From NCBI RefSeq assembly GCF_040530035.1, contig NZ_JBEWCD010000001.1, forward strand, positions 248,001-312,000: 64,000 bases of DNA, given 5' to 3'. Made by a program: the position numbers and the translations under genes. Source of the stretch: Roseibium sp. HPY-6 (GTDB lineage Bacteria; Pseudomonadota; Alphaproteobacteria; Rhizobiales; Stappiaceae). The notes beneath the pieces are model-generated. The model had not been told where the DNA came from. It was given only the letters and a program-made list of their open reading frames with translations, and ran no database searches. Positions 1 through 64,000 of this stretch are shown one piece after another. Within the stretch, counting starts at the first letter, position 1. Every line of letters begins with the position of its first letter.

Positions 1-68
1 ACGGAGCGCAAACCTTACGTTAAATTAACGCGTCTACCTGATAATTTGACGGATATCCGGGAGATAAC

Positions 69-542
69 ATGAAAAACCTTTTCGCCGTTGCCGTCTTGTT
101 GTGCTCGTTTGGCGGCACAGCCTTTGGTGAAACCGTTGGCAAATGGAGCCGCGGGGAAGCGGAAGGATTCACGAGATACTGGACAACCAACAATGTCGGC
201 TCGAATTTCGTTATCTGGTGTCATCCAAAACGCCCCGTGAACGGCACCATGTTGCATGTCGAAATCGAAGGTAAATTGCCTCCGGCCGGCAGCAGAATAA
301 AGCTCATCCTGGATGCGGACATTCTGGAACTGCCGGTCAATGAGCATGGACTTATCGGCAGCGGCTGTGCGACGTGCTCTGACAGTTTCGGCTATGTGTG
401 GCACAAACTGCGTTCCGCCAACACTATGGCGGTCAAGTTTCATGACAACAGTTATGCAGGGTTCTCCCTGAAGGGCGCTCAGAAGGTTTTGCCCGGCGCC
501 GTTTGTCCGACAGACTGGCAAAAAAGCAACGCCCGCTCCTGA
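69..542 (+). CDS. Small secreted protein of unknown function
   Basis: 157 residues. A Lys, a hydrophobic stretch (about residues 5-20) and a small-residue Gly-Thr-Ala-Phe-Gly-Glu cleavage-like region form a Sec signal peptide, so the product is predicted periplasmic or secreted. The mature part has cysteines in a WCHP context, a CxxC-like pair (GCATC, near residue 100) and one near the C-terminus (VCPTD), so disulfides are likely. A GGGAG Shine-Dalgarno sits 6 bases before the ATG. I do not recognise the family. It stands alone, head-on to nothing, with the next gene 225 bases downstream on the same strand. Confidence 0.7.
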   Translation: MKNLFAVAVLLCSFGGTAFGETVGKWSRGEAEGFTRYWTTNNVGSNFVIWCHPKRPVNGTMLHVEIEGKLPPAGSRIKLILDADILELPVNEHGLIGSGCATCSDSFGYVWHKLRSANTMAVKFHDNSYAGFSLKGAQKVLPGAVCPTDWQKSNARS

Positions 543-766
543 CATGCCGTCTTCCACAGGCCGCGCCATTAGCCGTTGAAAGAAGAGGCTACAGTTTTCC
601 GCAGGCTAACTCTGGTGCACTCTTTCTTTAAATGGCATTTTATGTGGCGTCGATCACACTGCGTATCCAGTCCTTGAAGCACACTCGAAGGTGTGTAGCG
701 CTCTCTATGGGCGCATAAAGGTTTAACTCTGGGTCAATTTGCAGTTAGACACCGACGGAGGCAGAT

Positions 767-1081
767 ATGAAAAATTGCCGGCTCGCATTTGCCGCACTCA
801 CGCTCAGCGGCGTCTTGATGACAACCGCGGCAGAGGCAAGACCAGACTTGCGACAGATGTCCTGCAGTCAGGCGCAGAACATGGTCAGGCAGCATGGCGC
901 TGTCGTCTTTACGACGGGTCAGTATACATACTCGATGTTTGTCTCAAACCGCAGCTATTGCGACTGGAACCAGGAACTCTTTGTTCAGTACGGCCCGACA
1001 CGTGACAACCGCAAATGTCCGGTCGCATATGAGTGCAAGGAACCTTTGTTCCCACGCGGTGGTTTCAACCGCTGGAATTAA
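767..1081 (+). CDS. Small secreted cysteine-containing protein
   Basis: 104 residues. A signal peptide covers about residues 1-24 (cleavage near Ala-Glu-Ala). The mature chain of about 80 residues has four cysteines (MSCSQA, SYCDW, RKCPV, YECKE), compatible with two disulfides. Similar small proteins with a CSQAQ...RGAVV...TG.YTY..FVS pattern are, as I recall, common conserved hypotheticals in Rhizobiales, with unknown function. A strong GGAGG precedes the ATG. It converges with pccB, whose stop lies 56 bases away on the other strand. Likely periplasmic; role not known. Confidence 0.75.
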   Translation: MKNCRLAFAALTLSGVLMTTAAEARPDLRQMSCSQAQNMVRQHGAVVFTTGQYTYSMFVSNRSYCDWNQELFVQYGPTRDNRKCPVAYECKEPLFPRGGFNRWN

Positions 1082-1137
1082 TGCAATCGGGCCGGTTTCT
1101 CGGTCCATATTCCGCAATTTACATCAAATTAGCCGCC

Positions 1138-2670
1138 TTAAAGCGGAATGTTGTCGTGCTTTTTCCACGGCAACTCGACCTGTTTTGACCGAAGCAACGC
1201 AAGCGCCCTTGCCACACGCCTGCGCGTGGAGTGCGGTCGGATTACGTCGTCGATGTAACCGCGCTCGGCAGCTACGAAGGGATTGGCAAACCGGTCCTCG
1301 TAGTCCTTGGTGCGCTTGGCGATTTTGTCCGGATCGCTCAACTCGGAGCGATAGAGAATTTCAACGGCCCCTTTTGCACCCATCACTGCGATCTCAGCGC
1401 TCGGCCAGGCATAATTGATGTCGCCGCGAATGTGTTTCGAACTCATCACATCGTATGCGCCGCCATAGGCCTTTCGCGTGATAACGGTGATTTTCGGAAC
1501 CGTGGCCTCTGTGAAGGCAAACAGCAGTTTTGCGCCGTGCTTGATAAGCCCGCCATATTCCTGCGAGGTTCCCGGCAGAAAGCCCGGAACATCAACAAAT
1601 GTGACAATCGGGATATTGAAGCAATCGCAGAAACGCACAAACCTGGCGGCTTTTCTGCTGGCGTCAGAGTCCAGAACACCGGCCAGAACCATGGGCTGGT
1701 TTGCGACGATACCGACTGAGCGGCCTTCAATACGCCCGAAGCCCGTGATGATATTGCCTGCAAAGCTTTTCTGAATTTCGAAGAAGTCACCCTCGTCAAC
1801 AGTCTTCAGAACAAGCTCTCTCATGTCGTATGGCTTGTTCGGGTTGTCTGGCACAAGCGTATCAAGGCTCGTGTCGATCCTGTCCGGGTCGTCGTAATTG
1901 GTCAGTTCCGGCAATTCCGCCCGGTTGTTCATGGGAAGAAAGTCGATCAGCCGCCGCATTTCCAGCAAGGCTTCAACATCATTGTCGAATGCCCCGTCGG
2001 CGATTGAAGACTTGGTGGTATGGATAGACGCACCGCCCAGTTCTTCAGCCGTGACGGTTTCGTTCGTGACCGTTTTGACGACGTCGGGCCCCGTCACAAA
2101 CATGTAGGATGTGTCACGAACCATGAAGATAAAATCGGTCATCGCGGGCGAGTAGACGTCTCCACCCGCGCAAGGTCCCATAATGAGCGAAATCTGCGGA
2201 ATGACACCGGATGCCAGCACATTTCTCTGGAATACCTCGCCATAGCCTCCGAGCGCAGCAACACCTTCCTGAATACGCGCACCGCCGGCATCAAACAGAC
2301 CGATAACCGGCGCCCGGTTCTGAAGTGCGATATCCTGCAACTTGGTTATTTTTTCAGCGTGCGCCTCGGAAAGCGAACCGCCGAAGACCGTGAAGTCCTT
2401 GGAAAACACATACACCGTGCGGCCGTTGACTGTGCCCCAACCGGTCACAACACCATCGCCGGGAATGTGCTGCTGTTCCATACCGAAATCCGTGCAGCGA
2501 TGTTGCTTGAACATGTCGAACTCTTCGAAAGAGCCCTCATCGAGCAGCACTTCAATACGTTCACGGGCGGTCAACTTGCCCTTGGCATGCTGGGAATCGA
2601 TCCGACGTTGGCCGCCACCGAGCCGTGCCGTTTCCCGGCGCTTTTCCAATTCGGCCAGAACTTCTTTCAT
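1138..2670 (-). CDS. pccB: Acyl-CoA (propionyl-CoA) carboxylase, beta (carboxyltransferase) subunit
   Basis: 510 residues, the usual PccB length. It transfers carboxyl from biotin to propionyl-CoA, giving methylmalonyl-CoA, in cytosolic propionate, odd-chain fatty acid and branched amino acid catabolism. The N-terminus has the family pattern GGGQRRID...GKLTARERI; two crotonase-like carboxyltransferase halves follow, with glycine-rich oxyanion regions ([46 protein letters not shown]). The ATG has a GGAGGA Shine-Dalgarno. The biotin-carrying alpha subunit (pccA) is not in this window; genes just downstream run the other way, so any partner must lie further out. Substrate preference (propionyl over other acyl-CoAs) is inferred from overall similarity. 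Confidence 0.93.
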
Positions 2671-2869
2671 CGGATCCTCCCAATACGCAGTTCATGAGGC
2701 CGTAACACGTTCCTGGATCAAGGCAAAGTCAGCACATGGGCTTAAGCGCTTCGAAACGCGTGCGCATGCGTCCCTTCATGCCTGGCTGTCTCATGGAGGG
2801 CTCGATGCTCGGGTGAACGGGCAATCGTTCCTGCTCAAATACTAGGCAATCGCGCCGCGATATTGTTCT

Positions 2870-2897
2870 TTGACACACTTCAGAATTTTGTCATGAT
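2870..2897 (+). promoter_or_regulatory. Candidate sigma-70-type promoter of the Anbu operon
   Basis: TTGACA at 2870-2875, a 16-base spacer, then CATGAT at 2892-2897. The first base of the operon's start codon is at 2931, leaving a leader of about 25 bases containing a strong GGGGAGG ribosome binding site. The -35 box is perfect and the -10 box weak, so this is a plausible but unproven call. Confidence 0.4.
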
Positions 2898-2930
2898 TGC
2901 GCAACAAGCAAAATAGCCGAAGGGGAGGCA

Positions 2931-4355
2931 ATGGCGGACGATCGGACTTTCTTCAACGAAATGCTCGACGATGCCGGTGGCGCGAGATCACCCTATTCGA
3001 GGCTCGCAGCCTGGCTCGAAGACAAACCCGCTAATTTCCTGACCAAAAAGAGCCGCGACGCTGAGACAATCTTCCGCAGGCTCGGCATCACTTTCGCTGT
3101 TTACGGCGCCGAGGAGGCGACAGAACGGCTGATACCCTTCGATCCCATTCCCCGCATTATCTCAGCTGCCGAATGGCGCAGACTGTCCGCCGGTATCGAC
3201 CAGAGAGTGCGGGCGCTGAACGCGTTTATGCATGATATTTATCATCGCCAGGAGATTCTTCGCGCCGGCATCATCCCGGCTGACCTTATCCTGCAGAACG
3301 AGGCCTTCCTTCCCGAAATGGCGGGCTTCACCCCGGCCCGCAAGGTTTATGCTCATATCATCGGGACGGATCTCGTCAGGGTGTCGGAGAATGAATTCTA
3401 CGTTCTGGAGGACAATACCCGTACGCCGAGCGGTGTTTCCTACATGATGGAAAACCGCGAGACTATGATGCGGTTGTTTCCCGAACTCTTTCAAACGCAC
3501 GCCGTAGCACCCGTCGAACAATATCCCGAACTTTTGCGCAGGACGCTTGAAAGCGTTGCTCCGGATCCGGCGAAATCCACGCAGACCATCGTTGTTCTGA
3601 CGCCCGGGATCTACAATTCCGCCTATTTCGAACACGCGTTCCTGGCGGACTCAATGGGTGTGGAACTGGTTGAAGGCCGGGACCTCTTTGTTGATGCCGG
3701 TAAGGTGTTCATGCGCACAACGCGTCAGCCCGAACAAGTCGATGTTATCTACCGGCGGATTGATGATGCGTTTCTGGATCCCCTCACCTTCAACGCTGAC
3801 AGCATGCTCGGCGTTCCCGGGCTGTTTGATGCCTACAGAGCCGGCAATGTCACAATCTGCAACGCGCCGGGAACCGGGATTGCGGATGACAAGGCAATCT
3901 ATGCTTATGTTCCTGACATCATTGAGTTTTACACAGGTCAAAAGCCCATCTTGAACAATGTGCCGACCTGGAACTGCTCGCGCCCCGACGACCTTGCCTA
4001 TGTGCTCGATAACCTGGCAGACATCGTGGTGAAGGAGGTTCACGGATCTGGCGGATACGGCATGCTGATCGGCCCGACGGCTTCCAAACGTGAGATTGCG
4101 GAGTTCAGGAAAGTCCTCGAGGCGACACCTACCAACTACATCGCTCAACCCACGCTCGCCCTGTCTGCTTGCCCCACGCACGTCGCGTCCGGTGTTGCGC
4201 CCAGGCATGTCGACTTGCGGCCCTTCGTCCTGATTGGCGATCAGGTCAGGATCACGCCGGGTGGTCTAACACGTGTTGCGTTGAAAAAAGGATCTCTGGT
4301 CGTGAATTCGAGCCAGGGCGGCGGCACCAAGGATACCTGGGTACTTGAGGACTGA
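2931..4355 (+). CDS. Circularly permuted ATP-grasp protein (DUF404/DUF407 type)
   Basis: 474 residues, typical for this family, which keeps the ATP-grasp fold in permuted order and is predicted to ligate a carboxylate to an amine using ATP (peptide or amide bond). Family signatures visible: LEDNTRTPSGVSYMMENR (about residues 158-175), the glycine-rich VKEVHGSGGYGMLIGP (about 366-381), and the near-terminal R.TPGGLTRVAL...NSSQGGGTKDTW. No signal peptide, so cytosolic. It is first of four co-directional genes (alpha-E, transglutaminase-like, Anbu peptidase); the alpha-E gene starts 6 bases after its stop. Comparative genomics links this gene set to Anbu and predicts a peptide-synthesis or tagging role; the real substrate is unknown. 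Confidence 0.88.
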   Translation: MADDRTFFNEMLDDAGGARSPYSRLAAWLEDKPANFLTKKSRDAETIFRRLGITFAVYGAEEATERLIPFDPIPRIISAAEWRRLSAGIDQRVRALNAFMHDIYHRQEILRAGIIPADLILQNEAFLPEMAGFTPARKVYAHIIGTDLVRVSENEFYVLEDNTRTPSGVSYMMENRETMMRLFPELFQTHAVAPVEQYPELLRRTLESVAPDPAKSTQTIVVLTPGIYNSAYFEHAFLADSMGVELVEGRDLFVDAGKVFMRTTRQPEQVDVIYRRIDDAFLDPLTFNADSMLGVPGLFDAYRAGNVTICNAPGTGIADDKAIYAYVPDIIEFYTGQKPILNNVPTWNCSRPDDLAYVLDNLADIVVKEVHGSGGYGMLIGPTASKREIAEFRKVLEATPTNYIAQPTLALSACPTHVASGVAPRHVDLRPFVLIGDQVRITPGGLTRVALKKGSLVVNSSQGGGTKDTWVLED

Positions 4356-4361
4356 CGTTTA

Positions 4362-5312
4362 ATGCTCGGAAGAACCGCTTCTTCGCTGTTTTGGATGTCC
4401 CGCTATCATGAGCGGGCCCAAAACGTAGCTCGCCTTCTGGAGGTTGCCTATCGCGGGGCTATCATGTCCCACCGCGGACAGGAACATGGTACTCATTGGG
4501 CATTTGCGCTTGCGTGCTCAGGCTGCGAGCCCGAATTCAAGGAAAAATACGACGAGTTGCATATCCGCAGCGTCGCCGTTTTCCTTCTTTTTTCAAAAGA
4601 AAACCCGGTCAGCGTTCGCAACAGCCTGGAACTGGCGCGCAATAATGCACGCGCGGTTCGAACCGGTATCACCGCTGAACTCTGGGAAGCCATCAACACG
4701 ACCTGGATCGAATTCACCGAGGTCAATCCGCAAACAATTACCCAGGAGAGGTTGCCCGACTTTTTGGCCTGGGTGAACCAGCGGGCTCATCTGTTCCGTG
4801 GCGCATTGCTCAACACTGTGCTGCGAAATGACGGCTATTTCTTCTCGCAGATGGGCAATTTCGTCGAACGCGCTGACAACACTGCACGGATCCTGAACAC
4901 ACAATACTGGTCTTTGCTGCCGGACAGCGACATTGTCGATGACGGGTCCATGGAAAAGTACCAGTGGTCGGCAATTCTCAGGGCACTGTCAGGACGTAGA
5001 AGCTACAGGTTCGCTTACCCGAACGCGCGGCTCCGGGCGTTCAACATTGCCGAATTTCTGATCTTGCGAAAGGAGATGCCGCGTTCCCTGGCGCATTGCT
5101 ACAATTGGATCGCGGACACGGCGGAAGACCTTGCCCAATTCTATAGTGCGCGCGAGCCCAGCCTTGATCTGGCAAAGGACATCGCACTCAGCTTGTCGGA
5201 AAAACAGATGCGGGAAATCTATCAGGACGGCCTGCACGACTATCTCACCGAATTCATCGGCAGGAACAATCAATTCGCGTTTGAGCTATCCAAAGACTAC
5301 AATTTTTCCTGA
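4362..5312 (+). CDS. Alpha-E domain protein (DUF403)
   Basis: 316 residues, nearly all predicted alpha-helix and without signal peptide, matching the alpha-E family. The start MLGRTASSLFWMSRYHERAQ is characteristic: these proteins begin with an LxRxAxxLFWxxRYxERAEN-like motif. A second family-like segment is FFSQMGNFVERADNTARIL near residues 166-184. It almost always travels with permuted ATP-grasp proteins, sometimes fused to them, and is thought to act as their partner; no activity is established. Translation is probably coupled: the ATG follows the upstream stop by 6 bases and its Shine-Dalgarno (GAGG) lies inside the end of the upstream gene. Confidence 0.87.
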   Translation: MLGRTASSLFWMSRYHERAQNVARLLEVAYRGAIMSHRGQEHGTHWAFALACSGCEPEFKEKYDELHIRSVAVFLLFSKENPVSVRNSLELARNNARAVRTGITAELWEAINTTWIEFTEVNPQTITQERLPDFLAWVNQRAHLFRGALLNTVLRNDGYFFSQMGNFVERADNTARILNTQYWSLLPDSDIVDDGSMEKYQWSAILRALSGRRSYRFAYPNARLRAFNIAEFLILRKEMPRSLAHCYNWIADTAEDLAQFYSAREPSLDLAKDIALSLSEKQMREIYQDGLHDYLTEFIGRNNQFAFELSKDYNFS

Positions 5313-5339
5313 CCGACACAACCTTCTCCCAGGTGCCGC

Positions 5340-6158
5340 ATGCAACTGACAGTCCGACATTCCACCCGTTATCGCTATGACGCGCCACTGGCAAATGCGA
5401 TGCAGCAACTGCGCCTGACACCGGAAAACGGTCCGGCGCAAAGGGTACTGGAATGGTCGATCGACGCGCCCGGCATTTCGAGGGCAACGACTTACAAGGA
5501 TGCTTTCGGCAACCGTGTCCATATGGTTTCACGCGGTGAACCTGTGGAAGACGTTGAAATTGTCGCAACAGGCATCGTTGAAACCCGGGATACGAACGGC
5601 GTTTTGGGGCAAGAGGCAGATGCGCTGGTGCCGCCGCGTATCTATACGCGCGTGACGCCGCTGACCCAATCCAATCAGGCGATTCGCAGGCTCGCGGCCC
5701 ACGCGGAAACCGATGATCGCATCTCGGGCTTTCACGCGCTAATGCATGCCATCAGAGACAAGGTTGACTACAAGATCGGTGTTACCGAAACGCACGCCCC
5801 GGCCTCGGCTGCTTTGGCGGCTGGTGAAGGCGTCTGTCAGGATCACGCACACATCTTCATTGCGGCCGCCAGGTCCCTGGGCGTGCCGGCGCGCTACGTT
5901 TCCGGTTATCTGCTGCTGGAAGAAGAGCAGGCATCCGAAGCGCACCACGCCTGGGCCGAGGTTCTCATAGAAGGTCTGGGCTGGACCGGTTTCGACGTGT
6001 CCAACGCTGTGTGTCCGACCGATCGATACATTCGCCTGACGGCCGGGCTGGATTCGCGGTCCGCAGCCCCTATCCGCGGCATCAGGTTCGGTGGTCTGGA
6101 AGAAAATCTGCTGGTTGAAGTCGACGTTACGCAGGCAGTTTTTCAACAGCAGCAATGA
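5340..6158 (+). CDS. Transglutaminase-like cysteine peptidase family protein
   Basis: 272 residues: an N-terminal beta-rich domain (MQLTVRHSTRYRYDAPL, the usual start of the family) then a transglutaminase core. The Cys-His-Asp triad can be placed: Cys156 in GEGVCQDHAH, His193 in AHHAWAEV, Asp209 in GWTGFDVSN. These folds cleave or re-form amide or isopeptide bonds, so in this operon the protein could trim or transfer the product of the ATP-grasp ligase. No signal peptide, so cytosolic. The gene starts 27 bases after the alpha-E stop. The substrate cannot be read from sequence. Confidence 0.88.
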   Translation: MQLTVRHSTRYRYDAPLANAMQQLRLTPENGPAQRVLEWSIDAPGISRATTYKDAFGNRVHMVSRGEPVEDVEIVATGIVETRDTNGVLGQEADALVPPRIYTRVTPLTQSNQAIRRLAAHAETDDRISGFHALMHAIRDKVDYKIGVTETHAPASAALAAGEGVCQDHAHIFIAAARSLGVPARYVSGYLLLEEEQASEAHHAWAEVLIEGLGWTGFDVSNAVCPTDRYIRLTAGLDSRSAAPIRGIRFGGLEENLLVEVDVTQAVFQQQQ

Positions 6159-6232
6159 AAGTCGTTTTTCAGGCCCCCAATCCCTCCACGCTGTGTTAAC
6201 AGTTCAAGGGGAAACGTCTGAGGGGCTCAGGG

Positions 6233-6964
6233 ATGACGTATTGTGTCGGCTTGAAACTGGATCGCGGCCTGGTGTTTGCTGCGGACACGCGCACCAACGC
6301 CGGTGTCGACAACATAGCCACATACAAGAAGCTTCATGTCTGGGAAGAGCCCGGCGAGCGCGTCATCACACTCCTGTCCGCCGGCAATCTCGCAGTCACG
6401 CAGGCCGTGGTGTCACTCCTGAGCGAACACATAACCTCTGCGGACAATGACCGCGCAACTTTAATGACTGCAAAGACCATGTTTCAGGTCGCCAGGCTTG
6501 TTGGCAGTGCGGTCAGGGAAGTGAAATCCATCGATGGCGAAGCGCTTGCAACAAGCGCAGAGAACTTTTTCGTTACGTTCATTCTCGGTGGCCAGATCGA
6601 AGGCGAAGAGCCGCGAATGTTCCAGATCTATGCCGCGGGAAACTTCATTGAAGTTGGCGAGGACACACCGTTCCTGCAGATCGGCGAGCATAAATACGGA
6701 AAGCCCATTCTCGACCGCGTCACACGGGCGGACATGCGACTTGGCGAAGCTGCGAAGCTGGTTCTTCTGTCCTTTGATTCCACAATACGCTCGAACCTTT
6801 CGGTCGGCATGCCCATCGATATGTTGCTCTACAACAAGGATACGTTTTCAACAGACCGGCAGGTCCGCATCGAACAGGACGATCCCTATTTTCAAAAACT
6901 GTCCCATGGATGGTCTGAAAAATTGCGCGCGGCCTTTGGCGACATAGACGAATTTGACGTCTGA
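6233..6964 (+). CDS. Anbu-type proteasome-like peptidase
   Basis: 243 residues, an Ntn-hydrolase related to proteasome beta and HslV subunits (ancestral beta-subunit family). The second residue is Thr (MTYCVGLKLD), so removing Met exposes the catalytic N-terminal threonine without a propeptide. Asp18 in AADTRTNAG and Lys32/33 in TYKKL match the Thr1-Asp17-Lys33 arrangement of the proteasome active site. A GGGG-containing ribosome site precedes the ATG. Family members form open-ring or helical assemblies; their substrates are unclear and no dedicated unfoldase is encoded here. Fourth gene of the operon, 74 bases after the transglutaminase-like gene. Confidence 0.9.
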   Translation: MTYCVGLKLDRGLVFAADTRTNAGVDNIATYKKLHVWEEPGERVITLLSAGNLAVTQAVVSLLSEHITSADNDRATLMTAKTMFQVARLVGSAVREVKSIDGEALATSAENFFVTFILGGQIEGEEPRMFQIYAAGNFIEVGEDTPFLQIGEHKYGKPILDRVTRADMRLGEAAKLVLLSFDSTIRSNLSVGMPIDMLLYNKDTFSTDRQVRIEQDDPYFQKLSHGWSEKLRAAFGDIDEFDV

Positions 6965-7040
6965 TCAGACTTATCGGCCTGTCAGGAAGCCGTCATAAAG
7001 CGTCTTTAGAAGCGGATGGGCCGACCCGGAGTGTGTCCAT

Positions 7041-8462
7041 ATGAACAGCAGCGCAATGAGCGAGATTGAACCTGTCGGATGGACGCGGGAGATATCGCAG
7101 AAGCCGCTGGAAGCAAACGACGCAACGCTCAAAGCCATCAGGGACATGATCAAGGCGGGTAAGCGTACACAGCTCGTCGAATTGCTGAAACGCTGGGACC
7201 CCATCGATGTCATGCAGTTGCTGACAAGGTTGCGGCTCAAGCATGCACGTAAGCTGTTCCAGTGGCTGCCTGCAAATCCGTCGATCAAGGTGGTCGCCGA
7301 ACTGCGGCCGGAGTTCCGCTCGATCCTGATGGAAGAATCTACGCTTGAGCAGTTTCGCGACATTCTGGCAGGCATCGATCCTGAAGATGCGATCGAGATC
7401 CTCAACGAGTTTCCGGACGACGTTGCCGACGAGCTGATTGCGCGCCTTCCCGATGTGGAAGACATCGCGACCCGAGGCTCTTACGCGGACGATACGGCCG
7501 GGCGGGTCATGGCGAGTAAGTTCGTCGCGTTGCGTGAGGATTGCACGGCTGATGAGGCCGTGGAGCAGATGCGCGAAGAGGCAGGACGCATCCGGAAGGT
7601 TTTTACGGTTTACGTCACAGATGCGAACGGAAAGCTGACCGGAACTGTTGAAGTCGGCAAGCTTCTGCTGGCCCAGGGTGACGTTCCCCTCAGAAAGATC
7701 ATGAACCGGGACGTGATCGCTGTTTCGGCGGATACCGATCAGGAAGAAGTTCTCAGACTAGCCCGCAAAAGAGACATGCGCACGGTTCCCGTCGTCAGCG
7801 GCAACGGACATCTGGTGGGCAGGATAACGCCGAAGCAGCTGACGCGCATCGCCGCCGATGAGGCGAATGAGGACATGCTGCTCATGAGTGGCGTCTCCGG
7901 TGAAGCGCGTTCCGATGACACGATCTTCAGGATCGTGCGCGGCCGCCTCCCCTGGCTGTTGGCCGGCCTTGTTGGAGCCAGTGTTGCGGCAACCGTGGTC
8001 GGCTCTTATGAGGATCAGCTTGCCGAGGCGGCGATTCTGGCCGCCTTCATTCCGGTGACCATGTCGATGGCCGGAAACGCCGGGCTTCAGGCGTCCGCCG
8101 TTGCGGTCCAGGGTATTGCCACCGGCGCTCTCTGGTCCGGTGACATTGTCTTTCGGCTCATGAAGGAATTTGTCGCCGCTCTTTTCAACGGAGCGATTGC
8201 GGGCATTATCCTGGGCGCACTGGTTCTGAGCGCGTCGCTGATCGTACCGCTTGAAGCCCCTGGGAACCTGGCACTCGCCACTTCGTTGTCCCTGCTATGC
8301 GTTACGACGCTTGCCGCCATGGTCGGCGCAACCGTTCCGATCATACTCGATAAGATCGGCATCGACCCCGCCATGGCGATCGGCGTCTTCATAACCTCGT
8401 CAAACGACGTGCTCGGCGTGCTCATCTTCTTTTTGATGGCAACGACGTTCTACATGGCTTGA
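7041..8462 (+). CDS. mgtE: Magnesium transporter MgtE
   Basis: 473 residues in the canonical order: acidic helical MgtE N-domain (to about residue 145), two CBS domains (about 150-285), then a membrane domain with roughly five helices starting near LPWLLAGLVGASVAATVVG. The conserved MSMAGNAGLQASA segment (about residues 341-353) and the C-terminal ...DPAMAIGVFITSSNDVLGV loop mark the Mg2+ channel pore. Passive Mg2+/divalent uptake at the inner membrane, gated by Mg2+ binding to the N and CBS domains. A second ATG at residue 6 is possible, but GGAG about 10 bases before the first supports the longer form. It follows the Anbu gene by 76 bases; a functional link is not evident. Confidence 0.93.
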   Translation: MNSSAMSEIEPVGWTREISQKPLEANDATLKAIRDMIKAGKRTQLVELLKRWDPIDVMQLLTRLRLKHARKLFQWLPANPSIKVVAELRPEFRSILMEESTLEQFRDILAGIDPEDAIEILNEFPDDVADELIARLPDVEDIATRGSYADDTAGRVMASKFVALREDCTADEAVEQMREEAGRIRKVFTVYVTDANGKLTGTVEVGKLLLAQGDVPLRKIMNRDVIAVSADTDQEEVLRLARKRDMRTVPVVSGNGHLVGRITPKQLTRIAADEANEDMLLMSGVSGEARSDDTIFRIVRGRLPWLLAGLVGASVAATVVGSYEDQLAEAAILAAFIPVTMSMAGNAGLQASAVAVQGIATGALWSGDIVFRLMKEFVAALFNGAIAGIILGALVLSASLIVPLEAPGNLALATSLSLLCVTTLAAMVGATVPIILDKIGIDPAMAIGVFITSSNDVLGVLIFFLMATTFYMA

Positions 8463-8504
8463 AGGAGAAGAGACGAACGCGGCTCTATTGCGCATGACAC
8501 GTCG

Positions 8505-9278
8505 TCAGGCCTGCATAAGAATCAGGACAGCCGCGTCGAACTCAGTTCGCTTGTACGCACGGATGTGAGCTGCTTCCGCGTCTTCTCCCCAGCGCTCAAT
8601 GTTGAAGTCCTCTTCCACATGCGCCGCAGTCCAGGCCGCGTCCGCATCCAGATGGCCTTCGCGCATGGCGAGCGCCAGAAGGGCCGAACCTGTCAAGCTC
8701 GTCGCCGTGTGAAGTGCTGCCAGGCGCAACGGTGTTTCACCCGAAATGCGCTTCTTGTAAGCGGCAAGTACAGCTGCGGGCTGCGCTGCATGAATAACGC
8801 CTTCAATCAACGTAAACCGTCCACCCAGAAGATCTCCGGCCCAGGCAACAACCGGATCCCAGAGTCGGCGCTGGGTGTCGACGAGGCTTTCCGGATCATC
8901 AGCACGATAGCAAAGCGCATCATTGCCGGCGAACCCGACAACATCGTCGGCCACTTCATCGAAGCGATTTGACACCGCATCCTGTGCGGAATTGGCAATC
9001 CGGGTCAAAGGCATCGTCGCCGGGTTGATGACCGTTTCCTGCGCAGCCCATTCAGCCGCTACCGCAGCTGCAACAATTTCATTGGGTAAGGTGAGCGTGG
9101 TTTTGCCCGGCGTCTTCACCATTCGGCCGTCCAGCGCAATTGCGAAGCCGTCGTCAGCAGCAACATGGGATGCTTCCTTGTAGAAGCGTTTCGGCAATTC
9201 ACGCCTGGAAAGCTCGCGCGCGCGCCGCTCCGGATCTTTGGCGGCATCCTCATGCAACGTTTCAAGAAAATCGCGCAT
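8505..9278 (-). CDS. ATP12 family F1-ATPase assembly chaperone
   Basis: 257 residues, the size of alphaproteobacterial ATP12 proteins. Family segments: KRFYKEAS (residues 31-38) near the N-terminus, DGRMVKTPGKTTLTLP, AAEWAAQ, MPLTRIANSAQD and the acidic C-terminal HVEEDFNIERWGEDAEA. In mitochondria the homologue protects the F1 alpha subunit before assembly; the bacterial protein is assumed to do likewise in the cytosol. The ATG overlaps the stop of the upstream HAD gene by one base (TGATG), and its Shine-Dalgarno lies in that gene's last codons, so translation is coupled. Confidence 0.9.
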   Translation of the reverse strand: MRDFLETLHEDAAKDPERRARELSRRELPKRFYKEASHVAADDGFAIALDGRMVKTPGKTTLTLPNEIVAAAVAAEWAAQETVINPATMPLTRIANSAQDAVSNRFDEVADDVVGFAGNDALCYRADDPESLVDTQRRLWDPVVAWAGDLLGGRFTLIEGVIHAAQPAAVLAAYKKRISGETPLRLAALHTATSLTGSALLALAMREGHLDADAAWTAAHVEEDFNIERWGEDAEAAHIRAYKRTEFDAAVLILMQA

Positions 9279-9958
9279 CAGACTGTTTCCTCGTCATATT
9301 TTAAAACATCCTGCAGAGCTTCATCCAGATGTTCGAATCCGCCAATGATGCGGTTCGCTCCTTCTTCGGCGAGCCTCGTGTGATCATGGTATCCCCAGGT
9401 GACGCCGATCGCGTGAATGCCAGCAGCCTTTGCCATTTTAATGTCGAAACTCGTATCGCCGATCATCACAGCTCTGTCACGCTCCACTCCCGTTTCGGAA
9501 AGCGCGCGCTCGACCATGTCCGGATGCGGCTTCGAAGGCGACGTATCTGCTGTCTGGATTGTGACAAACTTGCCGTGCAAGTCGTGTGTTTCCTGCATGT
9601 GCCGGACACCGCGCAACGCTTTTCCCGTTGCAATCCCGAGCAGAAAATCCTCTCGTGCATGAAGTCTTTCGATCGCGTTTTTCGCTCCGGGATAAAGTGG
9701 ATCGATCTCAAAACCCAGCTTGCGTCTTGATATCTTTGATTGCCGATAAGCTTCCGCCATGGCTGGAACTTTCTCCAGATGCTGTGCGCCGACAAGATCT
9801 GCGAAAGCTTCTTCAAGCGACCTTCCCACGATGGACAAGGCAGTCTTACGGTCGGGCATGGGAAGATCCACTGCTTCAAATCCGACTTGAAGGCCATGGA
9901 AAATCGTGTCCTGACTGTCGACCAGCGTGCCGTCGACGTCAAAAATGATCAAATACAT
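9278..9958 (-). CDS. HAD-superfamily hydrolase, phosphoglycolate phosphatase-like
   Basis: 226 residues from the ATG at 9958; a TTG six codons upstream is less likely because AAAGGG lies just before the ATG. HAD motif I is IIFDVDGTLVDSQDT with the nucleophile and acid/base aspartates, motif II lies in LLGIATGKALRG, motif III is the Lys in SPSKPHPDM, and motif IV is MIGDTSFDIKMAKAAG. An alpha-helical cap sits between motifs I and II (subfamily IA, Gph-like). Cytosolic phosphatase with unknown substrate. Coupled to the ATP12 gene by a one-base overlap. Confidence 0.88.
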   Translation of the reverse strand: MYLIIFDVDGTLVDSQDTIFHGLQVGFEAVDLPMPDRKTALSIVGRSLEEAFADLVGAQHLEKVPAMAEAYRQSKISRRKLGFEIDPLYPGAKNAIERLHAREDFLLGIATGKALRGVRHMQETHDLHGKFVTIQTADTSPSKPHPDMVERALSETGVERDRAVMIGDTSFDIKMAKAAGIHAIGVTWGYHDHTRLAEEGANRIIGGFEHLDEALQDVLKYDEETV

Positions 9959-9976
9959 CGGCACCCTTTTGCCCAA

Positions 9977-10357
9977 TCAGCTGATGGCTCGCATGTGACT
10001 TGTTTTAGACCCCGGGTCAAGAGCTCACGCTTATTCATGCCTCTTTCCCAGCCTCAAAGGCCGTGAGATACAAGTTGCCTTGCATGTCCGCGCATCTTCC
10101 ACAGGCCGCCTTCGCATGCGGCTCATTCTTTGGATAACCGGCGTTCGGCGCGAACGCCCGAAAATTGCCTCTTTATGGTGTTTTGGACCATTTCACGCGC
10201 AAGGTTTTGTTAACCATGTTCGTAAACCGGCCAGTTACCATAACGCCGGATACTTGTGTGCGGGTGGGCGCGGACAATTGGGACTGTTTGTCGCCAAGCT
10301 GAAAGAAACTGGGACCGGAGCTATGCCTGCTGCGGTCAGTAGGGTGGTTGTGCCTTG
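9977..10357. other. Intergenic region between divergent genes, no gene seen
   Basis: About 380 bases separate the HAD gene (minus) from the L,D-transpeptidase-like gene (plus). The short open frames here lack a ribosome site and protein-like composition. Promoters for both directions are expected; the stretch around 10200-10240 is comparatively AT-rich (TTTTGTTAACCATG), but no clear -35/-10 pair stands out. Confidence 0.5.
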
Positions 10358-11659
10358 ATGCAATTGAATAGACAGGCAAACAGCCTGAAGAAACGCGCCA
10401 GGACGTTCAAAGACGAGCGTGCGTTTGCCATTGTTATCGCTGTCCTTGCCATCGGGCTTGCCGCAGCAGCGACTTCCGTGACCCTGTTTGGTCAGAATTT
10501 GGTCTCCGCCCATCTATCTGCGCCCCTTAGCGATCAGCAAGACATTGGGCTGGTGCACAGTGTGAACGAAGGGCTGGCCCTGCCTGCATCGAGGTCAGAC
10601 CCGCACAGTACGGCATCAACACCCACTGGACTGGAAACTGATGCAATTTCAACTTCTCCTGCGTCCTTACCTTCGAGAACGGCGTCCAATGCAGGAGATG
10701 TCTTCCAGCAGGCCGCGCGCGCGCATTCGCACGCTCAGGCAAAGAGCGTTGCCCGGATCAAGCTCACCGCAAAACTCACGCATTTGAATTTTGCGCGATA
10801 CATTGACGCCGCGCGCAAGGAAAACGCGGCAGCAAAACTGCTTGCGGCCAATCCCGCCGGGACGCACGATGCGTCTTCGCCGCAAAGCGAAGAAACGATA
10901 GAGGTTGCCGCTCTGGGTGAAACGATGGTGCCGGAAGCCGATAGCGTCCCGGAAACCGCTGTTGCTGCATCACTACCAGGTGCAATAGCGCTTGAAAGCG
11001 TAGCCGAGGACTTTACTCCGCAGGACGCGGTCGTAGCGCCAGTGCCGGGCACGAAGCCTGCCGCGCCGGTCCGGACAGCCTCTCTGACGCAGGACGGGAA
11101 CGAAGCTCCGGTTAGAACAGCCCAGCCCGTGCTTGCCTACGCAACGCCAGGGAATCCCGACGAAGACAAAGACGGCGCGTTCAAGGGCATTGGCAAACTC
11201 TTCAGCGGCCTGAAAGGCGGGTTGCCCGGTCGTGGCAGCGGCATCGCCGTCTATGACATCAGCGCCGCAACTGTGCACATGCCTGACGGAACCAAGCTAG
11301 AGGCTCATTCAGGCATCGGCCACCGGAAGGACAATCCAAAGTACTCGCACGTGCGGAACCTCGGACCGACTCCGCCGAATATCTACGACCTGAGAATGCG
11401 TGAACGACGCTTCCACGGTGTCGAAGCCATCAGAATGCTGCCGCGCGATCTGGCAGCCATGAAGGGCAGAGACGGCATGCTCGCCCACTCGCCTCTCCTG
11501 CGCCGTACGAACGGTTCACATGGGTGCGTCGCTTTCAAGAACTACAACAAGTTTCTGAAGGCGTTCAAAGCTGGCAAGGTCAAGAAAATCATCGTTGTCC
11601 CTTCCATGGACAAACTTCCGAAATACATGGCAGCGCTCAATCGCAGCACCGGAACCTAG
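10358..11659 (+). CDS. Membrane-anchored DUF2778/Tlde1-like L,D-transpeptidase-fold protein
   Basis: 433 residues from the ATG at 10358 (a TTG sits one codon earlier; AGGGTGG upstream serves either). A short basic cytosolic N-terminus precedes one membrane helix (about residues 23-45), then about 230 residues of Ala/Pro/Ser/Thr-rich low-complexity periplasmic linker. The C-terminal domain carries the His-Gly-Cys active-site motif in TNGSHGCVAFKNY (Cys near residue 390) and NIYDLRMRERRFHGVEAIR, as in DUF2778 proteins. Type VI effectors of this class cut or exchange D-amino acids in peptidoglycan tetrapeptides. The long tether and single-pass anchor here suggest a resident envelope enzyme rather than a secreted toxin; no immunity gene or T6SS is seen nearby. 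Confidence 0.8.
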   Translation: MQLNRQANSLKKRARTFKDERAFAIVIAVLAIGLAAAATSVTLFGQNLVSAHLSAPLSDQQDIGLVHSVNEGLALPASRSDPHSTASTPTGLETDAISTSPASLPSRTASNAGDVFQQAARAHSHAQAKSVARIKLTAKLTHLNFARYIDAARKENAAAKLLAANPAGTHDASSPQSEETIEVAALGETMVPEADSVPETAVAASLPGAIALESVAEDFTPQDAVVAPVPGTKPAAPVRTASLTQDGNEAPVRTAQPVLAYATPGNPDEDKDGAFKGIGKLFSGLKGGLPGRGSGIAVYDISAATVHMPDGTKLEAHSGIGHRKDNPKYSHVRNLGPTPPNIYDLRMRERRFHGVEAIRMLPRDLAAMKGRDGMLAHSPLLRRTNGSHGCVAFKNYNKFLKAFKAGKVKKIIVVPSMDKLPKYMAALNRSTGT

Positions 11660-11725
11660 ACTGCTTGCGGTCAGGCGGCAGATTGTTTAGAGCGGATACA
11701 GAACCGTTCTGTCCGGAGCCCTTCC

Positions 11726-11896
11726 TTGACCAAGATTCTGGCTTTTTTTCTGATCCTGATTGCCGCGATCCAGGTGATCAAACCGCTTGGTTGGCCAGGT
11801 CTCAAAAAGCGTTCAGATGCCTGGAAGCTTGTTGCCGGTGTGGTGGTTATCACGTTTTTGTCCGTGATCCTGAGCGCGCTCTTTCAAGGGTTTTGA
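11726..11896 (+). CDS. 56-residue predicted inner-membrane protein (TTG start)
   Basis: Reads from TTG as (M)TKILAFFLILIAAIQVIKP, then a Gly-Trp-Pro-Gly turn, a basic stretch KKRSDAWK, then a second hydrophobic helix and stop. Two transmembrane helices with a positively charged loop are predicted. GGAG lies 7 bases before the TTG. No in-frame ATG gives a sensible start. I do not recognise the protein, but the composition and ribosome site argue for a real gene between the transpeptidase-like gene and the P-loop kinase gene, all co-directional. Confidence 0.6.
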   Translation: MTKILAFFLILIAAIQVIKPLGWPGLKKRSDAWKLVAGVVVITFLSVILSALFQGF

Positions 11897-11957
11897 CAGC
11901 CGCTCGTCTGCACACCCGTATTTCCCTGTTTCACCGGTCTGACAAACAGGTAGACTT

Positions 11958-12470
11958 ATGAGCAAAGAAGCAACGCTGTATCTGGTCTGCGGCAAGGTGG
12001 CGTCAGGAAAGTCAACACTGGCCCGATCGCTAGCAGCCGGTCCGGGTACTGTTCTCCTGTCGGAAGATGTCTGGCTGAAAGGCCTTTACGCGGATCGCCT
12101 CGAAACGCTTTCCGACTATGTAAAATACTCTGAAAGACTAAAGGTCACGCTGGAACCCCATATCGTCTGCCTTTTGCGCGCCGGGCTGTCGGTGGTGCTC
12201 GACTTTGCGGCCAACACGGTCGAAATGAGAAAGTGGATGCGCCGCCTCTTCGAAGCGGCCGGCTGTCCACACGAACTGCATCTGATCGATGTGCCGGACG
12301 AAGTCTGCAAACAGAGGCTTCGGGCACGCAATGCCGCAGGCACGCACGAGTTCCGTGTCTCCGATGAGCAGTTCGACAGGATCACAAGCCACTTTCAGCC
12401 GCCGACCGACACTGAAGGCTTCAATGTTCACCGGCATAGAGCTGAACAGAGGGACCCGACGTACGGCTGA
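11958..12470 (+). CDS. Small P-loop ATPase/kinase
   Basis: 170 residues. Walker A is CGKVASGKST at residues 11-20, directly after the first beta strand, as in zeta-toxin, chloramphenicol phosphotransferase and gluconate kinase-like AAA_33 proteins. A DFAANTVEMRKWMRRL segment and a Cys-Lys-Gln-Arg-Leu-Arg-Ala-Arg-Asn lid-like stretch fit a small-molecule kinase. Substrate unknown. AGGTAG lies before the ATG. It converges with the RluA-type gene with only 2 bases between stops. Similar genes are often annotated only as ATP-binding protein. Confidence 0.78.
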   Translation: MSKEATLYLVCGKVASGKSTLARSLAAGPGTVLLSEDVWLKGLYADRLETLSDYVKYSERLKVTLEPHIVCLLRAGLSVVLDFAANTVEMRKWMRRLFEAAGCPHELHLIDVPDEVCKQRLRARNAAGTHEFRVSDEQFDRITSHFQPPTDTEGFNVHRHRAEQRDPTYG

Positions 12471-12472
12471 AC

Positions 12473-13492
12473 TCAGCGTTTGATCAGCGTCTCGTCCGGA
12501 TCGTCAGCTTCCGGGTCGTAGTCGCTTGCATCAAAGCCGAGGAGATTCCAGGTCTGCTGCATATGTGGCGGCAACGGCGCTGAAACATCGATCATCCCGT
12601 GTCCGGACGGGTGCGGAATGACGATTCGGCGCGCAAGCAGATGCAGCCGGTTCTGGATACCGCCCGGCAGCTCCCAGTTCTCGATATTGAAATACTTGTC
12701 ATCCCCGATGATCGGATGACCGATATGGGCGGCATGGGCCCTCAGCTGGTGCGTTCTGCCGGTCACCGGCTTCATCGTGACCCACGAGAGTTTCTGCGCC
12801 GATTGCTCAAAGACTGAGTAAAGCGAGACCGCGTGTTGGGCGTCATCTTCACCCTGCCGGGTGACACGCATCCGCTCTTCACCCTCGCTTCGTGCCAGGA
12901 ATGTCGAGATGCGGCCCTGCCTCGGTTTGGGAACGCCAGCCAGCATGGTCCAATATATTTTCCGGGTGTTGCGGTGCCGGAACGCCTTCGTCAATTCCTG
13001 GGCGGCCTGCCGCGTGCGCGCCACCAGGATGATGCCCGATGTCTCGCGGTCGAGGCGGTGGACAAGGCGTGGCTTGTTGCCCTTCCGGTCTGTAAAGGCT
13101 TCCAGCATACCATCAAGATGGCGCTTGAGCCCCGACCCGCCCTGGACGGCGAGCCCGGCAGGCTTGTTCAAAACCATGACCTGATTGTCCTCGAAGAGTA
13201 ACATCTCTTCGATCGCCTTGCGGTCATCGGCAATCAGTTTGGTGGATTTGGGCCGGGCGTTTTTCTTGTCATCCGCAGGCAGTTCAACACCAAGTGGCGG
13301 GATCCGGATCATCTGTCCTTTGGCAATGCGTGTGTTGGCCTCAGCACGCTTGCCGTCGACCCGCACCTGCCCGGTACGCAGCAGCTTCTGCAGCCGTCCA
13401 AATCCGAGGCCCGGGTAATGCGTCTTGAACCAACGGTCCAGGCGCATGCCCGCTTCATCGGCGCTGACATGTTTTTGTTCAATCGCGGACAT
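12473..13492 (-). CDS. RluA-family 23S rRNA pseudouridine synthase (RluC-like)
   Basis: 339 residues from the ATG at 13492; an upstream in-frame extension to 13639 overlaps crcB and lacks family similarity. An N-terminal S4 RNA-binding domain (MRLDRWFKTHYPGLGFG...LLRTGQVRVDGKR) is followed by the synthase domain with the catalytic aspartate in RLVHRLDRETSGIILVA and the conserved KPAGLAVQGG and GRTHQLRAH motifs. It isomerises uridines in 23S rRNA (RluC sites by analogy). Minus strand, 124 bases downstream of crcB and probably co-transcribed with it. Confidence 0.9.
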   Translation of the reverse strand: MSAIEQKHVSADEAGMRLDRWFKTHYPGLGFGRLQKLLRTGQVRVDGKRAEANTRIAKGQMIRIPPLGVELPADDKKNARPKSTKLIADDRKAIEEMLLFEDNQVMVLNKPAGLAVQGGSGLKRHLDGMLEAFTDRKGNKPRLVHRLDRETSGIILVARTRQAAQELTKAFRHRNTRKIYWTMLAGVPKPRQGRISTFLARSEGEERMRVTRQGEDDAQHAVSLYSVFEQSAQKLSWVTMKPVTGRTHQLRAHAAHIGHPIIGDDKYFNIENWELPGGIQNRLHLLARRIVIPHPSGHGMIDVSAPLPPHMQQTWNLLGFDASDYDPEADDPDETLIKR

Positions 13493-13616
13493 AGTGTTCT
13501 CAAATCGGGCTGCGGACCGGAAAGGACCGCTGACAACCGGACGCCCGGGCGTAAACACCGGACGGATATTCGTTCCGGAGCGTATAGGCTCAATCAGTTC
13601 GAATTGGAAGGGAAAC

Positions 13617-14000
13617 TTAAGTGACCACCTGCCGTGCAATCATCAACCCGGCAAAGACCGCCCCAATCGACAGAAGAACGGACGCGATAACATAAATCAG
13701 CGCAAGATGGGTATCGCCGCGCTCCCACAGCACAGATGTGTCCAACGAGAAGGCGGAAAACGTCGTGAACCCGCCAAGTATGCCGGTCGCGATGAAATAG
13801 CGCACGGTCTGGACATGTTGAAAATCGGATTTGACCAGCCATCCGATCAAGAGACCCATCGCCAGCGACCCGACCACATTAACTGTCAGCGTCCCGACCG
13901 GGAAACCGGTCCCGAAGAGCCTCAGGGTCAACAGCGCCACAAGATGACGTGCCCCTGCCCCAATACCACCACCCAGCATGACCAGAAGAAGATGTTTCAA
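13617..14000 (-). CDS. crcB: Fluoride channel CrcB/Fluc
   Basis: 127 residues with four predicted membrane helices, the standard size. Signatures: GGGIGAGARHLV near the N-terminus, TLTVNVVGSLAMG (asparagine of the pore), and GILGGFTTFSAFSLDT with the phenylalanine-box and Na+-site residues. The dimer exports fluoride through the inner membrane. No fluoride riboswitch consensus is obvious in the 100 bases upstream. First gene of the crcB-rluA pair. Confidence 0.93.
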   Translation of the reverse strand: MKHLLLVMLGGGIGAGARHLVALLTLRLFGTGFPVGTLTVNVVGSLAMGLLIGWLVKSDFQHVQTVRYFIATGILGGFTTFSAFSLDTSVLWERGDTHLALIYVIASVLLSIGAVFAGLMIARQVVT

Positions 14001-14495
14001 GCTGTCTCCGTTTTTTTCAAACGCCGGATTTTAAATCTGAGTTGCATGGATGAGATGTCGTAACTCTTTTAACGCCAACTATAGGAAGCGACGCCAAAAA
14101 AAATCCATCGCAGCATTCAAATTTGGGAATCAATGGAAGATCGGCGATGAATTCGGCTTATTGTGCCGCACAACAAGCGTTGCATTTATTCAGCTCGAAA
14201 GCCCTAAACCTTAAACAAAAATACCCACCTGCTTTAGACTGCCCGACCGCGTCAACGCATTCAAACGCTGTACCGGATTTTTTTGGCCTCTAAATCGTGA
14301 TGCGTCAGCGCGTCTTTATTCTAAAAAAGCAATTGAATTCCCTCAACGGTTAATATACTGTTAATTTGAGGTTTTGCCTCGCATCATCTGCGTTAGCTGT
14401 TTGCTGTTTTGGAATAGAGACTAAGTTTATTTATTTAACTATTTGAATTTCTGAGATAGCAAAGAGCGGACCCAACAAGGTTTTTTGGGGGTATT
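14001..14495. other. AT-rich intergenic region between crcB and the first VPLPA-CTERM gene
   Basis: About 495 bases, clearly more AT-rich than the surroundings, with no coding frame. It contains a repeat-like GGTTAATATACTGTTAATT near 14347-14365 that could hold the promoter or a regulator site for the downstream gene. The low GC content is compatible with acquired DNA. Confidence 0.4.
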
Positions 14496-15272
14496 ATGCT
14501 TAGACTTAACAAAATCTTGCTAACTGGCGTGGTTGCAGCTTCGCTGTACGCAACCGCTGCAACTGCCTCGGTAACGCGCGTTACCGAAGCGAATTTTGAA
14601 GCCAGTGCCGGTTTGATCACCTTCAGCGAATTCTCGCTGAATACAATTAATCCCACGTATGCTCCGGCAAACTACGGTGGTGGAGCTGGAAGTCCAACGG
14701 TAACTTTCGGCGGTTTCTTTCAGGGGCAGTCCCTGAGTGCCACTCCAGGAGTTGACTGTCCTGGCGCAGCAGCGTCTGCCTGTGTGGTCGGGACCCCAAC
14801 GGGTGCATTGTCTTTGGACGCAAGTTCTCCGGACACATTCATCACAACGGACGGCTCCAACCCAACGTCTCCGGTGCTAAGTGGTAACCCAAGGTTCAAT
14901 GGCCCGATTGCCGTTCTGTTCTCGGAAGATCAGTTTGGCGTGGGCTTCGACGGCGGCTTCTTCAATGCAGCCAACTCAACTGCAATTACCGCATTTGCGC
15001 GCGATGGCAGCTTGATCGGTAGCGTCGAGAATATCGGGCTTGGTATTGAATTCTTGGGTTTGGTATCTGCGACTGAAAATATTGCTGGTGTGTTCTTGGA
15101 CCTTGTTGGAGCAGAGCCTTTCGGCTTCGCAATCGACAACATCCGCTTCGGGCGCCGTGGCGACATTAATCCACCAACAAGCATTATTCCGCTACCTGCT
15201 GCCTTGCCGATGTTTGTCGCAGGGCTTGGTGTACTGGGAATTGCCGGGTATCGCCGTCGCAAAAAAAGCTGA
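14496..15272 (+). CDS. VPLPA-CTERM sorting-domain surface protein
   Basis: 258 residues. A signal peptide covers about residues 1-24. The mature part is glycine/serine/alanine-rich and beta-prone, with few charged residues and the near-terminal pattern FGFAIDNIRFG common in PEP-CTERM-type proteins. The tail is a sorting signal: IPLPAALPMFVAG, hydrophobic helix, then YRRRKKS. Such tails are recognised by an exosortase/archaeosortase-type transpeptidase; no such enzyme is encoded here. Likely secreted or surface-anchored, perhaps with exopolysaccharide. A perfect 20-base palindrome (14568-14587) lies just after the signal-peptide codons. An intrinsic terminator follows. Confidence 0.8.
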   Translation: MLRLNKILLTGVVAASLYATAATASVTRVTEANFEASAGLITFSEFSLNTINPTYAPANYGGGAGSPTVTFGGFFQGQSLSATPGVDCPGAAASACVVGTPTGALSLDASSPDTFITTDGSNPTSPVLSGNPRFNGPIAVLFSEDQFGVGFDGGFFNAANSTAITAFARDGSLIGSVENIGLGIEFLGLVSATENIAGVFLDLVGAEPFGFAIDNIRFGRRGDINPPTSIIPLPAALPMFVAGLGVLGIAGYRRRKKS

Positions 15273-15299
15273 TTTGAACCACAGTCAGCTCAGAGAACT

Positions 15300-15328
15300 G
15301 GAAAGCGGCTTTCGAGCCGCTTTTTTTG
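15300..15328 (+). terminator. Intrinsic terminator after the VPLPA-CTERM gene
   Basis: Nine-base-pair stem AAAGCGGCT/AGCCGCTTT closed by a TTCG tetraloop (15302-15323) and followed by a run of T. A textbook rho-independent terminator 28 bases after the stop; it also lies just before the end of the convergent gene at 15345. Confidence 0.9.
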
Positions 15329-15344
15329 TTCTTTCCGTTAAGCG

Positions 15345-15827
15345 TCACATTTTCCCAACAGACGCCGCTCGACGCGCCAACCATCCTTCGATGCGCTTTG
15401 CAACATTGGGCATTGTCTGGCCATTGGATTCGTAAACTGTCAGAGGGACAGGGTCTGCAATATCATCGAAATACATCATTATGCGTTGAGTCCCACCGGT
15501 ACTGTCTGGCATCCCGTCGAGACCTATTTTTGACAGTTTATCCAGTTCGTATTGTTTGCTTTCGCGACGGAACAGGCGTCGTCGATTGATATTTATGCGA
15601 CCAGTTCGTGTGTCGAAAACAACTTTGATACTCTCAAAGTAAAATATGGTCGCGCCCAGAACTAAGGGCGGCAAGAGCAAAAACAGCCACGGAAACCTGC
15701 CGTCCGGAAGCATACCGGTCCAAACTGCGTAGCCAAATAGCGCACAGAGACAAAACGCGACAAACACCGGCAACCAAGGAGTGTCCGTTAGTACAAGTAA
15801 CTCGTTGTTTTCTTGTCTTATTTTCAT
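15345..15827 (-). CDS. Hypothetical membrane protein
   Basis: 160 residues. Two closely spaced hydrophobic helices (about residues 19-37 and 46-63) follow a short polar N-terminus; the rest is a soluble, basic then mixed domain with FDTRTGRININRRRLFRRE, resembling the membrane-anchored PH-like small proteins often annotated as hypothetical. No strong Shine-Dalgarno. Convergent with the first VPLPA-CTERM gene, sharing its terminator region. I do not recognise a specific family. Confidence 0.6.
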   Translation of the reverse strand: MKIRQENNELLVLTDTPWLPVFVAFCLCALFGYAVWTGMLPDGRFPWLFLLLPPLVLGATIFYFESIKVVFDTRTGRININRRRLFRRESKQYELDKLSKIGLDGMPDSTGGTQRIMMYFDDIADPVPLTVYESNGQTMPNVAKRIEGWLARRAASVGKM

Positions 15828-16225
15828 GCAGTTTTCTCAGTCTGTACGTTGACTCTCGCGCTCTGAAATCAATTGGTCCGGTTCAATTGATAGGACCCTT
15901 AGGATGGCCCAAATCCAAGCGGCCCTGGCGGCTCAATGAGCGCTCCAATCCGCATGAACTGGTCAAATTTGGGCCATCGGCACCTACAAGGACATGTCCG
16001 AACCAGTATCGTCTCCAGTTCTCGATTCTTGTTTTCCATGCTCCCTGATTGGTGTCTCCATAAGAGTATTGAAGCGTTTCCTTCTCATTAATTGGTCAAC
16101 AGTCTCGCTAAACCTATCAGTCCCGGATGAGAGGCATCTCAGACACACGCTATGAACACTATGTGTGGATTATGCTCTTTATGCGTGTTAACGATAATCA
16201 GAGGCTTCAAATCGGGGTGGGCATT
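15828..16225. other. Intergenic region, no gene seen
   Basis: About 400 bases between divergent genes. An in-frame extension of the next gene reaches back to 16127 but lacks protein-like features; the signal peptide begins at 16226. No convincing promoter or RNA was recognised. Confidence 0.5.
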
Positions 16226-16927
16226 ATGAACTTCTCGAAATCTGTTTTCTGGATGACGTCACTCGTCGGGCTGGCACTCATCAGCTCGCAATCTCTTCAA
16301 GCCGCAACCATCTTCACAAAAGGGGCCGGATCGGCGGTTTCAAGCGTTGATCTGATGGCAGATTTTGAGAGCAAGCTGGCGCTGACTGACAACCCGTATC
16401 TCGAAGGCGGGATGGCTTTTTCCCGTTCCAATCTCAGCTTCAATAATAACGGATGCGGATTTGCAGGATGTAGCAGTCACCCGGGCATTTCCGCCGGACC
16501 GACGCCATTTACCGGGAACTATATGTATGGCACGGGTGTACAAGGTAAATTCACCATCCGCACGTCGTCAGCGGACTTGTTTTACGGCCTCGAATTGATC
16601 TTGGGAACCGGCAACGTCGTCGGCGGAAATCCATACACGGTTGCCTGGAGCACGCGGCTTGGAGGCTCCCTGGTCTCAAGCGGTTCGGAAAACATTGGTT
16701 TGATGCTGCCTGCAATTTATGGGTGGCGCGATGCTGATGGCTTTGACGAACTTGTGTTCCGCGTTTTCAGAGAAGCAAGTAACGCACCTGCCTTTGACTC
16801 TGTGCGCGCGCAAACCACAAAAATTGCAACTCCTATCCCCTTGCCGACGACACTCTCGGTGCTTTTGGCAGGGATTGGTGTTTTGGGCTTGGCCGCATGG
16901 CGAAGACAAAGATCAAACCGGGTTTGA
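16226..16927 (+). CDS. VPLPA-CTERM sorting-domain surface protein
   Basis: 233 residues from the ATG at 16226, chosen because it is preceded by GGGGTGGG and begins a clean signal peptide (MNFSKSVFWMTSLVGLALIS, cleavage near LQAATI). The mature part is polar, glycine/serine-rich and beta-prone. The C-terminal tail reads IPLPTTLSVLLAGIGVLGLA followed by WRRQRSNRV, a slightly divergent VPLPA-CTERM signal (Thr-Thr-Leu-Ser in place of Ala-Ala-Leu-Pro). Likely exported and processed by an exosortase-like enzyme encoded elsewhere. Little sequence similarity to the gene at 14496 except in the tail. Confidence 0.75.
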   Translation: MNFSKSVFWMTSLVGLALISSQSLQAATIFTKGAGSAVSSVDLMADFESKLALTDNPYLEGGMAFSRSNLSFNNNGCGFAGCSSHPGISAGPTPFTGNYMYGTGVQGKFTIRTSSADLFYGLELILGTGNVVGGNPYTVAWSTRLGGSLVSSGSENIGLMLPAIYGWRDADGFDELVFRVFREASNAPAFDSVRAQTTKIATPIPLPTTLSVLLAGIGVLGLAAWRRQRSNRV

Positions 16928-17268
16928 AGCCACGTGTTTTAAACTGCGGTCTTTTTGTCTAAGAGGCGTTCGGCTTGATCAGAAATTGAAGACGGTAAAG
17001 CGCGAACATTGGAACGACGCCCAGTTTGACCAAATACGCGTTTCCACCCACCTGAGACATAACGCATTGATCAGTGAATTGGTCAGTCGTTGGCGAGGTC
17101 GAAGGTGTGCCGCACCCGTCAGCAGAAACACCTTACGACCGATCACTTCGAGGCGCCGAATGTCCCGCATCCATGCAAGAACACCTCGTTCTGCTTTTTC
17201 GCGGCTCCGGTAGTCGCGGCTTAACGACAATTCTTTGGTTGGTGCAGCGAACACGAAACGCTCCAAGA
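16928..17268. other. Non-coding region with possible gene debris
   Basis: No intact gene. On the minus strand a short frame (about 17060-16960, 33 codons, beginning MSQVGGNAYLVKLGVVPMF) and an unrelated 95-codon frame have no family I recognise. The neighbouring 17269-17660 segment is clearly decayed coding DNA, so this stretch may be part of the same decayed block. Confidence 0.35.
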
Positions 17269-17460
17269 TCTTGCGGAACGCTGCCTAAAGGCAATCATAC
17301 CAATCAATCCCGTAAGCAAAAGCTTGAACCCTTCGGGCAACAGGACCACCGTCATTGGTGGGAACCGATGCTTTTTGTTGTCTATGCCTGTCGTATCGCC
17401 ACGGTTGAAGGCATGCGTGGGGAACTCGAAAAGCGTGACCTTCGATAGATTGGTTGTCCA
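17269..17460 (-). pseudogene. Fossil of a VPLPA-CTERM protein C-terminus
   Basis: On the minus strand the frame reads ...TTGIDNKKHRFPPMTVVLLP, then EGFKLLLTGLIGMIAFRQRS. The Leu-Pro-Glu-Gly start, one hydrophobic helix with TGL.G and an arginine-containing end is the layout of PEP/VPLPA-CTERM tails, and GIDN resembles the AIDN segment before the tail of the gene at 14496. There is no start codon, signal peptide or full-length domain, and the frame runs on beyond the Arg cluster without a stop, so this looks like a remnant. It lies directly downstream of the fossil patatin tail, in the order seen for the intact genes. Confidence 0.45.
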
Positions 17461-17464
17461 ATCA

Positions 17465-17660
17465 GAAGACGAAACCTCGCTTGAGGCGCATTCTAACAAG
17501 GTGGAATAGCTCCGCCAGGAATGCCGCCGATTTGTCCGGTTCTTCTTCCAGAATGGCCTGAAAGATGAGCGCACGTGCCAGATGCTCTGCTGCTGCGACG
17601 AGGTTCCACCTCCGGTAACTGACAGGACAATGCTGACCACCTTGTCGGCCATCCGACGCG
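17465..17660 (-). pseudogene. Frameshifted fossil of the patatin/DUF3376 gene C-terminus
   Basis: On the minus strand one frame reads ADKVVSIVLSVTGGGTSSQQ, matching AADRLVSIVLSSAGEGTLPQ of the intact gene at 19729-22119. After a frame change the match continues as ARALIFQAILEEEPDKSAAF against ARARIFLAILEEERDKLEEI. The DNA itself aligns clearly across the shift. No upstream part of the gene remains, so this is a truncated, frameshifted copy of roughly the last 65 codons. It indicates an old duplication of the patatin-like gene about 2 kb from its intact relative. Confidence 0.8.
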
Positions 17661-17849
17661 TGTTTGATCAATATATCAAGGACTTTCGGTTTGGCTTTGA
17701 TAATTGCCGCTATACGAAAGCAAAACCGAAAAATTTGAAACGATGACTTTCAACCACTCACACTAGGCCCGAGGTAATACACTACGGAAGCTGTATCGAT
17801 GGTCATATGAACCAATGCTGAGCTAAATTTGAAGCCGCTAACGATCGCT
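17661..17849. other. Intergenic region, nothing recognised
   Basis: Short AT-leaning stretch between the fossil patatin tail and the stop of the minus-strand VPLPA-CTERM gene. No open frame with protein-like composition and no clear terminator stem with a T run was seen. Confidence 0.4.
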
Positions 17850-18566
17850 TTACAATGCAGCGCGCTTTCCGCGGCGCCAGCCTGCTAAACCCAGCAACCC
17901 CAGGGCACAGCCGAGAAGCGGTAGTGCTGCCGGTAATGGTACAGGCGTGGGGCTTTTCAGTGTCGCATTTATCTCGACTTGATAGTCATAGAAAATAACG
18001 CTCGAAAACTTGAAATCGCCGCTGCCGTCACCTCTCAAGAACAAATTGAAATCCAATGGCAAACCGAGGTTTTGGGCGTTTGAAAGCGCTGCACCGACAG
18101 GAAGCTCGAACGTCGCAGGAAGATCTATGGGAATGCCGGAGTTGTAGTAGTACCCCGGCGCCGGTGTCAAAAGATCGAACCGCATCTGCTCTTCATCACC
18201 GCTCTCGACTGATTGAACGTGAGCCCGTCCCCAGCCTTCCTTGACAAAGCCGGCTTGCCGTATCGCCGAGACCGTTATGAAAGCCGAATTGATTACCGTG
18301 TCCGGCGCAGCAGAGAAATTGATCGTGTCATGGTCGATATCAACTTCACCGCTCAGATAGCGCCACATGCCGGCTGTTCCACTGATGGTGTTCAAGCCAT
18401 CGGAAAGCGGCAAGGAAAGTGAATAAAGTGCATCCAGATCCCCCTGAAGCTTTTCAGAATAAGTAATCGCGTGCGCTGTCGCTGATGACAAAAGGCAAAC
18501 GAGCGCAGCAATAGCACCAACCCAAAGTTTCCTAAGTGAAAGATTTCCAGAAATGGTCCGTCTCAT
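17850..18566 (-). CDS. VPLPA-CTERM sorting-domain surface protein
   Basis: 238 residues from the ATG at 18566, preferred over upstream in-frame starts because AAGG lies before it and the signal peptide follows directly (LWVGAIAALVCLLSSATAHA, cleavage before ITYSEK). The mature region is beta-prone and polar. The tail VPLPAALPLLGCALGLLGLA plus GWRRGKRAAL is an exact VPLPA-CTERM signal. Function unknown; presumably exported and processed at the surface. Same strand as the unknown gene at 18987 and the patatin-like gene upstream, but with a 420-base gap. Confidence 0.82.
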   Translation of the reverse strand: MRRTISGNLSLRKLWVGAIAALVCLLSSATAHAITYSEKLQGDLDALYSLSLPLSDGLNTISGTAGMWRYLSGEVDIDHDTINFSAAPDTVINSAFITVSAIRQAGFVKEGWGRAHVQSVESGDEEQMRFDLLTPAPGYYYNSGIPIDLPATFELPVGAALSNAQNLGLPLDFNLFLRGDGSGDFKFSSVIFYDYQVEINATLKSPTPVPLPAALPLLGCALGLLGLAGWRRGKRAAL

Positions 18567-18986
18567 CTGCCTGACCTTCGCTAGTCGATTCACAAACATG
18601 CTCGAACTTGAGCGCTTGGAAACACTCATCCGCTACGGAAACCGCGAAATTCCCGCTACCTGACATTTGGATTTGAGATCTGATGAAATCGCAGCACAAA
18701 TTCCTCAAAACGCTCGAATCTTGAATGCGACGGAATGTCGAAATCAAAACTACGAAGATGTGGAATAAGTCGATTTCAGGTTACTCTTTTGTATTTCCTT
18801 CATACTTGCAGGAGCATTCAAATGCAATTAAAAAGTTAACATGTGAATTTTACAACTATTTTTGATTGAAATTAGAAGTGACAGCGCTTTTCATCTTGGA
18901 AAAAGCCTATGCTTCCATTCCTGTCGCTTGGATGCGCGGCAAGTAAGCTGTCCAAGCCCAAGCATCGTTCCATCTGCACAACATTC
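18567..18986. other. Intergenic region, no gene seen
   Basis: About 420 bases, AT-rich toward 18780-18880. It presumably carries the promoter of the minus-strand VPLPA-CTERM gene. Open frames here have no ribosome site or recognisable product. Confidence 0.45.
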
Positions 18987-19547
18987 TCAAAAATAGCCTC
19001 TGAGCGCCGGATTAGCCTGATATAGCGGCGCAACAAGACGGTCTTCTGAATCCAGTACGGCCACATCGTGCATATGTTTCAGATCGCTATGCGGTGAGAC
19101 AAAATCAGGCATTGACCACTTTTGACCGGCAACGTTTGACAGGACTTTGAAAAGATCAGGTGAAACAAGAAGCTTGAACTCTTCGTCTGACCTGCCCTCC
19201 AGCTTGCTGTTCAAGTGCGGAAATTCCGGGCTCACAAGTTGATATCCGGATCCGAAATACGGGATTAGAAAATGCTCCGATACGTGAGCAGGTTCTTTGT
19301 AATAGTCCCAAAACACTTTTGGCACGACGACAAAAACAGCGTTGCTCCAGTATGAAAAGGTGGATCGGTTCGACAGGTATTCGACATAGAACCGGCTGCT
19401 TTGACAATAAAGCGGCAGAAACTCCCGTCGCTCAGCTTCGCGGAAAACATTGCCGTAGCCCCTGTCCTTCCACGTCCACTCCACTTCATCAAGAAGTTGG
19501 TCACCGAGATAGACCGGAAACATCACGTGGTCGATTGTCAGCAACAT
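18987..19547 (-). CDS. Conserved-looking hypothetical protein
   Basis: 186 residues from the second ATG at 19547, about 6 bases after GAGGGATG; the ATG at 19556 has its GAGGG immediately adjacent and is less likely. No signal peptide or membrane helix. Rich in aromatic and acidic residues (VEWTWKDRGYGNVF, FWDYYKEP, SYWSNAVF). I recognise no family. It lies between the patatin-like gene and a VPLPA-CTERM gene on the same strand; soluble cytosolic protein of unknown role, possibly a partner of the patatin-like protein. Confidence 0.6.
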   Translation of the reverse strand: MLLTIDHVMFPVYLGDQLLDEVEWTWKDRGYGNVFREAERREFLPLYCQSSRFYVEYLSNRSTFSYWSNAVFVVVPKVFWDYYKEPAHVSEHFLIPYFGSGYQLVSPEFPHLNSKLEGRSDEEFKLLVSPDLFKVLSNVAGQKWSMPDFVSPHSDLKHMHDVAVLDSEDRLVAPLYQANPALRGYF

Positions 19548-19728
19548 TTCAAACATCCCTCAGCTTCGTCTCGCGCTGTTCATGCAGCGCATCCCAATGG
19601 CACCATTCTCAAGGAAGCAAACCCGACTTGTTCGGGCAAGGGCCAAGCCATCGGAAAGGCTCTTGTCGAGATCTCCTGAGCCAGCTGCAAATACGCCTGT
19701 TGGCAACACAATGCCCCCGGCAAAAACG

Positions 19729-22119
19729 TTAGACTTCCTCCGCCACATGGGCAAAATCCGGATAAATCGTCCGTATCAGAGTGTCGACGCGCTCAAGTTC
19801 TTCCGGGATTTCCTCGAGCTTGTCCCGTTCCTCTTCCAGAATTGCCAGGAAGATACGGGCCCGGGCCTGGTTGATTTGTTGCTGCGGCAACGTTCCCTCC
19901 CCGGCAGATGACAGGACGATACTGACCAGCCTGTCGGCTGCGTTGAGGCGTCCCCAAAGGTAGTCGTGTTCGCGCCAGCTTCTGTTGAAAAACGCACCGA
20001 AAGAGTTGAGCGCTTTCCCTTTCAGCTCGAAGCCCTCGGTGTAAAGGCTGGCAGCATCCCTGGGGCTGATCCGGTCGACAAGAATTTCCGTGACTTCTGA
20101 AAAGTCGTTTCTCTGCAGGACAGGAAACGTGATCAGGTCATAAAACCCGAAACCGACATAAGACCGTAACAAGGAGAGATGGCGTTCCCGGTCAAGAAGA
20201 TCACGGGCCGTTTCGGCGAAGAGCTCATCATGCAAGCGGTCAAGATCAACCAGACCCATCATTTTGGAAAGGCCCGCCAGGAATGGTTCGACGTGTTCTT
20301 CTCTCCCGCAGCTGCCTGAGGCAGTGACTGCAAGTAGACCTTCCGACAGCTCACGGCTCTTGCCGCCGAAAAATCTTTCTGTCCAGCGCCAGCCGAGATG
20401 GTCGATCTGCTCGTAGAGTAGCCCCTTGAGGTGATCAAGGGCATTCGCATCCGGCGCGGGGAGCGATGTCCCCTTCCCCTGCTGATAAAATCCGTTGAGC
20501 TTACGGATCGCAAACCTCAGGCGCCGAATGCGGTAATCGACATCGAGACCACGCAGCAGCGAAATAATGTGCGGATCCGTTCGCCCAAGGCCGTCCTTGC
20601 TTTCAGCAGCAAGTGTATTGAAATGACCGGAAAACAGCGACAGGACTGCCTCTTCGCGCACGGGCAGATCGGCAGTATGGCCAAGTTTATGGGTCAATCC
20701 GGCCAGCCGCTCCGCAAGCGCGTGCAGCTTAAGCGACTGATAGTTCAAAAACGCAAAACCGGCCTGCTCGAATGCGGTATTGGTGGCATCTCGCCGGCAT
20801 TTGGAAAGAACCTCCGCGGTGATCGACTTGCGCCTTGGCAACAAGGGCATGACGGCCTGTTCAACAACCGGGCCGGTCGCATCGATGAGTTGTGCGAGCC
20901 AGCGGCTACGCCGGTTGTTCTGCTCCAGCTCCTTCAGATCATCGCCAATTGGCTCGTTTCGGGGAATATGTGCAAGAGATGCCAGGATAACCCTGAAGAA
21001 GCCTGGAAGTTCCAGTGGCCCGCTTTTGTTTTCGCTCATATCAACCGGTGCCGGGTCAACGTAGATCAGGCGTCTCGCGACTTCGCGCGCAGCCGGCCTT
21101 TCCTCAATGACTTCGATCACGGGCGCAAACGGCTTGTTCATGACAACACTGCCATCGACAAAACAGTGCTGGGCGGTCGTTTCGGGAGTGAGGCAGAGTT
21201 CGCGACCAAGAAACGCCTCACGCCCGGGCCATGCATGTCCTGCCTTTGAAAGCGCGCGCTCCATTTCGGCAACGGTCGCCGGCGGGAACGCGCCGGGGAA
21301 AGACGATGTCGCCCGTGCAGTGAAGACCAGTTCGGGAATGTTGGCAGCGTCAAACTGGCTCTCCACAAACCCCGGCGTGCGATGAACGGCATGAAATTTC
21401 AGGATACGCCGATGATCCCATTCTTCTACGAAGGCCGGATCATCCAGAAGTATGCGTCGCTTGACCCCGTTATAGTCGGTGATTGTGACGAACAGGTCCA
21501 GCGTCTGCCCGCGCGGTATAAGCGTTCGCTCAGAACCGTTTCCGGTCTCCATCTTCAGGCATGCATCCAACATCCACCCGATGAAGCGTTCTCCGGAAAA
21601 CGGCGGGGAAAACCATCTCGCCTGCATGAATTGGCGAAGCTTTTCTCGGGTTTCCACACTTTTGATCTGCTTGTCGAGGCGGCTGGAAATAAGCTGATCG
21701 AGGACGGGCGAAATCGACAGCTTCAGATAGCGGGAGAGACCCGATTGAGGCCGCGACAACCGCGTAACGTCAGCGTTTTCAAGCCACATCTCGCTGTGGC
21801 TTTCCAGCGGCAGATCGTGCGCGATCGCACGCGCGAGCATGATACCATTGACGCCGCCCGCTGAGGCACCTGCAATTGCGTCAACCACAACACGGATATC
21901 GGCGACGCCGGACAAGAGATCAAGCAAGTCCTGGTAAGCTCTTTGAACGGGCTGTAGCGCTGGCGTTTCAGTGCTTTGAGAACTGCCAGCGTTTCTGTCC
22001 AGCCGGTAGCTGGAAGCCCGGACAAGGTTCAGGATCTCGCGGCTGACGCCATGCATGTATATGGCGAGTGAAACACCGCCATAAAGCACAAGCGCAAGTC
22101 TGAGTTCGATTTCCTTCAT
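19729..22119 (-). CDS. Patatin-like phospholipase with DUF3376 C-terminus
   Basis: 796 residues. The N-terminal patatin domain begins KEIELRLALVLYGGVSLAIYM: the glycine-rich oxyanion loop is around residues 13-16, the nucleophile Ser86 lies in AIAGASAGGVNG (GxSxG) and the dyad Asp322 in CFVDGSVVMNKP. The remaining 450 residues are a largely helical DUF3376-type region ending AADRLVSIVLSSAG...LEEERDKLEEI. It should hydrolyse acyl chains from lipids; no signal peptide, so cytosolic or peripheral on the inner membrane. Long patatin-DUF3376 proteins occur in actinobacteria and alphaproteobacteria; physiological substrate unknown. A decayed copy of its tail lies at 17465-17660. Confidence 0.88.
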   Translation of the reverse strand: MKEIELRLALVLYGGVSLAIYMHGVSREILNLVRASSYRLDRNAGSSQSTETPALQPVQRAYQDLLDLLSGVADIRVVVDAIAGASAGGVNGIMLARAIAHDLPLESHSEMWLENADVTRLSRPQSGLSRYLKLSISPVLDQLISSRLDKQIKSVETREKLRQFMQARWFSPPFSGERFIGWMLDACLKMETGNGSERTLIPRGQTLDLFVTITDYNGVKRRILLDDPAFVEEWDHRRILKFHAVHRTPGFVESQFDAANIPELVFTARATSSFPGAFPPATVAEMERALSKAGHAWPGREAFLGRELCLTPETTAQHCFVDGSVVMNKPFAPVIEVIEERPAAREVARRLIYVDPAPVDMSENKSGPLELPGFFRVILASLAHIPRNEPIGDDLKELEQNNRRSRWLAQLIDATGPVVEQAVMPLLPRRKSITAEVLSKCRRDATNTAFEQAGFAFLNYQSLKLHALAERLAGLTHKLGHTADLPVREEAVLSLFSGHFNTLAAESKDGLGRTDPHIISLLRGLDVDYRIRRLRFAIRKLNGFYQQGKGTSLPAPDANALDHLKGLLYEQIDHLGWRWTERFFGGKSRELSEGLLAVTASGSCGREEHVEPFLAGLSKMMGLVDLDRLHDELFAETARDLLDRERHLSLLRSYVGFGFYDLITFPVLQRNDFSEVTEILVDRISPRDAASLYTEGFELKGKALNSFGAFFNRSWREHDYLWGRLNAADRLVSIVLSSAGEGTLPQQQINQARARIFLAILEEERDKLEEIPEELERVDTLIRTIYPDFAHVAEEV

Positions 22120-22427
22120 GAAACTGCCAGCCGGACTGATGAGAATGGTCTATCAGAAAAGAATTGTCATATTCCTTAAATGGCGATGAACGTGCGGATA
22201 CAAAGAAACAGGCACACGCGCACGCAATCATATCTGATCACGCTTTCGAAGGGAAAATGTGTGGCGCAAACGTGCGTGCGAGACTGAAGCGACACGTGGC
22301 GTTACACTTTTTCACGCAGTGGCCGGTGTCTTTCCGCTAAAGTGTTTCACGCTGTTCTTTCTGATTCCGTACGGAACCGGCAGCCAGGCAATTGGCAATG
22401 CACATACTCAAGACCAGATAACGCGAG
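22120..22427. other. Divergent intergenic region
   Basis: About 308 bases between the patatin-like gene (minus) and the cyclase gene (plus). No additional gene is supported; promoters for both are expected here but no strong box pair was identified. Confidence 0.4.
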
Positions 22428-23438
22428 ATGACAAAGACCCAGAAAAAAGGCGCTACGAAAAATACGTCGGAATCATCGAGGCCCACGCCGGCCCGCGTTC
22501 TAAGGGAAGAAAACAAGTCCCTTCGCGCTGAACTGGAAGACCTGCGTCTTCTTTATGAAGCGACCATCGAACACGGTGAAGCGGTGGAAGACCAGCTCGC
22601 CGAGCAGTCCGCGCGCATGGAAGCGCTGTCAAAACAATTGGCGAAGTATCTCTCCCCTCAGGTCTACAAGTCGATCTTTGAAGGTCGGCAGGAAGTCAAA
22701 ATCGCCTCGACGCGCAAGAAACTCACCGTCTTCTTTTCAGACGTGGCCGACTTTACCGAAATTGCCGACCGGCTTGAATCGGAAGACCTCACAAACATTC
22801 TCAATCAGTATCTGACGGAAATGTCTGACATCGCGCTGAAGCACGGCGCGACGATCGACAAATATGTCGGTGATGCGATCGTCATTTTCTTCGGAGACCC
22901 GGAGACAAGAGGTGTTACCGAAGACGCGCTCGCCTGTGTCCGGATGGCCATTGAGATGCAGAACCGGATGCGCGAACTCGAGGATGTGTGGCGCGCTGCG
23001 GGCATCGCCAAGCCGCTGAAGTGCCGCATGGGCATCCATACGGATTACTGCACAGTTGGTAACTTCGGCAGCAACGACAGGCTGGATTACACGATCATCG
23101 GCGGAGGCGTGAATACGGCATCCCGGCTGGAGACCCTGGCAAAGCCAGGATCAATCCTGATCTCCTTCGAGACATTTTCCCAAGTGAAAGACCAGATTAC
23201 CTGTGCGTCGAATGGCGAAGTCAACGTCAAGGGCATCGCTTATCCGGTTTCGACATATGAGGTCATCGGCCTGAAATCGGAAGAGCCGAAATCGCCTCCA
23301 CCAGTGAATGTCACGTTGATTGCCCGGGACCTCATTGCCATCTCGGATGGACTTCACGAGACATTCAGTATCGAGGAAAAGACGCTGTTGGTGTCATCCT
23401 TGAGAAACGCACTGGATCGGCTGCACACGGGCGATTAA
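22428..23438 (+). CDS. Class III adenylate cyclase with N-terminal coiled coil
   Basis: 336 residues. Residues 25-75 form a heptad-rich coiled coil (VLREENKSLRAELEDLR onward), followed by the linker KYLSPQVYKSIFEGRQEV typical of this cyclase group and the catalytic domain from about residue 95. Metal-binding Asp105 (FSDVADF) and Asp149 (KYVGDA), adenine-selecting Lys145 and Asp220 (RLDYTIIG), and transition-state Asn229 and Arg233 (VNTASRLE) are all present, so an active ATP cyclase producing cAMP is predicted. No membrane segment: a soluble homodimer. Ribosome site is weak. Convergent with rarA. Confidence 0.9.
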   Translation: MTKTQKKGATKNTSESSRPTPARVLREENKSLRAELEDLRLLYEATIEHGEAVEDQLAEQSARMEALSKQLAKYLSPQVYKSIFEGRQEVKIASTRKKLTVFFSDVADFTEIADRLESEDLTNILNQYLTEMSDIALKHGATIDKYVGDAIVIFFGDPETRGVTEDALACVRMAIEMQNRMRELEDVWRAAGIAKPLKCRMGIHTDYCTVGNFGSNDRLDYTIIGGGVNTASRLETLAKPGSILISFETFSQVKDQITCASNGEVNVKGIAYPVSTYEVIGLKSEEPKSPPPVNVTLIARDLIAISDGLHETFSIEEKTLLVSSLRNALDRLHTGD

Positions 23439-23465
23439 TGCGCCTTGTTAGGCCCAGGAACGGTC

Positions 23466-24770
23466 TCAGCCTCTTTCCTTGCGCAGCTTGCTCCAGTACT
23501 CGAGCCGTTTTCGCAGGTCCCGTTCATAACCTCGTTCCGGCGGATCATAGTAGGACTTCCTCTCCACGCCATCCGGAAAGTAGTTCTGGCCGGAAAAGCC
23601 GTCCGGCGCATCATGATCATACTGATAGCCGGCACCGTATCCCTCCTGCTTCATAAGCTTGGTCGGCGCATTGAGGATGTGTTTGGGCGGCAGCAACGAG
23701 CCACTGGACTTGGCATCACGCATAGCCGCCTTGTAGGCGACATAAGCACCGTTGGACTTGGGCGCGGTGGCCAGATAGATGACCGCCTGGGCAAGCGCAA
23801 GCTCGCCTTCCGGAGAACCGAGCATCTGGTAGGCATCTCGTGCAGCATTCGCCTGGACAAGGGCATTGGGATCCGCGAGACCGATATCCTCAACGGCCAT
23901 CCTTATCAAACGCCTTGCCAGATACATCGGGTCCTCGCCGCCATCCAGCATGCGGCAGAACCAGTAAAGCGACGCATCCGCATCAGACCCGCGCACCGAC
24001 TTGTGCAAGGCAGAGATGAGATTGTAGTGCCCATCCGCGCTCTTGTCGTAGATCGGTGCGCGGCGTTGCACGATTTCCTGCAGACGGTTTGCGTCGAAGA
24101 CTTCGTCTTTTTCAGAGGCACGCCAGACGTCCTCTGCCAGCGTCAGTGCGGAGCGGCCGTCACCGTCAGCCATCCGGACCAGGACCTGCCGCGCTTCGGG
24201 GTCGAGCGGCAACGGCCTCTCTTCAACTTCCTCCGCGCGGTCGAGCAACTGGTTGATGGCTTCGATCGAGAGCGCGTGAAACGTCATGACATGAGAACGG
24301 GACAGCAGAGCAGCGTTGAGTTCAAAAGACGGGTTCTCGGTTGTCGCTCCGACAAGTGTTATCGTGCCGTCTTCCATAACGGGGAGAAAACTGTCCTGTT
24401 GAGCGCGATTGAAGCGATGGATTTCGTCTACGAACAATAGCGTTGCCGTGCCCCCCATGCGTCTCGCTCTTGCGGTCTCAAACACTTTCTTCAGATCCGC
24501 AACGCCGGAAAAGATCGCCGATATCTGTTCAAAGGCGAGGTCGGTTTCATTCGCAAGCAGCCGCGCGATCGTCGTTTTTCCGGTTCCCGGAGGGCCCCAG
24601 AAAATCAGGGAGCCGAGTGTTCGCGTTTTCAGCATGCGTGACAGCGTGCCCTCAGGCCCCAGAAGGTGATCCTGACCGACGACGTCATCAAGCCTGGCAG
24701 GACGCATACGGTCCGCAAGCGGGCGTGGCCCGCTCTGCGCAAGTCCCGAGGCTTCGAACAGATCGCTCAC
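23466..24770 (-). CDS. rarA: Replication-associated recombination protein A (RarA/MgsA AAA ATPase)
   Basis: 434 residues, full length. The N-terminal start (PLADRMRPARLDDVVGQDHL) leads into Walker A GPPGTGKTTIARLLA, Walker B ATLLFVDEIHRFN and sensor GATTENPSFELN; the C-terminal tetramerisation part contains SLYWFCRMLDGGEDP and the terminal YPDG...YYDPPERGYE, all classic MgsA. It acts at stalled replication forks with SSB. Eight bases downstream of the Deg protease gene on the same strand, so probably one transcript. Confidence 0.95.
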   Translation of the reverse strand: MSDLFEASGLAQSGPRPLADRMRPARLDDVVGQDHLLGPEGTLSRMLKTRTLGSLIFWGPPGTGKTTIARLLANETDLAFEQISAIFSGVADLKKVFETARARRMGGTATLLFVDEIHRFNRAQQDSFLPVMEDGTITLVGATTENPSFELNAALLSRSHVMTFHALSIEAINQLLDRAEEVEERPLPLDPEARQVLVRMADGDGRSALTLAEDVWRASEKDEVFDANRLQEIVQRRAPIYDKSADGHYNLISALHKSVRGSDADASLYWFCRMLDGGEDPMYLARRLIRMAVEDIGLADPNALVQANAARDAYQMLGSPEGELALAQAVIYLATAPKSNGAYVAYKAAMRDAKSSGSLLPPKHILNAPTKLMKQEGYGAGYQYDHDAPDGFSGQNYFPDGVERKSYYDPPERGYERDLRKRLEYWSKLRKERG

Positions 24771-24778
24771 GGCAGTCC

Positions 24779-26236
24779 TTATCTCACCTCGAGCTTCGAA
24801 ACCTTGCCGTCCCGTTCGATCTCGAGCCGCCAGACACGTGGCGGCGTCTTGGTGATTGCCTCCAGCATTCGTGTCGATTCCACCTTCTTGCTGTTGACCA
24901 CACGAATGATGTCACCCGGACGCATGCCAACCTGATTTGCGGCACCGCCACGGCTTACCGCCGCAATCACAACGCCCTCAAACACACCTTCCAGGCCGAT
25001 TTCCTCCGCGACAGCCGGCGACAGGTTCATAATCGTTGTTCCTTCGAACGGCGAGTACTCGCGCAACTGCCGCGTATCGCGCGGGACCGTCTCCGGCGCG
25101 GGCACCAGCGGAACCGAAAGGGAGACTTCCTGCCCTTCCCGAACGATCCGAAACTCGGATGTCTCGCCGATCATCTTCGTGGCAAAGCGGTACCCGAAGG
25201 AGTTGGGATCGACGACCTCCTTGCCCTCGATCGCAATGACCAGATCGCTAACCTCCAGTCCGGCCTCATGTGCAGGCGAACCATCGAACACGGCCGTTAC
25301 CAGAACACCCTGCGGCCGGTCCAAGGACAAAGCTTCGGCGATTTCGGCGTTGACCATCTGGACCGTCGCGCCCAGCCATGGGCGGCGCACCTTGCCACCC
25401 TGATCAGCAGCCTGCGCGACGAAACGCGCCATATGCGCCGGAATGGCGAAGCCAATGCCGTTTGAACCACCGGAGCGGGAAAAAATTGCGGTGTTGATGC
25501 CGACCAGATTACCGGTCATGTCGACCAGCGCACCGCCGGAATTGCCGGGATTGATGGCAGCATCCGTCTGAATGAAAAACTGGAAATCCGTGACGCCGAC
25601 CTGGGTTCTGGCAAGCGCCGACACGATTCCTTGCGTAACCGTTTGCCCCACACCGAACGGATTGCCGATCGCGAGCACGATATCGCCAACCTCAAGACTG
25701 TCGGAACTTGCAAAACTCACATGTTCAAAAGGACCTTCCTCACGGATCTTGAGCACCGCCAGGTCCGTCCGTTCATCCATGAGCACGATATCAGCATCGA
25801 ACTCCCTGCGGTCGCTGAGCGCCACTCTGACCTCGTCAGCGCCTTTGATGACGTGGTGGTTGGTTATGACGGTACCGTCTGCGGAAATGATTACGCCTGA
25901 GCCAAGAGAGGATTCCACGCGTTCACGCGGCTGGCTTGGGCGCCCGCCAGGTTGCCCAAAAAACCTGCGAAAGAAGGGATCTTCCATAAAGGGCGAGACA
26001 CGCTGGCGCCTGACAACCTTTCGGCTCGCATAGACATTCACCACTGCAGGCGCGACCTGCTTCACGACCGGTGCAAAGGACAGCTTGATTTGAGCTTCAT
26101 TTTGCGGAACCAGTCTCAGATCTGCGGGCGACGGTTCAACCGACTGCGCGAAGGTCGCGGTTGCCAGGAGCCCGGTCAGAGCTGTGAGCAGAATACGGCA
26201 CAAAGGGCGAAATCTGTTTGAATTGGTAAGGCGCAT
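24779..26236 (-). CDS. Periplasmic Do/Deg family serine endopeptidase
   Basis: 485 residues from the ATG at 26236 (GAGGGG upstream; longer in-frame starts precede a poor N-terminus). The signal peptide spans about residues 1-31 (LLTALTGLLATATFAQS). The trypsin-like domain has His128 (VITNHHVIKGA), Asp158 (ERTDLAVLK) and Ser233 (INPGNSGGALVD). Two PDZ domains follow (GVLVTAVFDGSPAHEAGLEV and GVVIAAVSRGGAANQVGMRP). Envelope protein quality control. Upstream of and probably co-transcribed with rarA, in the order I recall from Rhizobiales near rplQ. Confidence 0.93.
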   Translation of the reverse strand: MRLTNSNRFRPLCRILLTALTGLLATATFAQSVEPSPADLRLVPQNEAQIKLSFAPVVKQVAPAVVNVYASRKVVRRQRVSPFMEDPFFRRFFGQPGGRPSQPRERVESSLGSGVIISADGTVITNHHVIKGADEVRVALSDRREFDADIVLMDERTDLAVLKIREEGPFEHVSFASSDSLEVGDIVLAIGNPFGVGQTVTQGIVSALARTQVGVTDFQFFIQTDAAINPGNSGGALVDMTGNLVGINTAIFSRSGGSNGIGFAIPAHMARFVAQAADQGGKVRRPWLGATVQMVNAEIAEALSLDRPQGVLVTAVFDGSPAHEAGLEVSDLVIAIEGKEVVDPNSFGYRFATKMIGETSEFRIVREGQEVSLSVPLVPAPETVPRDTRQLREYSPFEGTTIMNLSPAVAEEIGLEGVFEGVVIAAVSRGGAANQVGMRPGDIIRVVNSKKVESTRMLEAITKTPPRVWRLEIERDGKVSKLEVR

Positions 26237-26305
26237 TGCCGGGCCCCTCTCTCGAATCTTCTTCCGTAACGGCGATACATGGCAGATAGGGTGTAAGAGA
26301 GGCAA

Positions 26306-26346
26306 ACACAAAAACAAAAGAGCCGCCAGAACACCGGCGGCTCTTC
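26306..26346 (-). terminator. Intrinsic terminator downstream of the chemotaxis receptor gene
   Basis: A perfect 10-base-pair stem (26318-26327 with 26336-26345, AAGAGCCGCC/GGCGGCTCTT) with an 8-base loop. Read on the minus strand it is followed by TTTGTTTTTGTG. It lies 22 bases after the receptor gene's stop, so it ends that transcript before the Deg protease gene. Confidence 0.9.
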
Positions 26347-26367
26347 ACTTTATCGTTCAGCAAGCGG

Positions 26368-28542
26368 TCAGGCGGAGCGAACCTGATCCAGGAAACTGCG
26401 AACTTCCTGATCCAGTTGCTCTGCATCCGAAGCCATGTCTGCAGCTTCCTGAGAGAAACTCTGCGCCGCAACATTCGTGTCGTTTGACAAGGTTGAGACG
26501 TTACGGATGTCTTCTGTCACCTTGGAAGTTCCGCCAGCAGCCCTCTGCGTGTTTTCCGCAATCCCCTGGGTCGCATAGCTCTGCTCGGTGACGGCGGCCG
26601 CAACTTCGCTCACCGATTGCGTAATGTCGTCGATGGTCTTCTGAATATCCCCGATCGCGCCGACGGCAGCATCGGTCGCATTTCGGATGGCATCAATCTG
26701 CTGCTGGATCTCACCGGTTGCCTTGCCGGTCTGGGACGCAAGATCCTTGACCTCTGAAGCCACGACCGCAAAGCCTTTGCCCGCCTCGCCGGCACGTGCC
26801 GCTTCGATCGTCGCGTTCAGCGCAAGCAGATTTGTCTGATCCGCGATGTCGCTGATCAAGGTGACAACTTCACCGATCCGGTTGGCGGCTTCCGCAAGCG
26901 ACTTGACGGTATCGTTTGTTGTTTCCGCCCGCTTGGTCGCCGCTGCAGCAACATTTGAGGACCTTTCAATCAGGCTGGAAATTTCCTGGATGGAACCGGA
27001 GAGCTGATCCGATGCGGCTGCAATCGACTCGACCTCGCGGAGGGCCTCTTCGGACATCGTCGCCGCATTGGCCGAGGTTTCACCCGCCGTATCCGTCATA
27101 TCGCGCATCTTGTCGGCAGACTGCCGCAGTGATGCGGCTGACTGCGCGACCTTGTCGACAACCGTTCCGACGGTCGACTCGAATTCGCCTGCAAGGTTGG
27201 AGAGCATCTCCTGTCTCTGTTCGGCCTGCAGTCTGGCAGCGTCCGCTTCCTCCGCGGCACGACGTTCGTTTTCATCTGTCGCATTCTGACGGATCTGCAG
27301 CACAGCACGGCCGATATCCCCGATTTCGTCTTTCCGGCTCGCCGCCTTGATCTCCGCGCCAAGATCGCCGGAGGCAATGGCGTTAAGCGCGCCGACAAGG
27401 TTCGACAATGGCCCGGTGATCGAGCGGGAAAAGAACAAGGCGATGACGGTTGCGATCGCGATCGTCGCCAGCGACCAGATGAACATCTGGTTTTTCATGT
27501 TTGTGACGGCTGCAAGCGTTTCGTCCACGCTCTTTTCGGCGGCAATTGCCCAGGTCTGATCCTGGAAGTTCAATGCGCGAGCCACGACAAGGTCTGCAAC
27601 ACCATCTTCGCCTGTAACGATTTCGGCAGAATCAATGCCGCCCGTCGCGGCGAGAACCGGCGCTGCGGTCGAAGCGGCTTTGAGGGAGGTCGGTTCACTT
27701 GCCAGCGGCATGTCGCTCAGGATCGTTCCGTCCTGTCCGACGACATAAACCTGACCGGTTTCACCAAGGTCTTCCCGGTTGGCAACAATGTTGTTCAGGA
27801 AAGACGTGTTGAGCCGTACAATTGCCACACCATTGAGGCTGACAGTGCCAAAGGTGTTGAGATAGACGGGAGACGCGAGAAACAGCGAGCCTTCACCACC
27901 GGCTGGCTGGTATTGCGCGAAGGACGTAACGGCGACCTCCCCTTCCTGCAATTCGATCGCAGATTTGAAGACCTCATCAAGCCCGGTTCCATCAATTGCG
28001 CTGCCATCACCCAGCTTCAGCAGAAACTCATCTCCCTTGGTGACGGAATACAGCACGACACCAGCCGGATCGATCAGGTAAATATCGGCGTAACCGCCGT
28101 TCTTCCAGACATTGTAGATTGCCGGATGCGCCTCGGAATGGCGCCATGCATACATGGTTTTCTGTTCCGCGCCGAGCAGGGCTGCGCGTTCTTCGGGTGT
28201 CGCAGGCGACTGGAACAGGCCGACAATCTCCTCACGCTCCTTTTCCAGGTTCATCGACGCCTGGCCGAGCGTATTGAGGGCATCCGCAACGCTTGAGGCG
28301 AGAGTGACAACTTCACCTTGGGCAGAGTCCAGCTTGCTCTCAAGAAGTGCGGACCGGGCTTTGATGACCATGGCGAGTTCGGCTTCCGCGGCTTTTTGCA
28401 AGCCATCCTTGCCCGTGACGTATCCGATGACCCCAACCGCTGCACAGGCCGCAACGGTTATCACGATCATCAACGCGGGAATCACAAAGGAAAGACGAAC
28501 TGAAGACGACTTCTTCCCATGAGAAGACGATTTGGTGAACAC
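26368..28542 (-). CDS. Methyl-accepting chemotaxis protein
   Basis: 724 residues. First membrane helix about residues 18-45 (FVIPALMIVITVAACAAVGV), a periplasmic double-Cache-like sensor domain of about 300 residues (YLIDPAGVVLYSV, GQVYVVGQDGTILSDMP), second helix about 350-370, HAMP (FSRSITGPLSNLVGALNAIA) and a cytoplasmic signalling domain with the hairpin-tip ADQTNLLALNATIEAARAGE. No terminal CheR-docking pentapeptide is visible. Ligand unknown; dCache receptors often bind amino acids or small organic acids. Flanked by a terminator on the downstream side; no che or fla genes nearby. Confidence 0.93.
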   Translation of the reverse strand: MFTKSSSHGKKSSSVRLSFVIPALMIVITVAACAAVGVIGYVTGKDGLQKAAEAELAMVIKARSALLESKLDSAQGEVVTLASSVADALNTLGQASMNLEKEREEIVGLFQSPATPEERAALLGAEQKTMYAWRHSEAHPAIYNVWKNGGYADIYLIDPAGVVLYSVTKGDEFLLKLGDGSAIDGTGLDEVFKSAIELQEGEVAVTSFAQYQPAGGEGSLFLASPVYLNTFGTVSLNGVAIVRLNTSFLNNIVANREDLGETGQVYVVGQDGTILSDMPLASEPTSLKAASTAAPVLAATGGIDSAEIVTGEDGVADLVVARALNFQDQTWAIAAEKSVDETLAAVTNMKNQMFIWSLATIAIATVIALFFSRSITGPLSNLVGALNAIASGDLGAEIKAASRKDEIGDIGRAVLQIRQNATDENERRAAEEADAARLQAEQRQEMLSNLAGEFESTVGTVVDKVAQSAASLRQSADKMRDMTDTAGETSANAATMSEEALREVESIAAASDQLSGSIQEISSLIERSSNVAAAATKRAETTNDTVKSLAEAANRIGEVVTLISDIADQTNLLALNATIEAARAGEAGKGFAVVASEVKDLASQTGKATGEIQQQIDAIRNATDAAVGAIGDIQKTIDDITQSVSEVAAAVTEQSYATQGIAENTQRAAGGTSKVTEDIRNVSTLSNDTNVAAQSFSQEAADMASDAEQLDQEVRSFLDQVRSA

Positions 28543-28671
28543 AATTTTTCTCCCAACCCAACCTCAATCACCCGAAGGTGCAGAAGCGAATCTAGGATTT
28601 GTTCCTTAATTGATCGATAATCAAAGTCTCATTGTTTGGAATAGAGTGCTTGATACACACAAGCAAAACGC

Positions 28672-28708
28672 CTGAAAAACAAAAAGGCGGACTGATGCCC
28701 GCCTTTAA
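28672..28708 (-). terminator. Intrinsic terminator ending the ribosomal/rpoA operon
   Basis: Stem AAAGGCGG/CCGCCTTT around 28683-28707 with a short loop; on the minus strand it is followed by TTTTTGTTTTTC. It lies about 25 bases after the rplQ stop and marks the end of the long translation cluster. Confidence 0.88.
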
Positions 28709-28731
28709 GAATGCTTCAACTGAAGGGTATT

Positions 28732-29157
28732 TTACGCTGCGTTTTCTGCAGCTTCTTCCACTTCAGCACGTGCACGGTCGTCTGCACCGCGTGCATCCGG
28801 GTCACGGTCAACAAGCTCGATGACTGCCATCGGAGCATTGTCGCCATAGCGGAAGCCAGCCTTCAGAACGCGTGAATAACCGCCACTGCGATCCTTGTAG
28901 CGCTCACCAAGCGTGTCGAAAAGCTTGGCAACCATGGCTGTGTCGCGAATCTGCGAAATTGCCTGGCGGCGTGCATGGAGATCACCGCGCTTGCCCAGGG
29001 TAATGAGCTTGTCGATGATCGGTTTCATTTCCTTAGCCTTCGGCAACGTCGTCACGATCTGTTCGTGCTTGATCAGCGACGCTGCCATATTCGCGAACAT
29101 AGCCTTGCGGTGGCTAGAGGTCCGGTTGAGCTTGCGGCCGGATTTACCGTGGCGCAT
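28732..29157 (-). CDS. rplQ: 50S ribosomal protein L17
   Basis: 141 residues. The invariant start [20 protein letters not shown] is present, plus an alanine/acid-rich C-terminal extension ([10 protein letters not shown]) usual in alphaproteobacteria. L17 binds 23S rRNA near the exit tunnel. Last gene of the alpha operon, 83 bases after rpoA and followed by an intrinsic terminator. Confidence 0.97.
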
Positions 29158-29240
29158 GGCCCTCTCCTTTTTCTTTCAGGCAGTCTGCTCGATTTTCTGA
29201 AGCACTTGCCCGGTTGAACCCTTAGGGACGCGTACGCCCC

Positions 29241-30263
29241 TTAATACTGATGATCTTCGTAACGCTTGGCGAGATCGTCGATGTTCTCAGGCGGCCAGTT
29301 GGCGACTTCCATGCCGAGATGGAGACCCATCTGGGCGAGAACTTCCTTGATCTCGTTGAGCGACTTGCGGCCGAAATTCGGTGTCCGCAGCATTTCCGCT
29401 TCGGTCTTTTGAATGAGATCGCCAATATACACGATATTGTCGTTCTTCAGACAGTTTGCAGACCGGACAGACAGTTCCAGTTCGTCGACTTTCTTGAGAA
29501 GCGCCGGATTGAACGCAAGTTCCGGAACAGTGTCCTCGGCGACTTCGCGCTGTGGCTCTTCGAAATTGACGAAGATGGAGAGCTGATCCTGCAGAATGCG
29601 TGCGGCAAACGCCACGGCATCATCCGGCTTGACGGAACCATCGGTTTCGACAGTCAGGGTCAGCTTGTCATAGTCAAGAACCTGGCCTTCACGGGTGTTT
29701 TCCACCTTGTAGGAGACCTTCTTGACCGGAGAGTAAAGGCTGTCGACCGGGATCAGGCCGATCGGCGCATCTTCCGGACGGTTGCGGTCCGAGGAATGGT
29801 AGCCTTTGCCCGTATTGACGGTGAATTCCATGCGGATTTCAGCGCCTTCGTCGAGTGTACACAGAACAAGGTCAGGGTTGAGAACTTCAACATCGCCGAC
29901 GGTCTGAATGTCGCCGGCTGTCACAACACCTGGACCCTGCTTGCGCACGACCATGCGCTTGGGGCCTTCGCCTTCCATACGGATGGCGATTTCCTTGATG
30001 TTCAGGACAATGTCGGTAACGTCTTCGCGGACGCCCGGAATTGACGAGAACTCGTGCAGAACACCATCGATCTGCACAGCCGTTACAGCTGCACCCTGCA
30101 GGGAAGACAGCAGAATACGGCGCAATGCATTGCCCAAAGTAAGGCCATAACCGCGCTCAAGAGGCTCAGCAACAACCGTTGCCAGAAAACGCGGATCGTG
30201 ACCCGGTTTAATCTCGAGCTTCGTCGGCTTGATCAGTTCTTGCCAGTTTTTCTGAATGGTCAC
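29241..30263 (-). CDS. rpoA: DNA-directed RNA polymerase alpha subunit
   Basis: 340 residues: N-terminal dimerisation domain ([20 protein letters not shown]) that scaffolds beta and beta-prime, a flexible linker near 240-255, and the C-terminal helix-hairpin-helix domain ([40 protein letters not shown]) that contacts UP elements and activators. In the usual place between rpsK and rplQ. Not truncated. Confidence 0.98.
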
Positions 30264-30286
30264 GTTTTCGTCCCTTCGGCTATCCC

Positions 30287-30308
30287 GCCCGGTTCTTCAA
30301 GACCGGGC
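30287..30308 (-). other. Hairpin in the rpsK-rpoA spacer
   Basis: Seven-base-pair stem (GCCCGGT at 30287-30293 with ACCGGGC at 30302-30308) around an 8-base loop. No T run follows on the minus strand, so it looks like an RNA-processing or stability element rather than a terminator. Confidence 0.4.
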
Positions 30309-30353
30309 CATTCTTTGCCATTTGGAGAAACAGGTACCTAAAGCCTCAAAGCC

Positions 30354-30743
30354 TTAGACGCGGCGGCGCTTGCGCGGACGGCAGCCATTGTGCGGAATCG
30401 GCGTCACGTCGCGAATGGACGTGATGAGGAAACCGGCAGCCTGCAGAGCACGCAATGCGGATTCACGACCTGAACCCGGACCACGGACTTCAACTTCCAG
30501 CGTACGCATGCCGTGCTCGGCAGCTTTCTTGGCCGCGTCTTCAGCAGCAACCTGAGCTGCATAAGGCGTGGACTTACGGGAGCCCTTGAAGCCGAGTGCT
30601 CCAGCAGACGACCAGGAGATCGCGTTGCCCTGAGCATCGGTAATCGTAATCATGGTGTTGTTGAACGTTGAGTTCACATGCGCAACGCCAGAAGAGATGT
30701 TCTTGCGTTCGCGGCGACGCACGCGCGTCGTGTCTTTAGCCAT
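30354..30743 (-). CDS. rpsK: 30S ribosomal protein S11
   Basis: 129 residues. Conserved features: [15 protein letters not shown], the glycine-rich [20 protein letters not shown], and the C-terminal [18 protein letters not shown]. It lies on the 30S platform next to the E site and the Shine-Dalgarno helix. Between rpsM and rpoA. Confidence 0.98.
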
Positions 30744-30814
30744 TCTGTAATCCTTGTTTCGATCTCGTCACTGCCGTAATTCCGGCAGCTCCACCACCGA
30801 TCGCCGTGTGATGA

Positions 30815-31183
30815 TTATTTCTTCTTACCTGCGATCGGCTTTGCCGGACCCTTGCGGGTGCGGGCATTCGTGTGCGTCCGCTGTCCGCGCACCGGAAGGC
30901 CACGGCGGTGACGCAGGCCGCGGTAGCAGCCAAGGTCCATAAGGCGCTTGATGTTCATAGCAGTGTCGCGCCGCAAATCGCCTTCAACCATGTAGTCCCG
31001 GTCGATGGTTTCGCGGATGGACAGAACTTCAGCGTCTGAGAGTTCATTCACACGGCGGGCGGAATCGATATTGTTCTTCTCTACGATTTCCTGAGCGAAC
31101 TTCGCGCCGATACCGTGAATGTACTGAAGCGCGATAACCACGCGCTTGTTCGTTGGAATGTTAACGCCAGCAATACGTGCCAC
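30815..31183 (-). CDS. rpsM: 30S ribosomal protein S13 (GTG start)
   Basis: 122 residues from GTG at 31183. An ATG four codons upstream (31195) has no ribosome site, whereas GGAG lies about 6 bases before the GTG, and the family begins (M)[13 protein letters not shown] exactly there. S13 bridges the 30S head to the 50S subunit and contacts the P-site tRNA. C-terminal basic tail [11 protein letters not shown]. Begins the alpha operon after a 180-base gap from adk. Confidence 0.96.
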
Positions 31184-31277
31184 GTCGATCTCCATGTTAG
31201 CGCGGCAGCCTTGGAGGCTTACCGCAGTGGGTAAAGCCCGCGTCCGGTGGAGTCCGGCCCTTGCGGGGTACGAAAAT

Positions 31278-31329
31278 GCCGGGTTGGCCCCGGCACAGAG
31301 AAGGCCGGTCTCACGAAAGTGAAACCGGC
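31278..31329 (-). terminator. Two hairpins in the adk-rpsM spacer (possible attenuator)
   Basis: Stem 1 (transcribed first) is GCCGGT/ACCGGC extended through one mismatch to a GAAA loop (31304-31329). Stem 2 is GCCGGG/CCCGGC (31278-31294), followed on the minus strand by ATTTTCG. The second resembles a weak terminator and could adjust transcription between the spc and alpha operons. Confidence 0.5.
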
Positions 31330-31363
31330 TAAACTGTCTGGTAGAGCGCGCTCATTACCGCCC

Positions 31364-31960
31364 TTAAACCTTCTCGTCAAGACCGTGTAGAATGGATTCT
31401 ACAGAAGCGGTCACTTCGTCGATTGACTGCATGCCATCAACCACCGAAAGCAGCCCTGTCTTCTCGTAATACGGCACCACGATCGCAGTGTCGCGATTGT
31501 ACGCTTCGAGCCGTTGCTTGAAGACTTCCGGGTCATCATCCTTGCGGACCGGTTCGCCCGATGCCTTCGCGTCTTCGGCGCGTTTGATGATGCGGTCAAC
31601 AAGCTTCGTCTGGTCGACACGCAACTCCAAAACAGCATTCAGCTTCAAACCGCTGTCCTGCAGCATCTGATCAAGCGCCTCAGCCTGCGCAAGCGTGCGC
31701 GGGAAGCCGTCGAGGATAAACCCGTTCTTAGCGTCGTCCTCGGCTATCCGGTCACGAATGATGCCGACAACAATCTCGTCGGACACAAGTCCACCGGCAT
31801 CCATCACTTCCTTGGCCTTGATGCCGATCGGTGTTTGTGCTGCCACAGCAGCACGAAGCATATCTCCGGTGGACAGCTGCGGGATGCTGTATTTCTCAAC
31901 AAGGCGTGTCGCTTGCGTCCCCTTCCCCGCTCCCGGCGGTCCAACCAGAATCAACCTCAT
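31364..31960 (-). CDS. adk: Adenylate kinase
   Basis: 198 residues. Walker [19 protein letters not shown] (residues 7-24), [17 protein letters not shown], and the LID region [17 protein letters not shown], which lacks the Cys4 zinc site (short-LID type). It interconverts ATP + AMP and 2 ADP in the cytosol. The start codon overlaps the secY stop by 4 bases, so the two are translationally coupled. Confidence 0.97.
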
Positions 31961-33285
31961 CGACGTTTCCCCCTGAGTTTCGCTTTTTTCACTAGACCCT
32001 CATACTGATGTGCAAGCAAGTGGCCCTGGATCTGAGATACTGTATCCATTGTCACGCTCACGACAATCAGCAAAGAGGTTCCTCCGAAATAAAACGGAAC
32101 GCCAGTCGCCGAAATGAGGAATTCGGGTAATAGACAAACGATGGTGATATATATCGCACCCACAACGGTGATGCGCGTGAGGACGAAATCGATGTATTGA
32201 GCTGTCCGCTCACCGGGACGGATACCCGGAATAAAACCACCGTGTTTCTTCAGGTTGTCAGCCGTATCGCTCGGATTGAAGACAATGGCCGTATAGAAGA
32301 AACAGAAGAAGATGATCATGGCGGCGTAGAAGATCATGAACAAGGGCTGTCCGTGACCAAGCGCCGCAGTGATGTAGGTCAGCCATTCATTGCCGCCACC
32401 CTGGTTGAAGCCGGCAAAGGTAGCCGGAACAAGCAGCAGAGATGATGCAAAGATCGGCGGAATAACGCCAGCCGTGTTCAGCTTCAGAGGCAGGAACGAG
32501 GTATTGCCCTCAAACATCCGGTTGCCCATCTGGCGCTTCGGATACTGAATCAGCAGCCTGCGCTGCGCACGCTCCATGAACACGATGAAGCCGATAACGA
32601 CGACGGCCAGGACAATCACCGCCAGGATAATCCAGGTAGCGAGCGATCCCTGTCTTCCAAGTTCAAGTGTCTGAACCACGGCAGACGGCAAGCCGGCAAC
32701 GATACCCGCAAAAATGATCAGCGAAATGCCGTTACCAATGCCGCGCGAGGTGATCTGCTCACCGAGCCACATCAAGAACATCGTGCCGCCGACAAGCGTA
32801 ATCACGGTGGAGGCACGGAAGAACCAGCCCGGATCCGTGACCACATTCTGGGCTTCCAGGCCGACAGAAATCCCGTAGGCCTGGAATGCGGCCAGAACGA
32901 CCGTTCCGTATCGAGTGTACTGGTTGATGACCTTGCGGCCCTGCTCGCCTTCCTTCTTCAGCTGCTCAAGCGACGGCACGACCGTCGTCATCAGCTGCAT
33001 GATAATGGAGGCGGAGATATAAGGCATAATGCCGAGCGCAAAGATCGCCATACGCTCGATCGCACCACCGGTGAACATGTTGACCATGCCGATGATGCCT
33101 TGTTGCGCCTGACTGAAGATCTGCGCAAAAGCGATCGGATCAATGCCGGGCATTGGAATATAAGTGCCCAGTCGATAAACCAAAAGCGCTCCCAGCGTGA
33201 ACCAGATGCGCTTTTTGAGTTCTTCAGCTTTGGCAAACGCTGAGAAATTTAGATTTGAAGCCAGTTGCTCGGCGGCCGATGCCAT
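31957..33285 (-). CDS. secY: Preprotein translocase subunit SecY
   Basis: 442 residues with ten predicted membrane helices forming the inner-membrane protein-conducting channel with SecE/SecG. Key parts: IPMPGIDP in the plug region, [24 protein letters not shown]-like [16 protein letters not shown] loop, and the C-terminal Lys/Arg cluster that docks ribosomes and SecA. In the spc operon, 49 bases after rplO, overlapping adk by 4 bases. Confidence 0.97.
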
Positions 33286-33334
33286 GCCCTACTCCGGTCG
33301 TATGCTTGCCCACAAATGGGAAAAGCCCAGGCTG

Positions 33335-33802
33335 TTAAGCCTGAGCTCCCAGAACGGCAACCTTGCCGCCCGCTTTTTCGATTGCTGCGACAGCGCCCTT
33401 GGAGGCGCCGGCAACTTCAAAGGTCACCGCAGCGGTGAGTTCACCGTTGGCGACGATACGGACACCGTCGCGGACCCTTTTGACAACACCAGCGGCCTTG
33501 AGCGCTTCGACGGTGACCGTCTCGGAAGCGTTCAGCTTGCCTGCGTCAATGGCTTTTTGAACACGGCCAACGGACACGGTATTGAAGTCCTTGGCAAAAA
33601 TGTTCGTGAAGCCGCGCTTCGGAAGGCGGCGGTGCAGCGGCATCTGGCCGCCTTCAAAGCCTTTGATCGCAACGCCGGAACGGGATTTCTGACCCTTCAC
33701 GCCGCGTCCGCCGGTCTTGCCCTTGCCGGACCCGATCCCGCGGCCAACGCGTGTACGCTCCTTTGCAGCGCCTTCGTTGTCACGAAGTTCGTTGAGCTTC
33801 AT
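33335..33802 (-). CDS. rplO: 50S ribosomal protein L15
   Basis: 155 residues from the ATG at 33802, where the conserved [20 protein letters not shown] begins; the longer frame to 33844 overlaps rpmD and is not used. Glycine-rich N-terminal extension [20 protein letters not shown] penetrates 23S rRNA. Between rpmD and secY. Confidence 0.97.
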
Positions 33803-33824
33803 TGTTTCTCTCCTCACCCCGATC

Positions 33825-34022
33825 TTATGCGTTGTCGTCGACAACGCGAACGAGATGCTGAACCTTGTTGATCATTCCGCGCACTTCAGGTGTATCCTTC
33901 AGTGTGGAACGGCGGTGCATCTTGTTCAGGCCGAGACCGACAAGCGTCGCGCGCTGGTCCTTAGGACGGCGCAGCGGGCTGCCGATCTGTTCGACCGTAA
34001 CAGTCTTTTCGGTGTTCGCCAT
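33825..34022 (-). CDS. rpmD: 50S ribosomal protein L30
   Basis: 65 residues, standard length. Pattern [20 protein letters not shown], then [20 protein letters not shown]. Small globular protein on the 50S solvent side. Spc operon between rpsE and rplO. Confidence 0.97.
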
Positions 34023-34063
34023 GGAACCTACCCTCTCTCAGCTGGGGTCTGGAGCCGCTAAGG

Positions 34064-34630
34064 TCAAGCCTCAGCGGCAGCCGGAGCCGCCTCTTCGTTG
34101 TTGTCACGACGCCGAGACTGCAGCACTGAGACCTTCAGGCCACGGCGGGCAGCGACGGAACGCGGGCTGTCTTCCTTTTTCAAGGCAGCAAACGTTGCGC
34201 GAACCATGTTGTAGGGGTTCGAGGTCCCCAGCGACTTGGCAACAACGTCCTGAACGCCGAGCGTTTCGAAAACGGCACGCATCGGACCGCCTGCAATGAT
34301 ACCGGTACCGGCCGGTGCTGCACGCAGCAGAACCTTGCCCGCACCGTGACGGCCTTCCACATCGTGGTGAAGCGTACGGCCTTCGCGCAGCGGCACGCGG
34401 ATCATCGTGCGCTTCGCAGCTTCTGTTGCTTTCCGGATGGCTTCCGGCACTTCGCGTGCCTTGCCATGACCGAAGCCGACGCGACCCTTCTGGTCACCAA
34501 CCACAACAAGTGCTGCAAAACCGAAACGGCGGCCACCCTTGACCACTTTCGCAACGCGGTTGATGTGAACGAGCTTGTCGACGAATTCGCTGTCTCGCTC
34601 TTCGCGATCGCGATTATCCTGTCTCGCCAT
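34064..34630 (-). CDS. rpsE: 30S ribosomal protein S5
   Basis: 188 residues. The N-terminal double-stranded RNA-binding fold ([38 protein letters not shown]) and second domain ([18 protein letters not shown]) are intact; Ala-rich C-terminal tail. S5 affects decoding accuracy and helicase activity at the mRNA entry. Between rplR and rpmD. Confidence 0.97.
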
Positions 34631-34671
34631 TTTATTTGTCTTCCGTTCTTAAGAGCGCCAACGGGCGCTGG

Positions 34672-35034
34672 TCAGAATTCAAGTCCACCTTCGCGGGCAG
34701 CATCGGCAAGCGCTTTGACGCGCCCGTGATACATGTAACCGCCACGGTCGAACACGACCTGCTTGACGCCCGCAGCAACTGCGCGTTCTGCGACAAGCTT
34801 GCCAACGGCAGCAGCTGCTGCGACGTCGGCGCCCGTTTTCAGGCTGCCCTTGAGATCTTTTTCGATCGTTGAAGCAGAGGCAATCGTATGCCCCTTCGCA
34901 TCGTCAATGATCTGGGCGTAGATCTGCTTAGACGAGCGGAAGATGGAAAGACGCGGACGCTCGCCGGCGGCTTTCCTGATCGAACGACGCACGCGATCGC
35001 GGCGGCGCTCGAAAGCTTGTTTGCTGTTCGCCAT
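34672..35034 (-). CDS. rplR: 50S ribosomal protein L18
   Basis: 120 residues. The basic N-terminus ([20 protein letters not shown]) and [17 protein letters not shown] bind 5S rRNA; the end [20 protein letters not shown] is diagnostic. Part of the central protuberance with L5. Between rplF and rpsE. Confidence 0.97.
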
Positions 35035-35046
35035 GATCCAGGTCCG

Positions 35047-35580
35047 TTACTTCTTCTTGCCTTCTTTGCGGACGATGAACTCGTCTGCATAACGTACGCC
35101 TTTGCCCTTGTAGGGCTCCGGCGGGCGGAATTCGCGGATCTCAGCGGCGACCTGTCCGACACGCTGTTTGTCGGTACCGGTGATGCTGATTTCCGTCGGC
35201 TTCGGGCACTTGATGTCGATGCCTTCCGGGATCGGATAGACGACATCGTGCGAGAAACCGAGCGCCAGTTGAAGGTTTTGACCTTGGACCTGGGCGCGAT
35301 AACCGACACCAGTGATTGCGAGGTCTTTCTTGAAGCCGTCGGTTACACCGGTAATCAGGTTCGACACCATCGTCCGGCTCATTCCCCACATGGAACGTGC
35401 CGGTTTTGAGTTGTTGAGAGGATCGATTTTGATCCCGTCATCAGTCATTTCGGCCAGAACGAGATCATTAAGCACAAAAGACTTTTCGCCTTTCGGACCT
35501 TTGATCGTAACCATCTGACCGTCGATCGATGCCGTTACCCCGCTTGGCACGGGGACTGGCTTTTTGCCAATACGAGACAT
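35047..35580 (-). CDS. rplF: 50S ribosomal protein L6
   Basis: 177 residues from the ATG at 35580 ([15 protein letters not shown]); the in-frame extension to 35649 runs into rpsH and is not coding. Two related domains; C-terminal [20 protein letters not shown] binds near the sarcin-ricin loop and factor-binding site. Between rpsH and rplR. Confidence 0.97.
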
Positions 35581-35620
35581 ATGACCAACCTTGTCGTTGC
35601 TTAAAGGCGAGGAAGCCGCA

Positions 35621-36019
35621 TCAGAAGACGCGGCAGAGAACCTCACCACCTACATTTTCATCACGCGCCTGATGGTCGCTCATGACGCCGCGCGGAGTCG
35701 AAATGATCGACACGCCCAGGCCATTCGAGACATGCGGGATGTTTTTCACCGAAGAGTACACCCGGCGACCCGGCTTGGACACCCGCTCAATCGTGCGGAT
35801 AACCGGCTCACCATCGAAGTACTTCAGTTCGATTTCCAACTCGGACTTACCGCCCTCGTAGTCAACCGTGGTGTAGCCACGGATGTAACCCTCTTTTGCA
35901 AGCACATCAAGTACGTGTGCACGCAATTTGGAATTTGGTGAACTGACCTTGTTCTTGCGACGCATCTGGGCGTTGCGAATCCGGGTCAGCATATCCCCCA
36001 ACGGATCAGAAATTGCCAT
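35621..36019 (-). CDS. rpsH: 30S ribosomal protein S8
   Basis: 132 residues. Starts [20 protein letters not shown] and ends with the conserved [20 protein letters not shown]. Central-domain assembly protein; in many bacteria it represses the spc operon by binding its mRNA, which is possible here but not tested. Between rpsN and rplF. Confidence 0.97.
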
Positions 36020-36031
36020 CGGAGTTTCTCC

Positions 36032-36337
36032 TTACCAGCTCGACTTCACCAGGCCCGGGATCTTACCCAGGGAGCCCAGTTCACGAAGCGCGATACGTGA
36101 CATCTTCAGTTTGCGGTAGAAACCGCGCGGACGGCCGGACACTTCGCAACGGTTGCGAACACGGTTCGGCGCGGAGTTCCGCGGCAGTTTCGCCAACTTC
36201 AGACGCGCGTTGTAACGCTCTTCAAGCGACAGGCTTTCGTCTTTCGCCATGGCTTTCAGAGCGGAGCGCTTCTCAGCGTATTTCTTGACAAGCTTCTCGC
36301 GGCGCTTGTTTTTCTCGATTGCGCTTTTCTTCGCCAT
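36032..36337 (-). CDS. rpsN: 30S ribosomal protein S14 (zinc-free type)
   Basis: 101 residues, the long form without the CxxC...CxxC zinc motif (one Cys in [20 protein letters not shown]). 30S head protein next to S3 and S10. Between rplE and rpsH with a 12-base spacer to rpsH. Confidence 0.97.
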
Positions 36338-36358
36338 CGTCGTTCCCTTCCTTGCCCG

Positions 36359-36916
36359 TTACTTCGTGAACGGGAAGTTGAACGCGCGCAGAAGCTCGCG
36401 CGCTTCGTCATCCGTCGGCGCCGTGGTGCAAACGATCACGTCCATGCCCCAGATCTGGTCGACCTTGTCGTACTCGATTTCCGGGAACACGATGTGCTCT
36501 TTGATACCCATGGCGTAATTGCCACGACCGTCGAAGCTCTTCGGGTTCAGGCCACGGAAGTCACGTACGCGCGGCAACGCGATTGTGATCAGACGGTCCA
36601 TGAATTCGTACATCTGCTGGCGGCGCAGGGTCACTTTGGCACCGAGCGGCATGCCTTCGCGGACCTTGAAGGTCGCGATGGATTTCTTCGCCTTGGTGAT
36701 CACCGGCTTCTGGCCCGCGATCGCAGCGAGATCTTCTGCAGCGGTACGGGCTTTCTTGGAATCGCCCACAGCCTCGCCGACACCGATGTTCAGCACGATC
36801 TTCTCGACCTGCGGAACCTGCATGACGTTCTTGTACTGGAACTTCTCAAGCAGCTGGTCGCGCACGACCTCGTTATAATGCGTCTTCAGACGCGGCACAT
36901 AAGCTGTCTCAACCAT
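36359..36916 (-). CDS. rplE: 50S ribosomal protein L5
   Basis: 185 residues. Contains [40 protein letters not shown] and [19 protein letters not shown]. Binds 5S rRNA in the central protuberance and contacts P-site tRNA. Its start overlaps the rplX end by 8 bases, implying translational coupling. Confidence 0.97.
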
Positions 36917-37226
36917 CGATCAGGTCTCCCGAACGCTTGGCCACACGGACTTTGGTGCCATCGTCCTGTATCTTGAAACCGACGCGAGTCGGCTTGCCGT
37001 CTTTCGGGTCGGCCAGCGCGACGTTGGACAGATGAACAGGTGCCTCTTTGGACACGATGCCAGCTTCCTGCGTCTGGGTCTGCTTCTGGTGACGGCGAAC
37101 CATGTTGATCCCGCGTACCAGCGCCTTGTTGTCAGTCGGCAGAACCTGAATCACTTCGCCAGACTTGCCTTTGTCACGGCCCGTCAATACGACAACCGTG
37201 TCGCCTTTTTTGATTTTCGCAGCCAT
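36909..37226 (-). CDS. rplX: 50S ribosomal protein L24
   Basis: 105 residues with the KOW motif near the N-terminus ([20 protein letters not shown]). Early 50S assembly initiator near the tunnel exit. Overlaps rplE by 8 bases and rplN by one base. Confidence 0.97.
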
Positions 37227-37594
37227 CAGAGCACCTCCGGCGCGAGCGAAATAATCTTCATGTGGTTCTTTGCCCGGAGTTCACGCGGCACCGGACCAAA
37301 GATACGGGTGCCGACCGGCTCCTTGTTGTTGTTGACCAGCACGGCCGCATTGCGGTCGAACCGGATCACGCTGCCATCGGGACGGCGGATATCCTTAGCC
37401 GTGCGCACGACGACAGCCTTCATCACGTCGCCCTTCTTAACGCGGCCCCGCGGAATAGCCTCTTTGACGGAAACAACGATGATGTCTCCGACCTGGGCGT
37501 ATTTGCGCTTGGAGCCGCCGAGCACTTTGATGCACATGACACGACGGGCGCCGGAATTGTCGGCGACGTCGAGGTTTGTTTGCATCTGAATCAT
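37226..37594 (-). CDS. rplN: 50S ribosomal protein L14
   Basis: 122 residues, exact family length. [20 protein letters not shown] and the [20 protein letters not shown] end are diagnostic. Lies at the intersubunit face and is the docking site of the silencing factor RsfS. Follows rpsQ after 69 bases, the largest gap in this part of the operon. Confidence 0.98.
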
Positions 37595-37663
37595 GACTGG
37601 CTGCCTTGTTCTTCTATTGGCGCTCGGGTCACGGGCGCCTGATGCTCACTGAATGGAGCGTGG

Positions 37664-37894
37664 TTATTGTGTAACCACGGTCCAACGTTTGTTTTTCGAG
37701 ACCGGCGCGCACTCTTCGATCTGAACAGTATCGCCAACCTTGTATTGATTGCTTTCGTCATGCGCGCGGTACTTCTTCGTGCGGCGCACAGTCTTTTTCA
37801 GCAGCGGGTGCGTGAAGCGGCGCTCCACGTTTACCGTCACCGTCTTGTCATTCGCGTCGCTGACAACGGTGCCCTGCAGGATACGCTTTGGCAT
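37664..37894 (-). CDS. rpsQ: 30S ribosomal protein S17
   Basis: 76 residues. [20 protein letters not shown], then [19 protein letters not shown]. Primary 16S 5'-domain binder with an OB fold. Ten bases upstream lies the rpmC stop. Confidence 0.97.
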
Positions 37895-37904
37895 TGCCGT
37901 CTCC

Positions 37905-38105
37905 TTACGCGTTTACCGACACGCGCTTCTCGCGCATGATCGTCTGGATACGCGCGATATCACGGCGGATCTGCCGTACACGCGCAGTGTTTTCAAGCTG
38001 ACCCGTGGCTTTCTGGAAGCGCAGGTTGAACTGCTCCTTCTTCAGGCCTTCAAGCTCACCGCGGAGCTCGTCGAGGGTCTTGGCCCGTACATCGGTCGCC
38101 TTCAT
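37905..38105 (-). CDS. rpmC: 50S ribosomal protein L29
   Basis: 66 residues, an antiparallel helical hairpin: [20 protein letters not shown] and [20 protein letters not shown]. Located by the tunnel exit near L23 where targeting factors dock. Between rplP and rpsQ. Confidence 0.97.
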
Positions 38106-38125
38106 GGCTTAACTCCTCGCCTGCC

Positions 38126-38539
38126 TTAGTCGCCGATACGCTGAACGAAACGACACTTGATCGGCAGCTTGGCGGCAGCAAGACGCATGGCTTCACGCGC
38201 AATGTCTTCCGGCACACCATCGATTTCAAACATGATCCGGCCCGGCTTGACACGGCAAGCCCAGTAATCCGGAGAACCCTTACCCTTACCCATGCGGACT
38301 TCAGCAGGCTTCGAAGAAACCGGAACGTCCGGGAAGATGCGGATCCATACACGACCCGCACGCTTCATGTGACGGGTCATAGCACGACGGGCCGCTTCGA
38401 TCTGACGTGCAGTAACACGCTCCGGCTCCAAAGCCTTCAGACCGAATGCGCCGAAGTTGAGGTCAGTACCTCCCTTCGACAAGCCGTGGATGCGGCCCTT
38501 GTGCTGCTTGCGGAACTTTGTGCGCTTCGGTTGCAGCAT
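38126..38539 (-). CDS. rplP: 50S ribosomal protein L16
   Basis: 137 residues. [20 protein letters not shown], then [20 protein letters not shown] and [20 protein letters not shown]. Near the A-site tRNA elbow; the arginine in the last segment is the usual site of YcfD-type hydroxylation in other bacteria. Between rpsC and rpmC. Confidence 0.98.
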
Positions 38540-38586
38540 CGTTCTTCTCTCGTCTTTCTTATCTTACGAGCGGCAGGCAGCTTGAT

Positions 38587-39315
38587 TTAAGCTGCGCGCT
38601 CGCGGCCCCGATCCCGGCGTCCGCCGCGATCACCCTGGTTACCTTCGGAAGCAGCCGTTGCGCGACGCTCGGACGCCATCGGGTCATGTTCCAGAATTTC
38701 ACCCTTGAAGATCCAGACCTTCACACCGCACACGCCGTAAGCCGTGTGAGCGCTGGCGACACCATAATCGATGTCGGCACGCAGAGTGTGAAGCGGCACA
38801 CGGCCTTCACGGTACCATTCGATACGCGCAATTTCCGCGCCGCCGAGACGGCCGCCGCAGTTGATCCGGATGCCCTGGGCACCGAGACGCATGGCGGACT
38901 GAACGGCCCGTTTCATGGCACGGCGGAAAGCAACACGGCGTTCCAGCTGCTGAGCGATCGACGCAGCGACCAGGGTCGCATCGATCTCCGGCTTGCGCAC
39001 TTCAACAATGTTGAGATGCACTTCCGAGTTGGTGATATCGGCGATCTTCTTGCGAAGACGCTCGATGTCCGCACCCTTCTTGCCGATGACCACACCCGGA
39101 CGACCGGAGTGGATGGACACGCGGCATTTCTTGTGCGGGCGCTCGATCACGACCTTGGAAACAGCAGCCTGCTTCAATTCCTTCAAGAGGAATTCACGAA
39201 TGCGGAAATCTTCATGGAGAAGATCGCCATATTCGTTCTTGTTCGCATACCAGCGGGAGTCCCATGTACGGTTGATCCCGAGGCGCATGCCGATCGGGTT
39301 TACTTTATGTCCCAT
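38587..39315 (-). CDS. rpsC: 30S ribosomal protein S3
   Basis: 242 residues with an N-terminal GQKVNP-like start ([20 protein letters not shown]), a KH domain containing [20 protein letters not shown], and a C-terminal domain with the [20 protein letters not shown] motif. Basic, Arg/Gly/Asp-rich terminal tail. At the mRNA entry pore. Overlaps rplV by one base. Confidence 0.98.
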
Positions 39316-39695
39316 CAGGCAGTCTCCTCAACTTCGCGCACGACGATGGTCAGGTTCGAGAAAGGCTTCTCGATCCGTCCGACGCGGCCGCGTGCACGGG
39401 CCTGGAACCGCTTGATGACAAAAGCCTTGCCAACATGGGCTTCGGCAACCACCAGGTTGTCGATGTCCAGGTCATGATTGTTTTCCGCATTTGCAACGGC
39501 GGACATCAGCGTTTTCTTGACATCCTGTGCAATACGCTTGCGGGAGAATGTCAGGTCCGCGATGGCGGAACCGACTTTTTTGCCGCGGATTGCAGCCGCA
39601 ACGAGGTTCAGCTTACGCGGGGAAACGCGTATCATACGGGTCATTGCCCGCGCCTCATTGTCAGCGAGCGTCCGCTCACGCTTCGGCTTGCCCAT
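39315..39695 (-). CDS. rplV: 50S ribosomal protein L22
   Basis: 126 residues. The core includes [20 protein letters not shown] and the tunnel-lining beta hairpin [20 protein letters not shown]; this loop is where macrolide resistance changes usually arise. Starts 2 bases after rpsS and overlaps rpsC by one base. Confidence 0.97.
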
Positions 39696-39697
39696 CG

Positions 39698-39976
39698 TTA
39701 CTTCCTCTTCGCCTTCTTGTCGGCGCCGTGTCCGTAATAAGTCCGGCTCGGCGAAAATTCACCGAACTTGTGACCGATCATTTCTTCAGACACCAGCACC
39801 GGAACGTGCTTTTGACCGTTATAGACGCCGAAAGTCAAACCGACGAACTGCGGCAGGATCGTTGAGCGGCGGCTCCAGGTCTTGATGACCTCGTTCCGGC
39901 CGGACTCACGGACCTTGTCCGCTTTCTTCAGCAGATACCCGTCGACAAACGGACCTTTCCAGATCGAACGTGCCAC
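39698..39976 (-). CDS. rpsS: 30S ribosomal protein S19
   Basis: 92 residues. [40 protein letters not shown] and [20 protein letters not shown] are diagnostic. 30S head protein contacting S13 and A-site tRNA. Between rplB and rplV. Confidence 0.98.
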
Positions 39977-39988
39977 GATCCTTGTCCT

Positions 39989-40822
39989 TTACTTCTTACG
40001 CGCGTGGCGGCTGCGGACGATATACTTATCGGTCTGCTTGTTGCGCCGCGTGCGCTTACCTTTGGTCGGTTTACCCCAAGGAGTAACCGGATGACGACCG
40101 CCGGAGGTCCGGCCTTCACCACCACCATGCGGGTGGTCGATCGGGTTCATGGCAACACCGCGTGTATGCGGACGAATGCCAAGCCAGCGGGAACGGCCTG
40201 CTTTGCCGAGATTGATGTTGGCGTGGTCCGGGTTGGACACAGCACCAATGGAAGCCATGCAGGTTCCAAGCACACGGCGCTGCTCGCCAGACATCAGGCG
40301 AAGCGTCGTGTAACCCTGGTCGCGGCCGACGATCTGAACGAAGGCACCGGCAGAGCGAGCGATCTGGGCGCCTTTGCCCGGCTTCAGCTCGATGTTGTGC
40401 ACAATCGTTCCGACCGGAATGCTTGCCAGCGGCGCTGCATTACCCGGCTTCACGTCAACGTTGTTTCCGGCGACAACGGTGTCGCCAACAGCCAGGCGCT
40501 GTGGCGCCAGGATGTAGCTCAGCTCGCCGTCTTCGTAACGGATCAGAGCGATGAATGCGGTCCGGTTCGGATCGTATTCAAGGCGTTCGACCGTCGCCGG
40601 TACATCCCACTTGCGACGCTTGAAGTCGACAAGACGGTAGGACCGCTTGTGACCACCGCCGCGGTTCGGAGACGTCAGACGGCCCGTGTTGTTGCGGCCA
40701 CCCTTCTTGGACAGGCCTTCGGTCAGCGTCTTGACCGGCTTGCCCTTGTACAGGCCGGAGCGGTCAACCTGAACGAGCTGACGGCGACCTGGGGACGTCG
40801 GATTGAATGTCTTAAGTGCCAT
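39989..40822 (-). CDS. rplB: 50S ribosomal protein L2
   Basis: 277 residues. OB-fold and SH3-like domains; C-terminal [20 protein letters not shown] carries the histidine near the peptidyl transferase centre. Required for subunit association and tRNA binding. Between rplW and rpsS in the S10 operon. Confidence 0.98.
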
Positions 40823-40838
40823 TTTCTAAGTCCCCGTC

Positions 40839-41132
40839 TCAGAGCCCGGTGGTCACGTCAATTGCGTGACCTTCCTGCAGCGTAACGACGGCCTTCTTGA
40901 AGTCGGACTGGCGGCCAAGACGTCCGCGGAAGCGCTTTACCTTGCCCTTGCGGACCAGGGTATTCACTGCCGTGACTTTGACGCCGAACAGTGCTTCGAC
41001 CGCGGCCTTGATTTCCGGCTTCGTTGCATCGTTGGCAACCTTGAAGACAACCTTGTTCTCTTCAGAAGCCATCGTCGACTTTTCGGTGATCACCGGGCCG
41101 ACGATTTTGTCGTAGTGAGGAAGTTTGCTCAT
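40839..41132 (-). CDS. rplW: 50S ribosomal protein L23
   Basis: 97 residues. [20 protein letters not shown] and the hairpin [20 protein letters not shown]. Docking site for trigger factor and SRP at the tunnel exit. The ATG overlaps the rplD end by 4 bases. Confidence 0.97.
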
Positions 41133-41749
41133 TTGAAGCGCTCCTCAAGTGCGGACACCGCAGCCTTGGTCAACACCAGAGTGTTGGCGCGCAGGATGTC
41201 GTAAACGTTGATGCCCTGAACCGGCAGCACATCCACATGTGGAATGTTGCGTGAGGCCAGTGCGAAGTTGTTGTCGACGTCTGCGCCGTCGATGACCAGG
41301 GCGCTGGTCAGCCCGAGTTTGCCGAGCTGTGCTTTGAGAGCCTTGGTCTTTGCTTCCGCTGCCTTGGCGTCTTCGACAACAACAATGCTGTCGGCTTTCG
41401 CCTTGGCGGACAGAGCATGCTTCAGGCCGAGGGCGCGAACCTTCTTGGGCAGATCATGGCCATGATCGCGAACGACTGGACCGAATGCCTTGCCACCACC
41501 ACGAAATTGCGGGGCCTTCTTGTTGCCGTGACGTGCACCGCCGGAGCCCTTCTGGCGGACGAATTTCTTCGTCGTACCGGAAATCTCGGCGCGTTGCAGC
41601 GTTTTGTGGGTGCCTGCCTGACGCTTGGCCAGCTGCCAGCGCACCACACGGTGGATCAAATCGGTGCGCGGCTCGAGACCGAAGATCTCGTCAGACACCG
41701 TGATCGAACCGGCCGCCCCACCTTCGAGGGTCTTGACCTGGAGTTCCAT
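41129..41749 (-). CDS. rplD: 50S ribosomal protein L4
   Basis: 206 residues from the ATG at 41749, whose A overlaps the rplC stop (TGATG); a GTG one codon upstream is possible but less likely. Tunnel loop [20 protein letters not shown] is present. In E. coli L4 represses the S10 operon; such control is not demonstrated here. Confidence 0.96.
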
Positions 41750-42459
41750 CACTCACTCTCCTTCCCGGCAGCCTCAGTCGCTTCGGAAGCTTTGAAAGCA
41801 CCCGGAACCGGAACATTTTCCGGCAGCGCCTTTTTGATCGCGTCGCGGACTAGGATCCAGCCGCCCTTGGCGCCCGGAACTGAGCCCTCGACCATGATCA
41901 GGCCACGCTCAACATCAGTGCGCACAACCTTCAGGTTCTGCGTGGTCACGCGGGCATCACCCATGTGACCGGCCATTTTCTTGCCCTTGAACACGCGGCC
42001 CGGATCCTGACACTGACCCGTGGAACCATGTGAACGGTGCGAGATCGAGTTACCGTGGGATGCGCGGCCACCACCGAAGTTGTGACGCTTCATCGCACCG
42101 GCAAAACCCTTACCGATGGAAGTGCCGGTCACGTCCACGAACTGGCCTTCGACGTAGTGATCAGCGGTCATTTCCGCGCCAACGTCGATCATGTTGTCCG
42201 CTGAAACGCGGAATTCGGCGACAGTCCGCTTCGGCTCAACCTTTGCGACAGCAAAGTGACCGCGCAGTGCCTTCGGCGTATTCTTTACTTTGCGGGTACC
42301 CGCGCCGAGCTGCAGCGCAGTGTAACCATTTTTTTCGTCAGTCCGGTGGGCAACCACCTGGCAGTTTTCCAGCCGCAAAACAGTGACCGGAACATGCTCG
42401 CCTGCATCGTTATAGATGCGGGTCATGCCCACTTTCTGAGCGATCACTCCAGAACGCAT
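41749..42459 (-). CDS. rplC: 50S ribosomal protein L3
   Basis: 236 residues from the ATG at 42459 ([20 protein letters not shown]); the extension to 42507 overlaps rpsJ. The [22 protein letters not shown] loop ([20 protein letters not shown]) reaches the peptidyl transferase centre and contains the glutamine-methylation region. Acidic/Ala-rich C-terminal tail. Coupled to rplD by a one-base overlap. Confidence 0.97.
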
Positions 42460-42481
42460 GATGTGTCCCCTTGACCCCGCC

Positions 42482-42790
42482 TTAGAGCTTGATCTCGACG
42501 TCGACACCAGCGGCCAGGTCGAGCTTCATGAGCGCGTCCACCGTCTGGGGCGTCGGATCAACGATGTCGAGAAGACGCTTGTGCGTACGCATCTCGAACT
42601 GATCGCGGCTTTTCTTATCGATATGCGGTCCGCGAAGCACCGTGTACTTCTCAATCCGCGTCGGCAGCGGCACGGGACCCCGTACCTGAGCACCGGTCCG
42701 CTTGGCCGTATTGACGATCTCCTTGGTGGAGGCGTCGAGAATACGGTGGTCAAACGCCTTGAGGCGGATCCGGATATTCTGACCGTTCAT
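42482..42790 (-). CDS. rpsJ: 30S ribosomal protein S10 (NusE)
   Basis: 102 residues from the ATG at 42790 ([20 protein letters not shown]); five upstream codons are not conserved. Besides its place in the 30S head, S10 is NusE, linking ribosome to NusG and antitermination complexes; nusG itself is in this cluster. First S10-operon gene, 72 bases after tuf. Confidence 0.97.
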
Positions 42791-42813
42791 TGTTATTGTT
42801 CCCAATAAGACTG

Positions 42814-42854
42814 CGGGCCTGCCCGCGTTACTGTTAGTTACCCCGGCAGGCCCG
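42814..42854 (-). other. Long hairpin in the tuf-rpsJ spacer
   Basis: Ten-base-pair perfect stem: CGGGCCTGCC (42814-42823) with GGCAGGCCCG (42845-42854) and a 21-base loop. It lies between the tuf stop and the rpsJ start. On the minus strand no clean T run follows, so processing, partial termination or S10-leader control are alternatives. Confidence 0.5.
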
Positions 42855-42862
42855 GCTGTCGA

Positions 42863-44053
42863 TTATTCGATGATGGATGCGACGACGCCGGCGCCGACGG
42901 TACGGCCACCTTCGCGGATCGCGAAGCGCAGGCCTTCTTCCATGGCGATCGGCACGATCAGCTCAACGTCAACCGACACGTTGTCGCCCGGCATCACCAT
43001 TTCCGTGCCTTCCGGCAGAGAAACAACACCCGTAACGTCCGTCGTGCGGAAGTAGAACTGCGGACGGTAGTTGGTGAAGAACGGCGTATGACGGCCACCT
43101 TCTTCCTTCGTCAGGATGTAGGCTTCTGCCTTGAACTTCGTGTGCGGGGTCACAGAACCCGGCTTGCAAAGAACCTGGCCACGCTCAACGTCCTCACGGC
43201 CAATACCGCGGATCAGCGCACCGATGTTGTCGCCCGCTTCACCGCTGTCCAGCAGCTTGCGGAACATTTCAACGCCGGTAACCGTCGTCTTCTGGGTGTC
43301 CTTGATGCCGACGATCTCGACTTCCTCACCCACATTGATCACACCGCGCTCAACACGGCCGGTCACAACAGTACCGCGGCCGGAGATCGAGAACACGTCT
43401 TCGATCGGCATCAGGAACGGCTGATCCTTCGGACGCTCCGGCGTCGGGATGTAGTCGTCAACCTGCGCCATCAGCTCACGGATCGCATCACGGCCGATTT
43501 CAGGATCGCGGTTCTCAACAGCTGCAAGAGCCGAACCCTTGACGATCGGAATGTCGTCGCCCGGGAACTCGTAGGAAGACAGCAGCTCACGGATTTCCAT
43601 TTCGACGAGCTCAAGAAGCTCTTCGTCGTCGACCTGGTCAACCTTGTTCATGAAAACAACAAGAGCCGGAACGCCAACCTGGCGCGCAAGCAGGATGTGC
43701 TCGCGGGTCTGTGGCATCGGGCCGTCTGCAGAAGAGCAGACCAGGATCGCGCCGTCCATCTGCGCCGCACCCGTGATCATGTTCTTCACGTAGTCGGCGT
43801 GGCCAGGGCAGTCAACGTGAGCGTAGTGACGGTTCTCCGTCTCATACTCAACGTGCGCCGTGGAGATGGTGATGCCGCGGGCCTTTTCTTCAGGCGCGCC
43901 GTCGATCTCGTCGTAGGCTTTCGCTTCTGCGCCGCCAGCTTCTGCCAGCGTCATCGTGATTGCAGCGGTCAGCGTCGTCTTGCCATGGTCAACGTGGCCA
44001 ATCGTGCCAATGTTAACGTGCGGCTTGTTGCGCTCGAATTTTTCCTTCGCCAT
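42863..44053 (-). CDS. tuf: Elongation factor Tu, copy 1
   Basis: 396 residues. GTPase motifs [15 protein letters not shown] (P-loop), [16 protein letters not shown] (G3) and [11 protein letters not shown] (NKxD); beta-barrel domains 2 and 3 intact to the [10 protein letters not shown] end. Delivers aminoacyl-tRNA to the ribosome. Follows fusA in the str operon. The protein is identical to the second copy at 60438-61628; the only base difference I found is a synonymous Phe codon (44036 versus 61611). Confidence 0.98.
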
Positions 44054-44100
44054 CGGATTACTCCGTTTCTCTATTTCTTCTTGACGTTAAGAGGTTGGGA

Positions 44101-46176
44101 TCAGGCGTATTTCGCCTGAACCTCTTCGGCGACAGCCTGCGGCACCTGTTCGTAGTGATCGAACACCATCGAGTACTGGGCGCGGCCTTGAGACATGGAA
44201 CGCAGATTGTTCACGTAGCCAAACATGTTGGCGAGCGGAACCATCGCGGTGATGACTGTCACAATGCCCCGGTTCTCCGTGCCGGCGATCTGGCCGCGGC
44301 GGGAGTTCAGGTCACCGATAACGTCACCCATGTAGTCTTCAGGTGTGACAACCTCGACCTTCATGATCGGCTCGAGCAGTTTCGGGCCGGCCTTCTGGAT
44401 TGCTTCGCGGAAACCGGCACGGCCGGCGATTTCGAAGGCCAGAACGGAGGAGTCGACGTCATGGTAGGCGCCGTCGGTCAGGGTTGCCTTGATGTCGAGC
44501 ATCGGGAAGCCTGCCAGAGGACCGGAAGACATGACACTCTCGATACCCTTCGTAACACCCGGGATATATTCCTTCGGGACGTTACCGCCGACAACCTTGC
44601 TCTCAAAGACATAACCTTCGTTCGGCTCTGCAGGCTCAATGGTGAGCTTGATGCGAGCGAACTGACCGGAACCACCGGACTGCTTCTTGTGGGTGTAATC
44701 CACATCCGCAACCTTGGTGATGGTTTCACGGTAGGCAACCTGAGGTGCACCAATGTTCGCCTCGACCTTGAATTCGCGCTTCATGCGGTCGACGATGATG
44801 TCCAGGTGCAGCTCGCCCATGCCGGCGATGATGGTCTGACCGGACTCTTCATCCGTTTTAACGCGGAAGGACGGATCTTCTGCAGCCAGGCGGTTCAGGG
44901 CAAGGCCCATCTTTTCCTGGTCGCCTTTGGTCTTCGGCTCGACGGCGATCTCGATCACCGGCTCGGGGAATTCCATACGCTCCAGGATCACCGGCTTCAG
45001 CGGGTCACACAGGGTGTCGCCGGTCGTGGTGTCTTTCAGACCTGCAATCGCCACGATGTCGCCTGCATAGGCCACGTCGATGTCGTCGCGGGAGTTGGAG
45101 TGCATCTGCATCATCCGGCCGACGCGCTCGCGCTTGTCCTTCACGGTGTTGAGAAGGGACGAGCCCTTGTTCAGCACTCCGGAATAGATGCGGCAGAAGG
45201 TCAGCGAGCCGACGAATGGGTCGTTGGCGATCTTGAATGCCAACAGACCAAGCGGCTCTTCGTCGGACGACTTGCGCTCGACTTCAGCTTCGGTCTTCGG
45301 ATCGATGCCCTTGATGGCCGGAACTTCGACCGGGCTCGGCAGAAAATCGACAACAGCGTCAAGCAGCGGCTGAACGCCCTTGTTCTTGAACGCGGACCCG
45401 CAGAAGATCGGCACAAAGTCACCATTGATGGTGCCCTTGCGGATCAGCTCTTTCAGCTTTTCCATGGTCGGCTCTTCACCTTCCAGGTAAGCTTCCATTG
45501 CTTCTTCGTCGACTTCGACAGCGGTTTCGATCAGAGCGTCGTGCATTTCCTGTGCGCGATCAGCAAGATCGGCCGGAATGTCGACTTCGTCCCAGGCAGC
45601 GCCCAGGTTTTCTGCTTGCCAGATGAGCGCCTTCATTTTCAGAAGGTCGACACAGCCGGCGAATTCGCTCTCAGCGCCAACCGGCAGCTGCATGACCAGA
45701 GGCGTTGCGCCGAGGCGCTCCTTGATCATGGTGACACAGCGATCGAAATCAGCGCCCAGCTTGTCCATCTTGTTGACGAAGATCATCCGCGGAACGTTGT
45801 ACTTGTCGGCCTGACGCCAGACAGTCTCGGTCTGCGGCTCAACACCGGCGTTTGCATCTAGAAGAGCAACCGCGCCATCGAGAACACGCAGAGAACGCTC
45901 AACCTCAATGGTGAAGTCAACGTGGCCCGGGGTGTCGATGATGTTCAGGCGCTTGTCGTTCCAGAACGCGGTCGTAGCAGCAGAAGTGATCGTGATTCCA
46001 CGCTCCTGCTCCTGCTCCATCCAGTCCATGGTGGCAGCGCCATCATGAACTTCGCCGATCTTGTGGCTTTTGCCTGTGTAGTAGAGGATCCGCTCGGTCG
46101 TAGTGGTCTTGCCGGCATCGATGTGAGCCATGATGCCGAAGTTACGGTAGTCCTCGATTTTATGCGTGCGCGACAT
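44101..46176 (-). CDS. fusA: Elongation factor G
   Basis: 691 residues. G domain motifs [36 protein letters not shown] and [12 protein letters not shown]; domains II-V follow, with the conserved [19 protein letters not shown] in domain III. Drives ribosomal translocation and recycling. Str operon between rpsG and tuf. Confidence 0.98.
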
Positions 46177-46200
46177 AGCGTCAGCCCTTCGAAGTAACTT

Positions 46201-46671
<471 letters not shown>

Positions 46672-46683
46672 CTAATGTGCTCC

Positions 46684-47055
46684 TTACTTCGGCCGCTTGG
46701 CGCCGTATTTCGAACGGCGCTGCTTACGATCCTTGACGCCCTGGGTATCGAGCACACCACGGATGATGTGGTAGCGCACACCCGGCAAGTCCTTCACGCG
46801 GCCGCCGCGGATCATCACCACCGAGTGTTCCTGAAGGTTGTGACCTTCACCCGGGATGTAGCCAATGACTTCGAAGCCGTTGGTCAGGCGGATCTTGGCC
46901 ACCTTACGCAGAGCCGAGTTCGGCTTCTTCGGCGTCGTCGTGTAAACGCGGGTGCAGACACCACGCTTCTGGGGGCAGGCCTCCATGGCCGGCACCTTGT
47001 TCCGCTTCGGCGGATCTTTCCGCGGCTTGCGGATCAACTGGTTGATGGTCGGCAT
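46684..47055 (-). CDS. rpsL: 30S ribosomal protein S12
   Basis: 123 residues from the ATG at 47055 ([20 protein letters not shown]); the upstream in-frame extension to 47211 is non-coding leader. Decoding-centre loop [20 protein letters not shown] has Lys at the position (usually 43) that determines streptomycin sensitivity, and [20 protein letters not shown] covers Lys88. First gene of the str operon. Confidence 0.98.
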
Positions 47056-47725
47056 TCTTTGCCCTTTACCTTGTCCATCCAAAAATCTGTATGCAACTGC
47101 AGTCCTCCGCTGACCTTGCATGCCAATAAACATACAAAATCGCGCCCGCACGCTCCTGGGAGCGGCCGGCGCTGCGAAAAACCAGAGGACCACGAGTTGC
47201 CCCGCGGTCATGCAATCGACGCGTATTCGCCTATCTATACCCGGCAGCGTTTAAGAGGATTGGGTCCTGCGCCTTGGATCAGCGCTGGACGGTTCACTCT
47301 TACCGCCTGCCCTTGGGATGCGCGGAACCTACTCATATGCACCCTTTGCGTCAAGTGCTTTGTAGAAAAAACCGCAAGTGCGTGTTCGGCATTGTCTGGA
47401 AGTCAATTTTAGACATGAAATCAGTAAGCTGGCATAATTTAGTACGCATTCGGAACGCCTTTTGAGCAATTTTCTTTCGTGTCCGTCAAAACCTCAGTTT
47501 CGAATGCGGGAATCAGTGGTGGTTTTCAGCTAGATCCTGGCGGACCCGAAACACACTTCAACATGCCCCAACGCTGCCGACTCGTTGATTTTGTGCTGTT
47601 TTCGCCGACAGTCGGTGCAAACCAAAAAACCAAACCGGCGCTCTGCATTTCCAGGCACCCAGTTATGCAAAATCGGAAGGAGTGCCGGCGGTCCCGGTTA
47701 ATGATCGGCATATCGCGAAACGGTG
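47056..47725. other. Long leader/intergenic region upstream of rpsL
   Basis: About 670 bases between the small acidic gene and rpsL on the same strand, the largest gap in the translation cluster. No coding frame is convincing. It carries a candidate promoter (47326-47354), which leaves a leader of about 265 bases. Confidence 0.5.
47326..47354 (-). promoter_or_regulatory. Candidate promoter of the str operon
   Basis: On the minus strand CTTGACG (-35 hexamer TTGACG at 47354-47349) is followed after 17 bases by TAGGTT (47331-47326). CTTGAC with 17-base spacing fits alphaproteobacterial housekeeping promoters; the -10 box is imperfect. Position upstream of rpsL supports the call. Confidence 0.4.
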
Positions 47726-48019
47726 TCAGCCGGTGAAAGTCACAATCGCAACATTTCCGGCAAGCGCGTCCTGATATGCCCCCTCATGGAGCGGATCGTC
47801 AGGTTCGCCATCCATCACGCCGATCTGATCAAGCTCGGCTTCCGCAAAGCCCTGTCCCTGCAGGGCTTCAAGTGTTCTGCGCACCGCGTCATCGTCGTCA
47901 GGTGCCGTCAGCAGCGCATGGATCGTAATGGCGTCCTCAGGAAGTGCGTCTTCACTTTCCCAGACACGGCCGATGACGATATAGACGACAGGATCAAGGT
48001 CGACTTCGTTGTCGTTCAT
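47726..48019 (-). CDS. Small acidic hypothetical protein between rpoC and rpsL
   Basis: 97 residues, strongly acidic (runs such as PDDDDAVRR and GEPDDPLHEG), no signal peptide or membrane helix. A beta-alpha-beta-like pattern (VVYIVIGRVW, ITIHALLTAPD, VAIVTFTG) suggests a small compact domain. I recognise no family. It follows rpoC, separated by a terminator-like hairpin, and precedes the rpsL leader on the same strand, so it may be expressed by readthrough from rpoC. Confidence 0.65.
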   Translation of the reverse strand: MNDNEVDLDPVVYIVIGRVWESEDALPEDAITIHALLTAPDDDDAVRRTLEALQGQGFAEAELDQIGVMDGEPDDPLHEGAYQDALAGNVAIVTFTG

Positions 48020-48039
48020 TGTTCAACCCTCACAAAGAG

Positions 48040-48072
48040 CACATACAGAAAAGCCGCCCGGAGGCGGCCTTT
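48040..48072 (-). terminator. Intrinsic terminator after rpoC
   Basis: GCCGCC (48053-48058) pairs with GGCGGC (48063-48068) around CGGA; on the minus strand the stem is followed by TTTTCTGTATG. It lies 23 bases past the rpoC stop, before the small acidic gene. Confidence 0.75.
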
Positions 48073-48094
48073 CGTTCGTTATAGATAAGGCCGG

Positions 48095-51000
48095 TTATTC
48101 GGCCGCGCCGGTCATGTCTTCCAGAAGACCTTCGGCTGCGCTTTCCGAAGACTGCTGCCGCTGCGCTTCCTGGATCAGGTCATCACGATGCGAGGCAATC
48201 TTGCGAATGCGCTTCATGACGCCGCCGGTACCGGCCGGGATCAAGCGGCCGACAATGACGTTTTCCTTCAGGCCGACAAGCGGATCGGTCTTGCCGTTGA
48301 CCGCTGCATCGGTAAGGACGCGGGTCGTTTCCTGGAAGGAAGCTGCCGAGAAGAAGGACCGCGTCTGCAGCGACGCCTTGGTGATGCCAAGGAGAACAGG
48401 AACGCCTTTCGCGGGATCCCGTGCATTGTCGATTGCTTTTTCGTTCGCTTCCTCGAAGTCGATCTTGTCGATCTGTTCGCCCGAAAAGAACTCGGTATCG
48501 CCCGGATCGGTGATTTCGACTTTCTGCAGCATCTGACGGACAATCACTTCAATGTGCTTGTCGTTGATGGTCACACCCTGCAGACGGTAGACTTCCTGGA
48601 TCTCGTTGACGAGGTAAGCAGCAAGTGCCTCCACGCCCTTGACGGCCAGAATGTCATGCGGCGCCGGGTTACCGTCGAGAATGTACTCACCCTTTTCAAT
48701 CGCATCGCCTTCCTGAAGGTGGAAGTGCTTGCCTTTCGGGATGAGGTACTCGACGGGCTCTGCGCCATCCTCTGCCGGATCGATGATGATGCGGCGCTTG
48801 TTCTTGTAGTCGCGGCCGAAACGGATCGTGCCATCGATTTCCGCGATGATTGCATGATCCTTCGGACGGCGAGCCTCGAACAGTTCCGCAACGCGTGGCA
48901 GACCACCGGTGATGTCCTTGGTCTTGGCGCTTTCCAGCGGGATACGTGCCAGAACGTCACCAGCTTTGACCGTAGAGCCAGGCTGAACGGACAGGATCGC
49001 GTCAACCGAAAGTATCAAGCGGGCATCGGATCCGCGTGAGTTTTTCGAAATCGTACCCTTGTCGTCCTTGATGACGATCGCCGGCTTGAGATCGGCGCCA
49101 CGTTGCGAGGACCGCCAGTCGATGACGATACGCTTCGTGATGCCGGTCGCCTCGTCGGCGGTTTCCTGAACGGACGCACCATCAACCAGGTCCTCAAAGT
49201 CCACGACACCGTCGACTTCTGCGAGCATCGGACGGGTGTAAGGATCCCATTCGGCAATCCTCTGACCGCGCTTGACGGAGTCACCTTCGTCGACATGCAG
49301 TTTCGAACCATAGGCAACGCGATGGACGGCGCGCTCGTTGCCATCGCTGTCGATGACGACGATGGACATGTTGCGCACCATCGCAATGAGATTGCCATCT
49401 GAATCGCGCTGGACGGACCGGTTGCGGATCTTGATCGTGCCGTCGACATTGGACTCGATGAACGAGCTGTCGACAACCTGTGCCGTGCCACCAATGTGGA
49501 ACGTGCGCATGGTCAGCTGCGTACCGGGTTCACCAATGGACTGCGCGGCAATGACGCCAACAGCCTCACCAAGGTTCACCGGGGTACCGCGTGCAAGGTC
49601 GCGGCCGTAGCAGGTCGCACACACACCGGTTTCGGTTTCACAAGTCAGAACCGAACGGATTTTGACCTGCTGCACTTTTGCAGCCTCGATCGCCTCAACA
49701 TCCTTCTCGTCGATGAGCTTGCCTTTGGGGACAAGAACTTCACCGGTCTGGTTGTTGACGACGTCTTCTGCGGTCGTGCGGCCAAGAACGCGCATTCCGA
49801 GCGAAGCGATGACGTTACCCGCATCAACGATCGGAGCGACGGTAATGCCGCGCTCAGAACCACAATCATTCTCAAGAATGATGGAATCCTGGGCAACATC
49901 CACCAGGCGGCGTGTCAGGTAACCAGAGTTCGCCGTCTTCAAGGCGGTGTCGGCAAGACCCTTACGGGCACCGTGCGTGGAGTTGAAGTACTCCAGAACG
50001 GACAGGCCTTCCTTAAAGTTAGAGATGATCGGGTTCTCGATGATGGAGCCGTCCGGCTTGGCCATCAGGCCGCGCATACCGGCAAGCTGTTTCATCTGCT
50101 GGGGCGAACCACGGGCACCGGAGTGCGACATCATATAAACCGAGTTCATCGGCTTCTGACGCCCTGTTTCCTCGTCGACCTGGACCGCCTTGATGCGGGC
50201 CATCATCTCGTCAGCAATCTTGTCGGTACATTTCGCCCAGGCGTCGACAACCTTGTTGTACTTTTCGCCCTGGGTGATCAGACCGTCATTGTATTGCTGT
50301 TCGTATTCGGTCGCGAGCGACGCGGTTTCGGCAACCAGGTTCTGCTTGGTATCCGGAATAACCATGTCGTCCATGCCGAAGGAAATTCCTGCGTTACAGG
50401 CATTCTTGAAGCCGAGTTCCATGATCCGGTCACAGAAGATGACCGTCTCCTTCTGACCACAAGCACGGTAAACCGTGTCGATCATCTTGGAGATGTCCTT
50501 CTTGGTCATCAGCTTGTTGCAGACCTCGTAAGGAACTTCATGGTGCTTCGGCAGAAGCTCGGCAATCAGCATGCGGCCCGGGGTCGTGTCAATGATTTCG
50601 GACGTTGGATTGCCGTCCGCATCAATAGACTTGTAACGGCCCTTGATCTTGGTGTGCAGCGTGATGACGTTGTTGGCCAGCGCGTGGTGAATCTCGCCGA
50701 TATCGCCAAAGGCCATACCTTCGCCCGGCTCACCTTCCGCAATGATCGAAAGGTAGTATAGGCCGAGAACAATATCCTGCGAGGGAACGATGATCGGGCC
50801 ACCGTTTGCCGGGTGCAGAATGTTGTTCGTGGACATCATCAGTGTCCGCGCTTCCAGCTGGGCTTCCAGCGACAGCGGCACGTGAACCGCCATCTGGTCA
50901 CCGTCGAAGTCGGCGTTGAACGCCGAACAGACGAGCGGGTGCAGCTGGATCGCCTTGCCTTCGATCAGGGTCGGCTCAAACGCCTGGATACCGAGACGGT

Positions 51001-52294
51001 GCAGTGTCGGCGCGCGGTTCAAAAGAACCGGGTGCTCACGGATCACTTCGTCGAGGATATCCCAGACCTCCGGACGCTCCTTTTCCACCAGCTTCTTCGC
51101 CTGCTTGACGGTCGAGGAGAAGCCCTTGGCGTCGAGGCGCGAATAGATGAAGGGCTTGAACAGCTCAAGCGCCATCTTCTTCGGCAATCCGCACTGATGC
51201 AGTTTCAATTCCGGTCCGACGGTGATCACGGAACGGCCGGAATAGTCAACCCGCTTGCCGAGTAGGTTCTGGCGGAACCGGCCCTGCTTGCCTTTCAGCA
51301 TGTCGGACAGAGACTTCAGCGGACGCTTGTTGGCACCCGTGATGACGCGGCCGCGGCGGCCATTGTCGAACAACGCATCGACGGACTCCTGCAGCATGCG
51401 CTTTTCGTTCCGGATGATGATATCCGGTGCGCGCAGTTCCATCAGACGACGCAGACGGTTGTTCCGGTTGATCACCCGGCGATAAAGATCGTTCAGATCC
51501 GACGTTGCAAACCGGCCACCGTCGAGCGGAACCAGCGGACGCAGATCCGGCGGGATCACCGGTACAACGGTCATGATCATCCATTCCGGGCGGTTACCCG
51601 ATTCCATGAATGCTTCGATGACCTTCAGACGCTTGGCCAGCTTTTTCGGCTTCAGCTCTGTCGTTGCTTCGGCAATCTCCTGGCGCAGCTTTTCGCTTTC
51701 CCGCTCCAGATCCATGCTCATCAGGATCTCACGGATTGCTTCCGCGCCAATCATCGCTGTGAAGGCATCTTCGCCATACTCGTCCTGAGCAGCAACAAAA
51801 TCTTCCTCGGAGAGAAGCTGGTGCTGTTTGAGCGGGGTCAGGCCCGGCTCCAGAACAACGTAGTTCTCGAAGTAAAGTACGCGTTCCAGATCCTTCAGCG
51901 TCATGTCGAGCAGGAGGCCGATCCGGCTCGGGAGTGACTTCAGAAACCAGATATGGGCAACCGGAGCGGCGAGCTCGATGTGGCCCATACGCTCGCGACG
52001 AACGCGCGAAAGGGTGACTTCCACACCGCACTTTTCGCAGATAACACCCTTGTACTTCATGCGCTTGTATTTGCCGCAAAGACACTCATAGTCCTTGATC
52101 GGCCCAAAAATACGCGCACAGAACAAACCGTCACGCTCAGGCTTGAACGTACGGTAGTTGATGGTCTCCGGCTTTTTGATTTCGCCGAAAGACCAGGACA
52201 GGATCTTTTCCGGGCTCGCAAGCGAAATCCGGATATTGTCGAAGGTCTGTGTGGGAGCCTGCTGGTTAAACAGGTTCATGACCTCATGATTCAT
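48095..52294 (-). CDS. rpoC: DNA-directed RNA polymerase beta-prime subunit
   Basis: 1399 residues from the ATG at 52294, which has AAGGAG upstream and begins the family start MNHEVMNLF; the frame extends further but without similarity. The zinc-binding [20 protein letters not shown] lies near residue 70, the active-site Mg loop [15 protein letters not shown] near residue 460, and the second zinc site with [15 protein letters not shown] near 890. Catalytic subunit with RpoB. 91 bases after rpoB. Confidence 0.98.
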
Positions 52295-52385
52295 GGTCCG
52301 TCTCCTTCGATGCTCGGCCGGGGAGCGGGTCTTATCACCCTTCCCCGTAACCGGCACGCCAAGTCATTTGGGTCCGTTGCCAGGG

Positions 52386-55300
52386 TTACTCTGCAGCGTC
52401 CGCAGTTTCTTCCTCGGCAATCATGGGTGCGTCAGTACGTTGAAGTTCAACGTTGAGACCCAGCGACCGCATTTCCTTCACAAGCACGTTGAAGCTTTCC
52501 GGGATGCCCGCCTCGAACGTGTCGTCGCCGCGGACAATGGCCTCGTAGACCTTCGTACGGCCGGCAACGTCGTCCGACTTGACTGTAAGCATTTCCTGCA
52601 GCGTGTAGGCTGCACCGTAGGCTTCAAGCGCCCAGACCTCCATTTCCCCGAAGCGCTGGCCACCGAACTGCGCCTTACCACCCAGCGGCTGCTGCGTGAC
52701 AAGCGAGTACGGACCGATCGAACGGGCATGGATCTTGTCGTCGACAAGGTGGTGCAGCTTCAACATATAGATGTAGCCGACAGTCACCTTACGATCGAAC
52801 TCTTCACCGGTACGACCGTCATAGAGAACGGACTGGCCGCTCGGGTCATAGCCGGCAATGTTCAGCGCTTCGACAACATCGGGTTCACGGGCTCCATCGA
52901 AGACGGGGGTCGCGATGGACACGCCTTTCTTCAACTGGTCCGCCAGGCGAACGACACTTTCGTCATCGTATTCCTGGACGTTGTCACCCTTCATGTTGTC
53001 GCCGTAGATCTCGACGATCTTGCCGCGAAGTTCATCCAGCTGACCGGAGCGCTTGTACTCTTCGTACATTTCGCCGATCCGGTTGCCCATGCCGCGGCAG
53101 GCCCATCCGAGGTGCGTTTCAAGGATCTGGCCGACATTCATGCGGGACGGCACGCCAAGCGGGTTCAACACGATGTCGACATGGGTTCCGTCTTCCAGGA
53201 ACGGCATGTCTTCACACGGGTTGATCTTGGAGACCACGCCTTTGTTGCCGTGACGGCCCGCCATCTTGTCGCCCGGCTGTAGCTTGCGCTTCACGGCAAC
53301 GAAGACCTTGACCATCTTCATGACGCCGGGAGGCAGCTCGTCGCCGCGCTGCAGTTTCTCGACCTTGTCGATGAACCGCTGCTCAAGGCGCTTGCGGCTG
53401 TCGTCATACTGTCCGCGCAGGGCTTCAATCTCGGACATGAACTTCTCGTCGTCAGTGGCAAACTGCCACCATTGCGACCGCGGGAAGTCATTGAGAATGT
53501 CGCCTGTCAGGACACCGCTGCGGAAACCTTTCGGACCTGCAACAGCGTTCTTGTCCATCAGCATCTCGGCCAGGCGGCCGTAGACGTTACGGTCCAGGAT
53601 CGCCTGTTCGTCGTCACGGTCCTTCGCTAGACGCTCGATCTCTTCACGCTCGATCGCCATCGCACGTTCGTCTTTTTCAACGCCGTGACGGTTGAAGACG
53701 CGCACTTCGACGACGGTTCCCGAAACACCTGGTGGCAGGCGCAGGGATGTGTCGCGAACGTCGGAAGCCTTCTCACCGAAGATGGCGCGCAGAAGCTTTT
53801 CTTCCGGCGTCATCGGGCTTTCGCCCTTCGGCGTGATCTTGCCGACGAGAATATCACCCGGGTTCAGCTCGGCACCGATATAGACGATGCCAGCCTCATC
53901 GAGATTCTTGAGCGCTTCTTCGGAAACGTTCGGAATATCGCGGGTGATTTCTTCCGGACCAAGCTTGGTATCACGCGCCATGACTTCAAACTCCTCCAGG
54001 TGAATGGAGGTGAAGACATCGTCGGATACGATCCGCTCTGACAAGAGGATGGAATCTTCGAAGTTGTAGCCGTTCCAGGGCATGAACGCGACAAGCACGT
54101 TCCGGCCGAGTGCCAGATCACCAAGGTCGGTGGACGGGCCGTCGGCGATGATATCGCTCTTGTGGACCCGGTCCCCTACCCGCACCAGCGGACGCTGGTT
54201 GATACAGGTGTTCTGGTTGGAACGCTGGAACTTCTGCAGGCGGTAGATGTCGACACCGGACTTGCCCGGATCGAGATCTTCCGTCGCCCGGATAACGATA
54301 CGGGTCGCATCCACCTGGTCGACCACGCCGGCACGGCGCGCACCGATGGCGGCACCGGAATCGCGCGCAACGATCGGCTCCATTCCGGTTCCGACAAACG
54401 GTGCTTCAGCGCGTACCAGCGGTACGGCCTGACGCTGCATGTTCGAACCCATGAGAGCGCGGTTGGCGTCGTCGTTCTCCAGGAACGGGATGAGCGCGGC
54501 CGCAACAGACACAAGCTGTTTCGGCGACACGTCCATCAGGTCGACCCTGTCAGACGGAACCATCATGTTCTCACCGGCGTGACGGCAGGTGATCAGCTCG
54601 GTGGTGAACCGGCCATCGGCATCATATTCGGCGTTGGACTGAGCCACGTAGTGTTTGGCTTCTTCCATCGCGGACAGATAGACGACCTCGTTGGTCACAA
54701 CACCGTCGGTCACCTTGCGGTACGGGCTTTCGATGAAGCCATACTTGTTCACGCGGGCAAAAGTTGCGAGCGAGTTGATCAGACCGATGTTCGGACCTTC
54801 AGGGGTCTCGATCGGACAGATGCGGCCATAATGGGTCGGGTGCACGTCGCGCACTTCGAAACCGGCACGCTCACGTGTCAGACCACCTGGCCCAAGCGCC
54901 GAAAGACGCCTTTTATGAGTGACTTCCGACAGCGGGTTCGTCTGATCCATGAACTGTGACAGCTGCGAGGAACCGAAGAACTCGCGAACGGCCGCAGCAG
55001 CCGGCTTGGCGTTGATCAGGTCCTGCGGCATAACAGTGTCGATCTCAACGGAGCTCATACGCTCCTTGATCGCACGTTCCATGCGCAGCAATCCGACGCG
55101 ATACTGATTTTCCATCAGCTCGCCCACGGACCGGACGCGGCGGTTGCCGAGATTGTCGATGTCGTCGATATCGCCTTTACCGTCACGCAGTTCCAGAAGA
55201 ACGCGGATGACTTCCAGGATGTCTTCCTTGCGCAGCGTGCGGACGGTGTCTTCGCACTGCAGATCAAGGCGCATGTTCATCTTGACGCGACCAACCGCAG

Positions 55301-56522
55301 AAAGGTCGTAGCGCTCGTCGTCGAAGAACAGCGACTGGAACATGGCTTCCGCCGTGTCGATCGTGGGCGGCTCACCCGGGCGCATCACACGGTAGATGTC
55401 GAAAAGCGCATCCTCGCGGGATTCGTTCTTGTCGACCGACAGCGTGTTGCGGATGTAAGGACCGGTGTTCACGTGGTCGATATCGAGCATCGGCAGCTCG
55501 TGATAATCGCGCTCGACCAGTTCTTCCAGCAGCTTGCCGGTGATCTCGTCACCAGCTTCAGCAAAGATTTCGCCTGACTGCATATCGACGATATCTTCGG
55601 CAAGATACTGGCCGTGCAGGTCTTCGTCCGTCACTTTCAGAGCAGTGATGCCCTTCTCGCCAAGCTGGCGGATCGTGCGGGCCGTAATCTTGCGACCGCC
55701 TTCGACAACGACTTCACCGCTGTCCGCATCGATCAGATCGTAGGATGCCTTCGTGCCTTTCAGCCGCGCACCGTCAAACGGCATGCGCCAGGACCCGTCG
55801 GCCTGACGGGTGTAGTCGATGCGATTGTAGAAGGTGTTGAGGACTTCCTCACCGTCAAGACCAAGCGCCATCAGCAGCGACGTCACGGGGATCTTGCGCC
55901 GCCGGTCGATACGCGCATGCACGATGTCCTTGGCGTCGAATTCGATGTCAAGCCAGGAACCGCGGTAAGGAATGACGCGCGCGGCAAACAGCAGTTTGCC
56001 CGAAGAATGAGTCTTGCCCTTGTCGTGGTCGAAGAACACACCGGGAGAGCGGTGCATTTGGGAGACGATCACGCGCTCGGTTCCGTTGACGATAAACGTG
56101 CCGTTGTCCGTCATGAACGGCATGTCGCCCATGTAAACGTCTTGTTCCTTGATGTCCTTGACCGACTTGGCACCGGTATCTTCGTCGACATCAAAAACGA
56201 TCAGGCGCAGGGTGACCTTCAGCGGCGCTGCGAACGTCATGTCACGCTGGCGGCACTCATCCACATCGTATTTGGGAGCTTCAAATTCGTACGAAACAAA
56301 TTCCAGCAGGGACGTGCCTGCAAAATCGGAAATCGGGAAAACGGATTGGAAGACCGCTTCAAGGCCTTCATTCTTGCGGCCACCGCCCGGCATCTCGTCG
56401 ACCTGCAGGAATTGGTCGTAGGATGCTTTTTGTACCTCGATGAGATTAGGCATTGCCGCGACATCGCGGATCGATCCGAAATATTTACGGACCTTTTTGC
56501 GACCGTTGAACGTTTGGGTCAT
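52386..56522 (-). CDS. rpoB: DNA-directed RNA polymerase beta subunit
   Basis: 1378 residues, typical of alphaproteobacteria. AAAGGAGC precedes the ATG. The rifampicin region [20 protein letters not shown] then [12 protein letters not shown] is wild-type in pattern; also [15 protein letters not shown] and the C-terminal [20 protein letters not shown]. Follows rplL after 265 bases that contain strong hairpins. Confidence 0.98.
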
Positions 56523-56710
56523 TGTCGCTCCTTTTATCGGCCGGGTAACGGCTTCCCGAAACGCCCCTTGTCCAATCGGGCTGCCCTGCCCGGGCGCTTC
56601 GGAAAACCGTCCCCCAAGATCAACCTGCTGCGGAAAGGTTGACCGGGTTATGGGGCACAGGGCACCTGATTTGCATCTTTGCGAACCAGCTTGCCCTAGT
56701 GGTGCGTTTG

Positions 56711-56768
56711 CCCCGGAAACGGGTCAGACCCGCCGGGGCAACAAACGGTCCCGGAAACCGGGACCGTT
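56711..56768 (-). promoter_or_regulatory. Tandem hairpins between rplL and rpoB (attenuator/processing region)
   Basis: First on the minus strand is a perfect 11-base-pair stem, AACGGTCCCGG/CCGGGACCGTT with a 3-base loop (56744-56768), followed by TTTGTTG. Next is CCCCGG/CCGGGG enclosing a GGGT/ACCC stem (56711-56739). A partial terminator or RNase III-type processing site at this junction sets the ribosomal-protein to polymerase ratio in other bacteria; here it is inferred from position and structure. Confidence 0.65.
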
Positions 56769-56787
56769 CAAAAGGCAAAAGCCTTTA

Positions 56788-57168
56788 TTACTTCAGCTCG
56801 ACAGAAGCGCCTGCTTCTTCCAGCTTCTTCTTCAGCTCTTCAGCTTCGTCCTTAGCGACGCCTTCCTTGACAGCCTTCGGAGCGGACTCAACGAGTTCCT
56901 TGGCTTCCTTCAGGCCGAGACCGGTGATCGCACGGACTTCCTTGATGACGTTGATTTTCTTGTCGCCGGCAGAAGCCAGAACAACGTCAAATTCAGTTTT
57001 CTCTTCAGCAGCAGCAGCTTCGCCGCCGGCAGCACCGCCAGCAGCAGCAACTGCAACAGGAGCAGCAGCAGAAACGCCCCACTTTTCTTCCAGAAGCTTG
57101 CTCAGTTCAGCAGCTTCCATCACGGTCAGTGCGGACAGTTCTTCTACGAGCTTTTCAAGATCAGCCAT
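56788..57168 (-). CDS. rplL: 50S ribosomal protein L7/L12
   Basis: 126 residues. N-terminal dimerisation domain ([20 protein letters not shown]), Ala/Gly/Glu-rich hinge (residues 35-55), and C-terminal factor-binding domain ([20 protein letters not shown]). Forms the stalk with L10 and recruits GTPase factors. Follows rplJ. Confidence 0.98.
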
Positions 57169-57227
57169 TTTCTTAGTACCTTAAGTTCGAACCAGTGTTG
57201 GTTTCTCTAGACAGTGTTCTGGACGCC

Positions 57228-57746
57228 TTACGCGGCCTCGTCCTTCGTGGCATACGCATTGAAGACGCGGGCGAGCTGCCCGGCCGGTGCGTTGACAACC
57301 TGGGCAATCCGGGATGCTGGGGTCTGAATCATGCCAACCAGTTTCGCGCGCAGCTCATCGAGCGACGGCATGGTTGCCAGAGACTTGACGCCTTCCGGGT
57401 TCAGGTTGGTCGTTCCAAGAGCACCACCAAGGATTTCCAACTTTTCGTTGGCCTTGGCGAAGTCGACGGCTGCTTTCGGTGCGGCTACCGGATCCTCGGA
57501 ATAAACGAGAACGGTAGGGCCCTGAAACAGGTCGGAGATGTGCTCAAGGTCGGTGCCTTTAAGGGCGAGTTTCACGAGGCGGTTTTTTGCGACTTTCACA
57601 GATCCGCCGGCTTCGCGTACAGACGCCCGCAACGCGGTCATCTGTGCAACCGAAAGACCTGCATAGTGCGCGACGACAACGACGCCGGTACCTGCCAGCT
57701 CTTCGTTAAGAGACGTCACGAACTCGTGCTTTTCCGCTCTTTCCAC
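57228..57746 (-). CDS. rplJ: 50S ribosomal protein L10
   Basis: 172 residues. [40 protein letters not shown] and the C-terminal helix that binds L7/L12 dimers ([14 protein letters not shown]). Base of the stalk; L10-L12 commonly represses its own mRNA leader. Preceded by a 314-base structured leader. Confidence 0.97.
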
Positions 57747-58060
57747 TTGCCTTCTCCATTTGGTGGCGTTGCCGCCACCGGTTTACCTTTGCCGCCTCGC
57801 AGTGGTCCCGAACCCGGAACCGCTTTCAAAGCGGCGCTCAGGGTCCTGTCCCCTCACCTGCGCGGCGCGCGCGCGGCAAGGTCTGGTTCGAACGTCAGTC
57901 GCCGCTCACGCGGAAAATTCGGTTCTCACCCATCTATGCAGGCCTCATTGGCTTAAGCCGGTCTCCCGGCACCTGCAGTCTCGGACAGGGCAACCCGGCA
58001 GAAAACCGCCGGGTCTATTCGGCCAGAAGGCCGAAATCTTTTTCAATCCGGCGAACCGGA
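57747..58060 (-). promoter_or_regulatory. Structured rplJ leader between rplA and rplJ
   Basis: 314 bases with no gene. Stems seen include TTCGGCC/GGCCGAA (58018-58036, tetraloop-like AGAA), CCCGGC/GCCGGG (57994-58013) and CCGCTTT/AAAGCGG (about 57819-57833). The place and structure suit an L10-L12 autoregulatory leader and possibly an internal promoter; no exact Rfam-type match is claimed. Confidence 0.5.
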
Positions 58061-58759
58061 TTACTCGCCGGCAACGCTGGCGAGATCGATCTTTACACCC
58101 GGGCCCATCGTGGAAGACACCGCGATACGCTTCAGGTAGGAGCCTTTGGCGCCTGACGGTTTTGCCTTCTGAACCGCGTCCACCAGAGCTTTTACATTCT
58201 GCGTGATCGCTTCTTCGGAGAAGGACACCTTGCCAACGCCTGCATGCACGATGCCGGCTTTCTCGACACGGAACTGAACCGCCCCGCCCTTGGCGTCATT
58301 GACAGCTGCCGTAACATCCGGGGTCACGGTGCCAACCTTCGGGTTCGGCATCAGGCCGCGCGGGCCGAGCACTTTACCCAGACGGCCGACCAGCGGCATC
58401 ATGTCCGGAGTGGCAATGCAGCGGTCAAAGTCGATCTTGCCGCCCTGCACTTCCTGAACCAGTTCTTCCGCGCCGACAATATCGGCACCGGCCGCTTTTG
58501 CTTCGTCAGCCTTGTCGCCACGGGCAAACACAGCCACGCGAACGTTTTTACCCGTACCGTTCGGCAGAACGCAGACGCCGCGGACCATCTGATCAGCGTG
58601 ACGCGGGTCGACGCCAAGATTGATCGCAACCTCGACTGTCTCGTCGAACTTGGTCTTGGAGCGCTCTTTCACAAGGCCGACAGCCTCGTCGAGAGAGTAG
58701 AGCTTGTTGCGATCGATGCCTTCGCGCGCAGTACTGATACGCTTTCCAACCTTCGCCAT
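58061..58759 (-). CDS. rplA: 50S ribosomal protein L1
   Basis: 232 residues from the ATG at 58759 ([20 protein letters not shown]); codons upstream to 58780 overlap rplK. Contains [20 protein letters not shown] and [20 protein letters not shown]. Forms the L1 stalk at the E site; L1 represses the L11-L1 operon in E. coli. Four bases after rplK. Confidence 0.97.
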
Positions 58760-58763
58760 GATC

Positions 58764-59192
58764 TTACCCCTTAACCTCAAGGCCCATGGAGCGGGCGGAA
58801 CCTTCGACCATCAGCATCGCTGCTTCGACGTCGTTGGCGTTCAGGTCTTTCATTTTCGCTTCGGCAATTTCCTTCACCTGGTCCTTGGTGACGGAGCCGA
58901 CGGTGCCGCGACCCGGGGTCTGGGACCCTTTCTGCAACTTGGCAGCCTTCTTGAGGAAGAAGCTGACCGGCGCCGTCTTCACTTCGAACGTGAACGACTT
59001 GTCGGAGTAATATGTAATAACCGTCGGGCACGGAGCGCCCTTTTCAACATCCTGGGTCTGGGCGTTGAACGCTTTACAGAATTCCATGATGTTCAGACCA
59101 CGCTGACCAAGCGCCGGCCCGATGGGCGGGGACGGAGTCGCGGAGCCTGCCGGCACCTGAAGCTTCAGGAGACCTTCAACTTTTTTCGCCAT
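58764..59192 (-). CDS. rplK: 50S ribosomal protein L11
   Basis: 142 residues from the ATG at 59192 ([20 protein letters not shown]). N-terminal [20 protein letters not shown] is the thiostrepton-binding/methylated region; C-terminal rRNA-binding domain [17 protein letters not shown] ([14 protein letters not shown]). GTPase-associated centre. Follows nusG after 175 bases. Confidence 0.98.
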
Positions 59193-59344
59193 AACTCTCT
59201 CCAATCATTCGCAGCTGGACGGCGATCCAGCTGACTGGGAGCTGGTGGTCCGGTCCCTGTTGCGGCATCCGGCGAAGAATGCCTGAACCTTCCACCCGTA
59301 ATCCCGGCCGTTGACCAGATCGGTCGCCTGCCGGGCACTTGAAA

Positions 59345-59360
59345 CCGTCCTTCAGGACGG
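59345..59360 (-). other. Small hairpin just after nusG
   Basis: CCGTCC/GGACGG stem with a 4-base loop, followed on the minus strand by GTTTC. Located 8 bases past the nusG stop in the nusG-rplK spacer. Too weak in T content to call a full terminator; may be an attenuator. Confidence 0.4.
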
Positions 59361-59367
59361 CAGCCAG

Positions 59368-59898
59368 TCAGAGTTTGTCAACCTGACCGAATTCCAATTC
59401 CACCGGTGTTGCACGCCCGAAAATGGACACAGCCACCTTGAGACGCGCGCGCTCGTCGTCGACTTCTTCGACCAGGCCGGAGAAGGACGCAAACGGGCCA
59501 TCGGACACACGCACCTGCTCGCCGACTTCGAAGCTGACGGACGGCTTCGGCCTGTCGACGCCTTCCTGCACCTGGTTGATAATGCGCAGTGCTTCTTTTT
59601 CCGGGATCGGCATCGGCTTCTGATCCGCGCCCAGGAACCCGGTTACCTTCGGCGTGTCCTTGATCAGGTGGAAAGCCTCGTTGGTCATATCCATTTTCAC
59701 CAGGACGTAGCCCGGGAAAAACTTGCGCTCTGCGTCAACCTTACGGCCGCGGCGCACCTCAACGACCTTTTCCATCGGAACGAGGATTTCCTCAAACAGA
59801 TCGGTCAAACCCTTCTGTTCAGCCTTCTCGCGGATAGAATCGGCGACCTTCTTCTCAAAATTGGAATAGGCGTGCACAATGTACCAGCGCTTGGCCAT
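59368..59898 (-). CDS. nusG: Transcription termination/antitermination factor NusG
   Basis: 176 residues from the ATG at 59898 ([20 protein letters not shown]); the in-frame extension to 60087 overlaps secE and is not used. NGN domain binds the polymerase clamp; a KOW domain follows with [20 protein letters not shown]. Couples RNA polymerase to Rho and to S10/ribosome. 53 bases after secE. Confidence 0.97.
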
Positions 59899-59951
59899 GG
59901 TTCTCAGTTCCGTTTCTTGTTCTTGTCTACAAACCGGACGGTCGGTCTTAC

Positions 59952-60149
59952 TCAGCCGCCGACACCCAGAAGATATCCGATCCCAAGGCTCATCAGCTGA
60001 TCGGCCACGAGGAAGAAAATCGAAGCAATCAGGACCATGACAAACACCATCGCGGTGGTCACGGCCGTTTCCTTGCGCGTCGGCCACGTCACCTTCGACG
60101 TTTCAGCGCGCACTTCCTGGATGAATTTAAAGGGATTGGTCTTTGCCAT
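59952..60149 (-). CDS. secE: Preprotein translocase subunit SecE
   Basis: 65 residues, the short one-helix type. [20 protein letters not shown] is the conserved amphipathic segment before the single membrane helix ([20 protein letters not shown]). Stabilises SecY. Between tRNA-Trp and nusG. Confidence 0.95.
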
Positions 60150-60253
60150 TCCGATTCCGGTCTGTTAAATACGAGTGGGCGCGCGGAAAAACTCCGCGCG
60201 CCTCACTCGAGGAAACTGTTTAAGCCCTCGAGGCGAATTAATCAAGAGCAATT

Positions 60254-60329
60254 TGGCAGGGGCAGCAGGGTTCGAACCCGCGACCTACGGTTTTGGAGAC
60301 CGTCGCTCTACCAACTGAGCTATACCCCT
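60254..60329 (-). tRNA. tRNA-Trp (anticodon CCA)
   Basis: 76 bases with all four arms. Acceptor AGGGGTA/TGCCCCT (one G-T pair), D arm with AGCTCAGTTGGTAGAGC, anticodon stem ACGGT/ACCGT around CTCCAAA, T arm GCGGGTTCGAACCCTGC, discriminator G and encoded CCA. Lies between tuf copy 2 and secE, as in many Gram-negatives. Confidence 0.97.
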
Positions 60330-60401
60330 TCACAGAGCCGTCAAGACGACTTTGCTCCTGATACCCTCTGAAGCCACGCATCGCAAGACTTAAGAGGAGC
60401 T

Positions 60402-60426
60402 GTTGCCGGGTACAAGACCCGGCAAC
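60402..60426 (-). other. Hairpin between tuf copy 2 and tRNA-Trp
   Basis: Perfect 9-base-pair stem GTTGCCGGG/CCCGGCAAC with a 7-base loop (60402-60410, 60418-60426), 12 bases after the tuf stop. No T run on the minus strand, so an mRNA/tRNA processing or stabilising structure is more likely than termination. Confidence 0.5.
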
Positions 60427-60437
60427 CTGAATTCATC

Positions 60438-61628
60438 TTATTCGATGATGGATGCGACGACGCCGGCGCCGACGGTACGGCCACCTTCGCGGATCGCGAA
60501 GCGCAGGCCTTCTTCCATGGCGATCGGCACGATCAGCTCAACGTCAACCGACACGTTGTCGCCCGGCATCACCATTTCCGTGCCTTCCGGCAGAGAAACA
60601 ACACCCGTAACGTCCGTCGTGCGGAAGTAGAACTGCGGACGGTAGTTGGTGAAGAACGGCGTATGACGGCCACCTTCTTCCTTCGTCAGGATGTAGGCTT
60701 CTGCCTTGAACTTCGTGTGCGGGGTCACAGAACCCGGCTTGCAAAGAACCTGGCCACGCTCAACGTCCTCACGGCCAATACCGCGGATCAGCGCACCGAT
60801 GTTGTCGCCCGCTTCACCGCTGTCCAGCAGCTTGCGGAACATTTCAACGCCGGTAACCGTCGTCTTCTGGGTGTCCTTGATGCCGACGATCTCGACTTCC
60901 TCACCCACATTGATCACACCGCGCTCAACACGGCCGGTCACAACAGTACCGCGGCCGGAGATCGAGAACACGTCTTCGATCGGCATCAGGAACGGCTGAT
61001 CCTTCGGACGCTCCGGCGTCGGGATGTAGTCGTCAACCTGCGCCATCAGCTCACGGATCGCATCACGGCCGATTTCAGGATCGCGGTTCTCAACAGCTGC
61101 AAGAGCCGAACCCTTGACGATCGGAATGTCGTCGCCCGGGAACTCGTAGGAAGACAGCAGCTCACGGATTTCCATTTCGACGAGCTCAAGAAGCTCTTCG
61201 TCGTCGACCTGGTCAACCTTGTTCATGAAAACAACAAGAGCCGGAACGCCAACCTGGCGCGCAAGCAGGATGTGCTCGCGGGTCTGTGGCATCGGGCCGT
61301 CTGCAGAAGAGCAGACCAGGATCGCGCCGTCCATCTGCGCCGCACCCGTGATCATGTTCTTCACGTAGTCGGCGTGGCCAGGGCAGTCAACGTGAGCGTA
61401 GTGACGGTTCTCCGTCTCATACTCAACGTGCGCCGTGGAGATGGTGATGCCGCGGGCCTTTTCTTCAGGCGCGCCGTCGATCTCGTCGTAGGCTTTCGCT
61501 TCTGCGCCGCCAGCTTCTGCCAGCGTCATCGTGATTGCAGCGGTCAGCGTCGTCTTGCCATGGTCAACGTGGCCAATCGTGCCAATGTTAACGTGCGGCT
61601 TGTTGCGCTCAAATTTTTCCTTCGCCAT
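60438..61628 (-). CDS. tuf: Elongation factor Tu, copy 2
   Basis: 396 residues, protein identical to the copy at 42863-44053, with one synonymous base difference noticed at codon 6 (TTT here, TTC there). Similarity stops at the ends of the coding region: leader and trailer differ. That pattern indicates gene conversion between the copies. Here it sits between tRNA-Gly and tRNA-Trp at the head of the secE-nusG-rpl-rpo cluster. Confidence 0.98.
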
Positions 61629-61797
61629 CGGCGTCGCTCTCTGTCCAATACTCGGTTCGGTCTAATAAGGCTCGAGGCGGGATACGCTCCGGCGCCTTGG
61701 ACAGATCCGCGAGCGACGAATTGCTTCCCGTAGAACTTCTTTCAGGATTTCCGGGCGAAAGAGCCTTCCGTTCCGAACACTCCGGTCAGCCCCTCGA

Positions 61798-61871
61798 TGG
61801 AGCGGGTGAAGGGAATCGAACCCTCGTCGTCAGCTTGGAAGGCTGCTGCTCTACCATTGAGCTACACCCGC
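61798..61871 (-). tRNA. tRNA-Gly (anticodon TCC)
   Basis: 74 bases. Acceptor GCGGGTG/CACCCGC, D arm TAGCTCAATGGTAGAGC, anticodon stem CAGCC/GGCTG-type around CTTCCAA, T arm GAGGGTTCGATTCCCTT, discriminator T and encoded CCA. Between tRNA-Tyr and tuf. Confidence 0.96.
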
Positions 61872-61893
61872 ACAACGAGCAAACCAGAAACGA

Positions 61894-61978
61894 TGGTGGA
61901 GGAGGTTGGATTCGAACCAACGTAGGCATAGCCAACGGATTTACAGTCCGTCCCCTTTAGCCACTCGGGCACTCCTCC
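61894..61978 (-). tRNA. tRNA-Tyr (anticodon GTA)
   Basis: 85 bases, class II tRNA with a long variable arm. Acceptor GGAGGAG/CTCCTCC, anticodon loop CTGTAAA, variable arm TGGCTATGCCTACG, T arm TTGGTTCGAATCCAA, encoded ACCA end. First gene of the tRNA-Tyr, tRNA-Gly, tuf, tRNA-Trp, secE series. Confidence 0.96.
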
Positions 61979-62061
61979 ATCTCGTCCTGCTTCACGCCGA
62001 AGCGATCAGGATGGCTTACCGGAGAACCCGCCCGAAAGGGGCGAGCAATCCCGTGGCGCGT

Positions 62062-62090
62062 GTTATGCAGATGCGAACCTGCCGTGTCAA
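62062..62090 (-). promoter_or_regulatory. Candidate promoter of the tRNA-tuf-secE-nusG-rpl cluster
   Basis: On the minus strand TTGACA (62090-62085) is followed after exactly 17 bases by CATAAC (62067-62062). The expected start site is about 75 bases upstream of tRNA-Tyr. A perfect -35, good spacing and a 4/6 -10 box make this the most convincing promoter in the window. Confidence 0.55.
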
Positions 62091-62367
62091 CGCCGATTTT
62101 GCAAAGAAATGAACAAAATCAACATGACGCTCGAAACGGCAGCTTCGAACGTTGGGGATCACTCCGGTCACCTCTTCCGCCAGAGTGCATGCGCTCGTTT
62201 CAAATGTCACCCGTTCTCCTTGTTTTTCCACCTATCCAGGCAAGATTTGTGCGTACCTGTGGACAGTTTATGCACCGTCGTTTTACCGCAGATCAACACT
62301 CTTCCCTCCCTCCGAAACACAGTTGTGGTGGTGAACAGGACAGATACTGGTTGAAGGTGAATCGACA
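62091..62367. other. Divergent intergenic region
   Basis: About 280 bases between the tRNA-tuf promoter and the MarR-family gene. No gene supported. It should contain the promoter of the MarR gene; the operator-like repeat lies at its end. Confidence 0.4.
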
Positions 62368-62368
62368 T

Positions 62369-62384
62369 TGTTGTATCTACAACA
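62369..62384 (+). promoter_or_regulatory. Inverted-repeat operator candidate at the MarR gene start
   Basis: Perfect inverted repeat TGTTGTA-TC-TACAACA ending one base before the ATG at 62386. MarR dimers bind palindromes of this size and usually repress their own gene, so this is a good autoregulatory operator candidate. It occupies the space where a Shine-Dalgarno would be. Confidence 0.6.
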
Positions 62385-62385
62385 T

Positions 62386-62874
62386 ATGACCCGTTCGCTG
62401 GACGACATAGATTTCACCGTCATGGGCCGGACGTGCTTCGGGCACACCGCGCGCCGCACGGCGAATCTCCTGACGCGCCACTATAATCGGCACATGGCAC
62501 CGGTCGGACTGGAACTGACGCAGGCGCAGCTTCTTGCCGTTATCGCCGACGGCTCGGCTCCCTCAGCCTCTGCGATTGCCCGTTATCTCGGCATCGACCG
62601 CTCGACCCTTGCCCGCAATCTCAAGCCTCTGGAGGCCGCCGGCCTGATCCGGCGCTGCGAAACCGGCGGGCGCACTGTGCTGCCGGTTCTGACACCTGTG
62701 GGCGAAGCGAAGGTGATCGAGATCCATGAGGCCTGGACGAGAGCGCAGACAGAGCTGAGCACGCTACTGGGTCCCGAGGGGGCGGAAGCCGTTCGTGGCC
62801 ACATGTCCGCCCTTCGAAAGGCTGTGCACATTCTGGAAGACGAGGACAAGGAAGCCGCGTCCGGCGGCGATTGA
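62386..62874 (+). CDS. MarR-family transcriptional regulator
   Basis: 162 residues from the ATG at 62386. A TTG 6 codons upstream lies inside the palindrome. Winged helix-turn-helix: LTQAQLLAVIADGSAPSASA, recognition helix region YLGIDRSTLARNLKPLEAAG, wing GLIRRCETGGRTVLPVLTPV; N- and C-terminal helices form the dimer. Two cysteines (CFGH near the N-terminus and RRCET in the wing) could be redox-sensitive, but that is speculative. No recognisable ribosome site: the transcript may be leaderless or weakly translated. Thioesterase gene follows after 24 bases. Confidence 0.88.
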   Translation: MTRSLDDIDFTVMGRTCFGHTARRTANLLTRHYNRHMAPVGLELTQAQLLAVIADGSAPSASAIARYLGIDRSTLARNLKPLEAAGLIRRCETGGRTVLPVLTPVGEAKVIEIHEAWTRAQTELSTLLGPEGAEAVRGHMSALRKAVHILEDEDKEAASGGD

Positions 62875-62898
62875 AATGCAGGTTCACAAGGACATGTT

Positions 62899-63402
62899 AT
62901 GAGTGACACGGACACGATCACCGAAAACGGCAAAACCCACCAACTCGGCGCTCTCCCCATGTCGGCTTTTGCGACGATGACAGGGCTCGACATTTTCAAG
63001 CACATGATGGCGGGTGAGCTGCCCGCCCCGCCGATCATGATTCATTCTAATATTAGAATGAAAGAATTCGAGGAGGGCCGTGCAGTCTTCTCCGGCCTTC
63101 CTGCCAAGGAGTTCCTCAACCCGCTCGGCACCGTTCACGGCGGCTGGATTTCTACGCTGATCGATACAGCACTTAGCTGCGCCGTCCATACGACGCTGAA
63201 ACCCGGTGAGTTCTATACGACCACATCGCTCAACGTGAATATGGTCCGCCCGCTTCATCCCGGGAGTGGTGAAGTTGTCTGTGAGGGACGAATCGTCCAC
63301 CGCGGCGCGAGATTGGCCACATCTGAAGGCGAGTTGCGGGACGCCAAAGGCAAGCTGATCGCCCATGGCACCGTGAGTTGCATGATTCTCAAGCCGTCTT
63401 GA
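62899..63402 (+). CDS. PaaI-type hotdog-fold acyl-CoA thioesterase
   Basis: 167 residues. Hotdog-fold segments GRAVFSGLPAKEFLNPLGTV, then HGGWISTLIDTALSCAV, which carries the conserved His-Gly-Gly/Asp of PaaI-like thioesterases, and TTSLNVNMVRPLHPGSGEVV. It probably hydrolyses an aryl- or acyl-CoA in the cytosol; substrate unknown. AAGGA lies before the ATG. Second gene after the MarR regulator, likely its target. A 22-base AT-rich palindrome lies inside (63041-63062). Confidence 0.87.
   Translation: MSDTDTITENGKTHQLGALPMSAFATMTGLDIFKHMMAGELPAPPIMIHSNIRMKEFEEGRAVFSGLPAKEFLNPLGTVHGGWISTLIDTALSCAVHTTLKPGEFYTTTSLNVNMVRPLHPGSGEVVCEGRIVHRGARLATSEGELRDAKGKLIAHGTVSCMILKPS
63041..63062. repeat. Perfect 22-base palindrome inside the thioesterase gene
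   Basis: Each half is TTCATTCTAAT (63041-63051) and its complement, with no spacer. It is strongly AT-rich within a GC-rich gene and encodes residues around His-Ser-Asn-Ile-Arg. Could be a chance coding feature, a DNA-binding site or a cruciform/hairpin. Confidence 0.7.
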
Positions 63403-63502
63403 GGGTCAATTTTATACGCTGAATGCCGACGAATTATTGCCTGCAAGGCTAAAAGCTCGGACAGCGCATGGGCTACGGTTCAAACACCTCTCCTCCTCAC
63501 CG

Positions 63503-63564
63503 CCCCGGACCCGATCCGGGGTCATGTGCCGCAACCGCGAAGGGTCCCGGCTCAAGGCCGGGAC
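63503..63564. repeat. Pair of GC-rich intergenic palindromes
   Basis: CCCCGGA/TCCGGGG with a 5-base loop (63503-63521), then GTCCCGGC/GCCGGGAC with loop TCAAG (63544-63564 approximately). This two-palindrome layout resembles dispersed intergenic repeats of alphaproteobacteria. It lies between the thioesterase and the rRNA methyltransferase genes. Confidence 0.5.
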
Positions 63565-63649
63565 GGCAGGTTCCTAACTGAAGCCATACGAGTCAATTAC
63601 AGGACATGCGCCCTTCCCCTCCGCTGTATTTATCGCTACAGCACTCGCC

Positions 63650-64000
63650 ATGACGGACAACTCTAAATCAGGGCGCCCCGGACAGCGGTCGGGTCAAAAG
63701 CCTTTCTATAAGAAGAAGACTGGTGGAAAACCCGCGCCCCGCAGGCCCGGTCTGCCGCCGGAGGGACCAGTCCTTCTCTATGGCCTCCATACAGTCGAAG
63801 CGGCCTTTGCCAACAAGGACCGCAAGCGTCTGAAGCTCTATGCCACCGAGAATGCGCAGAACCGCTTAGGTGAACGTGGCGTCCGGATCGACGTGCCCGT
63901 TGAGACCACGATGCCGCGTGCGCTGGATCGCATGGTCACCAAGGATGCAGTCCACCAGGGCATGATTCTGGAGGCCGATCCCCTGCCCGCCTATGGCGCG
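63650..64000 (+). CDS. 23S rRNA (guanosine-2'-O)-methyltransferase RlmB-like, partial
   Basis: First 117 codons; the gene continues beyond the window. A basic low-complexity N-terminus (about 30 residues, with KKKTGGKPAPRRPG) precedes the SpoU substrate-binding domain: LLYGLHTVEAAFANKDRKRL, GVRIDVPVETTMPRALDRMV and DAVHQGMILEADPLP are the RlmB/TrmH N-domain pattern. The catalytic knotted SPOUT domain lies outside. The enzyme methylates G2251 of 23S rRNA in E. coli. The start is chosen as the first ATG with family-like downstream sequence. Confidence 0.85.
   Translation, partial: MTDNSKSGRPGQRSGQKPFYKKKTGGKPAPRRPGLPPEGPVLLYGLHTVEAAFANKDRKRLKLYATENAQNRLGERGVRIDVPVETTMPRALDRMVTKDAVHQGMILEADPLPAYGA

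Follow-up and report, generated by a model that had tools for sequence, protein, structure and literature searches.

Across the genomes compared here, Anbu, a proteasome-like hydrolase, depends on the ATP-grasp ligase of its operon and not the reverse, and the system is better described as a core of ATP-grasp and alpha-E (with or without a transglutaminase-like protein, TGL), to which Anbu is accessory, than as a four-gene set. The operon lies at positions 2931-6964 of the window, the whole 64,000-nucleotide stretch of Roseibium sp. HPY-6 DNA that was analysed, and is an intact, unexceptional example of the Anbu operon already described. The initial annotation had put it forward as a candidate for undescribed biology, a view that has to be given up, as Anbu was named in 2008, its structures exist (PMC5666114, PMC6376114, PMC8665760), and the operon, proposals of ligation or tagging, and induction under nitrogen limitation in Pseudomonas putida are all published. 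The additions made here are the dependence of Anbu on the ligase, a tandem duplication read from the alpha-E sequence, and a degenerate ATP-grasp/alpha-E fusion beside a DUF2126 amidoligase. Anbu's role is narrowed in that it tracks the ligase rather than an unfoldase.

Gene content and active sites

The open reading frames give four plus-strand genes in the order ATP-grasp, alpha-E, TGL and Anbu (Table 1). The tight spacing and the gene identities first proposed are borne out by intergenic gaps of 6, 27 and 74 nt and by Pfam and PDB matches, the window Anbu matching the solved Anbu chains 5nyj (E 1e-106 over residues 1-243) and 5nyf (E 3.7e-106).

Table 1. Features of the Anbu operon and its upstream region, in window coordinates.
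Feature	Position	Strand	Evidence
Upstream region shared with a divergent carboxyltransferase gene (1138-2670, - strand)	2671..2930	+	Sequence reading, promoter scans
Circularly permuted ATP-grasp ligase, predicted active	2931..4355	+	474 aa; Pfam PF14403 (CP_ATPgrasp_2) E 1.5e-170; PDB 3n6x E 1.1e-198
Alpha-E protein, two tandem helical repeats	4362..5312	+	316 aa; Pfam PF04168 (Alpha-E) E 8.5e-80
Transglutaminase-like Cys-His-Asp protein	5340..6158	+	272 aa; PF01841 Transglut_core E 5.9e-23, PF08379 Bact_transglu_N E 1.9e-22; PDB 3isr E 2.5e-10
Anbu, proteasome-like N-terminal-Thr hydrolase	6233..6964	+	243 aa; Pfam Proteasome E 1e-8; PDB matches 5nyj, 5nyf, 5loy, 5nyw, 5lox

The assertion that the catalytic residues are intact also stands when homologues, drawn from genome searches and one contig scan, are compared. 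Anbu T2, D18 and K33 (mature Thr1, Asp17 and Lys32) are present in 81 of 81 sequences, the window's included, and the window protein begins with Met1 and then Thr2, a Met-Thr start without a propeptide. The window TGL carries a Cys-His-Asp triad of predicted catalytic residues, C166, H203 and D219, which are conserved in 65/65, 64/64 and 63/63 sequences, respectively; its description as an 'isopeptide-bond-handling' enzyme is a putative function assigned from the family only. The window ATP-grasp has D147, E160, N162, a DDK run at 319-321 (K321) and a Gly-rich loop at 372-377 (G374, G375, G377), fits the Mg-binding D-x(n)-E-x-N and Lys/Gly-rich nucleotide-loop pattern, and is predicted to be active. 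E160 and N162 occur in all 70 sequences of one comparison, and the full series D147, E160, N162, K321, G374, G375 and G377 in 145/145 stand-alone enzymes. By motif only, the pattern presumably corresponds to D318/E330/N332 of Escherichia coli GspS, which we take to be ligand residues; HMM alignment of the ATP-grasp with GspS gave no significant match.

Co-occurrence of Anbu with the ligase

Neither a lack of conserved linkage among relatives nor an active-site substitution in orthologues of the genus, the two observations that the initial annotation held to count against it, is found, because Anbu lies 2.7-3.3 kb from ATP-grasp in 43 of the 44 Roseibium genomes with Anbu (the window's own included) and Thr1/Asp17/Lys32 are kept in 29/29 Anbu copies examined among the 44 of the genus. 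The four genes stand in the same order on one strand at 29 of 52 other loci of the phylum sample, and exactly these four at 55 of the 80 nearest loci, which are close relatives of the query and not a random sample. ATP-grasp is present in 52/53 genomes with Anbu as against 31/97 without it (Fisher p 2.9e-17, phylogeny ignored). Anbu is locally alone in 6/52 phylum-sample cases, and ATP-grasp is located elsewhere in 11 of 12 solo-Anbu genomes; one genome, G094, has Anbu and zero ATP-grasp matches. Because 31 of the 83 ATP-grasp genomes in the sample have no Anbu, and because the Anbu gene is sometimes located away from the other genes, Anbu is accessory to the core; the linkage claimed for the four genes is upheld, while their standing as a fixed set is not. 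Inspection by eye of 23 of these 31 Anbu-less genomes (20 loci and three more) found ATP-grasp and alpha-E retained in all, with no constant following gene in the place of Anbu.

ORF grouping across 173 loci revealed no recurrent fifth partner that could be a tag or an unfoldase. The most frequent group no more than four genes away from the core, present at 29 loci, consisted of ABC-transporter-like ATPases to judge by its sequences, and other recurrent groups came mostly from the over-sampled Rhizobiales. Among the same loci, the flanking carboxyltransferase and ATP12 genes of the window were matched solely in Roseibium limicola, and the flanking MgtE gene in R. limicola and, more weakly, in L037. 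A search of 130 Anbu loci with the genome's own HslU as the single AAA+ query, many of the loci ending at contig ends or at 10 kb, gave one weak match (E 6e-4, ~9 kb away), in agreement with the earlier statement that the operon has no ATPase unfoldase; the linked unfoldase gene of self-compartmentalising proteases such as HslVU and the proteasome was not found for Anbu. A separate HslV-HslU locus lies on contig 2 of the same genome.

Protein tagging has been proposed in print for this system (PMC5666114, PMC6376114), as the initial annotation indicated. The ATP-grasp, with alpha-E, would attach a tag, TGL would remove or transfer it, and Anbu would degrade or de-tag the product in the style of Pup and the proteasome. 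The sharing of an operon by a ligase and an Ntn-hydrolase and the dependence of Anbu on the ligase speak for such a system, but no tag candidate emerged, Rfam giving no match and no recurrent fifth neighbour fitting a tag or an unfoldase, and the reported pull-downs among operon proteins were negative (PMC6376114), so that tagging appears rather unlikely.

Alpha-E duplication and the fused paralogue

Alpha-E is, as judged from its sequence, an internal tandem duplication. The ER motif occurs twice, at E17-R18 and E169-R170, and HMM-HMM comparison of one half with the other gives a probability of 98.6 and E 5.7e-16, against E 0.06 or worse in the controls (20 column shuffles and one reversal); the AlphaFold2 model has a pLDDT of 92. 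In locus L198 alpha-E is fused to TGL.

A second cluster in the same genome, ~1.8 Mb from the Anbu operon, encodes a TGL-DUF2126 protein, an ATP-grasp/alpha-E fusion and a TGL. Such fusions were seen in 25 loci, fused ATP-grasps being defined as at least 700 aa and the odd-length proteins of L054, L106, L116 and L212 being excluded from the comparison with the 145 stand-alone enzymes. E160, N162 and K321 are missing in 25/25 fusions versus 0/145 stand-alone enzymes; of the other positions, G377 is retained in 0/25, G374 in 1/25, G375 and K368 in 6/25 each, and D147 in 22/25, and the fused paralogue looks catalytically dead. A long TGL protein lies near the fusion in 20 of the 25 loci, with the DUF2126 amidoligase in 9/9 of those tested; the other five comprise two short contigs (L087, L160), two loci cut by a contig end (L086, L169) and L189, which has no long TGL. 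A literature search, to whose scope Iyer et al. 2009 did not belong, returned no earlier report of the alpha-E repeat or of the degenerate fused ATP-grasp.

Since the fused ATP-grasp has lost metal and nucleotide residues yet keeps part of the conserved core, it may be a pseudo-ligase. The two clusters could then be two ligase arms acting on the same intermediate, the Anbu-operon ATP-grasp as the working ligase, the fused protein binding the acceptor or product and handing it to the adjacent transglutaminase-DUF2126 amidoligase, and Anbu as an optional hydrolase. This two-arm arrangement is conceivable, if on the doubtful side; were it true, the fused protein would be a reader of the product as well as a means of finding it, and it would be a natural bait provided that product binding is retained.

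Nitrogen control, reaction cycle and related systems

Upstream of the window operon lie a sigma-70-like TTGACA-N16-CATGAT at 2870-2897 and a Shine-Dalgarno-like GGGGAGG run at 2922-2928; the promoter match is weak because the scan found 2 sites where 2.2 are expected by chance. No good sigma-54 -24/-12 site precedes the operon (the best has 8/12 positions, at 2794), nor does one occur in the 500 upstream bases in R. limicola, and nitrogen control therefore cannot be claimed for the copy of this genus. Sigma-54-like sites matching at least 10 of 12 positions precede 46/145 stand-alone ATP-grasp genes versus ~1.5% of 1786 other genes in the same loci, with the 145 regions being related, non-independent samples, 40 of the 46 hits individually listed, and the Fisher test using 27 control genes, a number worked back from rounded fractions. 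In P. putida, growth on nitrate versus ammonium raises PP_2685 by log2 4.44 and PP_2688 by log2 3.99 (PMC8050072), and a nutrient-limitation study gives values of 11.1, 6.6 and 7.1 for PP2685, PP2686 and PP2687 (PMC3325844). Under nitrogen limitation PP_2686-2688 rise 11- to 37-fold, the operon being called likely NtrB/NtrC controlled, whereas PP_2685 (Anbu) rises just 1.12, 4.81 and 1.45 fold in the same RNA-seq (PMC7801951). The Burkholderia cenocepacia NtrC regulon includes DUF404/407, DUF403 and two TGL genes, Anbu not being named in the passages on it (PMC5491218).

Other groups have shown the architecture of Anbu, ATP turnover, and the nitrogen induction in P. putida. Structural work on Anbu homologues describes an assembly that is either an open split ring or a helix; in the experiments reported, Anbu showed no activity on standard substrates, and the operon proteins formed no specific complex with one another (PMC5666114, PMC6376114). 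The reading preferred here, which falls somewhat short of an even chance, is a cycle of amide ligation and hydrolysis, linked to nitrogen in many relatives, in which Anbu works without an unfoldase. The ATP-grasp would spend ATP on turning a carboxylate into an activated acyl-phosphate, which would then be joined to an amine. Alpha-E may act in complex with the ATP-grasp and TGL as an acceptor-binding or docking subunit, since one fusion, that of the paralogous cluster, joins it to ATP-grasp and another, in one relative, joins it to TGL. The amide so formed would be hydrolysed or transferred by TGL and Anbu, whose substrates would be small or unfolded, so that ligation on one side and hydrolysis or transfer on the other would make up a cycle; we infer that ligation, docking on alpha-E and amide hydrolysis or transfer form one pathway. 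As the set belongs to the nitrogen-limitation response of some studied relatives, the cycle would probably serve nitrogen scavenging or recycling, and the condition to look under is growth of P. putida and similar lineages with limiting nitrogen.

The same induction (PMC8050072, PMC7801951, PMC3325844) and the intact active site of Anbu (81/81) would also suit a general protease raising bulk protein turnover in nitrogen starvation, with a shared housekeeping unfoldase or none and with the ligase genes providing an activating modification. This is improbable, however, given that several Anbu proteins were negative in the reported peptidase assays (PMC5666114, PMC6376114), that one weak HslU-like neighbour appeared in 130 loci, and that the genome's HslV is already paired with HslU. 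Least probable is that Anbu, like its proteasome-family relative connectase (PMC8665760), is a transpeptidase or ligase joining an ATP-grasp-made peptide to an amine, as its active site resembles that of hydrolytic beta subunits, even though Pa-Anbu binds an inhibitor while lacking peptidase activity (PMC5666114) and its operon context consists of predicted bond makers.

The ligation/hydrolysis cycle can be set beside several known systems. HslV and Anbu are both Ntn-hydrolases of the proteasome family, but HslV has HslU, whereas Anbu has no linked HslU-like gene bar the single weak match. Iyer et al. 2009 reportedly proposed a tagging system of permuted ATP-grasp, GS-like amidoligase, alpha-E and Ntn-hydrolase. 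The window genome has both halves of such a system, the Anbu operon and the second TGL-DUF2126/fusion/TGL cluster, but here they are far apart and the fused ATP-grasp is without key residues. Pairing of an ATP-grasp with a peptidase is shared with RimK/RimB and RloABC (ATP-grasp, aspartic peptidase and inactive transglutaminase-like protein), which differ in their ATP-grasp and peptidase families and are treated in a paper whose main text has 0 mentions of alpha-E or Anbu (PMC12239564). The closest likeness is to the Anbu operons of P. putida (PP_2685-2688) and Yersinia bercovieri. Nitrogen limitation induces the former, which is called likely to be under NtrB/NtrC control (PMC7801951), whereas the window operon is without a recognisable sigma-54 promoter; the gene order ATP-grasp, alpha-E, transglutaminase-like, Anbu is conserved (PMC6376114), the four families are the same, and the candidate catalytic Thr1, Asp17 and Lys32 match.

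The operon and its conservation

On contig 1 of the 7.03 Mb Roseibium sp. HPY-6 genome, a circularly permuted ATP-grasp, an alpha-E protein, a transglutaminase-like protein (TGL) and Anbu are encoded in a four-gene operon with intergenic gaps of 6, 27 and 74 nt, and the genes, order and active sites are as initially annotated. Carboxyltransferase, MgtE and ATP12 genes flank the operon in Roseibium limicola too, whose Anbu is the closest named relative among the matches listed (79%).

Feature locations (L-numbers, fetched loci)
Feature	Location	Strand	Remarks
ATP-grasp (circularly permuted), alpha-E, TGL, Anbu, in order	window 2931-6964	+	ORFs with family/structure matches
Carboxyltransferase gene	upstream neighbour of operon	divergent	family match
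MgtE magnesium transporter gene	downstream neighbour of operon		family match
Second cluster, own genome: TGL-DUF2126, ATP-grasp/alpha-E fusion, another TGL	contig 1, ~2,052,860-2,059,550 (L035:2861-9551)		
hslV and hslU, own genome	L222:4118-6511		acetyltransferase-like ORF in between
Anbu of genome G094	L049:6038-6775	-	M-T start intact; T2, D18, K33 present
Divergent solo Anbu-like protein	L036:9173-9934	-	33% identity to window Anbu
Natural alpha-E/TGL fusion	L198:4262-6307	-	one 682-aa frame, alpha-E then TGL

Anbu T2, D18, K33, G51 and S180 are invariant across the window and the best 80 of at least 596 confirmed GTDB candidate loci, a set biased to close relatives; the first three are the counterparts of Thr1, Asp17 and Lys32, named as candidate catalytic residues of Y. 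bercovieri Anbu (PMC6376114). The TGL triad is likewise kept in these loci and the window (C166 65/65, H203 64/64, D219 63/63), and the window ATP-grasp retains D147, E160, N162, DDK 319-321 and the GSGGYG loop. Within the genus, Anbu occurs in 44/45 genomes and an ATP-grasp of the same family in 45/45. The initial annotation had named missing linkage in relatives and an Anbu active-site substitution in the genus as grounds for refutation; both fail, because 43 of the 44 genus Anbu genes lie 2650-3343 bases from a stand-alone ATP-grasp and M1, T2, D18, K33, G51, S180, D182 and S183 are kept in 29/29 congener loci (drawn from 43 other Anbu-bearing genomes). The linkage exception is a ~680-contig assembly, with Anbu at 541 bases of its contig and the stand-alone ATP-grasp not matched.

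Across the phylum sample, Anbu was found in 53/150 genomes. By manual tally of the 52 loci outside the own genome, 29 carry all four genes in the same order on one strand (one with an extra TGL-like ORF upstream), and in 15 ATP-grasp and alpha-E lie near Anbu in another arrangement or the small TGL is missing. Among the others, Anbu is solo in 6 loci, just a long TGL lies near it in 1, and 1 locus is truncated where its contig ends. Among the best 80 GTDB loci, exactly the four genes occur in 55 and solo Anbu in 6, the others being partial, rearranged, split or with extra copies, several at contig ends. The operon had been proposed as the strongest candidate for undescribed biology, a claim that did not stand, the system being already known; interest lies in the function of Anbu and in the putative pseudo-ligase paralogue, more than in the window's own copy.

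Anbu as an accessory of the ligase core

The ATP-grasp is almost always present with Anbu and often present without it, and Anbu is therefore accessory to the ligase core. Above the family cut-off, the ATP-grasp occurs in 83 of the 150 genomes, namely in 52/53 with Anbu vs 31/97 without (Fisher p 2.9e-17, uncorrected for kinship), and in 11/12 genomes with a locally solo Anbu it is encoded elsewhere. G094 is the sole genome of the 53 with Anbu that lacks any permuted ATP-grasp match. ATP-grasp and alpha-E remain together in all 23 genomes inspected of the 31 without Anbu, and no constant gene replaces Anbu in these 23. With the own-genome HslU as query, a weak AAA+ match was obtained in just 1 of 130 Anbu loci; the genome carries a separate hslV-hslU away from the operon. 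The divergent Anbu-like protein of L036 may represent another proteasome-like family.

The fused paralogue and alpha-E

The second cluster, ~1.8 Mb from the Anbu operon, encodes an 801-aa ATP-grasp/alpha-E fusion lacking the equivalents of E160, N162 and K321. Alignment of the ATP-grasps in the fetched loci (25 fused, 145 stand-alone) shows these residues in 145/145 stand-alone vs 0/25 fused proteins, the E160 position being mostly S or G and that of N162 mostly R. The Gly-rich loop is eroded as well (G374 1/25, G375 6/25, G377 0/25) and K368 is retained in 6/25. Both groups retain 38 positions, such as D71, R92, R176, E234, D283, N311, R430, R448, D468 and W470. The alpha-E half of the fusions keeps its two ER motifs in 24-25/25, with D172, R176, W202 and others lost. 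Judged from these sequences, the ATP-grasp of the fusion probably represents a pseudo-ligase, and DUF2126, a putative amidoligase according to Pfam, probably supplies the ligase chemistry in that cluster. Retention of D147 in 22/25 fusions counts against full loss. It weakens a bolder reading, in which the pseudo-ligase would present an acceptor or product to the DUF2126 amidoligase beside it; this reading is strengthened by DUF2126 in 9/9 tested of the long TGL proteins (>900 aa) that accompany 20/25 fusions, and on balance its odds stay the same.

The D147...E160-x-N162 pattern resembles D318...E330-x-N332 of E. coli GspS, which are magnesium ligands; since HMM alignment to GspS fell short of significance, it is the motif that suggests an equivalence. 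A stand-alone ATP-grasp shares the locus of 20/25 fusions and a called Anbu that of 10/25, and merged clusters place Anbu beside the fusion and a long TGL (L038, L040, L044, L045, L047, L048, L084, L085, L086). Judged by length and counted by hand, a fused ATP-grasp frame occurs in 38/45 genus genomes vs 44/45 for Anbu; being rarer, the fused protein is the more dispensable.

The Pfam description of alpha-E gives just an alpha-helical domain and its conserved ER motif. No PDB relative was found by sequence at E 1, nor a confident PDB match to its all-helical AlphaFold2 model (pLDDT 92.2). Its N- and C-terminal halves align over 130 columns with the ER motif in register (probability 98.6, E 5.7e-16; 20 column-shuffled controls and one reversed, all E 0.06 or worse), a duplication of which the alpha-E literature passages and Pfam description consulted make no mention. 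The natural fusion in L198 suggests that alpha-E and TGL may be in contact.

Regulation and known systems

A -24/-12 site matching at least 10/12 positions lies upstream of 46/145 stand-alone ATP-grasps vs ~1.5% of the 1786 remaining genes of those loci, the Fisher test of this excess using reconstructed counts and non-independent loci. Upstream of the window operon the best match is 8/12 only, and the R. limicola operon has none; a sigma-70-like match at 2870-2897 of the window is no better than chance. Co-regulation of Anbu with its operon neighbours is uneven in P. putida: in PMC7801951, PP_2686-2688 rise 11- to 37-fold in three strains and PP_2685 (Anbu) just 1.12, 4.81 and 1.45 fold, while PP_2685 is listed at 11.1 in PMC3325844 and at log2 4.44 in PMC8050072. 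The -24/-12 sites agree with this expression, with the B. cenocepacia NtrC regulon (PMC5491218), and with the association with urea-metabolism domains described for marine metagenomes in PMC3597751.
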